Below, piece by piece: positions 1 to 64,000 of a stretch of 64,000 bases of DNA. The notes beneath the pieces are model-generated. The model was not told the DNA's origin and made no database searches. It saw nothing but the letters and a program-made list of their open reading frames with translations. This stretch comes from Polytrichum commune (Eukaryota; Streptophyta; Polytrichopsida; Polytrichales; Polytrichaceae). Position 1 is the first letter of the stretch, and the number at the start of each line of letters is the position of its first letter. Where the stretch lies: the NCBI GenBank assembly GCA_950295325.1, contig OX485803.1, forward strand, positions 23,312,001 through 23,376,000. Reading direction: 5' to 3'. Position numbers and translations under genes: made by a program.

Positions 1-398
1 ATGGAATTGAGAGACTGTTCCATCTAATTGAATATGACTTGATAAATGTACTTCTACTTCTAGCCTCAGGATCTCCTCATTCTCAATTACTTATCAACCA
101 AAAGAGAACACCAAAGTGGATGCCTTGAGGCACGGCTATTAGTGCCTTTAGTTGTATATCCTAAAGGATATACCAAGTTTGAAGTCTTAGGGCATGAGAA
201 ACTAATGCACCAGGTACGCTCCAATTCGGGTGACTTGATGATTGTAAAGCTACTAGAGCCTTAAGGCACCAGAAGTAGATGTGAGGACCTGCCTTCCAAC
301 ATGCTCAACAAATCTTCTAGTATAATCTAGGCTTTTCAACCTGAAATTATGCAGTAACTCTAACAAGGTGAAGACAGAAGATTAATTAATAATCTCAC
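1..398 (-). other. BSL intron (partial), no exon seen
   Basis: This is the 5' part of the intron that follows the last visible BSL exon; its donor GTGAGA reads from 398 downward on the minus strand. No stretch here encodes the sequence expected after GVRLHHRA. Nothing else was recognised. Confidence 0.7.
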
Positions 399-3300
399 CG
401 CTCTATGATGAAGCCTGACTCCTGTAGGTGGTGGAGTATGACCCCCATCTGCATGGGGTGATTTATGAATTCCTGTCAAAGCTGATGCAGGAGAGGCTGG
501 AGGTTTTCCACTTGGTGTTGCTTCCGCACCACGGTCCCTATCAGGGCCTCCATTCTCAGCATCTCCATTTGCATCATGGGCAGCTGCAGCTTTAGCTTCT
601 GCAGCCTTCAAAGCTTTATTTATTGCTTCTGCCTCTGCTGCTGATGCCTCTACAAGTGACTCCACTCCTTTCCTCTCACTCCTGCAATACAGATTATCAA
701 TGTGCATACTTCAAGACAGCGAAGAGATTTTAAATGACCAGCATCTCACCCAACAGCCTAACAACTTGCTAAAATGAACATCTATGTCCATTAGAAAAGT
801 TCTCCGCAATAAGCTGCAGTAGAAGCATAAACAGCTCATGTCTGTTTGGGAAACTCCAACCATGACCATATGTGCAGTAGAGATGGGATTATCACTCATA
901 TGGGATTGTGGGGAGCTCAGAAGATATGATAGAAATAAGTATCACAATCAATGCAGATAGGTCATTCTACAGTATATACTGTTCATGAGCAAAGAAAGCT
1001 TCCTGAAAACCTAAGGTGCTGTGGTGAAGCTGATAGCAGAAGATTACCTGTGTCCGTGAGAAAGGGCATTCTCTGTGCCAATATCCATAGTTGAATCACC
1101 ATTTATAGGTGCCGCTACAGGGCTGCCCATGACAACTGCCCCATCTACAGTCTTATGTCTGCCATCAGGCAGAGGCTTGCTAGCAGGATTAGCGCTAGGT
1201 GTGGATGTGGGTGATGATGCTTGTAGTGCAGCTAGGTGCAATGCTGCTGAGGTTGTCTCAGCAGCGGCAAGATCTTCTGCTACTAACAAGTCGTCTAATA
1301 AAACTCCTGTAGGAACAACAAAAATTCAGTATAAATTAGTAACTCTAAATCAAGGTTTTTTGGTTGACTCTGCATTATAACCCAGATTTTGTTGTAATAA
1401 TGGGCTGGGAGAGAGGAGAAAATATCTTTGAGAACATAATTTCTTGTGAACTCACAAACTATATCTACACTTGAGCAATATCTACACTTAAAGTATGTAG
1501 CACACGGGAAAAGAAACAGAAGTAGGATGAATACAGTACCTCCTCTAAGGCCGCCATACATATATATAAGGTCACCTACAGATGCTGCTGCATGTCGACA
1601 CCGTCTTGTGAGCTCAAGAACAGCATCTCCACCAGCCACATCTTGAGAAAACCTTCCTGTCCGTGGACTAGTCACAACTACTTTTTTATCACACCAAACA
1701 CCTGCCGCTGTATCCAATACTGCAGTAATCAAAAACACATTCATCAGAATAGCACTCAATGCACACATTTGATAACAAGGTCAACAATATATGAGAAAAT
1801 AGACCAGGATCAGAGTCACAATAATAGCCTGTGTCTGGTACAAAGTGTGGGGGAAGAACTAATATGAAACTGTCATTCACACCAATCTTCTCCCAATAAA
1901 CTACATTCAAGTTAAGATATTTAGAAAAGATTGACCTTGAACTAACCTGCAACACTAGATTCATCTTCAACCATTCGCCCTCCTCCTAAAGCACCCCCAG
2001 AAACATGTAGCCTAGCGTTAACAAAAACCTGCAAGGACAAGGATAACGCCAAAGTGAGGGACATGAGACAGAAGTGCTCTAGGATGATAATTTTATCAGC
2101 AAGCACATTGCAACATTAGATACTAAAAGACAGCAAACTCGTCTCCTAAATGATTGCAAAAACTGAACATGATCGGGTCCTAGGAGGGTAATCTACCACT
2201 AGCATGCAAGACTATTGCTGAACCCAAATGCCTTTCTTGTGTGCAATGTCATCAAAACTTCATGGTAGTAACAGGAAAAACATACTGCAGCATGCTGATA
2301 ACGGGCTGAGGGTGCAATGCCTGGAGCAACTGCCCACTCCCATCTTCCATCTCGATGCTTTGCAAGTCCATATGCAGTATCTAGAGGCTACAAACAGGAG
2401 CCATCCAAAAGTAAGAATTACGGTGGGAGGGGGTCGGAATTCAAATTCACTGAGAAAAGTAGACACCATCTTGGGCGAAGAGTTATGGAACACACCACAC
2501 TGCTGGCATCTCTCCCACCACAAAGAAGAAGAAGGCCATCTGATCGAGCACATGCTGTTGCATACCTGCAAGATTTGGAGTAAACGACCAGCATTACAAC
2601 AGGGACCTACCACCTTAGACAGAAAGTGCAAAAAGATGTCAGCTGGTAGGACCAGCAAAGATGAGAAATCATAGAACGCAACTCAAAGTGAAATAAACAT
2701 TTGATGCCTCTTTCATAACCAACATGTTCAGTTGCTGCGAAGTGTTCACATAGAAGAAACTTCAGCAAGGTCCAAGCTGATATTCTAGCAGAAACACTGT
2801 TTGATTGGTGCCTACATGCATGGAGGAGGGCCCTCTCCTTCTGGATCAAGCTTTCTCCATTCATAGGGTTTAGCTGCTGTATCCAAAGCCCACACATCTG
2901 CTAGTGGCCTCTTGCCTGCAAAACAGTTGAATATTTTTCAATCATTGAGAACTTGACAAAGTTAAACTTACAACAGCAAAAGACATATGTACAAATGGTT
3001 GAAATTGCATGTTAAGACACATTATCTACTGCATCACAGCTTGTTTCTTTCCCCACTGTCCCTTGAATTCATCAATAGTTGCAATCTAATAGAGAAAAAT
3101 TCAAAAAAATTAACCCAGTGTCAGCAGTGGAGTAGTTACCATCATTCCCACTGATAGAAAGGAGAAATCTCTGACCCACCAAGGACATTACATGGCCATA
3201 CCGAGGGCCTGGCCCTGCTCCTTGTACCACAACCCTGTGCCATCTAGGTTTGGCCTGAGTTAGGTCCAGGACATGAAGGTCATCGGTGGACAGTCCTGCT

Positions 3301-6300
3301 GGTCCAATGCCCCCCTGATAAAAATTGAAAGTTTAAGTAAAAATTGCACCTACTGACAAGTCCAATCCTAAGAATAGAAAAAATCTTGAACTTTTCTACT
3401 GTAACAACTACTGTAGATGCCAAAACATGGGTAACAATTTCTTCACTGAAAGCTGTTGAAGAATGTTCCAAAATAAAAACCTGATGCAGCTGTACCTATC
3501 ATATTACTTGTCACACATCTACTATTCCTACAAACAAGGAGAACAATCACCCACACAAGTGGGGCCTCTTTTAATGTCAAGGACCCCCTACAGCAGACAA
3601 TTACATGTACCTGAATGACAACCATAGTACCCACAGCTGTGGCTGCATGTGCTGCACGGGGAGAAGGGGGATCCCCAACAGGAGTTAGCCTGCACATAAA
3701 CAGCAGCAGTTTTAGTTCCATCTTTGAGAGAAGACAAGCTGGTCAATAAAACTAAAATACTACAATCCTTGTCAAAGACTAGGAACAGGGATAGCACGTA
3801 CAGTATTTGTGAGACCATGATGAATATCTTTAAGTGAGGATAGAACTGGGGGGAGGTTATTATCACATACGAGGATACTCTCATCCATCCTACAGGTCGG
3901 TGGCCGAATCATCTCAAATAACTTTGACTAAACTAATTCAGGGTATATGAAGCTAATTCCAGTGTCAAATCGACTAAAAATTGTAACTGCAAGCTGCATA
4001 CTAATTCAGGGCTCTTATGTTGGATACACGAGTCATACACTCGTATGCAATATCTCTCTCTTTCCAAAAACAACTTTGATAAATCACCTCATGAACCAGA
4101 AAAGCATGCATAGGAAACTAAAGGGAGATATGTGTACTCTTAGAACAATCAATGTATAGCAAATGATGGTATTTTTGGCTTGAATTGATTCCAACATTGA
4201 ACTCGCAAGCAGGTAGAAATCCCCACTGATACTAGAACCTGAAAAGTAATGAGAGCTTGTGCAACAAATATTTCTTCACAAAATTTCCAAGTATCGCATG
4301 ACTATAAGTTTGTGCATCCTCTCCATTCAAAGCGATCATAAACCTACAATTCTGACTAAAATAAACGTCTTTGTGCTCCTAACTACTTTGACATCTGGCT
4401 TCTCTTCTGACAAAACCTATATGAAAACGTCCATAGCAAGGTTGAGGTAATCTCTACAACTTCTAACACTGCTTGTGTGAACAAAGCTCACCTGGACCAT
4501 TTTCTGCTATTCACATCATAACAATGTACATCTGCTGTAGCACCTGCCAATCCTGCATAAACGTTCCAATTGTCCCTCTTAGTAAACAAATCTGAAATTG
4601 GGCAATGTAAGCATTTGCCAGCCTTGAAACTAGAATCTCTAGAGAGTGACAGATGATCCAAAATACTGCAAAACTTTTCAGGATATTAGTCACTTTTATT
4701 CTAAAACAACAATAATCAAACCATTGATTCCTTTGTGCAATTGACACCCCCCAATTCATCAATGCACTGTCAATCTCACATGAGCTCTGTAGCAGAAAAA
4801 CATTTAGGCCTCGCATTGTAATAACCTTAAAATGTTTCCACACAAACGTCCTAAGTTTTGATGTCAGGAAAATGGCATCAGGCTTCAAACATCAATCGCA
4901 CAAAATTCCCAAAGTTTCTGAAAAATGAGTTTCCAGATATCAGAGAGCTCTATCTTCTACTATCTATAAGAGATAATAAAACATGTGACTAACTTTCCTA
5001 TGTCAACTGTTCCACCTGTTTCAACCCAGTTGAACACTCTAACTATATAAGGTGACAGCTGATTGTTTCAGCTGCTTGTAAGTACTTCATACATCGACAC
5101 TGCAGTGACAACAGATTCGATTGCTTTATAAATAATACTTCTAAAATGAATGGAATTTCACCAACTGAATCAGCCTTTAAATGTCTAATTCTCAACAGTG
5201 TAAGAAAGACATTCCTTCTAACTCCTTTAAGCGTTTCTGCTCTATAACCCACATATTTAAATCTGTCTACGCCACTCCTTAACATTAGCAGTGACTAAAC
5301 AGGAGAAGACCTAAAACGCTTTGAGTGGATTAGGTTAGTTATTCAATCCAAGACTTTGTCAGCTCTCAGAACAGGAGGCAAGGCACACGTGAATTCTGAA
5401 AACATTAACACCCTTAACTGTGCCAAGATCGTATGTATCTACAAAAACCTATGGAAAAATATTACAGACGAGCAGTTCTTAGATTCAGTGCTCGCACATC
5501 AACCTGCGCTTTGGCCCTCAAATTTGTAATAATTTCCTCCTCCACAGAAAATGGACATAGAAAAAACTAGCATCCCACCCAGAGCTAATATCACGGTACA
5601 ACAAACGTGTAATGCTTTGTACAGAATCAGGCTGCCAGGTAGAAAGAGCTCCGTATCCTCAAGTTTCAGATTCAGTGCCAATCCTTCTAATCCCTAAGAT
5701 TTCAGATGGCCGGTTTGTGCTAGAGTTCATGCAAGTCTTCTGTGCCTTCTGTGCCTTCGTAGATATTTTCCCTGGCCTCTGTTTGAAAACCTTATAGGCA
5801 ATATCTCAAATTTTGTGGCTAAGAAGGTCACATATTAGGTCAAGATGCGTTCACGCTGAACTTCACGTCCCCTGAACAACCAGAAGTACTCTAAGCATAA
5901 GTTTCCACCATTCCGCCTCTGCCGTCGGACCATCGTCCCCTCATGAGTTGCAATGATGACCTAAAGAAAGCTCGAGCCAGGAAATATGACAGAAACACCT
6001 CACGGTTCTCTCCTCACGAGAGGATCCTACACTTTTACCATCTGTACAAAAATAACGCGTGCTCTTTAAACTAGGTCTCCATCACCTTCCAATCTCTTGC
6101 TCTCAAGAGATTCAGCTTCCTCCAGTGCTACGAGCTACAGAATGAATTCAAGTCGACAAAGGTGGGGGGGAGGCTACTTCGGTATCTGAGAGTCTTTCCA
6201 GATGAAGAAGAAGAAGAGGGAAGAAGAAAAAGCTTACGAATCCCAGCGCCAGCGGTAGCAGTCTGGGGACCAGCAGCAGCACTAGAATTGCCTTCTAGAG

Positions 6301-6823
6301 CAGTGGCACCTCCGAACAGAATCAACCTCGGACCAACGTAGCCCGCGGCACCTTCCTCTCCCACAGCTGCCACAGCTGTCAAAGTGTGGCCGCATCGCGG
6401 GCCCGGTCCATCCTCCTTCTTCTCGATCACAGCATTCACTAATCTGTAAGCCGGCGCAGGCCGTGGCCCCGTTACCACCACCTGCTGCTGCTGCTGCTGC
6501 TGCGATGGAGGCCGTGATGATGCTACTACAGCAGGTGGAGCTTGCGATGGAGCTGGCGATGGCATTTCTTGCTGCTGCGGCGCTGCCGCCACCGATGTCA
6601 CACTCTCAACAACTCCTGGTGATGATGATGTTGTTTCTGCGGCTGCGCCTGTTTCTTCTACCTCTGTCTCTGTCTCTGTTGTCTCTGTGTCTGTGTCTGT
6701 GTCCTCTATTACCTCTACTTCTCTGGCGGCCTTCGTCTCCGCTGCTACTGCTGATGCGGCCTCGGTGCTGCTTGTGTTCGTGTTCGTGTCTGTATCACTT
6801 CCCATTCCTGCCTCTACTTCCAT
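399..6823 (-). CDS. BSL: BSL2/BSL3-type Kelch-repeat Ser/Thr phosphatase, N-terminal (Kelch) part, 3' end beyond window
   Basis: Homologues are brassinosteroid-pathway phosphatases (BSU1/BSL family) that dephosphorylate GSK3-like kinases; a Kelch propeller precedes a PP1-type catalytic domain. Exons read on the minus strand: 6823-6238, 4552-4492, 3689-3611, 3314-3140, 2915-2816, 2565-2496, 2387-2286, 2028-1947, 1719-1540, 1306-1048, 681-399. They sum to 1977 bp, exactly 659 codons, with every junction in phase and GT-AG. Family motifs: NAVIEKKEDGPGPRCGHTL in exon 1, PRAAHAATAVGTMVVIQ in exon 3, GPGPRYGHVMSLVGQR in exon 4, LLLLCGGRDASSV in exon 6, VLDTAAGVWCD in exon 9 and SAAEAEAI in exon 11. 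The N-terminal extension (about residues 1-120) is acidic, Thr/Asp/Glu-rich and ends in a Gln run, as in the BSL2/BSL3 branch. Exon 11 ends at GVRLHHRA; the next exon (phosphatase domain) is not in bases 1-398, so that intron exceeds 398 bp. The start is the first Met of the exon 1 frame. Family assignment is very secure; the assignment to BSL2/3 rather than BSL1 rests on the N-terminus. Confidence 0.95.
6480..6710 (-). repeat. Coding microsatellites in BSL exon 1 (CAG run and TCTG/TC-rich run)
   Basis: On the plus strand about seven CTG units at 6482-6503 encode the Gln run on the minus strand. A run of TCTG/TGTC-type repeats at about 6660-6705 encodes alternating Thr, Asp and Glu. Both lie in the poorly conserved N-terminal extension, where length change would be tolerated. 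Confidence 0.8.
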
Positions 6824-7340
6824 AACCTCAAGACCTCAATTCCTGCGGCCATCCCGGCGCTCCATGAAGCCGGAATCTTCTGGAAGCACCTTACGTGCGC
6901 CAATCCCTACGCCGACTATCTCAAAGCCGGCCGTCATTGCCACACCACCGCTCCTCCCCGCCCTTCCTTCCTTTGTTTGCCTTGGTGCCCTTGCTGCTGC
7001 CCGACTCTGTTGTTGTGGACCATTTCCGGCTCGCTTCCCCCTGTTTCCTGCGGGGCCGATTCGGACCGCTTCTCCTCTCGTGCGTTCGCTGCGCTCGGGC
7101 CCTGCGTCCGGAGGGAGGGAGGGAGGGAGGGAGGGAGGCTGGAGATGTGAGGTTTGCGAGGTTTTTGCGAGGGAACGGGGCGGGGGGCGATGGCGCACAC
7201 CAGAAGATTTCGCTACAACGCGAGCGATCGTGGCCCCCTCTTTCCTCTGCCTCGCCTCTCGGCCCGACCCGGCCCGGCCCGGCTTCCGCTCCTCCCGGGA
7301 CCCGTGCTACGGGTCCGCAAATACCTTTTTCGGCCCCTGC
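6824..7340 (-). promoter_or_regulatory. GC-rich 5' region of BSL
   Basis: The region upstream of the BSL start codon is much richer in G, C and CpG than its surroundings. It holds a perfect GGGA tetranucleotide run at about 7103-7138 (CCCT on the gene strand). No TATA box was seen. It is the likely 5' UTR and core promoter; the exact start of transcription cannot be set from sequence. Long ORFs on both strands here follow from high GC and are not taken as genes. Confidence 0.6.
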
Positions 7341-7439
7341 CCCTCACCCATTTAGCTTTTTCCTCTTCAATTCCTCCTGCTGCCCGCCCTTCCTGCCCGT
7401 ACCAAAAAGATCTAGCAAAAAGGGAAAATTTCAGAAATA

Positions 7440-8720
7440 CAACAACACGTCATGACAAGAGTGCAGTAATACTTTCCGGGCACATGGTTCAAGTGCAAAC
7501 TTGTGAGAGCATTAGGGAACGAGACACCTTTTTCAGCATCTGGCCTCTTTAATTCCCTATATTCCCTACCCCTTCACCTCAATGCCCATACCAAAAATAT
7601 CTATAAAAGAGGAGGGGGGGATATTAGCAATATAACATAGAATCCACGTCATGACAAAAGTGCAGTAATCACTTGCCACACGGTTCAAGTGCAATCTCGT
7701 GGTTGTATTAGTGCAAAGCTTCTCTATGCCCATCTCTCCAACTCCTTGGATGTGTTAAAATACAAAATTTTAAATAACACAAGGGATCCATGTTGTGACA
7801 AAGTGCAATACTTTGAAAACATATAGTTCAAGTGTAAACTTGTGATTGCATTAAGGCCAATGACACCTTTTCCAACTCCTATTCACTTGAACCGCCTATT
7901 GCATTAGTGCAAATTCCTTCTGTTGCCTACTCCTCCACCTCCCTACTTTTGCCAACAAGATCTAGCAAAAAGGAAAAGATAACATAAAACAAGGGGCCCA
8001 CAACATGACAAGAGTGAATTATTTCTTGGTCACATGGTCAAGTGCAAACTTGTGATTGTAACACTATAAATTCCTTTGTTGCATTCCCCTCCACTTCCAT
8101 GTCCTAACCAACAAGAATTAGGAAAAGGAAGAAATAAGAAGAAAAAGATCTATGTCATTACAAGGTTGCAGAACTTCTTAACCATATGATTCAAAGTGCA
8201 AACTTGTGATTGCATTAGTGCAAAGCCTTCTTGAAGAACGTACTCAGGGGGAGTTGTGAGGTGAGATGGGGATTTCTTTTTTCTTTTTAAATGGAGACAT
8301 TGGAAGCGAAGAAAATAACAATCTACTATTGGTCATTGGTTCATTTATTCATATAAACCACAAGGAAGAAGCTCCACTTGCTACAGGACTACGAGACCTT
8401 TTCCAACCCCTACCCCTACCCCTTCCCTCATAGTTTTTCTTCTCACCCATGCCTCTTCAATTCCCTTTGTTGCTCCCTTGTCCACCTCTGTGCATGTGCC
8501 AGAATTATTTAGCAAATAAAAATAATACAAAGGATCCGCGTTATGACAATAGTGAAAAACTTCCCAGCCACATAGTTAAAGTGCAAACTTTTGATTGCAC
8601 ATGTGCAATGCCCTCTTGAAGAAAGTGCTATCTTATTGGGGCGTGGGGGATACAATGTGAGATGGGAATTTCTTAAATGGATGCACTATAAGTGAAAGAT
8701 AATAACAATACTTTATTGAT
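7440..8720. repeat. Degenerate tandem array, about six units of 145-210 bp (one longer)
   Basis: A shared unit recurs: an anchor like CATGACAAGAGTGCAGTAAT, then about 40 bases later a motif like AAGTGCAAACTTGTGATTG, then a C/T-rich stretch and a purine stretch with AGATCTAGCAAAAAGG. Anchors begin near 7451, 7651, 7793, 8004, 8152 and 8541. The last two units also share a longer extension (GAGATGGGRATTTCTT, then AAATGGA and ATAATAACAAT). The array abuts the BSL 5' region. No protein reading frame is conserved among units. Confidence 0.8.
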
Positions 8721-8764
8721 CATCAACTCATTTAGCCATGTGACGTGACTCACATGCAAACTAC

Positions 8765-9065
8765 CAACTATACTACATCATTTACGGTATCTAGTGTTAC
8801 ATACACTATTGGCGAACGATCTAAAGTAGATGCCTAGAGGTCTAGTAGTGTCATGTTTGTCAATTGTCAACAAAAGTAACTTTTTGAAGTGCCTAACTAT
8901 TTGTACAGTACGGTATTTAGCATAGCACATTGGAGTGCTTGAGATTATACTTTTACATTATAGTTTGCAAGAGGTAGACAATATTGAGCATACTAATGTC
9001 AAACTATTAGTAAGCATGCTAATACCAATTGTCATGAGGTTACATTATTGGTCGTGTTGTTGGCC
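8765..9065. mobile_element. Possible MITE copy related to the 44925 element
   Basis: The left part (TTTACGGTATCTAGTGTTAC) resembles the terminal motif of the element at 44925-45260. Inner parts (TAGATGCCTAGAGGTC; AGTAAGCATGCTAATACC) match that element and the one at 51915. The right end was not found, so limits are approximate. Confidence 0.4.
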
Positions 9066-9309
9066 ACCTGACATAAGGCTCATAGGGTCTGCCGATAGAA
9101 GAGAGCATATAAAATTACATTATGTCCATAATTTATGCATAAGTCTATATCAACTTAAAACAGCTTGACAACCAACTTCCATCCTCAAGCATACGAGTGT
9201 CATGATGACTAATCCACTCAAATTAAGTAAAAAAAAAAAACACATTACTTATTGGGTCATTTGCTCTGCATGTTACATGCAACTAATTTCGATTGTCAGT
9301 TTATCTCCA

Positions 9310-9706
9310 CTCACAAGGCCCGGGCTAGATCACATCTTCATTCAGCTAGGCCATATCCTGCCCCTCCCACGCCTCCTTCAATGCATGGTCTTCCTGCCCG
9401 CACCTGCGTGAGAACTCTTCCTCGTTGGGACCAATGTGCAAATACCCGGTCAAAATTAAAATATTCAAGTTGACATCACTTTCATTATTATGAAGTTAAT
9501 TGATGGAGTTCCTTCACATGCCAAAGGAGCTGAATGGCTTAAGTGAACAGACGCTTCATGACTTAAGTGACGGGGTATTGGCACATTGGTTATGAACAAG
9601 GAAGAGCCCCCACGCAGATGTGGGCAGGAAGACCATGCAGTAAAGGAGGCATGGGAGGGGCGGGACCCAGCCCAATGACGATGTGATCTAGCCTGGGGCA
9701 CTCACA
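9310..9706. mobile_element. Fold-back element with about 140-bp inverted arms
   Basis: The left arm 9310-9452 is repeated in inverted orientation at 9569-9706. Shared blocks include GGCTAGATCACATC, GCATGGTCTTCCTGCCC and the end motif near AATACCCGGTCA/AATACCCCGTCA. The arms are GC-rich against AT-rich flanks and enclose a loop of about 115 bp. A transcript would form one long imperfect hairpin. No target-site duplication could be set with confidence. A fold-back MITE is the simplest reading; a small-RNA hairpin locus is possible. Confidence 0.8.
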
Positions 9707-10564
9707 AGTGACACTTCCTCCCCGTGATTCACAATGTGATTTAATTATTTTCCATGGCATGAATCCTATTCTTTTTCTTTTTTCCCATCTCTTTTTGGCA
9801 TGGCATTATTTGGTGCTAATAATGAATGAATGAATGAATGAATGAAGTTCCGACGGGCGGGGCACCCAAAAGAGTTTCGAAAGGAGTTTGGCAAGGCAGT
9901 CACGGGCACGTAGTTTTTCTCTGGCCACCGCCTGTGTCAGAAATTTCCGCACCTGCCCGAGAGTCCATTCTCAACCTCAGGCGTGTCTTTTTGGGGCACT
10001 GCCCGGGCCCACGATGACGTTTTCCATCCCAAGCCCCGACTTTAAATGAAGGCCAAACGAGCAGCCATGGGCAAAAGGGGATGAAAGTGAGTGGATGGTA
10101 TTTACTCATTGTTAAATGTTGAACTTATGTCGGTGAGATGTTGTAGTTGGGCTTGTTTATTTTGTCAAATGAAAAGTGGCAATTAATTTAGGCGAGCTAC
10201 ATAGTAGCCTGTGGGGAGGACCTACCATTTTTATTTATTGAAACGTATTGATGGTGTTGGTATTAGGTGATTTGTCATAAATACTTACATACACCCAACC
10301 AAAGTAGAGGCACCTATGTTCTGATCAAGATCCCATCGGCAATCTATAGGGTATCAGAATTTTGATCAGGCTAGGACTGAATTTTGATCATTTCGGAATC
10401 AATAATGCCATGGCACGTGTCCTAGTTTTGAGTGCTAAAATGAGGGAGAGGAATGAGAAGTTAAAACGAGCGGTTATGGCATACTCTAGACATTGGTAAT
10501 ATGTTCGGACCAATTTTTGGCTTCAAAAATTCACATATATGAGTGGTGTGGGTAGGTGTGGATC
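9707..10564. other. Intergenic, no gene seen
   Basis: The stretch holds an AATG tetranucleotide run at 9821-9846 and a GC-rich patch at about 9850-10070 that carries no recognisable coding sequence. The rest is AT-rich and unassigned. Confidence 0.6.
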
Positions 10565-10567
10565 TAA

Positions 10568-11065
10568 GGGCCACTTCACACACGAGGCTGAGAGCCCATG
10601 ACCATTACACTTCAAGCACTCTCATTGGTGGAAAAGGTGGAGCCGGTCCAAGTTCACTTCACACTATGCTTGAGGGACCAATGGAGTATGTGAATGCAAG
10701 TGGACGTAAAGTCTACATGGAGTCCTACATGGCATCAAATGGATCACGTGTCACAGTCACTTAAACTATTTTCAAAAATGACCTCTTGTAGGTAGGCCTA
10801 ACACAGAACCGGGAGACCGTGGCACTCCCAACACTCACAACTGTTGATTTATTATGTTTGATCATGTGCGAGGACCCGCATGAATAGAAATTCATTGAAA
10901 TAACATTAGGTCAAGGACCCGATCACATAGGACTTCACACTACACTTGAGGGTCCATGACCACACTACATGATTTTGGAGGTGTCTTGGTGCAGCCTTTG
11001 GACACTTTGTTTTGGGCTCTCGCAAATTCATGGTCACGGCTCTTGGCTCTTGTGTGAAGTGGCCC
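10568..11065. mobile_element. Family 1 MITE, copy 1 (TIR GGGCCACTTCACACA, TAA target)
   Basis: The element starts with GGGCCACTTCACACA and ends with its reverse complement at 11065. It is flanked by TAA at 10565-10567 and 11066-11068. It is about 498 bp, non-coding, and closely matches the outer parts of the copy at 46863-47837 and, less well, 55811-56364. The TIR start and TAA flanks fit a PIF/Harbinger (Tourist-like) MITE. No transposase is present in the window. Confidence 0.85.
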
Positions 11066-11068
11066 TAA

Positions 11069-13064
11069 AAACATACACCAAAAGGCCATTCTAGGACCAA
11101 CAATCTAATTAATGGAGGAGACCCATATGGTCAATTAACATAAAATTTTAAAGAGGGTCATCACTTTGAAAATGAACAAGATATTCATACGTTGAGCTAT
11201 GAAAGTCACGAGGAAGGCATTAATAATTTGGATTCGTGAATCATCTCGCACTAATTGCTTGCTTCGTATCATGGAGCCGACCCGACAATAACCTAGACAA
11301 TAATGCACAAAAGTCACAAATATTAAAAGATAGACACTCACCTTGCCCACAACTTTGTCTTGTGTTTGTGTTGAAGACACAATGAGTTGCACCAATTCCA
11401 CCACCAAGGCAAACGGGCAAATGGGCCTAATTCAATGGGTCATTTGAAACGGGACACCCATGTATGAGTGGTGTGGGTAGGTGTGGATCTAAGAACGAAC
11501 ATCAAAAAGACATGTGTTTAGAATATATTGGATTATGTGTTCAAAACTGGATGATCATTCTAGGCCCACTAAGCAACATATTGATTGGGGAGAAACAAAA
11601 CCATGAAGAATATATCACAATATTGACACAAGATTCTAGTTGGCGGTCATAGTTGGGTCCTATGCATTGATTCAACGTTGTAGTTGGATCAATGCATTCC
11701 CAACATACCCAACTTAGGGTTGCAATTTGATCTATCTTATTTTAACCCAAAAGATTGAATTATGAACTGCAACATCAATGTTTGAATGAATCATCAACTA
11801 AATGTAGGGCCACCAAATGAAAGAGATCATACCTAAATGGTATGTTTTAACATTAATTCAACATAGAACATTGGTTTCTGGCATTTTGAGATGCAATTTG
11901 GATCGAAAACCGAATTCCCAAGAATTGTGGTCATTGTATGTGTGTTATGAGTGCCAACCACAATGAAGCAACAAACTCTACCAAAAACATAGAAAGAAGA
12001 AACTCCTTGCATCAAAGGATTATTCAAGGGGGATTGGCAAGGCGTTGATGTTGATGGGGAATTCTCTAGATTGCAGTTGGAACGGTGTTGATGGGAAGTT
12101 CATAGGCATATTTGGGGGTCTTCTACCCACATTATGTCCACCCCAACTAGAAAATTAGTGTGGACCACGCTAATTTTCCACCCACACTAATAGGACTATT
12201 TAGTGTAGCTTCCAAAAAGCACATCAAGAGAACTAGATGAAGATGTTATTTTAATGTAGTTCAAGTGGCATGTCCGGCAAGGCAAATTGTTTGCCTACCT
12301 AGGCAAACCAAGACAAGTGGGACAACCACAATGGTGATGAAAACCACAAAAGGCATGGGCACATGGTTGGAAAAATAATAAATAATAATCACTTCAGATG
12401 TAGGCATCTGCATACGAGGCCAACCAACCAATTGAGCAGCAGTAATGTGCAACTAAATTTGTGATGTTGCCCAAGCATGCCATTGCGTAGGTTGCAGATT
12501 ATCCCAACGCAATTCACACATTGCATGTATTTTACCCGATAATAAGCGAACATTTAAACCATTAATTGCAATACTGCGTTTAATGTTTTAAAACCTTTTT
12601 ATTGTTGCAACCCACGTCTTCCAAGGACCGCCCAAGTTATGGAAGCCTAGGCCATGTGCCCATGCCAAGAAGGATGGACACTTAAAGAATAGAAATGCAA
12701 TGGGCCCAAACATTCCGCATAGGCAGAGTCGGAGATTTTAGAAGCGGTCAGTTCCAAGAACGCTGCCCGGAACACAATGGGTTGAAGGTGTGCACTAGGA
12801 TTTTAGGTGGTGTCACGACCCATGAATAACCACAATTGGCTCACAACCATGTGGATGAAGAGGTGGATGGGAAACCCCAAGATTTCTTCGAAGGTCTTAA
12901 ATGGTTATTTTTTCCGACTAGCCCACTTCTTCTAGGATATGTAACACGCGATCCGTGTGATATGGTTAGCAAATCCTAATTGAGACGGGAGCCACTTTCC
13001 TTATAGTTTTTAGAGTTCATATGTATATCTTATTTATTATCAAAATGAAGATTCTCGTGCTCGT
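11069..13064. other. Intergenic, no gene seen
   Basis: This is AT-rich DNA without a supported gene. At about 11495-11580 it has a plus-strand fragment of the dispersed family 5 repeat (core GACATGTGTTTAGAA). The motif GAGTGGTGTGGGTAGGTG precedes both this fragment (11466) and the family 1 MITE (10541), which suggests the MITE inserted into another copy of the same repeat. Confidence 0.55.
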
Positions 13065-13067
13065 TAA

Positions 13068-13575
13068 GGGGTTGTTTACACCATGGACCATGAAGTCGTC
13101 CCAAGGCCCGGTAGAATCTATGATTGGCTGTTGAGGTCGTCCCGGGACCACTTTGGTTTACATCAAGGGAAAAATGTCAGAGTGACCATGGAGTTCAAGG
13201 TCCCCAAAAGACATATTTTAAGGCCTACATTATCCATTGACATGGTCCAACTGGTTTTGCGGTGGGAAAGGCAAAAAATGTGCTTTGATAGAAAATGGCA
13301 AGGGCACATGGCAGAGAAATAATGTTCTATTAATTGTTTAATCAAATCTTATTTGGGAAGAGAAGATGAAAATAGGAGAAGACCACAAAAAAACGGTCAC
13401 ACTCAAAACTGCTCTTTTTGGGCATATATGAGAAAAATCAAGCGCATTCATTTTTTGGTGCATGGTCATTCCTCTTGGTCCACATTCCATTTACACCTAG
13501 TGAGGGGCCCAAAGGCTTTGTAAATTGTTTTTCAGAAGAAAAAAAATCAGATCATGGAAATTGGACCACGGACCC
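13068..13575. mobile_element. Family 2 MITE, copy 1 (end GGGGTTGTTTACACC, TAA flanks)
   Basis: The left end GGGGTTGTTTACACCATGG follows TAA (13065-13067). The right side ends in GGACCC before TAA (13576-13578). The interior matches, in reverse orientation, the element at 56368-56957: shared blocks are ATGAAGTCGTCCCAAGGCCC, TTTACACCTAGTGAGGGGCC and TTTGTAAATTG. Right-end symmetry is decayed in this copy. It is non-coding and PIF/Harbinger-like by end sequence and 3-bp flank. Confidence 0.75.
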
Positions 13576-13604
13576 TAAGTGGTCACATACGTCTCCCCAA
13601 TCAC

Positions 13605-13740
13605 ATCTTGACTATTGAACCTAGAACAATTATCATATTTTGAACACATACTCCAATCTCTTCCAAACACGTGTCTTTTTGGTATCCGTTCTTGGAGCTA
13701 CACCCATATGGGTGTCCAATCAAGATAAGTAACCAAATTA
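13605..13740 (-). repeat. Family 5 dispersed repeat fragment
   Basis: This reverse-oriented fragment carries CCAATCTCTTCCAAACACG and the flanking ACTATTGAA motif found in the copies at 26508 and 61255. It is non-coding. Confidence 0.55.
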
Positions 13741-14027
13741 GGCACCTTTACCTTAGTAATTGGACCCAAGCTTCACCATTAGGTTCTCGATACTTAAGTG
13801 AGAACCATTGAGATTTGGTTCAAATTAACTAATACCACGTTAACGCCACCTCATTTTTCCATACTTTGGACCTGGACCCTCACGTAAACTCCCTTGGGTC
13901 CAAAATGTGACTCTTTCACCAATAGGTATCCTTGATTTGACGTTTCTTTGGTCTTGGACCCTACTGTAAATCCACCACTGGTGTGAATAGATGTTTGGAG
14001 CTTCTAGTGTCCGCTCCTATAGAAGTA

Positions 14028-14232
14028 CACCGTTTATGATATTCAGTGTCACTTACTATTTGGAGTTACACAAGGCTATAACTTCTTGCTATAGATTTCA
14101 TTTGTTACCGACAAAAATTAAATAGGTTGTATGAACAATATATGACATAAATGACTTTACTTGGTAAAAAATTATAGCATTGCGTAACCCCAAATAGTAA
14201 GTGACCCTAAATACCATAAACGGTGCAAATGT
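14028..14232. mobile_element. Small fold-back MITE (about 205 bp)
   Basis: Arms of about 55-60 bp, 14028-14090 and 14174-14232, are inverted copies. They start CACCGTTTATGATATTCAG and share CACTTACTATTTGG. The outermost 20-25 bp resemble the ends of the element at 44925-45260. No gene is present. Confidence 0.7.
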
Positions 14233-15845
14233 AAGTTTCTAGGGTTTAGACGGTGTGACTCGGACACCACCATGTTCTTGCCTTGGTATGCTCACATCGT
14301 GTGATCCGCCACGAGTCTCTTAAACGGTGGAAAATAAAGAATCTTCTAGTACCTTCCATGACCCGGTTGATGGCCGCATGCATGTTAGCTATTGAAGTTT
14401 ATGTGAGGGCGTCATTCCCCATCCCAAGCCATCTCATCACATCTAGTGCCACGTCATATTCACTTTTTGAGGAAAGGGCGGTTACCATGAAGAGGCCAAT
14501 CTATACATCTACAATCTCAAATCATAGACTTGCCATTGAAACCACCCACCGGTGGTCAACTGTTCTTAGAGATAACAGATCATGTCACTTCTCCGGTTGA
14601 AATCAAGGCACGTTTTGTAATATATTGGAGTGTCCAATGTACACCTACAATAGAGGTAGGGTTCTTTCTCTGTTTCAAAATGTAAAATGATGTGTGCAAT
14701 CAGGTTGTCCCACGCTAATGCATTGACACTCCACAATGTTCTGACTATTTACTACAACAATAACAAAAATTTATATTAATGGTGGTTCTAATGTGGTTGC
14801 TATACGGATGAATATACAAACTTGTTTTTTAAGGTGTTTGCAATCTGGTTTCTGGGTCTAAGGTAATTTGCATGGGTGAAGAGGCAACACTATATGCAAA
14901 GGCAACCTAATTGCACTTACTAGTGTGTAGAACCCTAGCAAGTTCCACCATCAAACTACGCCAAATATAAATGTTGAGATGTGGCATAGTACGTGGTATA
15001 ATTTAACCCCTAAATGCTCAGGGGTTCAGATAAAATAACTCTTTGTTGTAGCAACACATGAATTAACTGGCTCTATCTGGAGTTTACGTACGAGACAAAG
15101 TTATAAAGAGTGAATCTTAGACTATGTACAATTAGGTTGCCCCATGCTCATTTACCAACATTTCCATACTAATTTATATATTCGTCACCACAACAACATA
15201 CTATAATAATTATTAATGCTATACTGTGGTTGCTATATAGATGAATGAACAAAGTTATGATTGAACTCTTGGTAATCTAGTTTTGATCCAAGATGATTTG
15301 TAGGGATAAAGAGGCATCCGACTGACAAAGGCAACCTAATTAATTACACATATGAGTAGTGTAGATAGTAGGAATTAAAAACGTCTTAAATTAAAGAATT
15401 GGCATTGAGAAATAAGAATCGTGGGAAAAATGCTTGCAACCACTTCTTGGCTTCTTCGGCACTTAGGTGGAGGATAAGATGTGTAATTTGCAAAACGTAT
15501 GGGAGACTTTTTAGATCAAGATTGATGTTGTCAAGGTACTACTAGGGTAGCATGTTCATGGTGGCATAGGCAACAAAAAGTTTCTCATTGGACCCGCCCT
15601 CCCAACACTCAAACATATCGAAATATGTGGAAGTTTTCAAACACTTGAAGAAATCATACTATGCAAGGTGGCATGCGCAAGGTACAAATATCTACCGAGA
15701 GTTAGAGAGAGGGGGGCCTAAGGGTAATCAAGTCGAGGTCGAACGTTCTTATCTATGAGCAAAAAACACACACACCAAATACCACCACCTTTCCGCGGTC
15801 TATTGACTTTTGACCAAGAAATTCATGAGTGGCAAAATTGTCGGT
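14233..15845. other. Intergenic, no gene seen
   Basis: Two diverged stretches, about 14640-14990 and 15100-15400, share similar wording (TACAATTAGGTTGCCCCATGC-like, then GTGGTTGCTATA and GAAGAGGCA/AAAGAGGCA), so an old local duplication is likely. No coding sequence was recognised. Confidence 0.5.
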
Positions 15846-15849
15846 ATGG

Positions 15850-16150
15850 TGGTAAAATGTGTGGGTGTTATTCGGTAACTTGTTTAAATTGGACGCCTAT
15901 ACTTGATTGGTATGTGTGGTTGGGCAAAAATCAAGTAATAAACACCACGAAGACATGTGTTTTGAAAGAGATTGGACTATGTCTTCAGTTTTTATTAACC
16001 TGTTTCATAATCGATAGTGAATACAATTGGGAGGTGTTATGTGTTCAATTAAGGAATTAACAAACATGCACGTATGATGACCGTAACTAAATCAAGGGAA
16101 GTTTGAATTTTCAACATGGTTTTTGTGTTGCATCATCACTAATATTGAAC
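15850..16150 (+). repeat. Family 5 dispersed repeat
   Basis: It begins near GGGTGTTATTCGGT and carries AAACACCACGAAGACATG, AGAGATTGGACTATGTCTTC and CGTAACTAAATCAAGGG, all shared with the copies at 25828 and, inverted, 26508 and 61255. It is non-coding. Confidence 0.7.
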
Positions 16151-18811
16151 CTCTTAGCTTCAATGCTATAGTCCAACATCTTACTTGGCTCGTGAAGTTT
16201 CACGAGGCTTCAATGAAATCTTTATGATTGTTCTTTGAATCTTAAATATCCGGGGCTCTAGTTTTGTATGACCTTGATCTTCCATGTGTAATTCACTTGT
16301 TATATATCATGCTACAACTCATAACTACAACTCCGAATTTTTGCTCTAGCTCCCAAATGCTGACACTTTTTTTTTTGGAGCATTTTATGTAGTTTGATAA
16401 CATACAGTTTCGTGAGGAGTTTGGCAAAGTTTGGGATGTCATTCATCTCGTGTCATTAATTTGATATTTGAAGTCTTTGATGCTTCTAAATTGAATATGT
16501 AATGCTTGTGAGGATAATGTGATTTTTTTACCCACATGGATATGATCCAATAATGAATATCCACAACTTTGGAGAGAGAGAGAGAGAGAGAGAGGCCTTT
16601 GGTATTGTGACTAGCATGAATTATGACGCTAATTCATCTTCAAGTTAGTATAATTCTATACATGAATTTGAAACAAACTTCACAAGTATTAGAGGGACCT
16701 TGAAGAATATTGCCTCCTTTTAGTTGTTACGCTATATATTGGATTTAGTGTCATATGGTATATATCACCATGGTAACTTTTCTAATGACACTTCTTATGA
16801 ATAAGTGTACAAGTACTATCATCCTAAGTTACTTTTAGTTCATCCACTACCGAACAAAATGTGGTATATTTTGCATCCTCACTTTGATGTATCGAAACAT
16901 TGTCGTGGATGATTGAAATTTGGATGAAGAATCACTAAGTAAGTGACACTAATTGCAACATGGTAAATCTACAATGTCCGATTTTTTCTTAACAAGGAAT
17001 GACAAATAATGGTAGGTTAGTGGTGGTGACACTACACGGGTGGTTTCCAATTAGTATTGAGCAAGACAAATGGAATTGGTGACACTAAATACAATATTTA
17101 GTGTAGTTGGCCTGCACCTAACTTCCCCTCAAGGGTAGCCCCTAGGTCCCCACACGCTTGGTCGAAAATATCCACTACACTTGGATATCCCCGTTATGAT
17201 TGGAATATGGGTGGACCATAGTGGTAGGGAGCACCAAAAATCAAGTGCTGGGGAGGTCATCTATCCGCGTATTGGTCATGCCTTGAGAAGTTGTACCTCA
17301 TAGTTCTCATGGGATTTGGGAACCTCATAGATTCTCAAATTGTAATACAAACGTCATTGTCTTTTTGGAAACAAACATAAAACATAAAATCGTTGTGTTG
17401 CACAACTACTAGCATTGCTTTCACATTATGATTAACATTGTGGACTCCAATTCATGCTAGTGGGGTCTATTTGAGATGAATTCACTAGAAATCCACATGG
17501 GGGTTGTATGGGTGAGAGATATGTTTGTATGCAACAATTTTTTCCATGGGCTCTTGAAATGGGTGAGTGATGGTTGTGTCATAGGATATTAGAGTGATAT
17601 GGTTATGTTTAAGAGTGCTAATTGTGACACTATACACAATATGAGTATTCAACATGGTTGGCATGCTGCCTTTGACAAGGGATATTCCAAGAATGTATTT
17701 GACAACTAAAAAATTATAGGATAAATCTTGACATGGAAGGTTCACGTAGAGAATCTTTGGAGTTCAAAGGATAAATTCAATGATGGTAATTGATCCAACA
17801 CTCTAGCGCTATAGTGTTTGAAGAAGATTTAAATTTTATGACCAGGAAAGGGAATGAATACCATAGATGATAACCATATTTGGGACTTTGATGCCAAAAT
17901 GCTAATTTTTTGAGGTGACATGTGAGTTTTTGTAAAGGTGTAGACTAGTAGATGTGTAACTCATATCAATTTGCTCAAAGTTTGAAATAATTTGTGTCGG
18001 ACTTGCTTATCATCTATGGTAGTGGTCTCTTACTAATATTATGGGTATGATGCAATGTTTAGGCCTAAACTTCATCTTAATATCGAACTATCTACATACC
18101 TAGTGTTTTGTAGAAGCATTTTCACATGTGCACCAATGATGGTGACTATCTACTTGTTACTTGTTACTTGAATCAATTTCAAGTTATCTAATCTACTACA
18201 ACGGATTATAAATAATGACACGCATGTATCCAAACATGACATGTACTTAAGTAGATGTCATAGGAGATATACATCATGGTGAATCGATTGTTGATAGGGT
18301 GAGGAAGGCAACTCTTGCCTTCTAGATCCAGTTTGAAAATCTCATATTTGTTTTCAAACTTGTGCAAATTTTTGGCGGAAACAAGCATGTACTTGATTGA
18401 GATTGGAGATGTTCGGATGCTTGATGTATTGGTATGTGGTTGTGTGGCATGTTACATGCTGGATGAATCAGAAGGTGGTCGTGTATGGTCACATGCTTGA
18501 TATCCTGGAAGGCGGTCATGTTTGGATACATGCGCATCATTAGTTACATTTCATTGCACTAGGTTAGACCACTGTGAAATTGATCCAAGTCCAAATCGAG
18601 CTCCGCAATGGGGTTGAGGAAAACCTGATTTGCCTTGCCAGAGTTTATTATTCATGTGTAGGAATCAAGGTGATGGAGGCCACATGACGCCACAACTGAC
18701 GGAGGCTGATTTACCCCGCCTTTCTTACCCTCTCTTACCTCCTTTGGTGCATATAGTGTGAGGGCTTGATAACTATATGACTAGGGTCCGAGATGACCTT
18801 AAACTACCGGA
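16151..18811. other. Intergenic, no gene seen
   Basis: The stretch contains a (GA)n run at 16572-16593 and, near 17080, a short palindromic CACTAAATACAATATTTAGTG. The remainder is AT-rich and carries nothing recognisable. Confidence 0.55.
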
Positions 18812-18972
18812 TGATGGTGGAGAGATACCCAAATCTCAAGGAAGAGGTTGGCAATTCGAATCCCGGCTGTGAAATCTCCTTTGTACTTGACGGAAAACTT
18901 GCCAGGTGGTGAACTGCCTCCTGTGCTTTGGCGCTGGCCTGTCGGCCTTCTCTCTCAAAAAGAAAAAGAAAA
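18812..18972 (+). mobile_element. tRNA-derived SINE, copy 1
   Basis: An A box-like GGTGGAGAGATACCC is followed about 30 bases later by a B box AATTCGAATCCCGG, and the 3' end is A-rich (CTCTCTCAAAAAGAAAAAG). The same head is seen at 59405 (GTAGTGGAGAGGAACCC, then GGTTCGATTCC). It lacks a tRNA fold and acceptor stem, so it is a SINE rather than a tRNA gene. Confidence 0.65.
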
Positions 18973-19609
18973 AAAGAACTAGATGACTATGTGATTAAAC
19001 TATCCAACAACAATATTCACTTTTTTGGTTTTTTTTCTGCTGTGTAGCTGTACTTGGAACATTTAGAAAGAGTCACCTGTTTATATTGCAATCATCATTT
19101 ATGAGCTTCGTTTTCAAATTCTCAACATTTGATTACAAGCTGTATGTAACATATGGGATGCACATGGTGCATGTACTGAGAACAGAAAACCATCTTGGGG
19201 TGGAGCTCAAGTGTTTGTTCTCAAGAGCTATGCAAGAAAACATGAGCAATACGGTGTTGTTTCTACAACAATAGTTTGTTATAGTTTCCTCTTACTTTTT
19301 GTTGAAATTTTCGTTTGAATCAGTCTAGTTCAAGCAATAGCATAAGAGAGGAAGTAGTTGAAGTCTAGGATTTCAAGGCAAGCTTTTGCGGTTTTCATGC
19401 ACCACCAAGAATACTTTTTTCGCACTCGTGTAACCTAATTTTTGATAGATTTATTTGTACCATGGGTGCCAAATTCTCTATCTAACTTGCTCATATTAAC
19501 TTAGCTCGAGGGTTGTTCGCACTAGGTGTGTTTGTTTTTGCGTTTGTGCTCGTGGTCGTGGTTTACTTTCTTTGTCTCTATTTCCATGGAATGGCATAAT
19601 AGACGCTTA

Positions 19610-19990
19610 GGGCGAGTTTCCATGTAGGCTGCTCGTCCACTAGATTCTAGATAATAATGGGTCGGAGGTGTGCACATGTAGTTCAACACAAGCAACCATC
19701 CAACCACATTTTGGCAAGCCGCTAGAATGTGGAGGGTTGTGGACACGGGCTGCTACACTTTCATGTGCCCCACTAAATAATCTTTAACCTACAAGTGTCA
19801 CTCACCAAAGGATTGAAGACCCGTTTTAGAAGGAGGAGGAGGTTAGTAGGTGGGCCCCGATTTGAGAAGATGGGAATAGCTAGTTGTCACATACAAATCC
19901 TACCCCATCATATTCGCTCTACATGTGGGCAAGTTTGTCCTTATTCACACTAGAATCTGGTGGGCGAGCGGCCTACATGGGAACTCACCC
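19610..19990. mobile_element. Family 3 MITE, copy 1 (about 40-bp TIRs)
   Basis: The left end GGGCGAGTTTCCATGTAGGC continues through GCTCGTCCACTAGATTCTAG, and the right end is its reverse complement with few changes. Flanks are TTA (19607-19609) and TTT. It is 381 bp and non-coding. It shares ends and interior (AACCACATT, GAATGTGGAGGGTTGTG) with the copy at 23050-23310. Confidence 0.8.
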
Positions 19991-21250
19991 TTTGCACAAC
20001 CACAACTACCTTTTAGTCTCTACCCTATCATCAACCTCACTATGTGCTCGATGGGTAACTACCTTTAAGGTAGTTTGTTCATGCTTATGTGAAACCATTA
20101 GAGAGCTTCAAGATCAAGATCTGGGAAGAAGTTGTAGAGTTAACTACTATAACACCACAATCCAAGGCCAACAAGGATGATATTCATTTAAATTTCTTCT
20201 CATATGTAAGACCTAAACCAATGATAGATTGTGATTTAGAAGACTGGACCCATCATCAACCACGAAGTCCTACATGAATGTTCACACTACGAGTGTGAAA
20301 GAAACAACTCATAATGGTGATTAATCGGTGGTGGTTGACTACAACCACATCTACCTTTGTATTTGAAACGACCATTAAAATTATAAACATCATGTATGAT
20401 TAAAAAGATTGACCACATAACGCCCATAGACGTTATATACAACCTTCTTGTAATTTTGAGCAATTCACAACCACAACAACAAAATACATCAAGAATCCAA
20501 ACACCCTCACATTTTACAAGTCCCTAAGGATGTACCCACCTCGTGCTTCCCGATACATGGGTAAAGCATGTACATGTTGTGGACAAAGGCAAGAGAAAAT
20601 TCTCTCATACAAGTGTATCTCTCACTCATCCAACATACAAACTTGACCCTAGGCTACAAGTTTGTGGTTGATTCATAATGCAGATGCATGAGCTTGACGG
20701 GAACTTGACCAACTTCAAGAATATGCTCCAAGTGATCATAGAATACTATTGTTCAGTACGAACCAAATAATTAATGAGAGGAGAGTGGGTGATGAACTGT
20801 GAGAGTGGCGAGCCATTCACCTACTGGAACTAATTATCAATTACAATCGATCTGCTCAAGGATAGAATCTGGAAATTATATATGATATCGCACCTCCATG
20901 GATGCAAAATTCATGACGAGTTCTGAACACCCTTTTTGCTCTTGGGTGAGCAATCGACCATGTGAAATACATTTGACTGACTCGTGTGGCTGATCACAGT
21001 GAAGATCACAGCAAGCCACGTTTAGTAATTGAAGGCTATGATACACAACGACTTGTTGACACCTAGATCAATCTGGCTGCTTACCGATTGCCGAACTTTT
21101 GACGAAAGTGCAAGATTATTATTGTTCCACAACATTCGAGCAAGATTTCTGAGGATGTAGCCGCACTATGATCATGGCTACTCGATTTAAATTAGGCAAT
21201 GACAGCCGATTCAAACGATTACTGTTATAATTTTAATCCTAGATGCAAGG
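19991..21250. other. Intergenic, no gene seen
   Basis: AT-rich sequence with many short ORFs but no recognisable domain, splice-consistent gene or RNA. Confidence 0.5.
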
Positions 21251-21254
21251 GTAT

Positions 21255-21965
21255 TTAGCAAGACCACACTTGCTCCAAGTTCCAGAATTGTGAAACACGG
21301 CGCTGTGTTTGGTGTGTACAAAACTCGAGAGGCGTAATGAGGGAGTGGAGGCGTCCGGAGTTATAATTGATATTAGCAGCAGGATTTGAGCAGGCAGGAG
21401 GATTGATGCACTTAGCTGCGATATAATGATGGCGAGTCCAATCAGTCCAGTCCATTGCAGCCAAACCAACCGATTACCTTCTGAACTTTTGATGAAAGCG
21501 CAAATTTTAAAGTCCGCAAGTCTGCTCCAACTCAGTGTCCAGGGAGACTTTCGGGCATACTCGGTCGAGATCCTAGTGTTTCCAACTCCGACCGGGTTGC
21601 CTGGTGACATCTTTCGGGAATTCTCTATTGTTGTGAGGTACATTCTCTAAATTCTTCTAAAATGATCGGCTATTTTCCTGAAAGTCTTGCACTTCCATCG
21701 GTTATTTCTCAATCTCAACCGGTTCATCTGTCTCTAGCTAGCGGTCGATTCTCCCCGTTCGTCGCTCCAACTTACAGGATTGCGAAACAGCAGCGGTCCA
21801 TTAGAGTTCCTTTTCCTGGGTACAAACACAAACACTAGAAAACCGTAGTGAGGGAGTGGATGCATCAAGAGATATACAGTATTAGCAGCAGCAGCATTCA
21901 AGCAGGAGGAATGAGCACTTGTAGAGTCGCATAGAGATCATGGCGAGTCGATTGGCTCTTCCTCA
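21255..21965. repeat. Diverged tandem duplication, period about 500 bp
   Basis: A stretch at about 21265-21440 recurs at about 21765-21960. Shared elements in order: an AATTGTGAAACA/GATTGCGAAACA motif, GTACAAA, GTAATGAGGGAGTGGA/GTAGTGAGGGAGTGGA, TATTAGCAGCAG, CAGGAGGA and ATGGCGAGTC. Each copy ends at an ATGGCGAGTC that could be a start codon. The second is followed by a short open stretch (MASRLALPHITLVGEFDQ) and a GTGAGA donor-like site at about 22010, but no downstream exon was recognised. It may be promoter and first-exon debris of an unidentified gene. Confidence 0.5.
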
Positions 21966-23046
21966 CATCACACTTGTTGGTGAATTCGATCAGAACAAGG
22001 ATCTTGGTGAGATTTTTCCTTCAAGAATTTTGGACTCTAAATTCGGGCTTGTGCAGTTTTGATTTTTGGACTCACCTGGAGAGCTTGTACCCGTGATGTA
22101 TGTAATTTCCACCGCAAAGAGAATGTTTGTAGTTTCTTAGCCCTTCCTTAGGGTAAACTACACATTCAAACACATCCACCTCGTTTGAGGAAATGTCATA
22201 TGGTTCAACATATTTACTATACAATATGTTGCAAATTGGACGTTGAGGTCGTCATCTTCCATTATTCCTGACCATTTAAAAAATGATTAGGATGAGATGG
22301 TGCAGGGTGACGTGGGACATAAACTTTATATACATGGGTGCAATGGGATGGGGTGACATGGCCCAAATTAGTTGTCTACAATATCTTTTTAAATTACGTC
22401 CACCCTAAATGACCATTAAGTAAGACCTAAATGATGCACTCCTTCAGTATGATTTTTGATATCATCATTCCCTTAGGGCATTTTTTTTTTGGATTCAAGA
22501 ATCCACATTTGATGTCTCAACAATGAAATCGGGGTAAAGTGTTTTGGAGGAGATCCCGTAACTCTTTTAGCCTTAATTTCTTAGGGTAGGCCGGTCAAGA
22601 GGTCATGACCTACCATGCAAATTCTACAGGGTGCAACAAGTAGGATTTGAAAGCCTAACGTATGCTAAGTTGTGTATGTTGTCATGTCCTTGTAGGGAAT
22701 TTCAAGAGTTGAGCCCACATATTTGGATTTTTGTCAATGAAAATAAGCAGGTGGAAGGTGAGTAGTAGGGAGGTAGTGAGATTAATAGGCTGCAAGTTAG
22801 GAGGCAATTACACACCAAGGAAATGGTGGGTGGATAGGTCCCTAGGCAGTTGTAGCTTTGCACAAAGAACTTAAAACAATGTTGGCAAATGTGCTTCATT
22901 AGTAAGCGATGACTTGTTAGCTTCTTTCAAGAAATTCTTGTTTTAGGCAACATATTATGGAAAATATGCATATAGGATTGATACAATATGCTACATGGAA
23001 ATAAAGGATCGACTAGTTTTGTATTGAAAGCAAGAAGTTAGCTAAC
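21966..23046. other. Intergenic, no gene seen
   Basis: AT-rich sequence; nothing could be assigned beyond the possible donor site near 22010. Confidence 0.5.
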
Positions 23047-23049
23047 TTA

Positions 23050-23310
23050 GGGTGGATTTCCATGTCCATTGCTAACCCACAAGATTCTAGATGATAGTGG
23101 GTTGGACATATTCTCAAGAAAATAATAAAAACAACCAAACAACCACATTCGGGTTGCCTTTTAGAACGTGGAGGGTTGTGACCATGGGCCACTAGACTTC
23201 CATGCGCCCACTAAACACTTTATGAAACCTTCCCTACCAAAGTTCTATCTACATTTGTCATTATTCCCACCAAAATTTGATAGGCAAGCATCATACATGG
23301 AAACCCTCTC
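23050..23310. mobile_element. Family 3 MITE, copy 2 (TTA target duplication)
   Basis: The left end GGGTGGATTTCCATGT and the right end ACATGGAAACCCTCTC are inverted copies. The element is flanked by TTA at 23047-23049 and 23311-23313. It is 261 bp and matches copy 1 at the ends and at AACGTGGAGGGTTGTG. The perfect TTA repeat supports a PIF/Harbinger-like origin for the family. Confidence 0.8.
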
Positions 23311-23916
23311 TTAGAGTGCAAGTTTCAAGCCTTTGGTCACTATTGGAAATTCTGTTACCGACTCCTCACTCATAGCACAATTTGCATCATGGAACACTGC
23401 ATGTGTTGATCTCCCATAGATTGACATGTCAAACAGACCAGAATCTTATACTCTCAGGATTGTCCGGAACAATTTCTGAAGTTCTCAAGAGTGGCATTCA
23501 ACTCCTTATTGAGAATCAATCAAGTCACTGGTTTGCAAAATTTAGAGTCGAGGCCTCATTTGATAACTGGACATTGATAATTTATACAGTAAGAGTATTG
23601 TCAAGATACAGTTTGAACACCAACTTGGATGCAGTATTCATTTCCCGTAGAAATAATTAAAAAAAAATCCTCGATTGTCACTCTTGAGAGCTTTCTGGTA
23701 CAATATTGGGCTGCTCATACGAACTCTTGCTTGAAAGCTGGAGAAATCTTGATTTAGGACTAGTAGTTCATCTTCTTCTGAGTATTTCTGAGTAGCTAGC
23801 TAACTCAAACTGAAGCTTCTGAGGGTCCAAGGTTTGCTATTATCAACGCGGTAACTTATAGGTATGTCTCAATTGTAAGTGACTAGTGTTTAATGTTTTG
23901 TTAGTGTTGTGATCTG

Positions 23917-24318
23917 ATAACATTATTCAATCCTGTGGGTCGGTTCCATGGCCCTGGAATATGTCAATTATATTATGTGGTCCCCTGGAAGAAAGTAAGA
24001 ATATTCGTTTATTATTCATACATTTAGGTTGATACTTGGAATTCTAGGTGGAGTTATGCTCCTGGCACTATTCATAGGAAACGGTGTTCATCCCGGTGCT
24101 TTTCATTGAAGTTACTATTCATAGCAGCACTATCACTGAAAATATTGACACTATTCACTATGTTCATACTATATATACCGGCACAATTCATTATTCATAT
24201 CGGTGTCGGTTTCTTCCTATTTTTTAAGTTTCTTCCCATGAAGGTAACTTAGTGGAGGTCCATGCCTGATTCTAAATATAGAATGGAACACAACCATGTA
24301 ACTGAATTATGTTATGAT
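23917..24318 (+). repeat. Dispersed repeat pair member A (about 400 bp)
   Basis: It aligns along its length with 53400-53832: GGAATATGTCAATTATATT, GAATATTCGTTTA, TATTCATACAT, TACTATTCATAGCA, then a GTTTCTTCC motif and a GAACACAACCATG-like end. Short ACTATTCA motifs recur inside. It could be a solo LTR or other non-autonomous element; the ends are not defined. Confidence 0.7.
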
Positions 24319-24349
24319 ACCCATTAAGTTTTAATATATTTTCATTGCT

Positions 24350-24930
24350 AAGTCAACATGTAGACAATCAATCATTCAACAATGATTCAGCTCACAATTC
24401 AACCTTTAAGTTGCTCTTGGAACCATAATTACAAATACAAAGATCAGCATTGCAAACTCTATGCTTGGTATGTTATTGTGTGATGTGATTGAATCAATAT
24501 GAAATCATTGCTGTTATATATATATATATATATATATATTTAAAGGCTTGTGAAGTTTAGTGTATTATTGCTGGGCAAGAAGAATTTCCTGAGATACCTA
24601 ACCAGGAAGTATTCAAATGAGCGGAAGTCCATTCGCTATTTCAATTCCAAGACTTAAGTATGTAGCTAATGATTCATTCAACATCAATTCAACTCCCAAC
24701 TCAACCTTTACGTTGGTCTTGCAAATGTTAAATATAAGAAATGAATGAAATTGCAATCCTATGTTCGGTAGGCATTGATTCAATGTTGTTGTTTGATGTC
24801 ATTTAAATCAATGTGATCTTAGCTTTGATATATGGATCTAGAGGTATGTGACTAGAATATTGTTGTTGCTTGGAAGTCCAATCAGTATCTCAATTCCAGG
24901 GGCTTAGTGTAGGGTTCGGTTGAAAAGATT
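24350..24930 (+). repeat. Diverged tandem duplication (two units of about 300 bp)
   Basis: Unit 1 (about 24350-24650) and unit 2 (about 24660-24930) share ATGATTCA, a CTCAACCTTTACGTTG-like stretch, a GTGATGTGATTGAATCAAT-like stretch and the end motif GGAAGTCCATTCGCTATTTC/GGAAGTCCAATCAGTATCTC. A (TA)n run sits at 24515-24539 in unit 1. It is non-coding. Confidence 0.65.
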
Positions 24931-25827
24931 AGTATTTAACTTGACTTGATAAGGATTTACAAATTTGTCGCAAGATGATCTCTTTAACATCAATGGATAG
25001 GCATCATAGGATTTGAGGACCAACATTACACCCTGACATCAAAGGGTAGAAATGTTTGAAACGACCAACCAACTTCGTCAAGCCTGCATTTAAGTCAATT
25101 TTGATGCATTTCCATGGCCCAAACGACTTGACATGTCAAAGGATATCGTAGGGTGATGCTTGTTAGACACAAAATAGTTAATTTTTGGAAGAAAATTGCC
25201 ACATGTTGTATCCACATTGGTGAAGGTCATGTTCAATTCAACATGGAAATTAGCTTTCAGAACTCCAAGTGTGGAACCAAATGACACCCTACGTAATGCA
25301 TAGACACCTATAATTTTGGACAAAATAAAATTTTATATGTGAACTTCTATGATAGAAATGATAGCAACTACTCCTAAATGTGGATTGCATCTCTTATTAT
25401 AGCACATGTTAATTACATGCACATTGTGTCATTCGTGAAAATATACACATCTTGAGGGAATATTTTATCATATTGGTTTTCAATGTATGTAAAAGTGGGA
25501 TTTCACCATATTCTTCTAGTTTCTTCCTTCAAATTAATTTGTTGTGCAATGTGCATGCCTCAAGTGTGCAATTTTTTTTCTCAAATGCATGACTAATTTT
25601 GGACAAGTCTTTTGTCCATATTTACTTAAATCCTAATTAATAACATATTTCATGCTCAATGTTGTAGGCAAAACCGTCAGTCATTTTAGAAGAATCTATT
25701 GAATATGCCTTCAATAATAGAGAAAAACAAAAGAAATCAATAATTGGTCCTGAAAAGTTTTGGATCTAGACGCATTTCACTCAATCTCCCCATGTCCGTG
25801 ATTCAAGCCACTTGACATTTAAAGTAT
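24931..25827. other. Intergenic, no gene seen
   Basis: AT-rich sequence; nothing recognised. Confidence 0.5.
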
Positions 25828-26199
25828 GCGGGTGTTATTCAATGACGTTTCTGAAATGGGACCCTACTATTTGATTGGTGTGTGGTTTGGTGAGGATAAA
25901 GAATAAACACCACAAAGATACATGTTAAAAGAGATTGGACTACATCTTCAAATATTACTAAGCACTCCACATTCGAGAGTGAACACAATTGAGAGGAGCT
26001 ATACACATATATTTTTTTATCAAGTAATCACGAAGCATGCAATTCCGATAACCATAACTAAATCAAGAGGTGTCTGATTTTCAATCCAATTTTTGTTGAT
26101 GCTTCATTGTAGATTTGGCAATGCAACACAAGTTTTGTTGTGTGATTTGAATCGGTAGAAGTTGGAGAGCTTGAAGAACAAACCGCATAACACCCACTT
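25828..26199 (+). repeat. Family 5 dispersed repeat, most complete copy
   Basis: It starts with GGGTGTTATTCAATG and ends with GCATAACACCC, so the ends form a short inverted repeat (GGGTGTTAT). The interior carries AAACACCACAAAGATACATG, AGAGATTGGACTACATCTTC and CATAACTAAATCAAGAGG. About 370 bp and non-coding, it behaves as a TIR element of unknown class; the flanks do not show a clear target duplication. Confidence 0.65.
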
Positions 26200-26275
26200 A
26201 CCTTACATTTGGCCTGCCTTTGCCTTGACGGACTTGGTCCTCTGTCTGACATGATTGTGCACAAGTGTGGGTTAT

Positions 26276-27145
26276 TCTGAAGGACAAGGCGCTTCAGGCA
26301 GCCGCATCCGCCCCAAGTTCGTTGACTCTGTGATCCAGTATCTAGGTTTAATGTAGATGTCACCGCTGGTGAAAATGGCACATCTTCCACAATCCTAGAT
26401 ACGGGGACAGAGGTGATGAATTTGACGGCCTATACTCAAGCAATCGGGGAGGGTAGAACTTGTCTGGATGGTCATTGAAGACAAGCATCTACGTACATGG
26501 AAAGGTACATGGGTGTTATTTTGGTTCGATTTTCATGTTCTCCAACTTCTCCCGATGGCAAACTCGTGGTGCTTTAGCAAACCTCCGATGAAACATCGAT
26601 CTGCAAACAAAAACCGGATTGGAAATCGAACCTCCCTTGATTTAGTTATGGTTGATCGAAAGTGCATGTTTGTCGATTTCTTAACTTGATATATAAATCC
26701 TCCCAATTGTGGTCACTATTGAATGTAAAGTTGTTAATGATATTTGAAGACGAAAGTCCAATCTCTTCTAAACATGTGTCTTTACAATGTTTGCTCTTTG
26801 ATCCTCACCAAACCACATACCAGTCAAATATAAGGGCTCCGATTAAGAAGCCCAGCCACTTAAGACCCATCCATGCCACCTTTACATGCAACGTCCTTGA
26901 TGAAGCACAACCTGTGCACAGGCCCTGAAGTTCGTCGCGTCTGTCCAATAACTAGGGTAAAGGTAGATGTGAAAGTAGCGCATCTACCACGATGTAAATA
27001 TTGGGACAGAGGTGATGAACTTGATCAGGGTCCCTGTGCTGATGGTCGTGGATCAATGTACAGCTGCATGGTTCCTGCCCTCATCTGTTTCTGCAAGTAC
27101 TCGACTGGTGTCAACTTTCAAGGAGAAAACAAGCTGCAGCTTTAG
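26276..27145. repeat. Duplicated unique block (about 26320-26435 and 26925-27035) flanking an inverted family 5 copy
   Basis: Both blocks contain AAGTTCGTYG, a CTAGG...TGTAGATGT stretch, a GGCACATCTTCCAC/GCGCATCTACCAC motif and GGGACAGAGGTGATGAA. Between them at 26508-26860 sits a minus-strand family 5 repeat (CCAATCTCTTCTAAACATG, GGTGCTTTAGCAAACCTCCG). The second block continues in an open frame to a TAG at about 27145, but it resembles no family I know. It may be gene debris. Confidence 0.45.
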
Positions 27146-29645
27146 GAAAGACTTTGGTGGTAACTCTAATGTACAATGCTGTACGTTGTAAGCTTCTTCT
27201 GATGATACTGTTTGATCTTCATCAGCTCCCGTAAAGTCTCCATGTACATGCAGGAGCTTAATTATACCAGTGTTGGTCTGGTATCAATTATTTTGCAATA
27301 ACATTCGGGTATCTATGACGAGGAATTCATTTGTTTTTTACATGCATCTGTAGGGTATGGGTGCTAATTTGATGGTATTTTTGTTTTCGATTTCATGGGG
27401 TCTATACGCCATGCAAGAACCTTCATTCTATATACCTAGGCAACATCGGCCTAGTACCAATATGGTCTAGAATGGTCTAGAATGGTACCGACCCAAATAG
27501 TAACTCGAGTACATAAAGATTTTCTCACTTTGACATACCCATGAAATATCAATATTTCAACTGGTATTTCAATTTTAATACCCATGGTAGATTCTTAGAT
27601 ATCATTGTTGATGTTGATCATTGATACCATGGATTTACCTATATACTAGACCAACACTGGTTTATACCTGCAGGAAGCTAACTTGGACTTTCAGAAACCA
27701 ATTCTTCAGGAAATAAGCTGAAACAGAAGAGTTTGCAAGCATGCTTCTGAAAACTGTGACACAGCAACCAGCATATCAGCATTACATCTGAAATGACAAA
27801 CACTCAATCAGTAGCCACTAATTTCCACATTCTTCAGGAATTCCTGCACTGGTGAATAGACAAAACAGCTTTCACACAAATTTAACTGATCTGAGAGGGA
27901 CAAGCTGATGGGTGGCATGACACATCAAAAACTGTTGCCCAGAAATACTACAATATTGTCTCGATATATATATGTTGATGTTCTGATCCGATTCAACCAG
28001 ACGACGCCATCTCAACACCCAGAATACTATGTCCCTAATTTTAGGCTATCTGATATAGATTTCAACTGCAATATCAGTACTACTTCTCACCTGCAAAATG
28101 CTCACATCCAGCGTCCTTGTGGACATGAATATCACTTGCTGGTAAGGTTGGTAGAATGCTGATTGCTGCTTCGATAGTTAATCTCGTACAATGAGCCACC
28201 CAGAATTTACTCTGCAAGGTTCAGATCATTCACCAGAGTTCAAGAATCTAACTAATAAAATGATCAAGAATATCATACTGCTTTTGTCGTCCCAAGCCGG
28301 CTGGCCGGCAGTGCACTTGGCCAATCAGTACATCAATGAGCACATCAATAGAAAGTTTGATATTGTGCCCAAATCATCATTGAGGTCATGTATCTATGTG
28401 TTGCACTTGGACATGGAATGCTATCCATAAACCATAGGTCCATAATGTGCATGTGCCGTACCCAGAAGGATACTGTTCGCTCTAGTCTCTTGGTATACCG
28501 ATTGACAGATCATTGGAGCATTAATGAAGATGTCACTCATGTTGTACGATGTAGGTCAATGTTGTAGGTGTAGTGCGACTCGTGACACGGGTGAGGAAAG
28601 GAGTACGTAAGGACTAGGGCTACACATATACATAAGTTGCAAAAGGTTTTCCTATAAATAAAATAAAGCAGAATACAAGACATCTGCAATTAATCAAATC
28701 CCAGGAAGTACTTGAATCCAATAAAATGTAACCCCTTAGAGGCTGTATGAGAGGCCACTCAATTGATAAGAATCCTGAAACCAAATATGACCATCCCAAC
28801 ACATGTAAAGCATCCTCAACTGTAAAGCTCCAACAGCAAATTGAAAGGGTGAATGAACTATCTGCAAGGGGGAGATCCAGAAAGAGAGACAGAGTGAGAC
28901 AGATTGTAGTCTGAAAAAAATTGCCCACGATAGTGCCGTGGAATTTACAAAGTTTTTGTACAAAAGTTTCAAATGTTCCGAATATATCACTGACAGAATT
29001 GTACAAATCTACATAGGATAATGAAATCCACTGACTATGGACAGCAGTCCCTAAATTATATACGTCACCCAGCAGCCGGATGTTCTTGATTCTTGTGAGG
29101 TGAATCGTTGAATCTCAAAATAACCCAACACATTTGTTCCGTATTTGATGTGCAGGTGGAATGAAAAAAGCTGAGAGGGATTTTACACTAGTGGATATCT
29201 CCAGACTATTGTACCAAATTATACACCTGTAAATGATTCGTGCCTCCCCTAAGTATTGATGAAAATGATCATCGTCATTTGGATGACTGCCTGTCTACCT
29301 AATTACTACAGGCACGTGAGAGACGAATGCTCAATTCTGGAACATGATTCAAATTCATTAATGACTCTAAATCATACTACACACTTCCCCTCTCTTTTTC
29401 AGGCACCATTGGCTTTGTGTTTTCTGGCAGAGGTTTTGCTTGTCACAAAAAAAGGAGAAAATAAGGAAGACAAATATACTACATACAAGGTTTTCAATCG
29501 AGGTCGTGGTGACGAAATGTCACCAAATCCTGCGTGCATAAATACTATATACCCCCAAGAAAAGACCTGTACAAAGCTGATCTGCTACAGAGGTTTCAGG
29601 TTTAATCCTTTCGCGGTGATTCTAGAGCTTAATTACTTGAAGAGA
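27146..29645. other. 3' flank of the AAP gene, no further gene seen
   Basis: The last few hundred bases before 29645 should include the AAP 3' UTR (minus strand). A (TA)-rich patch lies near 27963. No other exon, RNA or repeat was recognised; ORFs of 60-140 codons here have no family features. Confidence 0.5.
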
Positions 29646-32600
29646 CTAGGACTTGAAGGGTTTATATGTTCGTAGGTCAACGATCATACCTTCGATAGAG
29701 CCCATGGCTGCCGCAAGGGAAACGACAAAACACAAAACAGAGACGATCTGAAGGAGCACCCATTTCCTACTCCACCTTTGGATCTTTTGTTGCACTATGA
29801 ACATCGAAATGGGGAAGTATACAGTGAGAGGCCAGAAGGCAAAAGCCCCAATCAAACCCATGACATCATTGAAGAAGGGAAGAATCATTGACACTACGGT
29901 GGTTAGAAGCACGTAGATGGTACGCCACACCAACCGAAACAAGTTGACGTGCAGCGACTTAGTCAAGTAATATTCCTTGTGAATGAAGGAACTCCTGGGC
30001 CATTTCCTTGACACTATCTTTTCGAAGAAAGCAAAGAGTGGCTGTGTGTACACCTGCGTCAACAGAATATACATGCAACCGGGTTAATAAAATAGATTTT
30101 GTGCCCTAAGTAATAAGCACTGTATCATCACTTAGTAGTAACAATATGCAAACCCATCTGCTAGAAAAAAATTTGGACAGCTCAATTTCAATGCATTTTC
30201 CTGGCGAAAAGGACCACTACAAAAACAGTCTTGAAAATAATAAGACAAGTCAAGGCACATCGGTGAAATGGTTCAAATTAAGGGACCATACATTGGGTTG
30301 AAACAAAGATGTGCACCTGATATGCGCCAACCAGATGCACAACAATACAAGCGTTTGCAAAGTCAACTAGCCAGAACGGATTGTAGAATCCAAATCCGGT
30401 GAGCAGGTTTCCCGGGGCATCATCTCCAAAAGCTGCATATCCAGCGGACCCTACCGCCATATAGAAGACAGTGGTGGTAAGGATACCATAAAGGGTTGCT
30501 TTCTTCATTACTTTGTTCTCAGGAGGTGAAGATTTCAACGTATCCTGCACCCAGAAAAACTGCATGTCAGTAAAGGTAAGTTCCGGTACTGGTCCATGTT
30601 TCACTTCGAGAAACGATGTGGCATTCGGTGTACATCAATTGTGAATAGCAACACCTGCATTCAATCGATGAATTGCACAGGTAGGCTCACATATCAAGTA
30701 CATTGGATTTAATTGCAGCGATAAGGACTTCAAGTACCTGAATTTCAATGAGAATCATTGAGAACGAATAAGCAAAAGCCATGTTGCCGAGGGCACTACT
30801 TACGGCCCATATCTTTTGGCTCTTCGTGACATAACCCAGGTTGGGATCACCAATTTGCACGCCCGTTAGTGTCCCAGATGCATGCTGATTTTCTGTGAAA
30901 ATAAGGGACACTTCAATATTTCAGAGAAGAGGATACTTGTAAGAGCTTTAGGTCTTATTGCTGCATTGCTCTCTGCTACATGCATTAAGCAGGGTTTTGG
31001 AATTTTTAGCGTATCTTCACCCTTCTTCGAAAGATACAGAATATCTCTGTCTTCTTCTATGACCGTAGGGGTTCCATTAATCGGTGCATTAACACTTTTC
31101 AATCCAGAATACAACTTTGTTTAAACTCCTCGCTCAAGTGCGATAATTTCCTCTTATCAAAAGACCTGTAGAACGAAAATCCTTGTTACACAAATACCGT
31201 CGGCGCTCAAGATACTTAAAAAAGTTCGACTCGTTCGGTGTGCATTGACGGAATTAGGTCTGAAATCCTCAATCATATGTCAACCTCGATAACACTTGAA
31301 GACCTCCACACCCAGTGCCAACATTCTGGGTGATTCCTATGTATCATATGATGATGCTGACATTGACGCAAATTAGTTACAAATTACAGTTCTCAGCTTA
31401 CCCGCAGACTGTGCGATACCAAGGCCCAACCCAATTGAGGAATATGCAAAGGACATCACTGCAGCAATTATAGAAAGGAACCACAAGTCGCTGAAACCCG
31501 GAATCTGGGACAGAATAAGCTGTACGACTCCAAAGACGATCATGTATGGAATATTGGAGACATGGCAGTGTGTCTTTCTTCCTCCGGAATGAAAGCAATC
31601 CGACCTTGTAATGGCCCTGCAGACATACAAACACGTTTTTGTGATTCCAGACAAGATTACCGTACTTTGGGTGAACATGACACGCATGATCAGTTTACTC
31701 AGAAACTAACGTGCGAGCAGTATTTCTAACCAGCAGTATCACTAAACCTCATTGCTCGACTCGGCACTATACAATTATCCGTCTCAAGGATGAGCTCGGT
31801 CATTATGTCACTCTGCCACTGCGAGTTCTCGCCGTGAGATTTATAACTACGGCAATCTGATCGGTTATAACTATGTAGCAAATATATAACCTGTAGACTG
31901 CGCACTGACCTAGACCAAAATCACGTGGAACATATTGCACGGGTCACAGGTCGTCGAGCATGTTGGGTTAACTTGAGATTAGAGCATGACACTGATCAAG
32001 TATGGTCAAGAGAGTCATAGTTTCGTACACCATGCTTGTTGCGGCAGTGATGGTGTAGCCAATAGAAGTCCCCAATAGATTTGCATATTGCACCAACCCA
32101 CAAAAGAAGACCTGTCTCCTTCCTGCCAGTCCACCACATACACAAACAATTGTCGGAGATTAGTTAAATTCTCAAGTTTCTTATATCATCATGTTCCTAG
32201 TCACTATTTCATCCTCTTTCCCTCGGGTTATTAAGTCGACCTACTGCTCCCTGACCTGTGAACTCTACACGCCCAGAGTAAGAGCACACATTCAACCATA
32301 ATAGTCATCTTCTGAAATCCCCCAAACCTATTCGTAATTTGTCCTCTTTCAAACTTTTTCGCAGCTTGACACAGGTAAAGAGGAAAAAGAGGTGCTCGAG
32401 TTACACTAAATGGCTGGAAAAGTCCAGCCTCTCACCACTTACACATACAACAAGTTTAAAGAACAAGAAAATACATTAAGCCTTGGCAAGCCAACTTGCA
32501 GTGCACACATGCATCGAGATCAACTCAAAGCTGAATGTCGCATGAGTATAAAAGCTGGTCTTCGGTCTCATCCATGTTCACTCTCACAGTGTCCATGTAC

Positions 32601-33801
32601 GTGTACCAAAAGCACGAATAAAACCACAGTTCTGTTCTGAAAGCCCTCAAACATGTTGATAATTCTCGAGTAATACCCTACGCCTTTGTCACCCTGTAGA
32701 CGTTTTTCGCAGATTAAGACAGGTACCCGTGTTACACTAAAATTCCACCCTCTTCCCACTTTTACGCATACTACAAGTTTAAAGAAGAAATAAGCCTCGG
32801 AAACTGAACTTATAGGGCTTCGGCGCGCGGGTTGCAAGGCAACACATGCATCGATATCAACTCAGAGCTGAATTATCATTCACACAGGCAGACTGGCCAG
32901 AAGTGTATTGATAATTCTCGGGTCATTCCCTATTTTCTGGTCATCGTTTCGACTTTTTCCGCAGATTGAGACTGGTGAAGTGAAGAAAGAGGTGCTCTGG
33001 TTTCACAAAGTGGCTGGCAACTCCAGCCTCTCACAACTTTCACATACAGCAACAAACTTCATAGACCACGAAATAAGCCTCCGCAACCAACTTGCAGGCT
33101 GCCACCGCTACGACAATGCAAAAACTGAAAGGTGAATGTTCATGCACACAGGCAGGAGCGCGAGGAAAGCTGGTGTCGAGTCGGTCGACTCACCCAAGTT
33201 GGCTCGCACAGTGTCCATGTATGTGTAGTTCCGCTTGCCGGTCACCGGGTCAGGGTGGCGGTAACTGTCCGCTAAAAGCATGGACGTGAAGTAGGTGACG
33301 ACCGCAAACAGCAGCAACACCACGGGACCCATCAGCCAACCCATTTGGGCTATGCTCCATGCCAGGGACAGCACCCCTGACCCTATCACCGCCGTTATCA
33401 CATGCGCCGACGCCGTCCATACATTGCCTGTATCATGTATTCCCAGGACCCATCCCATCCCCATGACAAAAATCAGTTCCAAAACCCCTCGCCCAACCCC
33501 AAATTCACTTGCATCTACATGCCAATTTCTCGAGTCCCCATAACACTAACCGCTACTCAAAACACACACTCACACAAACACTTACACACACAAGACGAAA
33601 GAACAAGAAAGCCGATCCAAGGCACATTACTACTACACATTCACCAACACGAAATTCTCCATGACAGAAGCAGCGACACGGGAGGGAATTGTGTTGGTTG
33701 CCTATGCGCAGAGGTTTTCCGTCGTCGTCGAGTTGAGTGCCGTCGTCGTCGATAGGGAGAGTTTGGTGCCCCCCCTCCCAATACGACTTGTTGGACTCCA
33801 T
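29646..33801 (-). CDS. AAP: Amino acid permease (AAP-type proton/amino acid symporter), complete
   Basis: AAPs import neutral and acidic amino acids with protons across the plasma membrane (AAAP family). Exons on the minus strand: 33801-33702, 33427-33194, 32122-32029, 31616-31402, 30892-30738, 30544-30317, 30053-29646. They total 1434 bp, 477 aa plus stop, near the usual 470-490 aa. Signatures: NVWTASAHVITAVIGSGVLS (first membrane helix), LAWSIAQMGWLMGP, CGLVQYANLLGTSIGYTITA, LWFLSIIAAVMSFAYSSIGL, ENKVMKKATL, YAAFGDDAPGNLLTGFGFYN, VYTQPLFAFFEK, VSMILPFFNDVMGLIGAFAF, FWPLTVYFPISMF and the C-terminal TYKPFKS. The hydrophilic acidic N-terminus (DDDG) is typical. The first intron starts with GC, not GT; the other introns are GT-AG. 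Intron 2 contains tandem repeats. Substrate preference and subclade cannot be told from this reading. Confidence 0.96.
32310..33193 (-). repeat. Three tandem copies inside AAP intron 2, one with an exon 2 relic
   Basis: Units lie at about 32310-32607, 32636-32895 and 32895-33193. Shared landmarks on the plus strand: TTTTTCGCAGMTTRAGACWGG at 32353, 32699 and 32949, then TGGCTGG..CCAGCCTCTCACMACTT, then ATAAGCCTC/TTAAGCCTT, then CACATGCATCGA or its decayed form, then GCTGAATG. The first unit also ends with CAGTGTCCATGTACGTGTA at 32587-32605, a copy of the exon 2 end (encodes YTYMDTV on the minus strand); its splice donor has changed, so it is not expected to be spliced. Confidence 0.75.
33428..33701 (-). 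other. GC-AG intron (AAP intron 1)
   Basis: The minus strand reads ATAG|GCAACC at 33701 and ATACAG|GCAATG at 33427. Joining them restores an unbroken AAP frame (LRIGNVWTASAH). No GT donor nearby keeps the frame. The exon-side AG and intron positions +1 to +4 (GCAA) fit the consensus of GC donors. Confidence 0.75.
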
Positions 33802-34260
33802 CTTGCAATTGGTTGCAACAACGACAATACCACAAACGGTAGGAAACTCCTCAGGGGCAACGCTGACAGCAATTGCAATGGGGAGGTGCGTGAGTGTGAG
33901 AGAGTGTATTTATGATGATTTGTGTGTACAGATGGGTGGGTGTAAGTGGGGATCTTTCCCCCGAGCTCCGTGATGGTGGCCAGCGCGTGTAAAACTCGAA
34001 GTGCTTCTCCCCGCCCATGCTCTCTCTCTCTCCCCCCCTCTCTCTCTCTCTCGGTCTCTCTCGCCCTGGCGGCCCAGGCCCACATCCAGGCCTGACAGGG
34101 TGCATATCCACCGTCAACCGGTAAAGGGGCCTCCATCTGGAACTGCAACTCCCGCGCCTTCAATTCGAACTGAATAGGGGCCTTGGATAACCAATCACAT
34201 GACCCTAAGGAACTGGGAGACACTACAGTCATTCATGAAGTAAGTCAAAGCGGATGAAAC
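33802..34260 (-). promoter_or_regulatory. AAP 5' region with CT/GA microsatellite
   Basis: The region upstream of the AAP start has a TC-rich tract at about 34018-34067 (GA-rich on the gene strand), interrupted by a C run. Such tracts are common in plant 5' UTRs. A TAAATA motif near 33910 on the minus strand could be a TATA element. The start of transcription is not determined. Confidence 0.45.
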
Positions 34261-37200
34261 CATGGGTTTAGTCCCAAACCATGGGTTTATGAGAATTGAC
34301 ACAACGTCACCTAACTTCTCTTAATGCTCAAATTATCATACACAATAATGGTGTCAGCTGATTGAAAACCGGCTTTCTAGCTTGTTCTATGAGGATGGGT
34401 GGGCCAAGCCAGCCTTGCAATATGTCAATCCGGGATTCAGGATTGGAGGTCCCATGTTCCTACCTTATTCTAGATCTTAAAATTCTCTCAGAGTTTGAGA
34501 CGTGAAAAGAGGAGGTCCCAAAAGTTTCGCCCAACTTTCAAAATGGGTTCGGATGCATGGCAAGCGAACGAGCTCTTCATTGAAAGTATTCTCAAGAAGG
34601 ATCAAACCCATGGTTTCATCCCTCTTTGAGGAACTTTACGGAATACACTATCAGAGTTATATATAAAGTCTCTCATAAATTCATGGTTTGGTTCAGAGTT
34701 TCGCTCCACTTGTGACGTTTTATAAGGTTCAACAAGTGCACGAGTGGTGTCGGAATTCCTAATTTTAGTGAATTGAAGCAGAGGTGGTTTGAGTTTTGCC
34801 GAGACACAATACTACAAAAACGGACACCTATCCAACTTCTGAGAACACCCGGGGGGTGGGCTCTTTATTGGAACCCTAAATGATGTGCATGCGTCATTAT
34901 GAAATTAAACCCCCTATATATGAGAAGTTTATAAAGGAAAAATGAATGTATATGTACTAATTGCAAGCTAGAAAATGAGCTCATGTATTAGTACTAAGTT
35001 TTTCAATTTAATGTGATTAATGCCTCCACTATACATACAAGATATAAATCATGATCAAACACTCCTTTATTACATATGAAATCCACTTTCACTTTCCAAT
35101 AAGAAAATCATTGAACTTTTTCCCATCCATAGCATGTAACACAACGATTGCATCAAACAAACAAAGACGAAAGCACAAGAACTTACCCACAATATGGAGA
35201 GCAAAACTCAATGAAGCCCATGAGCACTCCAAGCACCTCTTATTTGTAAACACCTAGAAAATGCAAATGCTAACAAGAATGAACATGGTTGTCATTGAGG
35301 ACTATTACCATATGACAACATTAGACGAAAGTTTGAGTTGCTTAAAACTAACACATCTATTGTCAAGTTTTTCTTTAAAGCTTAGGTCCCTTTATTTCAT
35401 ATATCTTAATAGCCTTTTGGGATGTACACACTAGAGAATAACAATACCTCTCATTAATGTATACTATGTACGCTAATGCCTCAAATAATACCCCTTCTTA
35501 TACGCATGTTGGTTTGTATGTCCACCCCTTGGGTGAGAGCATCAATTTAGGTGCCTTCATAAGTTTGATATGAAATTTCGTTTTTATATAACCGTCTTTC
35601 TTTAAACGAAACCCGTGAGTTTTTTGAAAGACTTTAAGGATAGCTTCATTACCAAAGTGTGATTTCAAGTGAATTTTTTGTGTAGGAGAATGTCCATAGC
35701 GGAATGCAATGTGACATTTAGGGACATTGCCCAAGGGTGGGAACCTAAGGGCAATGCCCAAAAACTCCACACTGCACGAACATGATGGACATGCATTAAC
35801 CAATTTGGATATCTTTCAGACATATTTTCATTATACACGTCATTGTAGATATGGTGCATCATGACATATTATAATGCATTGCCCTTCCTTGTCTTTCTTT
35901 GCCCATAACATTACACTCTATAATGAGCATCCATTAATTAAGGCAAGATATCCATAATTGTTCATACTGAATATACAACTTTTGTAGAATTTATCGGAGG
36001 ATGCCAAAGCCCAATCATTGTTATACTCAATATCTTTATCCCACATCATGTATAAAAGGAGATTGTAGCAAATGTTGATTTCAATTCATGTCACTAGAGG
36101 AGATGTTGTCCAAATGAAGCTTGAAGGGTTGCCACAAGGTTACTAGAACACCATGGTGGCAAAGGGTGATAATATTCGGTGCAATCGCCAAAAGGTAACA
36201 ATAGCCAACATATCTATCTATCTAAGTGAAATCCTCATGACCAAGTCAAAAGGCGGGTGAATCTTTTTGGATTGTTTGTTGATTGCATGCACTTGAAGAA
36301 AACAATCTCCCATCTATTAAATTAAAGTAAGGAATCATTCAAGATTATTCTTATCTATGTCGAAAATTTTAAATACCAGTCTACATTGAATTTGGAAGTT
36401 AAAGTATTGGACGGGCATTGGCTTAACAATGTTACACCTAATTGAATCCATGTATTATTTCAAAAAGTAAGGTGGTGGCCACTTTTGAATAAGCCACATG
36501 AAAGAAAACTTGCATTCAAACATAATTTCTATGGGCAAGGAATGAAATGATATCCCCGGTAGTTTATGGCCTACTTTATGAAGTCTCACATTCGAATGCA
36601 TATCCATGTTCTTCTTGTATATTGTTATTAGTAGTAGCCATTACCAAGCCATGATATCTCACTTTGGGCTCCTCTTGTATTATATTGTTGAGAAGCACCA
36701 TGATGTGAGTTTCATATCCATGTTGTTGTTTTAACTTTTATAATAATGCATGGTGATTGCACTATATAGGTTTTGTTCATACCACATGCGATAGATGGTT
36801 ATTTTTATTTTCAAAAGGGAAGGGGGGTCTCCCTTACCATAGTACCTTATCAATTTTAGCACGAAATCATAATTTTCATGAGTGAAGGTGCTACATGTAA
36901 TGCAATGCTTGATTAAAAACTTTGTAAAAGTTGTTGTGACATTAACAATGAATTCAAAGTCAACATGAAAGGTAAGTGTCTAAATCGATGAGATGGAGTC
37001 AATTTTGGACACCCATGTGACAACATAGTTTATTCTCAAAACGCCACATAGGTTTAAATATAATTCTAACCAATGACAACATGCCATATGGCACTTCTGA
37101 ACTATAAGCTTCATCTTGGAGAATCAAAACTGACATGGAAGTAGGTTACCTACTTCTAACAAAACAAAAGAGATCTAAGGGAAATGGATATGGATGAATG

Positions 37201-37498
37201 AAGTGACCATGAAGGTGGATGAGAAACTCCTTAGACTCGGATTGACGAGCCAAGGCAATTTGTAGGCGAAGAAGGACACTGCACTGACTCGGCGAGGTCA
37301 GTACTTAATCGTATTTACTAATCTTCTGTTTAGACGATTGAACTCACTAAGCACCAACTAAGTAGTTTTGTGGAGGGCACGCTTCTCACTAACCATCATG
37401 TATCAAGGAATGGCGGACCTACTAATGAGGTCACTAATACTTACAGGAAGGGTAGGAGGAAGAAAACGACGGGGGTTTACAGCAGATCACTAAAAGGA
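34261..37498. other. Intergenic between the divergent AAP and reductase genes
   Basis: AT-rich sequence with no convincing exon. A short duplicated motif (AAACCATGGGTTTA) occurs at about 34257 and 34278. The 101-codon ORF on the minus strand near 35500-35800 has no recognisable family. The final 130 bases before 37499 should hold the reductase 5' UTR. Confidence 0.5.
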
Positions 37499-40400
37499 AT
37501 GGCGATGGCTATGGCGGACCTCCTCCACCTCCCACCCCTCACGTCCTGCGCCTCGCACCGTGCCCGGCCCACGCCCGCGACCACACTCATCGCATCCCTC
37601 AGGTCCCGCGCTTTCTTTCGACCTCTTGCACGCGAAATTCCATTGCGAAATGCCGTAGTGGCGCCCGAATTTGCATTGACCTTGTGGCAAAACCTCCTGT
37701 GGCACACGCTCCTTTTCGTTTCTTTTGTTTTTTCTTTTCTCTTGTTGTATAGCGTAATCTCACGGGTTCAGGAGCTTTTCGTTTCTCTTATTCTGTTTTT
37801 GAAGCTCCTGCAGCGCCAATTTCGTGCCTTAACCCGGAGTTTACTCTCACATTCTCTCATATTTCGTTTGAAAATTTCGCTCTTGGAGTCAAACCTTTAT
37901 TTTATTTTTATTTACCGTGTACATGAGGTGTAAAGTGATGTGAATGTGATGTGTATGTTTTTAGCTCCACATGGAAACTTGTAGAAAATGCATCGCAATT
38001 AATTGCCTTCTTGGCACATTGACCTCCTGAATTTTCATGGAGCTTGTGACAAAACCTCTTGTGGCACACGCTCCTTTGTTTAGATGTGTTTTTCCTGTTG
38101 TTCCATTGCGTAATCTTGCTGGTTCAGGAGCATTGCGGTTTTCTTGCTCTGTTTTTGAAGCTCCTGGAGCACCAATTTCGTGCCCTCACCTGGAATTTAC
38201 CCACACTCTCCCATTTTCGTCTGAGAAACCACTGGCCTTGGAGTAAAAACTCTTTTTTCGTTTTTTTTTCTTTACCGCGTATATGAGGTGTAATGTGATG
38301 TGTATGTTGTAGTCCGCATGAAAACTTGCAGAGAATGCAACGCAATTAATCGCCGTCTTGCCACATTGACCTCCCAAATTCCATGGAGCTTGTGGGATAA
38401 CCTCGCTCCTTTTCTGTTCTTTTGTCTTGTATTGTTGCATAGCATAATCTCGGGGGTTATGGAGCTTGGCGGTTTTTTCCTCTGTTTTTGAGCTACCGGT
38501 GCACCAATATCGTGCCTTGACCTGGAATTTACTCTCACATCCCCCATTTCGTCTGAGAAATTGGCTCTTGGAGTCAAACCTCTTGTTTCTTTTCCATTCT
38601 CTACCGGCGGCTGCTTCTCTGAAAGGTTACTTTTTTCATGAAATTATGGGGATACATACACTATCATGCTTTGCTTTTTCTGGATTGCTCTAATTCTTGG
38701 GTTAGGGGAATCCGCCCTCCCTTACTGAGATTGTGCCGGTGAATATGAACGTGTATACTTGAGTATCCTCAAAAGTTGTTTCAATTTGTCTGAAATATAG
38801 AAGTGGTTATGCAATTCCTATGCAGGTGCCGTGAATGTAATTGCTCTGTCCAATTCCATTTTTTAAATGAATCTATTTGTGTCAATGGATTTTGAAGGAA
38901 GACCATAGGTTACTAGGTCTACAGTCCATCACGAGCATAATGAAACAATAATTTTTTGCCTGCTTCAAAATCACCAGGCCGATTTATGTAAAACAATCAA
39001 AAGCTGGAATCAAGAAATATGGACATATTTCAATTCGACTGGATTACATGAGATTTTAGGACGAATTTTCAAGAAACTTGTTACTAACATGTTGGATTTC
39101 AATTAATGTTTTGGTTTGAACATGTTGATTTTCTTTATATGTCTTATTTCGTGATGAATAGCATAGTAATCTAGGGTGTTAACCTTTTGTGTGTGATACA
39201 GAAGGACTGAGGTCCAGAGAATTTCCTTCCCATCATGCGTTTCGCATACCCAGAGCTTGGGTCAGGGAATTGGCAGTGGAAGAGGAAAGACCACTTCCAA
39301 TGCGGTTCCTGTGAGCACTAGGAGCTCAGTTGTGGAAACGGAGGTATGGAATCAACAAGCAAGGGATGCCCGCCTACAGCACTTGGAGGCACAGGCCATT
39401 GAGACTTTGCAAAGGACAGTGGAAAGCTTCGAAAGGCCAGCCTTTCCATGTGCCTTGATTGCTGGTGATGTGGTAAGTATTTATCTGTGTTCAAAATTTA
39501 ATGGAACATAATTTCCATCCAATTTTCTGGCATTAAGCTATGTGGCATCTAATCCAGTTAGCAATTATGAAGATTGTTATTTGAAGTATTAGAATTAAAG
39601 TCGAGATGCAAAATATATAAGAGGTCAAAGTGAAGACTCTCTTGCTCGTTAAATAATCACATAGACTCTCCCAATTGTTTCAATTATTAAAACTAGACTG
39701 GTGTCTATATTGTGAGCACAGATTCCAATCTCATCGTAACACGTGTCTTTGTAGTGTCTGCTCTTAATTACAAGCCTTGGCATATACCATCAAAAATAGG
39801 TGTTCAATTAAGAAGAGTGACCTCACATGGGACTCACAAATCTTACTGGAGACCACTAATTTCACCTCATAGGTAATTGGACAGTAGTTCCTAGATATAG
39901 TGAGAGAAAGAAGGATGTCCTTCTACTGAGGTAGCTCTAACTTCATGTCAACAAAGAATAATGTTCTTGATCTGGTTTTGCATTGTTGTTGACAAACTAT
40001 GTATCATGGTTTCCACTTGAAATTAGCATACCCTTGTACTGGGACTTAGGAAGAGGCATTGAGATTTCTCTTAGGTTTCCATCATATAGTTTTGAAGTTC
40101 TGTCACTCTTGGTCGTCGTCGTAGTAATGGGTTTTAGAGATGGATACCCAACAAGGCCTACATCCTGATTTTGTCACACTTTTATCTACTTTTACAGGTG
40201 ATTTTGGATCTGCTACATAGGGTAGGAGCACTGTCAGATAAGAAAGTGAAGATAATTTTCATTGATACTTTTCACCTCTTTCCTGAAACACATCAATTTC
40301 TTAGCGAGTTGGAGGTAAGAGGCTCAGTCTAATCTCCTTTTATTTTCATAGCACTTACATTTTTAGGAGAGTGTATGCCTACCTATGTTGGAAACCTACC

Positions 40401-42881
40401 TATCCAATATTTATTCCAAGGCCTGATTTGGGAACACCGCATCTTAGATGTTCAAGAAAATCTGGTCTGCATGTGAAGGAATACACGGAGAAGATGAGTG
40501 TCTTGTGTGCCTTTAATTGGATCAGGATTACCTCACACAATTTATGATCATTTTGGCATGCAGAATCGATATGGGTTTAAGGCGCATGCATTCCATGCTG
40601 CGGGTATGGATAGCAAGGAAGACTACAACGCAAAATTTGGTTCAGATTTATTTCTGACTGTAAGTAAACAAATTGCAGTGTGTAGCAGTTGCATAGTGGG
40701 TGATAGGTATCTGCTTGCTAGTACAATTGAAGGCGTAATATGTTGTGCTCAATGAAGGGTGTTGTGAGTGCAGGATATTGAGGAGTATGATCGTATTTGC
40801 AAAGTGGAGCCATTCAGTCGCGCATTGAAGACGTTGGAGGTAGGCTCAACTCCTGAACATCAAATTGTGCCAAAATTATCAGTGTCACTTTTCACAAAAA
40901 AAAGAAATAGGATCTGCGTGGAGGATCACTGCATGAAATGAAGTTTTCTGTTGGTATGCAGGTTGATGCTATGATCAATGGAAGGAGGCGTGATCATGGT
41001 GCAGAAAGGGCACACCTTGAGGTACATCAAAACCCCACTTAAATCAAATGGTGCATTTGAAAGTGAGGTAACTGGATGGAGCTAAGACCTCAGAATAATA
41101 TGAACTAGCACAAAACCATGAACCTTCTAAATGTAATTGTTCTTGATCAAAACAATTGCATTTGCCACATGATAGTCATTCTCTAAGCTCCTTGAATGCT
41201 GCTATTGCACTCTTACCTTTTTAGGTGCCTTTGGCTTGGATGATAAAAACAAACATGTGTACTTGATATCTTTTGAGGCGACCAATATACTATCTGTCAC
41301 TTTTAACCCTGCACATAGCATTGCTAAGCTCCACCTGCCACTTACCCTAGACAGGAGAATAATATGGCCAAAGGCCGGAAATAAACATGATGTGATTCTC
41401 AAAAACGATGGCTAAGTCTTAGTCCCACGACAAGGTCCTCATGGAACATGGCATCTCTTTTGTTTAGAAAGGGTAAGGGAGCACGAGGCTTACCATTGTT
41501 ATGCAAATGATTTGTAGTTTGGAGAGTTTTTGTACATGAACCATCTGAAGTCTGTTCCCACTCAATTACATCATTAAAACTCCTTAAGTCAAGAATGTGG
41601 TTGGGTAAAGGCTGAGCATCTACTGGTACATAGTTCCTTAAGTCTATGGAGTATATACATTTTGTAGGTGTTCGAGGGAGGTGAAATGGCGAAAGTCCAG
41701 CCTCTTGCATACTGGGAGTTCAGGTATGAGTTAGTTATTGCTCCTGCATATTACGAGCTATGTAAACTCATGGAAGTTGTTGGGTGATGTTTTTTTTTCC
41801 TTTTACATCATATCTTTTGTTGTTTCCTGTTGATGGTTTGAAGGATGGTAGTGTGTGACTGACACTGGATACACCAATGCGAATTGTGGTCTTGTGTCAT
41901 TCTCACCAATAGGTACCTAGTGTGTTTGCTAGTTTCAAATACGAGGGAAATGATTGAATAATAAAAGTTCCCAAGTCCGGTTAATCACTCATTTTTATCT
42001 TTAAATACTACAAATGCAACAGTTCTACATGCTTAAGAGACCTTGAACAGATGGCTTAATATATTCTTAGCACTATTTGTATTGTGTGCTGACTAGGCAT
42101 CCCATAGCAAAATTTTGTTCAAGTGGTTAAGGATCAAGGGTGTCATGCTGCCTTGAACATCTTTATTTACCAAAAACGTTGTTAAATAACATCCGCTTCT
42201 TTTATCCCCTAATTGTTTTTGTTTCCGGCTTCAGGGATTGCTGGGATTACCTTAAGAAGTATTCATTGCCTTACCATCCTCTTCATGACCAAGGCTTTCC
42301 AAGCATTGGAGATGTTCAAACCACATTGCCTGTCCCTAGAGAAAAGTGGTTTGAATATGCAGGAGAGCGATCTGGTCGCTTTCAGGTCAGTGTCACTTAT
42401 CACAGCCCAATTATCAGGATTGAAGAAGATTGGAGTGAGAAATGGTCACATGACAATTATCTTGTATGCAAGCAAATATGCATGAAGCTGCCCCAAATCA
42501 AGGTTTATTCGGTCATGACTTGTATTGCTGTGGCATGTGGTCGAGTCAGTCTCTCAATTAAGTTGATGAGTGAGTGATGCTTCAGACTAAAAATTGCCCT
42601 CCCTGTTTCAGGAATATTGAGTTCAGGGGTCTAATGAACGCTAATCAGTTTTCAGAAAATAATGAACCATTGTCTCACATGATAGATTTTGTTTGTATCC
42701 AGTTGAAATTCCTGATGATATGGTAAAGGTGCAAAATTGATGTGAGCAATTTGGACATGATGCCCCTATGAAACTGGAGGCCAGCACTGACTTGAAAGTG
42801 GGTATTCTTGTGTAGGGTCTGAAGAATCCAGATGGGAGTGAGAAGACCGAATGTGGAATTCATGTAGAGAGTAAAATTTAA
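37499..42881 (+). CDS. APR-B/PAPS reductase-like sulfonucleotide reductase, plastid-targeted, no thioredoxin domain
   Basis: It should reduce APS or PAPS to sulfite in plastid sulfate assimilation. Exons 2-9: 39202-39472, 40198-40314, 40564-40659, 40774-40839, 40962-41021, 41668-41723, 42235-42385, 42816-42881; all phases agree and all introns are GT-AG. They encode about 293 residues. Motifs: FIDTFHLFPETHQFL, HAFHAAGMDSKEDY, ICKVEPFSRALKTLE, INGRRRDHGAERAHLE, YHPLHDQGFPSIGD and the catalytic KTECGIH, after which the protein ends in nine more residues. Canonical plant APS reductases carry paired cysteines binding a 4Fe-4S cluster and a C-terminal thioredoxin-like domain; neither is seen here. 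Exon 1 is chosen from 37499 because MAMAMADLLHLPPLTS onward is rich in Ser, Ala and Arg and poor in acidic residues, like a transit peptide. Its donor is unresolved: exon 2 needs two bases before it, and sites near 37682 or 37699 fit. APS versus PAPS use cannot be told from sequence. Confidence 0.9.
37664..38610 (+). repeat. Three tandem units (about 350 bp) at the reductase exon 1/intron 1
   Basis: Units start near 37680, 38043 and 38389, each with CTTGTGRCAAAACCTC or a close form. Shared order: CACACGCTCCTTT, GCRTAATCT..GGTTCAGGAGC, TCTGTTTTTGAAGCTCCTG, CCAATTTCGTGCC, GGAATTTACTCTCACA, TTCGTCTGAGAAA and CTTGGAGTMAAA. Units 2 and 3 are preceded by GCAATTAATYGCC..TTGACCTCC. The first overlaps the probable end of exon 1, so the true donor could lie at a repeat start. 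Stop codons break each unit differently, so a coding role is unlikely. Confidence 0.8.
39640..39850 (-). repeat. Family 5 dispersed repeat in reductase intron 2
   Basis: This reverse-oriented copy carries CCAATCTCATCGTAACACG, GTGTCTTTGTAGTGTCTGCTC and CAATTAAGAAGAGTG, which correspond to parts of the copies at 26508 and 61255. It is diverged and non-coding. Confidence 0.55.
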
Positions 42882-44037
42882 GTTAATAGTATTGTAAACA
42901 TCCTGAACATTAATAGGTTCATTGTGTATTGTCAATTGTACAAAGTAAAGTTGAAGTTCTTGCATGTACTTCTTGCATCTTTCTGTGTCACTTCTGTTAC
43001 AGGCACTGAGTCAAACTTCATCATGATTTCACCACGTGATTGGAAAAAGTTCTGCACAGTTAATTGTTGCACCCACAAAGACCTCAACATCTCAATGTGA
43101 CATGCAGCTTCTGTATGTATTAGTCCCAAAAGGTTCAATTTCTAGTTTTCGTCCACAGTAACGATTTAGCAGGTAACTAAACTCGTGTGAGGAGCTTATC
43201 AGAATTGTAGATGCAAGTTCGAGTATGCTCGCCCTTTTTAGATCTTTTAACAATGATCGATCTTGGCGCCTTTACAAAGCAGTATATTTAAAGCAACCGG
43301 CAGTCATGCGAAGGTAAATATTGTCTGCACATGCAGCGTTGATTTTTGGGAAGATGGTATTAACATGGCGAGCTTGACCATTCATCATCCAGAGACTGTC
43401 GAAAATCCAAACATGTCAGTCCACGTTTTATATTACAAAAACTCCAGATTTTACGGGGTACATTCCAAAACGAGGATTTCTAATAACCCAAAAAACTCCA
43501 GTTTCATTCAATCGAAAACGTAGGTAAAAACTACAAACCCAGCCAAGACGATTATATTGTACAATAGCCAGGATCTTAATTAGCAACCAGCGCCAGAAAT
43601 GTGCCGGTCTTGCTCTATGTTTTCACAAGCACGTTGCATTCACGTAAAAAGAAATATCCTCGACAGCTGCTTTGGTTTTCTTAAATAACTCAATTTGGGA
43701 ATTACTGACAACTCCCCGACCTAGTCTACATAATTTACACTCTTGCAAAAATGCCTTTTTCCATATTTTGGCAGCTGGAAACTATGGTGTCCAATCGACG
43801 CCAGTTCCAAATCTCTGAAGCAGCCGTAGCTGATTTTTTTCGCGAAGTTTGAGCTTCAGAATTGTGAAGCAGATTATTGTCGAAAACATGAATTTCATAT
43901 TGAAAAGTTCACACCCTCCTTTTCGAGTTGAACTTGATGAACCTCATTTTGTGTTGAGGTAGGCCGCTGAAACACTGTTTTCCAGTGCTCTTAATCAAAC
44001 GAGATGTTTTTTGTTTTTCAAAAGGGTGAATTAAGAT
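42882..44037. other. Tail-to-tail intergenic between the reductase and the RRM gene
   Basis: It should contain both 3' UTRs. AATAAA-like signals were not pinned down. No RNA gene or repeat was recognised. Confidence 0.5.
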
Positions 44038-46196
44038 CTATAGCAAGTCGTCATATGCAACGATTGGACGTCCTCTGAAACTTCCTTGATCCATATGTCC
44101 TGGTGGCAAGTCGCCAGCAAGTACTGCATGGGCCTTCGCAGCAGCCGCTGCGGTGGCTGCAGCTAAAACTGAAGGTTTAACCACACCTTTCCTTGATCTA
44201 TTTCGACCCAATAATGAATCTTTTCCGGGAGCCACGGTAAATCCTCCAATGCCCTTCTTCCACTCTGGTAGTGATCCGAGTGCCCAAGACACGTAAACCT
44301 ACAGAAATGTGTAATTCCAGGTTAGAGCATGTCAATATAAAATCCTCAAACCTTACAATCCAATTCAGATCTCCAAAGACTAAAATTCAACGATTGAACG
44401 ACGTGAGTATGTCTACATACTAGAGGTATCAAAGTGTCTGAGAAGTTACTATCAGATTACACCCAGTAAAAGAGGTGCTGTCAGCGAAACTTCCATATTG
44501 CTTTATGCCTCCCATGAATCAGACAAGCATTAAATGTGCAAGGCTGGGATTAAAAAGAGGCTACCTACATAGCAATGAGAAACCTTAAAACCCTCTACCC
44601 TAAATCCCGAATGATAATGAGAAATATCACATTCGAGATGTCTGAGAAGTTACTATCAGATTACACCCGGTAACAAAGGTGCTGTCAGCGAAACTACCAG
44701 TTTTCTATCTGCCTCCCATGAATCAGACGAGCATTCGTTGCGCAAGGCTGGGATTAAGAAAGGCAACTGACTTAAGCGCAGAAAGAGACTTCCACAACAC
44801 TAACTAAACTATTAAACTCCGAAGCCCAGAATACATGTGTGACCAGTTGCTATCAGATTACACCGAGCAAAGAAAATGCTGTCAGCGAGACACATACATT
44901 GTATATATGCCTCCCATGAATCAGGCTATACTATTTATGGTGGTGTTTAGTGTCATGTTCAATATTTGCCTAAACTAGATACCTAGAGGTCTCAATAATT
45001 AACAACTTCTAGGCGAAAAAAAATTATGACATTTAGAGAAGCACATTAGTGTACAAGGGGAATATATTTTTGAGCGTACTATGACAAGTTTTACGTGCAC
45101 TTTAGTAAACTTGTAGAGCATTGTGTAACATTGCATTGCATGCAACATTGAATGCTAATTGTGGTGGGGTCACGCTTACGTTGAAGTTATTAATCATTAG
45201 TTCGACCTAGCATACGCCTCAAACTAGGACATGTGGCACTATACACCATAAACGGTGTAGCATTTTTAAGAAAGCTGAGGTTTCGACAAAAAGGCAAACT
45301 AAGCTAAACCAGCACAACGCCTATAGTTTTGATACTTGATAATGTCTGAGAAGTTACTATCAGATTACACCCAGTAAAGAAGGTGCTGTCAGCGAAACTT
45401 CCAGTTCTCTTTATGCCTCCCATGAATCAGACGAGCATTCGCTGCGCAAGGCTGGGATTAAGAAAGGCAACTGACTGAGCGCAGAAAGAAAACCCTCTAC
45501 CAAAACCATGAACATTTGACCCTTCCTTAACCCCAAACCATAAACCCCAAACATGGACCCTCTGCTAAGATAATAGAAGCCATAAACTCTCTGCTTCTGT
45601 CTCACCTGCTTGTTGCTCAGTAAGTCGATTCCATCCTGACGCTGCCCCGCAGCAATGGCAGCTTCCGCAGATTCCCGCTTATCGAAAGTCACAAACCCAT
45701 AGCAATGATCATCCTTAATCTTGGCAGTCAACACATTCCCGAACTTCTTGAATAACCCTGTCAATTGCTCCGCTGTGCTTGACGGGTCCAGATCTCCAAC
45801 GAAGATGGTACACGCCTGCTTCTCCCTCTCCTCAACACGCTTCTTCTTCCTATCCGTGCTCGCTAAGCTGTCGAATGCGGGATCCCTGCTCCTACTGCCA
45901 CCGCGGTGCCCCCTTCTGTGCTCCTTGCGACGCCTGTCCCCGTCCTCGTGGCCTTCGGATGATTCCCTCCAAGGCCTGTCCAAGGACGAGCCCCTATCTC
46001 TCCTTCTGCTATCCTCTTGCTGATGCCTCGGATGCCTCTCTCCCTCATCGTCATGGCTGCTGTCCCTTCGCCTGTCCCTTGGGGGCCTCTCCTCGCCTCC
46101 ATCGTGACTCCTTTCCCTGAACCGCCTTGGAGCGCTCTCTTCCCTTTCCTCCCTCCGTGTGCCGCCGTCGGAGTCTTTCCTCTCATCCGCCTCCAT
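44038..46196 (-). CDS. RRM protein with Arg/Asp/Glu/Ser-rich N-terminus; snoRNA host gene
   Basis: Two exons on the minus strand, 46196-45606 and 44298-44038, join in phase at NKQ|VYVSWA to give 283 aa. Residues 1-125 are a charged, low-complexity RS/RD/RE/RH region, as in splicing-related proteins. A single RRM spans about residues 128-205, with RNP2-like TIFVGDL and RNP1-like CYGFVTF. The tail (PEWKKGIGGFTV, then an Ala run, ending YDDLL) is not a domain I can name. Probable role is nuclear RNA binding; the precise orthologue is not recognised. The 1307-bp intron carries four H/ACA snoRNA-like copies on the same strand and a MITE. The promoter has telo-box repeats. The start is the first Met of the frame, followed at once by the charged region. 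Confidence 0.9.
44432..44562 (-). ncRNA. H/ACA box snoRNA, intronic copy A
   Basis: On the minus strand the 5' hairpin is closed by GCCTC/GAGGC. A hinge with an H-box match AAAGCA follows. The 3' hairpin is closed by GAAGTT/AACTTC, with CAG-CACC pairing GGTG and CTG (bulge TAAT), and ACA lies 15 nt after the inner stem at 44437-44435, near the 3' end as the class requires. Target unknown. It is the copy nearest the 3' splice site. Confidence 0.75.
44636..44765 (-). ncRNA. H/ACA box snoRNA, intronic copy B
   Basis: It is nearly identical to copy D in the 5' hairpin and to A and D in the 3' guide pocket (CGCTGA and ATAG sides unchanged). H-box candidates are AGAAAA and ATAGAA. The ACA box is at 44641-44639. 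The outer 3' stem has one changed pair (GTAGTT against AACTTC). Confidence 0.72.
44833..45300 (-). pseudogene. H/ACA snoRNA copy C, split by a MITE
   Basis: The 3' half (44833-44924) keeps the guide pocket (CGCTGACAGCA, GGTGTAATCTGATAG) and an ACA 15 nt from the inner stem. Its outer 3' stem is weakened (CAACTGGTC). The 5' hairpin breaks off after CCCATGAATCAGG on the plus strand and seems to resume after 45260 with diverged AAGAAAGCTGAGG...AAAGGCAAACT. The 336-bp insert between is a MITE. It is probably non-functional. Confidence 0.6.
44925..45260. mobile_element. MITE inserted in snoRNA copy C
   Basis: The ends CTATACTATTTATGGTG and CACCATAAACGGTGTAG are inverted copies, extending into TTTAGTGTCATG and CATGTGGCACTATA. 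It is 336 bp and non-coding. Interior blocks (AGATACCTAGAGGTC, GAATGCTAATTGTGG) resemble the sequences at 8765 and 51915. The target duplication is unclear. Confidence 0.7.
45340..45469 (-). ncRNA. H/ACA box snoRNA, intronic copy D
   Basis: The structure is as in copy A: base stem GCCTT/GAGGC with one U-G pair, an H-box match AGAGAA, a 3' hairpin closed by GAAGTT/AACTTC and an ACA box at 45345-45343. It lies about 136 nt from the 5' splice site. Similarity to copy B extends beyond the RNA (AACTGACTTAAGCGCAGAAAG-like flank), which points to segmental tandem duplication. Confidence 0.75.
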
Positions 46197-46368
46197 ATTG
46201 CTTCAACACGAATGCTCTATTATGGAAACAACGAAAAAAATACTCACGCTACACACCAATGCACTAAGGGAGAAATTGCAAAATGAAAAGCGGGGGAGTT
46301 ATTTGTGGATGCTACAAGGTAAGGTAGCAGAAATCGCAATGCACGTTGTATCGATGGCGTAGAAGGGG

Positions 46369-46646
46369 ATATATAAGTTGAGGGCGGTAAAGGAAGTGGA
46401 AAGAGGGAGAGGGAGAGGGTTTAGGGTTTAGGGTTTAGGGTTTAGGGTTTAAGGGTTAGGGTTTGGTGGGAGCCTGGCCCTAAAAGTGAAGAGTCTGACG
46501 GGTATTGACGTCTAGGCGTTTGGGGTTTTGTTTGACGGGTGGTGAAGGGCATACATGGGCTAAGGATCGGTTTACACTAGGGTCGAACACCACAAAAGCT
46601 TCAAAATCGAGCAACCTTATTGGTTGAGGATATAAATTTTGGCCCA
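46369..46646 (-). promoter_or_regulatory. RRM/snoRNA host promoter: TATA, telo-box run, site II-like motifs
   Basis: On the gene strand a TTATATAT element lies at 46376-46369. Upstream, at 46465-46417, is a run of about six plant telomere units (AAACCCTAAACCC on this strand, i.e. repeated telo-boxes). TGGGCC occurs on the gene strand at 46646-46641 and TGGGCT on the plus strand at 46556-46561. Telo-box with site II is a known promoter combination of plant ribosomal protein and snoRNA genes. The outer site II-like motif lies inside the MITE that starts at 46564. Confidence 0.7.
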
Positions 46647-46859
46647 AGGACATTATGTTAGCATTTCTTCACCATGGTCTTCTGGTTTGGCGCCAAAATT
46701 ATGCCACCTAGGACATCACATGGGATGAGTGAGTGTTCGGGCCAGTCCCAAGTATAAAGCCCTTGGACCCAATTTGATGGAATCAAGCGATCTTATTGAC
46801 CCAAATTTTGAGAGTTCGGGCCAGCCCTCCTCAATCCGACCCCAATTATAAAGTGGCCC
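46564..46859. mobile_element. MITE with GGRYCRSTTTA ends, TAA flanks
   Basis: The left end GGATCGGTTTACACTAGGG and the right end (reverse complement GGGCCACTTTATAATTGGGG) align imperfectly. TAA lies at 46561-46563 and 46860-46862. The second TAA is also the left flank of the next element. It is 296 bp and non-coding. Similar ends appear near 48030-48100. Confidence 0.65.
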
Positions 46860-46862
46860 TAA

Positions 46863-47429
46863 GAGCCACTTCACACACAAGACTAGAGACTACAAGCCCT
46901 CGACCATTACACTTCAAGCACTCTCATTGGTGGAAAAGGCGGAGCCGGCCCAAGTTCGCTTCACACTACGCTTGAGGGACCAACGGAGTATGTGATTGCA
47001 AGATGGATGTCAAGTCTACGTGGATTCTTACATGGCATCCAATGGATCATGTTTCATGATCACTTGGACTAATTTCAAAAACCACCTCTTGGAGGTAGGC
47101 CTAACACAAAACCAGGAGACCATGGCACTCCGAATGCTCACAACTGTTGATTTATTGGCTCTGTCTATAGGCTCTGTCTATGTATCAACTTCTATGTTTC
47201 AAGAGCAAATTTCCTAACCACTTTGTGTTCACACTTGGACATTACTTGTTCATGTTTTTTTGGTCCAATTTATTTAACGTGGATGGTGAAAGCTTGCAAC
47301 CTTGGACAACTAACCAGCTAATTCAACTAATAATTAACTAGTTGCCTTTCATAACTATAGTTGTTCACGATGTGACCTGCCAAAAAATGTAGTCAACTAT
47401 AGTTGTTCTAAAATCCAATTAATTGTAGT

Positions 47430-47460
<31 letters not shown>

Positions 47461-47837
47461 GTTAACTTTAGTTGTTCCCTAAAATGTATTGAAAAAAATC
47501 TAATTGACTATAGTTGGTTATAGGTATAATAAATTGTCATGAACTGGCATGAGCAAAGTGTACAACTATAATTATAGTTTTTCATAAGAAAGGACATAGC
47601 CTCACGGTTCTACTGTTTTCTTGTTCTATTTCATCATGCGTGAGGACCCACATGAATAGAAATTCATTGAAATAGCATTTGGTTGAGGGTCTGGTCGCAT
47701 ATGACTTCAAATTACACTTGAAGGTCCATGACGATGCTACATAATTTTGGAAGTGTGTTGGGATGGCCTTTGAACACTTTCTTTTAAGTTCTCACAATTT
47801 CATGGTCATAACTTTTGGCTTGTGTGTGAAGTGGCCC
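46863..47837. mobile_element. Family 1 MITE, copy 2, with an internal insertion
   Basis: The left end is GAGCCACTTCACACAC and the right end GTGTGTGAAGTGGCCC, with TAA flanks (46860-46862 and 47838-47840). The outer parts match the copy at 10568-11065 closely. About 470 bp of extra AT-rich sequence with a (TA)n run at 47435-47460 and repeated AACTATAGTTGTT motifs lies in the middle (about 47165-47630), so a second element probably inserted here. Confidence 0.8.
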
Positions 47838-47992
47838 TAAGTATTGAAAAACTAGAGTGGCGCTCGTGTGACACCACTTTCCCATCAAATTTCAAAAATC
47901 CCGACTTCTTCTTCTTTTTAATTTGAGAAATCGATCTTCAAGCATGGGTCCACTTTTGAGTCCAAAAATAAGATTCTTTAAGTTTTATTTTG

Positions 47993-48012
47993 CCCCCCCC
48001 CCCCCCCCCCCC
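47993..48012. repeat. C homopolymer (20 bases)
   Basis: An uninterrupted C run, G-rich on the other strand. It sits in sequence sharing wording with 59000-59150 (GAGTCCAAAA, TAAACCCACC), where another C run occurs. Confidence 0.9.
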
Positions 48013-51000
48013 GAGTTTTGTGAACCCATATCGTAATGTAAACCCACCCTAAGATATGTGTGTTGTCAACTAAGGGTGGGTCTATGTTAGGGTCAAAGTT
48101 CAAGAATCTCGGGTCCATAAACCAAAATTCTAGACTTGAGATTAAACCCAAGCTCAAAGTTTGGATTCTCGAACTGCGTGGAGTGATTTCATGAGTTGGG
48201 AACATCGAGATTTGGTGGAAAATTGTTGCCAAATTACCACCAGTTTGTTTCTGTCATACTTTTCATACTCAAACCCTAATGTAAACTCCTTGGGTCCACA
48301 ACTCTACTCTCAACCAATAAGATCGCTTGGTTACATACATGCGATGGCATTCAATGTTGGGGCCGATTTATGCCATCACCCTCATCCATATAGCTTTTGA
48401 AATACCTTTATTTCGGCCACAATTTGAATGACGTAATAATAAAGTCACCATTGAAAATTTGCTTGGGGTTTCGCATATCATCATGGTTTTGATCCAATCC
48501 TCTCATGCGTGCACTCTTGGGATGATGATCGGCCACATAACATGCCCAACTTGTTGCAAGATCACAGGACCCAACAAGCCTTCAATTGTAGTGGGTTATT
48601 CCAACATACAAGGATATGGAAATACAATATGGGAATCTCATGCGGAGATAGTTGAAGTGGTTTCCAAATAGATTTTTCACTATTTCATTGCAAATGACAC
48701 AAGAATTGGAGACCGGGCATTGTATTTGGGGAGGAGGTGCTCGAATCTAGAGGATTGATTCATGTGTGTCAAAATCGAGGCAATGTGAGGCGTCACACTT
48801 GACCGGATTTGTATTCTATGCATACTTTTGGAGTCAAGTCAAAGGGGAAAGGGGGGGGGAATATTGATATTTAAACAAGTTAGGTTAGATAACATACAAC
48901 ATGTTTATCAAGCAAATGGAGAAAATAAACCAAAATGACATAAATAGAAGAGTAAGGAGGAAATGACAAACTCTGTGACATCAAGCATGGAAGACTTGGA
49001 GCAAATATGAGTCTTGTATGAGGGGGCAATGAAAATATATCAATTGAAATACCTTGACCTACCTACTCCATCCATGGACATGTTGGAGTTCCTTGGGGTT
49101 CATAATCCCACCAAGTTCTTTCCTTTATATGAATGAGAGTGTGGTGATGAATTATTGAGGAGGGTGGACAATAGTAATCATGTAACATATTAACCCTTAA
49201 CTTCCCAAGCCTATGAAAGGGTCGCTTTGAATGCAATTCGTTCAATGTTGGTTGTGAAATTTTCATGGACAAGGTCTGAGGTTAAAATGGAATCTATCCA
49301 CAAGATCTTGAAACATGGGAGATGAGCTATTTTTGAGGGAGAACAACGGGCATGAATAATCTTGTGGATTTTTTTTATAACAAATGGAGGAAGAAATGCA
49401 TAAGAAAATGTCATATTTCATCCCTAGAAAATACCTTTGACCAATCAAACTCACATGGGAAATGAGCATAATGTTGGTGTGATCCACTAGATGGAAACAA
49501 CTCAATGGTTGAACAACTCCACATGTCCTTATGTCAAAACGTGCAAACCATAATAAGCTAGCCACATTGCACTTGGACTATGTAAATTGTCCCATATTTC
49601 TAATCACATGTACGCAAAGGATTCACTAATAATTAGAGAATGACAAAATGTTAAATTGAATGGTTAATGTGCACACAAATGGTGTTTTTAAATGAACATT
49701 AAAACTAAAATACCAAAATAAACATCATTCATGTTTGTACAAAGTTTGCATTGGAATGCCACCATTGATTGGAATCACACCCTTACATGAGCTCCTAACG
49801 TAACAAAAACATGACCACTCCCACTTGACATTTTTTCCCACGTTCTAATGATCTCCAAATTGCACAACTCATGTGTTTATGGGTAGATATCCATGTTGTC
49901 TCAATGTTTATAGTCAGTTTGATTACAAATGGATGAGTTAGATGGGGTTAATGTCGAGAAGAAATCATCCATCAACCCTAAATGGGTTGCTTGGGAGCTT
50001 AGGGGATAAGTCTTAGTTATCACCAAATGTAGTTAGATAAAGAACCATAACCGTTCTAGTAAGGATTGTAGTATTTGTTATGTTGCATGTAAAACTATAT
50101 ATGTTGTTATGTTGTGTTACCTCGATAAGAGTTAAAATCGCCTATGTGTTAAGGAAAATTGTGCTCTTCAAACAATTCCAAAAAATATACTAATGAGTTC
50201 TAATTGTTACTTGTTAAGAGAATCCATACAAATTGTGCTTCCCTCTTCAATGTATTCACCTTGATAAGTGTTATTTTGGATGAAAGTGAGGGTGTGAGTT
50301 TGTGTAAGTTGGATGAAATTGCATCAAGTCCATTGTGTATTTGACTTTTGTAGAGAGTAAAATTGGGCCCACTATAAATGCACATGTGTTCATTAGTTAT
50401 GAACTCGAATTTGATCTAAGCAACCCCTACATACCTACTGATGAGGACATTATATGTATGCTTCATGCAATATACGATACAATTGATAATGAACCCGTTG
50501 AAGGAGTTAACAATTTACAAATTGGTAATGTGTTGATGGGTAGAGTAGGATTCAAGAATGCTACAAGTGCAATAGTGACCTTGAAACAATTGTTGGATTA
50601 ATTAATTTTTTTAAATCTAATGATGTTACACCTCTCATCTAGAGCAATCGGACACTTCAAGAAGAAATAAGATCATGATGTGCACAAGAATCTTATTAGA
50701 CTAATTTAGATTCATTCTTCCATTATGTTTAGATGGATGTTGACATTCATACATTGTGTATTTTCATTACTTATTTATATGAGTGTTATTTTAGAATTTC
50801 CCTAAGTCACATAAGTGCTATTCATAACTGACATTTAACCATTTTGGACAGACCACTTGTCCATAAATAATAAGGGATGTGCACTTGTGGAGATAAGAAC
50901 ATCAAACAATGACAACAAAAGCAACAGTACAACAACCACGACTTCAAATGTTTGAATTCCATGTTTGCCAACCACCATATTTGTGTAGTTTTACAATCCA

Positions 51001-51914
51001 ATGTAGGTCGTATTGACAGTTGGAATTGTCCAAATTTCATGCAAAATTACAAATAGACTTAAATCTTTGTTTCATGTAATTATTATAAATTGTCTAAGAT
51101 GCCCCCTATAAGTGTTAAAGTGTTGACACCACATAAGTGTTACAAGTTTCCTTGCTCCAAAGTGTTAACAAATATCTAGGGTGGATTGTAGTGAGGATGC
51201 ATCATGTATAGAGTTTGTAGTCATATAACATGCGTATCATGTCTTATTCAAGGTGCATAAAGTTTACTTATAGAGTAAAACAACGCTACAAAGACTTAAC
51301 ATACCATTAGATTTCCCTCCTCTATTGCAATAAAACTCTATTTGTGACCTGGATGACAAGTGGAGTATTATTGAGGACACCTCGTGTGCATAATCAACCT
51401 CGTTTGTATGGATATTGGTTGCATGGACACATGTGAGGCAATTTGTTATAGGATGTAGTCATAAGGGTTTGCTATTGTGATGAAAGATGGGCTCAGATGT
51501 TGTGGTTGTTCGATGCTTTGAAGTAGCTAGAGAAGACTTTGGTAATTGGTTGTATGTTTATACATAGTAGCCGATTTACTTTGATTTTGGCAAACAATGC
51601 ACAACAACTTGAAAATGTGATAAACTCTTATAGGCTTGTATATTGTGTAATAATGATATTTGGCCTCAAAACATCAACAATGGTTTTTGGTAGTCAGTAT
51701 GCCAACTATGGCGTGACATGCACAAGCTCCCATCATAGTGGCACTGTGGAAGTTATTCTTCACACTCTATTTAGTTTGAACACTTGGAAATGAATATTGT
51801 GAGAAACTGCACATTATGAACACAATTTTTTGAATAAGTAATAGGCAAGAAGGTAGTGGCTTGACATATGGTGACCCCTCCCATTACGTAACCTAAGCAT
51901 AGACTTTATACCAA

Positions 51915-52085
51915 TGCCAAGTTATTAGTAAGCATATTAATGCCAAATGTCATGAGGTAACACTAAAGATCATTCTATTGGCAATATGTGTAACCCAAAA
52001 TTCACCTCATAATAGGATAAGTGACATTTTTACACATGGGACACTAAATACCACAATGGTAGATGTTTGTGATTGGAGGGGAGGT
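51915..52085. mobile_element. Fragment related to the 8765 and 44925 elements
   Basis: It shares AGTAAGCATATTAATGCC, TGTCATGAGGTAACA and CACTAAATACCACAATGG with those copies. The limits are approximate. Confidence 0.45.
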
Positions 52086-53399
52086 TGCACATGCTTAAGT
52101 CCACCCTATACTTACTTGTGAGAGCTTCAACTCTTTAATTACAGTGTTTTTTTTTTTTTTCCAAGGCAAAATTGAAAAATCAATTGCAAGAAGGAACCCA
52201 AAATACTTTGATTGCAAGTATCAAAGCTTTGCAAGTCAATTTCATTTGTTCTAATTTATTTCATTTGTACTCCATGTTCACCTTTCAAAGAGCATCCCCA
52301 CTCATGGAGCCATAATTGGGCCCCTATCATTGGTTTTTCATACCTTTTTTAGGCAAACTAGTATGATATGTCCCACCAAAAAGTCTTGTATGTATCTCAA
52401 AATGTCATTGTCCATCAAGAATAATATAAAGGCCCTCTCTCGGCTCATCAAGTACGGCGAGTCAAAGGGCTCTTAAGAGAAAGGCATTAATGACACATTC
52501 AACGGGCAATAAGAATTTGCGTATATATGGACTTTGAAAGTGGGATGTAGCATGAAAGGAAATGACCAAAACAACCATGGGAATTGCTCTAAGGCATGTG
52601 CACATGTTATGGGCAATGTACCTAGGCTGGATAGTATGGGATTGCTTTCATTCCACATCTACAATCTAGGAAAGTCATAGATTTTGTCCAATTTAGGTAC
52701 ATTGCCATAACACGGTGGATGATGAACACCCTCCAACCAACTTTGGCCATGGGGTGTAAGAGGGCCCGCAACTAGGGCATAGTTGCAATTGCTTAGCCTT
52801 CCCTCCTCCTCTCTCCTCTCTCACTCCTATCACACCTTCATCTTCGCTTTGCAAAATTCAATGTAAACATGTGCATGCTTGCAATGTGGAACACATTGAT
52901 TTCAATGCGGACATACAATATTAGGGTTTTGTCCCCACAAGCATGCGAGAAGCACTTTAATTGCTCCATATGAAGTTGCTCTCACGTGGAACAACGTTTT
53001 CAAAGCCTTCCTCGTCATGTGCTCTTACCTTCTTTTTTCCCCCATTTAGCATATCATGCTCCCAAAAGGGATGCACGTATGGTTTGTGCAAGTGCTCATC
53101 CATAACTCGAAGCCTTGCACTTGAGATCCATATTGAATTTGTACTTAAAACCTTTAGAGGGAAATCAATTTTTAGTATCAAAGATCTACATACAACCTAA
53201 AGTTGTAGTTTTTTAAATTTAAAAAACAATGGATCTCTTTTACCAATATCAACATATGAATCATCATGTTGTTAATCACATGCACATAAATAACATAATG
53301 TTCAGTTCTTAATAGTTTGTTGTTGCTAGTCCATACAAAGAAGATTGTTTTCATAGTGAGCAAATCCTTATATGAATTCACCATTCTACTTTGAGTAGA

Positions 53400-53832
53400 C
53401 ATAACACTATTCAGCCATGTCGGTCGGTTTCATGACCCTAGAATATGTCAATTATATTCCATTGCCCCCTCAAATAAAGTGGGAATATTCGTTTACTATT
53501 CATACATTCGAGTTGAACTTGGAAATTTGGGTGGGGTAGTACTCCTGGCACTATGCACATGAATCATTGTTCATTCATGTAATGTTTCATGGAATTACTA
53601 TGCACCCCAATATTATTCCCTGTATTTACTATTCATAGCAACATTATCATTGAAAATACCGACATTGTTTACAGTGTTCTTACTAATCACATTGGCACTA
53701 TTCATTATTAATACAACGTCAATTTCTTCTCATTTCGTAAGTTTCTTCCGGTGAAGGTAAGATATTAGAGGCCCGTGTCAAATGCTAAATAAAGACTGAA
53801 CACACAACCATGCAAATGAATAATGTTAGGGA
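53400..53832 (+). repeat. Dispersed repeat pair member B
   Basis: It is co-linear with 23917-24318 over its full length with scattered differences. It contains several ACTATTCA-type motifs and the GTTTCTTCC block. It is non-coding. Confidence 0.7.
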
Positions 53833-55806
53833 TCATTTTGGAATTCATTGCATGTATTCTATTGAACAAATTAAGTTCCTTGTGTATTGACCAAAATTTT
53901 GGAAGCTCTTCAACTTAAGCAACTAGTTATGAGTAGGTGTACTCGGGAAATTGGTGAACATTAAACTCCCAAAAGATATTTTATGACGTATTAGTTAGTC
54001 TCCACATGAAATTCATTTGGACCAAAATGTGAACCTCTATTGTTAGGGTATGGACATGTTTGCTTTAGGATTTTCATTCATTGACGAAGGAAGTGTCATT
54101 GGCATCCTCCTTAATAGCGTAAGACAAGGAAGACATAAAAGAAACAAGGCTTGAGAGGAGCGAGAGAGTTGGAAAATGAGGGAAGCTCATGCAACTGCAA
54201 ACATGCCATTAAAGGAGGAAGTGTTATAGTAGCGGGACTCAAGTTTGGGGGATTCTATTGAATGTCCCTCTCTTGATACCCTAAACCCTAAAATAGTTTG
54301 ATTTTTATGTTTTTTTCTCGTTCTGTGTGGCACATTATGTGCCACACACAAAACAAGGACAAGGAGATCATTGTTCAAATATTTGGTGTCAAACATGCGG
54401 CATGCCCTGCCAAACCGATGAACATGGAGAACCAACCGTTAATTACAATTGAACTAGTGGAGTAAGAATCATTTTAAAAGATTTCCCGCCCATTACATTT
54501 CCCATTCTAATGAGATATGTTCAAACAAGATGTGCTTGTGAGATTATGCTCATGAGCGGAAATTGAATCAGTAAGAAACATGTCATTTTCACTCACCAAC
54601 TGAGGGTCCTCCGAGGCCTATTTGACCCCCCCCCCTTTTCCTCCTCCAATGCCCAACTATGGACCATGTGAATATTTTATTGTCTCTGACATTCATGACC
54701 AGAGTTTGTTGGAGAGTGTTTATTGTCCCCCCCTTAATCGGTGCACATACATTACATGTCAAAAATTAGCAACCCACACCCAATTGAACTTATTGGAGAA
54801 GAACCGATCCCACATTGTCTAGCGCATGCCACTCATAAGTCTCGATGGTTGTATGCCAACACACCAACATGAAGACTCCCAAATAGTTTTGTATTCGACA
54901 ACAACTATTTTTGACAAAGTTTTTTGCAAGTTTTTGACATTTGACATGCAAAAACTCGCACTAAAATAAAACGCACGTCAATTGACACACACAATTTAAA
55001 TTTTGACACGTAGTACGATTTGTGCAGAAAAAGACCACACGTCAATTGTCACTTTAAGAATTGAAATGACACGTATTACTAGACATGTAACATTGAGGTG
55101 ACATTTTAGAAGAAAAAATGTAGATGCCAATTCAACAATCACATGACACTTTGAACATGAAGTTGAATGTCAAATGAAATTTGTCAAACATACACACTGA
55201 CAACGACGACGACGACAACACAACAACAACAACAACTAGAATGGTATTCATTAAAAAAGAAAAAAGATAGCAAGCTGAAATCCGACGTTACTTGGTCACA
55301 GCATTCGACGTGACTCCTGAACCCCAAAATTCGACAAGACTCGAGTCAAAAAATTATATGTGGTAGGGATTCGAGGCCTCGGTCGCCTAAAAATTAATAA
55401 ACAACTTATCGTGATGAGGAAATCGTTGAACTCCACGGTCCCACGAGGCTTCTAAAAATATATGTATGTGGGTCTTTAAGAAACTCATATTTGTACTAGT
55501 AACTTACTATGTTGGGCGTATTAGGGCTCGATTGCCCCCGAATGCCGTCTTCTTTACAAGTGTCGCGACGCGATGATGCAAAGCCGGTCCCGTTCGATAC
55601 GTAAGTTAAGTTAAGTTAAGCCAACTGACAATTGGAAGCCGAGTAATGTGGTAGTGGCACTTTTCCCGACGCCGAACAATAATTGGAACCTCATTCAAAT
55701 TCAAAACTTGGCGCTTTTGGCCGCATGCGTTGCAAGTCCCCTTTTTCTTTCCACATGGTCGTTCGTTGCGGATCTAACTTAGGAGCCACAACTTCACACA
55801 CGAGAT
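53833..55806. other. Intergenic, no gene seen
   Basis: AT-rich sequence; a GAC/AAC trinucleotide run lies at about 55200-55236 and a TTAAG run (AAGTTAAGTTAAGTTAAG) at about 55603-55620. A left-end-like family 1 motif (GAGCCACAACTTCACACAC) lies at about 55782-55800, just before the full copy. No gene was recognised. Confidence 0.5.
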
Positions 55807-55810
55807 TGAG

Positions 55811-56364
55811 GGGCCACTTCACACACAAGGCTGAAGGCCCTCGACCATGGCAATGTAAGAGCTCTCATTGGTCGAAAAGGTGGAGACCGTCCAAGTTCAC
55901 TTCACACTAGGAGGTGAAGGCCTAAAAGCCCAAAGAAAAAGTTTGTGGATGAAATGTCTACATGGAGTCCTACATGGCTAGTTGTGGATAAGGGTGCATG
56001 ATCTACCGGAATTTGCGTTAGACCCACCTCCAAGAGATGGGCTTGACGCAAATTCCGGGAGACCATGACTTTTTTAATAATTTTTCCAACATGACAGATT
56101 TCAAGACAGGCTGCATGGCAGATTCCAGGACAGACAAACACCACCGAGTACTTATATTAAATTGATAAACTTGGAGACATATTATATTAAACCAAATCCT
56201 CCCTTCTTTTTCCGCCAATAAAATATGCAATGGTCCCGCAACATGGTTCATTCTCACTTCACACTATGCTTGAGGGCCAAAGACTACATAAAATGGCTTT
56301 CCCAACACCCATGGGTCCTCACCATTACAAGGTCACGGCTCTTGGCTCATGTGTGAAGTGGCCC
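55811..56364. mobile_element. Family 1 MITE, copy 3
   Basis: The left end GGGCCACTTCACACAC and right end GTGTGAAGTGGCCC are present, with TGA at 55807-55809 and 56365-56367 as a possible target duplication. The interior shares CTCTCATTGGTCGAAAAGG, GTCCAAGTTCACTTCACACT and GTCACGGCTCTTGGCTC with copies 1 and 2. Confidence 0.75.
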
Positions 56365-56367
56365 TGA

Positions 56368-56957
56368 AGGCCGGGTTACACCATGGACCGTGAAGTCGGA
56401 CCTTGGAAGATGGTTTTCTTCCATGGTCCGACTTCATGGTCTGATTTCCATGGTCCGATTTCTTTTAAAAAAATATCAATTTACAAAGCTTTTGGGCCCC
56501 TCACTAGGTGTAAATCGAATGTGGACCAAGAGGAATGACCTTGTTCCAAAAAGTGGATGTGTTAATTTTGTTAACAAAGTCCAAAAAAGACAGGTTTGAA
56601 ACAAATAAAAAATAAAATAAAGTTTGACCATTCTCTTGTCTTCTCTTGTCTTCGTCTTCTTTTTCCCAAACAAAATTCATTAAAATTGTATTATAAGGAT
56701 GCTTTTTATGTCATGGGCCCCTGCATTGTTGTCTACCATAGCACTTATTTGACCTCTGCCACTGCAAAACCCGTTGGACCATGTTAGTGGATAATGTAGG
56801 CTCTAAAAAATGTCTCTCAGGGACCTCGGACTTCATGATCACTCTAACATTTTTTCCCTTTGGTGTAAAGCGAAGTGGTCTGGGACTAGTTCAATAGCCA
56901 TTCACAAATTTTACAGGGCCTTGGGACGACTTCATGGTCCACGGTGTAAACAGCCCC
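56368..56957. mobile_element. Family 2 MITE, copy 2, nested between family 1 copies
   Basis: The left end GGGTTACACCATGGACCGTG (from about 56372) and right end CACGGTGTAAACAGCCCC are inverted copies. TGA lies at 56365-56367 and 56958-56960. The interior is a reverse-oriented relative of 13068-13575. It is about 590 bp and non-coding. Confidence 0.8.
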
Positions 56958-56960
56958 TGA

Positions 56961-57293
56961 AGGGTCCGTGACCATTGCATTCTAAGATTACTCATTGCTC
57001 GAAAAGACCAAGTCCGTCCGAGTTCACATGTCACTAGACGGTGAAAGCCTAAGAGCCCCAATAAATTATCATGTATGAAAAGTTTGTGTGGATTTCTACA
57101 TGGAAAACTATGGATAATGTTTCATGGTTTGTCGTAAATTGCGTTAGGCCCTTTTCCAAGAGATAGTTTTGACGCAAATCCCATTAGACCCTATCATAGT
57201 CAAGACCTTAGATAGTTAGTGCGGCTTTGGACGAGAGACAAGGGCCCTCACAAGTACATGGTCACGGCCCTTGGCCCGTGTGTGCAATGGCCC
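56961..57293. mobile_element. Family 1 MITE, copy 4, left end missing
   Basis: It starts at the point corresponding to GAAGGCCCTCGACC of copy 3, directly after the family 2 element. It keeps CTCATTGCTCGAAAAGACC, TTGCGTTAGGCCC, GGTCACGGCCCTTGGCC and the right end GTGTGTGCAATGGCCC followed by TTA. Its own left TIR is absent. Confidence 0.7.
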
Positions 57294-57659
57294 TTAGGTA
57301 CTCAACCGTGGTCTTCACATCATTACTTGGGGTAACAATTAAAGCAATCGGTGGTCATAAACCCCAGAGTTTGTGGCATTCTATGGAATCAAATGTAATA
57401 TCATCACAAGTGGTGATCACCGTAGTGCCTTTACCACTTCGGGTGCTTATAATGATTATAATTTATATTGTAGATTTCTGCAATCCCAAATTTTAAGGAG
57501 TTCTTGTTTTTACCAAAAAGTTTTTGAGTGTTAAAATACTATTTCCAAAATAACCGCTTTTCCCTACAAATACTTAAATTAGTGGTGAAGTGGTGAAGGT
57601 ACCATGGTAAGATGTGGAAACTTCTCACCGTGTGCAAAGTTTTGTAGTTTCTAATGATC

Positions 57660-58000
57660 GTTTAAAGTACGTGGGTGTTTGGTATTCGAGTTGTTCTTCA
57701 TGTTCTTCAACTTCTACTGAAACTTGTATAACATTTAGCAAATATATGATGAAGCATTAGTGAAAATTGGATTGAAACTTGGACCTCGTTTTATTAGTTG
57801 TGATTATTGACAATGCATATATGCTTGTTTCTCAATTGAATATTTGGGTTCCCTCAATTGTGTTGACTATTGAGTCTAGAATGGTTGATACATTTTGAAC
57901 ACTTAGTCTAATTTTATTTTTCTCGATAACTATTTTGTCGGGTTCTGTTCTTAGATCTAACCTAGCCGCACACCACTCATGTGTAGGTGTGTCCAAATAT
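57660..58000 (-). repeat. Family 5 dispersed repeat, diverged copy
   Basis: This minus-strand copy has GTGGGTGTTTGGTATTCGAG at one end, then TTCTTCAACTTCTACTG, GATGAAGCATTAGTGAAAA, TTGACTATTGAGTCTAGA and a motif (TGTTCTTAGATCTAACC) that is the inverse of the sequence at 11480. It is non-coding. Confidence 0.5.
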
Positions 58001-58429
58001 CATAAATAACCAAATAAGAGTTGCATACTTTAGAGACATGGAAATTACTAAAATAAAACTCCGGTTTCAAAATCTCAAAAATCTATGGAAAATCTTCTCA
58101 TAGATTGAGAAAGGGCTAAGAAACCAATTTGTAAGCTTGGGCCCAACCTTGAGTCTAGAAATAAAGTCCATTGATATGGATCCTAAGTTTATCGGACCCA
58201 AACTTAAATGTAAGCCCAATTCAAGTAGCTTCAAGGTACTTGTTGTTCTATATTTTAATAAGACCTCCATGCGATAATTGTCAAGGTGGAGAAGCCCAAC
58301 CATCCAAACTTTTTTTTATTCTAAATAACTACAAACATATATGTCAAGTTTAACGTTATTTTTGTACGTCTTTCGTATTGTTGTTTTTCTCCTTTATGAA
58401 AGATGAATAAAGTTTACTTCATTGCCCTC

Positions 58430-59027
58430 GGGGGGGGGGGGGTCACTTCCTCTTATGTTATGTAACCATGTGTGTACAACATGTGTGTTTATGGGGATTA
58501 TTTACATCCTCATTTGGATTTTAGGGAACCTTTTAAGTAGAAAAAACAAACTTTACCAAATTTTTAGCACCCTATAGGCAGTTCTAAAAGAAAACCTAGA
58601 CTATTTCAAATGATGCTAAATTACTCATAAGATTTTGATTTACTCGTTCCGTACGAAGGCAAACTTAAGACTCCAATATGGCATGGCATATATCCACATT
58701 GCTATATATTGGTGAAAGAAGAGTGTACACATCATAACCCAATTGCTCAATTGTCATCCATTTTGCATGTATTATATGTGAATATACTCATTTTGTTTTT
58801 TAAAAGTAAGAAACCCTCTATTATTTTTGTACTAATTTCTTTCTACCTCAAACCTAAAGTGGGGTTTCCCCCTTATGCTACATTATATATAATCACATGT
58901 TTCACAGTTTAAGTAGGCTACAATAGATCCAAAGTTTTTATAATAATTCTTGCCAATGAATAAAAAACACCCTATAATTGTTCTCACGCGGTTTCTACTT
59001 TTCGACTGGTCACCCCCCCCCCCCCCC
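58430..59027. repeat. G run (58430-58442) and C run (59013-59027)
   Basis: Thirteen consecutive G and fifteen consecutive C, about 570 bp apart in otherwise AT-rich DNA. Between them no gene is recognised. Confidence 0.85.
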
Positions 59028-59404
59028 GAGTCATTGCCCATAAACATATAAGGTCCAATCTCGAGTCCAAAAGTAAAGTCCATCAAAGGGGGTGTTGTGG
59101 ACCCAAAGTCTTTTGGACTTGGACCCGAACATCAACCCACCCTTCCTATGGATTCAACATCCTTAGTAAATGAGGATGATTCTAGGAAGATGTTGTAGGT
59201 GTTTCATTGCAAAATGTACACAAAGGATTGTGACCCGGTACCAATCAATTGGGTGGAATTGGTCTATTGGACATTCTAAATTGTAAAATTTGTGAAGATA
59301 TCGAAGGAGTCAATTATCGCTTCGTTTTTCAAGATGGAGATTCTTTATATGTACCGGTCAATTCTCGATTGCACCACTTATATAAGATACACCACTAAAT
59401 TATT

Positions 59405-59640
59405 GGGCGGTAGTGGAGAGGAACCCATTTATGAATGAAGTAGTTGGTGGTTCGATTCCTGTTGAGAAATCTTCTCTCTCTAATTGACATAAAAAAACTA
59501 GGTAGGTTGATAGGAAGCCAAGAGCCCACCTACCGCAAGGTAGGGAATTAAAGCCCACTTTGCATCAAGAGTACTTTTGAGCAGGGTAGGGCCAATGGGC
59601 TCAAATTCACGTCGGATTTCCCGAAGTTGGTTGTTTATTT
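59405..59640 (+). mobile_element. tRNA-derived SINE, copy 2
   Basis: The A box-like GGCGGTAGTGGAGAGG and B box GGTTCGATTCC are spaced about 30 bases apart, followed by a body containing AGCCCACCTACCGCAAGG and GGGCCAATGGGCTCAAATTC. The same body, inverted, lies at 62612-62700. Confidence 0.65.
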
Positions 59641-60659
59641 ATAAGATGCACAATGTTGGCTAGGATTTGAGGTATTTACATAAACTCCTCATCCATTAGC
59701 AAGGTGAATACTCATCGAACTATTTTATAGTCTAAATGTGACTATTTTGAATTATTTGAATGTGAAAATAACACGATGGACTCCAATCATAAACAACCAA
59801 CCCTCAACCTTGTAGAGGACTTGTTTTTACTTCAGCCCCTTCATCCACAATGGATGAATTTACACATACACCACAAATCTGAAGCCACACTGCTAATAAT
59901 ATTGGAGCCTTTTTCTCCTTCTTTTGTTAACATACTATCATTACCATCACCATCAAAATATACAATTTCGAGGAGTCCATAGTCTTGCGCACATATTTGA
60001 TTTCCTGTATTCTTACCATGCTCAATCACCCCACCATCCCAAACCCTAGCTTCAACAAAGCAAGCTTAAGTCAAGCATTGCTCTTGTTCTTGGAAAAGTT
60101 GCTTAAATTTTAATTACATATTCAACCGCAAAAGACTTTTTGAAATATGTACTCCATAATACCCTAACAAAATTACATTTATTTGTGGATTTTGACCCAA
60201 CTTGGGATCATGGAACCAACACGTGATTAGGGTGTCCATCCTCGTGCCACTACAATAGTAGATGAGAAAAAAGTCATCGACTATAAACATAAACTTCACA
60301 TACTTCAAAGTCACACATGCAAACTCTTTGAGCTTCATGCCTTAAACTTTTAAACATACCGATATCACAAACATAGATCATATGGGTGGATACAAAAATG
60401 GTCGGTAAATTCATTGGCCTCATTCCATCCTACATGTGTCTCCCATGCCATCTATTGCTAGTCCCATGCAACGCTCGAGCAAGCTACAATTATCGTGCAC
60501 ACATCACCAAGAGTGCATGGGGAATGCATGGGAGTTTAATGATTTTCATTTCTTATTTCTTATTTTTTCTTTCAATTCGATGGTTGCACAAATGGAACTT
60601 CCCACTGCAAAAGTGGGTATATGATCAATCCCCACCAATACAAATATTTAGGGTCGGTT

Positions 60660-60785
60660 TAGACTACGGTGAAGAAGTGCATTTGTAAGTCCGAGGGGCC
60701 CCGCCTCCCTTCGAAGTGGCGCGTTTTCTTTTTGGGTTCTCAATGAATTGGCACTGACTTGTTGGCCTCCTGTCTCAAAAAAACA
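60660..60785 (+). mobile_element. SINE 3' fragment
   Basis: The end reads TTGGCACTGACTTGTTGGCC then TCCTGTCTCAAAAAAAC, matching the tail of the 18812 copy (TTGGCGCTGGCCTGTCGGCC, TCTCTCTCAAAAA). Confidence 0.5.
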
Positions 60786-61254
60786 AATCGAAGAAGAAGA
60801 AGATCTTTCGGTCAAGGATTTTAGCCCAAGACAAAGTTGTTTGAGGCAACGGTTGGTAGGGCATAGAAGATGGGAAAACTTTAAAAAATTAAATTAAAAT
60901 ACCTCAAGTTGGAGTACTTTGGAGGCCAAGTTTATGGTTTGAGGGTTTGAGATTGCCATAGAAACTTGACCTCTATAGAATCTCCCTAGCACAAAGTGTT
61001 GCCATGTTGGGAACCATGTCATTTTTTCATTCATGCTTGAAGTTCTCCAGCAGTTAAATCTTGGCCATAGTGTAAACCCATGCCATGAAGAACCCATTTT
61101 GTAACAAATCATTTTGCTCCATTCCCTTACAATTCTTGACCAATGCACTTCTTCACTATAGTCTTAATTGGCCCTTAATTCCCATAACCACTAGATTTCA
61201 ATTCCGTGTTAGCCCCACACGTAACTTCTACTGGTTAGATTTACACAATCAAAC

Positions 61255-61530
61255 GTGTTGCATTAACAAATCTACGATGAAGCATAACCATAATTCATAT
61301 TGAAAACCACATATCTCCTTATTTAGTTTTGGGTATCATAAGTGCATGTTTGTTGATTTCTTAATTGAATACTCAAGTCCTCCAAGATGTGTTCACTATC
61401 GAGTGTAGAGTAGTTAGTGATATTTTTAAAATGTAATCCAATCTCTTCTAAACATGCATCGTTATGGTGTTTTCTCTTTGGTCCTCACTAAACCATACAT
61501 CAATCAAATACATGGGTCCGATTAAGAAAG
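61255..61530 (-). repeat. Family 5 dispersed repeat
   Basis: It carries CTACGATGAAGCATAACC, GTGCATGTTTGTTGATTTC, CAATCTCTTCTAAACATG and GGTCCTCACTAAACCATA, co-linear with the inverted copy at 26508-26860. Confidence 0.65.
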
Positions 61531-62611
61531 ATTTCCAAATCAACACCCGCATGCTTTGTGGAATACATCCACTGCATACTAGAAGGCCCTTTGACCCTCA
61601 CCCTTTTTCAAAAGAGACCATTTACCCAGGGAGTGCACTGTTCAAACACTGTAAATATACACGTGCGTGCACAAAAGGGGTATTATTTAGAACAAGCATG
61701 TACAAAATGTACGTACAAGAGACACATTGCTATTAAGCAAGAAGTAGATATACGTGAGGCTGGAGATAAGGCTATAGAAAAATATATGTAAAGTACGCGT
61801 GTACGCGTTCAAGTCAGACTTGGACCAAGAATCATGCGTTTTTTCATCCACTAAGTAACGACTTTATAACTAAAAATCCATGATTTGATATTATACATAT
61901 AATAGGGCCATATTTTTGCATTTCCAAACATTTGTACACATGTTATATACAATTTTTGTATTTTTTTTGGACCCTTGTGTACGTATGGAAATGTATTTTG
62001 AAGCAATGAGATTTGTAAGTATATTGCTTGATTTTAGCAAAAATAAAATGTATACAGGGGTATTTTAATAAGGGGCATGCACGCACGTGATGCTTGGTTT
62101 TAATGAATAGTGCACTCCCTGAGACCATTTATGACAAGAAGCAACATACTTTGCCCCTCAACCACGATTCTTAAACCGGTGTTAGATTTATATTTGAGTT
62201 TGTGGCTTTGATCAATGATGTAGTGTCCCTCATTTACACCAACCATTAGTTGACGTCATCTCTCTCTTTTGAGATCATCAAGGGTCCACTCACGAACCAT
62301 ATTTGCACATACCTCTCACCACCGAAAAGAGCTGAGTGCAAATAATCATTGTGCCAAGTAGCCCAAATATAACAACCTCCAAGTCCTTTGTCCTTTTTCT
62401 TCTTCTAAAGCTCTTTTCATGGGAATGGCTTGAGGATGCATGGATCATGTGAGGGCTCTTTGCATGTGAGGGTTTTGTCATTCCGAACCCCTCCGAGACA
62501 TCACTCTACTTCCACGCCATCAAATTTCCAACCCTTGCACTTTATGTCTTCTTGATACCCAAATAGAGAAAGTAGAAAAGAAAACAAGCATTAATCATGT
62601 TGCCAATGTGA

Positions 62612-62700
62612 ATTTGAGCCCATTGGTTCGTCCTTGTTCAAGAGTCCCCTTGATACACGAAGAGATATATTGCTTACCTCACGGTAGGTGGACCTTAGAT
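62612..62700 (-). mobile_element. SINE fragment, inverted
   Basis: The reverse complement matches the body of the SINE at 59405 (CCACCTACCG..AGG, ATCAAG, CCAATGGGCTCAAATTC). The head with A and B boxes is absent. Confidence 0.5.
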
Positions 62701-62725
62701 TATACACAATTGTTAAGTGAAGATA

Positions 62726-62728
<3 letters not shown>

Positions 62729-62756
<28 letters not shown>

Positions 62757-62757
62757 G
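62729..62757. repeat. (TA)n microsatellite
   Basis: About 14 uninterrupted TA units. Confidence 0.9.
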
Positions 62758-64000
62758 CATAAATGGACACCCAATTTCTTTCATTTGGGCCATGTCATAG
62801 CTTCATCCCTTCTTGGTCTAGATCAATACATTGTGTGAATTCACTAGAGGAAATCGTGTCGAAATCAACCATGTGCCATGATGTTGGTAGTGGCCATGTC
62901 CACTTAATATTCACCAAGTAGCATTCAACAACCACCCAACACCCATCTAGTAGCAGTTACGATCCATCCAACATACACCAAGCAACATCCACGGCTCACC
63001 CAACAACAAGCCGGTAGCATCCACAATCTACCCAACATCCATTAGGCAACACCTATGCATGAGCTCCGCAAACCTGAATCACCGCCCATGATGGGGTGGA
63101 GAGGTGCACTCCAAACTCAATACATCCACCCTTTATTTTTGGTGTATTTGGCATTTGGTATGCATCGCCCATAATGAAAACACTCACCCTCGCATCATTG
63201 TATGTTACTAAAACATTAAACACCGCCATAAGACCAACCCTTTTAACTTGGCCATCAAGACTACACCCGATATTGCACAAATTGGCTACCGGTGACCATT
63301 TCCACTACAATTTCAACTACCCTACATGGTTCATTTAGACATGATTTCATGCAGTGATTGGCTTCACATTTTGGAATGCCTTGACTCCTCATGTAAAGCG
63401 GACCTAAGTTAAGTTAAGTAGCAATGACATGGTTTCCACTCACTACCGAAAACATACCCTTTCATCCTACTTTCTAAGGGTACTATATTTTCGATGAACA
63501 TTCAACATCTGAGGTTACAAACTATTGATTAGAATTAATGGTTACCGGATACCAATTAAGTGTTTGCTCCCTGCAAAAGGTGAAGTAAGTTTACATCTAA
63601 TGTTATTGCCCTTGAGGACATGGTCAAGGATGTTCTACAAACAAACACTCTCTTCATTGCAGTTTTCAAAGTCCATAATTATTCTTTTAATACCCTCCCC
63701 ACACCTATTGGTGGGCACAACCAACGGATAGCTCCCACTGGTATGGGGGGCTTTTCTATTGTTTTTAGGCATGAATAAATGTGATGTATGCAAGTTTCAA
63801 TTGTTTGTTGGCTAAGTTTGGATGTAACTTATTCCAACTATGCTATCCACATATTCTTACAAGAGATGATGACAATTGAATGTTTTAAAGTAATAACAAA
63901 GAGCAAGGTGGAAATGGAACATTGTGGGGAACATGAAATCCACTCCCACCTTGTTCTTTATTGGCTCAGTCTGTAGGATAGAGACTATGCATCAACTTCT
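62758..64000. other. Intergenic, no gene seen
   Basis: At about 62925-63060 a loose tandem of about 30-bp phrases recurs (CACCMARYAGCATYCA, CACCCAACAYCCA), probably a degenerate minisatellite. Nothing else was recognised up to the edge. Confidence 0.5.

Follow-up and report, generated by a model that had tools for sequence, protein, structure and literature searches.

The minus strand of the 64,000-nucleotide stretch of Polytrichum commune DNA analysed here (the window) carries a gene for an RRM protein whose predicted intron contains snoR83, a known H/ACA snoRNA of plants, arrayed as three intact tandem copies and a broken one. The host gene is laid out as follows:

45606 to 46196, minus strand: host coding exon 1, with its ATG at 46196, encoding a charged Arg-rich N-terminus and an RRM (Pfam PF00076, E 5.8e-13; translation)
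44299 to 45605, minus strand: predicted host intron, 1307 nt, GT...AG, containing all copies (frame continues over the junction)
44038 to 44298, minus strand: host coding exon 2, encoding 86 aa followed by a stop codon (translation)
46370 to 46646, minus strand: putative host promoter with a TATA-like motif at 46375, five telo-boxes at 46422-46464 and Site II-like motifs at 46561 and 46646 (motif scan without chance control)

The predicted intron begins with GTGAGA and ends with CTGTAG, and the frame stays open across it to give a host protein of 283 residues by exon coordinates, of which the portion encoded by exon 2 has no Pfam match. An earlier note on this DNA, made from its letters, had placed the units in an intron of a gene for an RNA-binding protein, and this is borne out since all copies lie in a predicted GT-AG intron of a minus-strand gene with a PF00076 domain. 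The telo-box (AAACCCTA) has 11 matches in the window, five of them in the putative host promoter (counts without chance control). In plants, promoters combining telo-box and Site II motifs are common to polycistronic snoRNA genes and genes for ribosomal proteins according to the accessible part of PMC4660826, from which the motif definitions are also taken.

A repeat search finds four minus-strand copies that are in register with one another and begin at 44434, 44638, 44835 and 45342. When the whole window is scanned with Rfam at curated cut-offs, three matches emerge, all of them on the minus strand and all to RF01227 (snoR83, an H/ACA snoRNA), which has a gathering cut-off of 40 bits. These matches are the cores of the three intact copies:

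44432 to 44561, minus strand: snoR83 copy 1, intact, 130 nt, starting at the GCCU lower stem and ending 3 nt past the ACA; RF01227 70.9 bits (44432-44550); minimum-energy fold of two hairpins in which the 5' pocket is partly closed
44636 to 44764, minus strand: snoR83 copy 2, intact, 129 nt; RF01227 66.5 bits (44636-44754); fold
45340 to 45468, minus strand: snoR83 copy 4, intact, 129 nt; RF01227 66.9 bits (45340-45458); fold

With E values of 2e-11 to 2.2e-10 the three matches are far beyond chance, and they agree with the H/ACA class and host strand that the earlier note had assigned. Its suggestion that the units may form an undescribed family is refuted by the same matches at 66.5-70.9 bits, and a new snoRNA family is ruled out. 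The covariance search that it had proposed, run here with Rfam, puts three of the four copies above the RF01227 cut-off, and the split copy (copy 3) reaches 25.6 bits at 44833-44946 under a loose threshold, below the 40 bits required. The claim of four units of about 130 nt holds as regards four copies in register, and the length of 129-130 nt is confined to the three intact ones. In a loose Rfam scan the best scores for RF01645 (ceN58) and RF01261 (snR82) are 26.6 bits and 18.7 bits (E 0.46 for the latter), both against a cut-off of 60, so that the units belong to neither family. Among the best candidates scored, a whole-genome search with RF01227 yields three intact places at this locus only, and a DNA search of the genome with one snoR83 unit yields four matches, all inside the host intron. 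These searches also bear on the worry that the unit might be a scattered or transposon-borne repeat, which is ruled out for the snoRNA unit, present at a single locus among the best candidates scored; it is the element inside the split copy that is dispersed. Apart from the proposals described below, which concern 25S target sites and a longer 5' end, the locus is ordinary, with a known family in its expected setting.

The fourth unit of the array, copy 3 by position, consists of two remnants on either side of this element, which splits its 5' hairpin:

44833 to 44925, minus strand: 3' remnant of copy 3, with the 5' hairpin end, hinge, 3' hairpin and ACA and one change per guide arm; RF01227 25.6 bits
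44926 to 45259, no strand assigned: inserted dispersed MITE-like element of ~334 bp whose inverted ends are imperfect and whose borders are approximate; at least 58 further genome match rows, divergent in sequence
45260 to 45317, minus strand: 5' remnant of copy 3, aligning with the 5' arm of copies 2, 4 and 1

The starts of the third and fourth copies are 507 nt apart, as against 204 and 197 nt between the other neighbouring copies. The middle of this spacer has at least 59 match rows in the genome including the window's own, some of which are pieces of one place, and among the matches listed, excluding the window's own, none starts before 45260 or extends past 44935. The ends of the element form an imperfect inverted repeat (without a control run), and the alignments of six genome copies overran both ends at 52-56% identity and do not fix the borders. 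The 3' remnant is 81% identical to copy 4 over 44835-44924. For the 5' remnant (45317-45260), alignments to the 5' arms of copies 2, 4 and 1 are equalled by 8, 17 and 42 of 500 shuffles, respectively, in the outer flank, and the result is weaker over the whole spacer (13, 36 and 152 of 500); joined together, the 5' and 3' remnants are colinear with copy 2, which none of 500 shuffled 5' parts equals. A MITE-like insertion very probably split this copy, which would now be decaying, and the locus presents conserved snoRNA copies next to a sister that a small transposon has disrupted. The 3' guides of copy 3 read ATAGC for ATAGT and, further out in the left guide, GTCTCGCTG for GTTTCGCTG, so the identical 3' pocket reported earlier for all four copies stands for CGCTGA (four of four) and does not extend to these two positions.

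Judged by its fold, the intact unit begins 10-11 nt upstream of the Rfam model start, at GCCU. From this point the unconstrained lowest-energy fold shows two hairpins with a hinge between them and leaves the ACA unpaired in all three intact copies, and from shorter starts the lowest-energy structure lacks the H/ACA shape. The hairpin-hinge-hairpin-ACA fold that the earlier note had drawn for each unit is therefore retained for the three intact copies and lost for copy 3, which is deprived of its 5' arm and whose lowest-energy fold over 44835-44954, a span that includes part of the element, is not H/ACA-shaped. The parts of the unit are listed here for copy 4:

45456 to 45461, minus strand: 5' pocket, proposed left guide UUAAUC (target scan, fold)
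45422 to 45426, minus strand: 5' pocket, proposed right guide UUCAU (target scan, fold)
45405 to 45410, minus strand: H box AGAGAA (motif, fold)
45390 to 45398, minus strand: 3' pocket, proposed left guide GUUUCGCUG, first three bases in the predicted lower stem (target scan, fold)
45355 to 45359, minus strand: 3' pocket, proposed right guide UAGUA, last A in the predicted lower stem (target scan, fold)
45343 to 45345, minus strand: ACA box (motif, fold)

The lower stem of the 5' hairpin has seven pairs in each intact copy, formed by GCCUUUC or GCCUCUU with GGGAGGC, and the two lower-stem differences between copy 1 and copies 2 and 4 leave all seven pairs of copy 1 in place. The CAG/CUG upper stem of the same hairpin is complete in copies 2 and 4, and copy 1 forms AG/CU only. 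In the predicted folds four 5'-pocket guide bases of copy 1 pair across the pocket, four bases per guide arm of the 3' hairpin pair with each other in all three intact copies, and three hinge bases of copy 2 are paired with the 3' tail; as modelled, the pockets of these folds are not open. The stability of the units carries no evidential weight, because the folding energies of the full units are ordinary when compared with shuffles (z of -0.98, 0.53 and -1.15). The hinge match to the ANANNA H box, a loose motif, and the ACA close to the 3' end are present in all four copies, as read in the earlier note. In H/ACA RNAs the ACA lies 14-16 nt after the start of the right guide; here the 3' right guide starts 14 nt from the ACA in all three intact copies, and the spacing from the 5' pocket to the H box is 14 nt in copy 1, 14 or 16 nt in copy 2 and 16 nt in copy 4. 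Positions 1-129 of the RF01227 model are fully matched by the three copies, including the conserved CUGAUUCAuGgGAGGC, GuUUCgCUg and the ACA end. The model begins at AUCCCAG, within the left guide as read here, and pairs UCCCA with UGGGA, whereas the fold proposed here takes the 10-11 extra nucleotides on the 5' side and pairs GCCUUUC with GGGAGGC.

The intact units are 86-92% identical to one another, while their 60-nt 3' flanks are 49-51% identical and their 30-nt 5' flanks 50-52%, except for copies 2 and 4 (74%). Within the unit, none of the 25 guide columns varies among the three intact copies as against 16 of 69 other columns not assigned to any feature, a difference whose p value (Fisher p 0.004) is indicative only because the guide columns were picked after the targets. 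Stems vary in 4 of 27 columns and boxes in 3 of 9. The constraint on guides suggested in the earlier note is thus seen among the intact copies.

Targets were scanned in L015, a 3101-base eukaryotic 25S piece (Rfam model 334-2671) that ends before the last part of 25S and is not this plant's own, and, as scan background, in sequences from a contig of the assembly, C22, namely its 18S, its 5.8S and the 5' portion of its 25S. The 3' site is present in L015 by choice because L015 was fetched with a pattern containing it, and both pairings described below had first been recognised, before the scans, in what we take to be the yeast 25S sequence. Numbering is anchored by setting the 5' site to yeast U2314, which makes the 3' site U2349; the two sites are 35 nt apart in L015, the same as from U2314 to U2349. 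When yeast numbering is transferred to L015, the expected base is present at 18 of 18 tested modified positions between 2220 and 2421 and at 19 of 23 overall, the four misses lying beyond 2619; positions 2258 and 2260 are taken as modified on our own assumption. The positions tested come mostly from Table 1 of PMC8307265, and 2220 from PMC8351944, both consulted in part.

When the pockets are fixed beside the CAG/CUG stems with one base of freedom per side, each pocket has two sites of at least 4+4 pairs, one of which is strong. The 3' pocket (left guide GUUUCGCUG, right guide UAGUA) pairs with UACUA-[UC]-UAGCGAAAC, the equivalent of yeast 25S U2349, in a match of 9+5 pairs with one G-U, where both sides of the pocket are shifted by one base away from the upper stem and the left guide ends in GCUG. 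This site scores 31.5 against 10 for the next, in all three intact copies, and none of 400 shuffled rRNA sets is as good. Ten of the 14 pairs fall within the predicted pocket and the other four use lower-stem bases and would compete with the lower stem. The search of rRNA for pocket complements envisaged in the earlier note returns one strong 3' site, the U2349 equivalent. Its exact pocket (left end CGCUGA, right AUAGU) has no strong site besides U2349 in the rRNA scanned, and its statement that the target is unknown can be improved upon, as the shifted pocket matches a known yeast pseudouridine site. The 5' pocket (left guide UUAAUC, right guide UUCAU) pairs with AUGAA-[UG]-GAUUAA, the equivalent of yeast 25S U2314, and in the fixed-pocket scan CAUGAA-[UG]-GAUUAA scores 27 against 15 for the next in all three copies, with 9 of 400 shuffled sets as good. 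Both target sites and the longer 5' end are new proposals that derive from sequence and predicted fold.

It is possible, although we think it unlikely, that U2351 is modified through the 3' pocket, either in place of U2349 or in addition to it, with the guides GUUUCGC and GAUAGUA. This register is all Watson-Crick (7+7) and is the top of a free-position scan in all three intact copies, where it scores 34 as compared with 31.5 for U2349 and where 0, 2 and 2 of 60 shuffled sets score as high for copies 1, 2 and 4, respectively. Furthermore, four 25S fragments of the moss's own genome (L010 to L013) carry U at 2351, and yeast snR82 is listed for both U2349 and U2351 in the table of PMC8307265. 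However, the U2351 register consumes the G of the 3' CAG/CUG upper stem, which is paired in the lowest-energy fold of all three copies, while the U2349 register leaves one base beside the upper stem on each side like the U2314 register of the 5' pocket, and the same table marks 2349 with H and 2351 without. A rather doubtful alternative of another kind accepts the 3' pocket as proposed and takes the U2314 match to be chance, the 5' pocket having another target or none. The free-position scan of the 5' pocket speaks for it, as U2314 is not singled out (it comes second or third) and the result is not significant, the top score, which belongs to another site, being reached by 45, 43 and 38 of 60 shuffled sets for copies 1, 2 and 4; and even with the pocket fixed, the U2314 score is met by the 9 of 400 sets given above. 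Against this, U2314 is the sole strong site for the fixed 5' pocket, corresponds to an established pseudouridine of yeast and sits 35 nt away from the proposed 3' target, and the 5' guides are identical across the three intact copies.

The observed family, copies, open frame over the intron, predicted fold and complementarity make it highly probable that the locus is a tandem snoR83 array in an RRM-gene intron whose intact copies guide 25S pseudouridylation at two nearby sites and whose fourth copy is broken. Expression, processing and modification, as read from the sequence, would then involve the intact copies being cut out of the spliced intron and the resulting snoR83 RNAs binding H/ACA proteins, after which the 3' pocket would guide pseudouridylation at the U2349 equivalent and the 5' pocket at the U2314 equivalent. 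The contrary view, that the copies are relics, that no unit yields a stable RNA and that the intron is a graveyard, could appeal to the one broken copy in four and to the ordinary fold energies, but the guides are invariant in the three intact copies while the 3' flanks have diverged, and no other genome copy able to do the job was found among the best candidates scored, which makes this view very improbable.

On the preferred reading of two guided 25S sites, the proposed targets are shared with two yeast RNAs, the 3' pocket site with snR82 (25S Psi1110, Psi2349, Psi2351) and the 5' pocket site with snR86 (25S Psi2314), and both Psi2314 and Psi2349 are tabulated with H, for human conservation, in Table 1 of PMC8307265, of which part was consulted. 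The snoR83 units are not members of the snR82 family (RF01261, 18.7 bits against 60). Yeast snR86 is approximately 1000 nt long according to the accessible part of PMC2551606, compared with 129-130 nt here, and its sequence was compared through the Rfam scan, where no match of this kind appeared. We lean somewhat towards the view that snoR83 serves as a double guide, directed at two conserved 25S sites 35 nt apart, one 129-nt RNA as against snR82 and snR86 in yeast, and that the public model is truncated within the 5' guide, so that the second target would escape notice. A target for snoR83 was not found in print, and the parts of PMC9483110, PMC10281867, PMC8351944 and PMC7464842 consulted hold no matching position or snoR83 entry; one may exist in supplements or plant snoRNA databases. 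Domains IV and V of Arabidopsis 25S contain 13 mapped pseudouridines without a known snoRNA, as given in the part of PMC8351944 consulted. The guide assignment proposed for snoR83 is testable and could help to fill gaps among such guide-less plant pseudouridines, and automatic annotation would benefit from correction of the 5' end.

The genome itself has 11 places that match the 25S query piece. In the main match of each of five loci, L010 to L014, which are rDNA fragments and not demonstrated functional genes, the 5' site CAUGAAUGGAUUAA is intact in four (L010, L011, L013 and L014) and altered in L012, and the 3' site is preserved as far as GCGAAA in L013 and truncated in L014, while L010, L011 and L012 each show a single altered base in it. 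L010 and L011 (both on contig C4) each contain two successive, differently decayed pieces of one 25S region, about 100 bases apart and with similar flanks, the second pieces being more decayed than the main match. A 5.8S search of the genome leads to contig C22 (L006) and to one 5.8S copy on C5, around which no further rRNA match occurs within 8.1 kb. C22 is 20 kb long and carries an rDNA unit in which part of the 25S reads N; its 5.8S is one that we take, by eye, to look non-plant-like, and the contig is possibly a contaminant. Pieces of the 25S 5' end also occur head to tail with a 129-base spacing at C7:20710528-20711003, C3:37920934-37921151, C3:29713948-29714165 and C2:44077343-44077689, an arrangement that resembles an rDNA-derived satellite.
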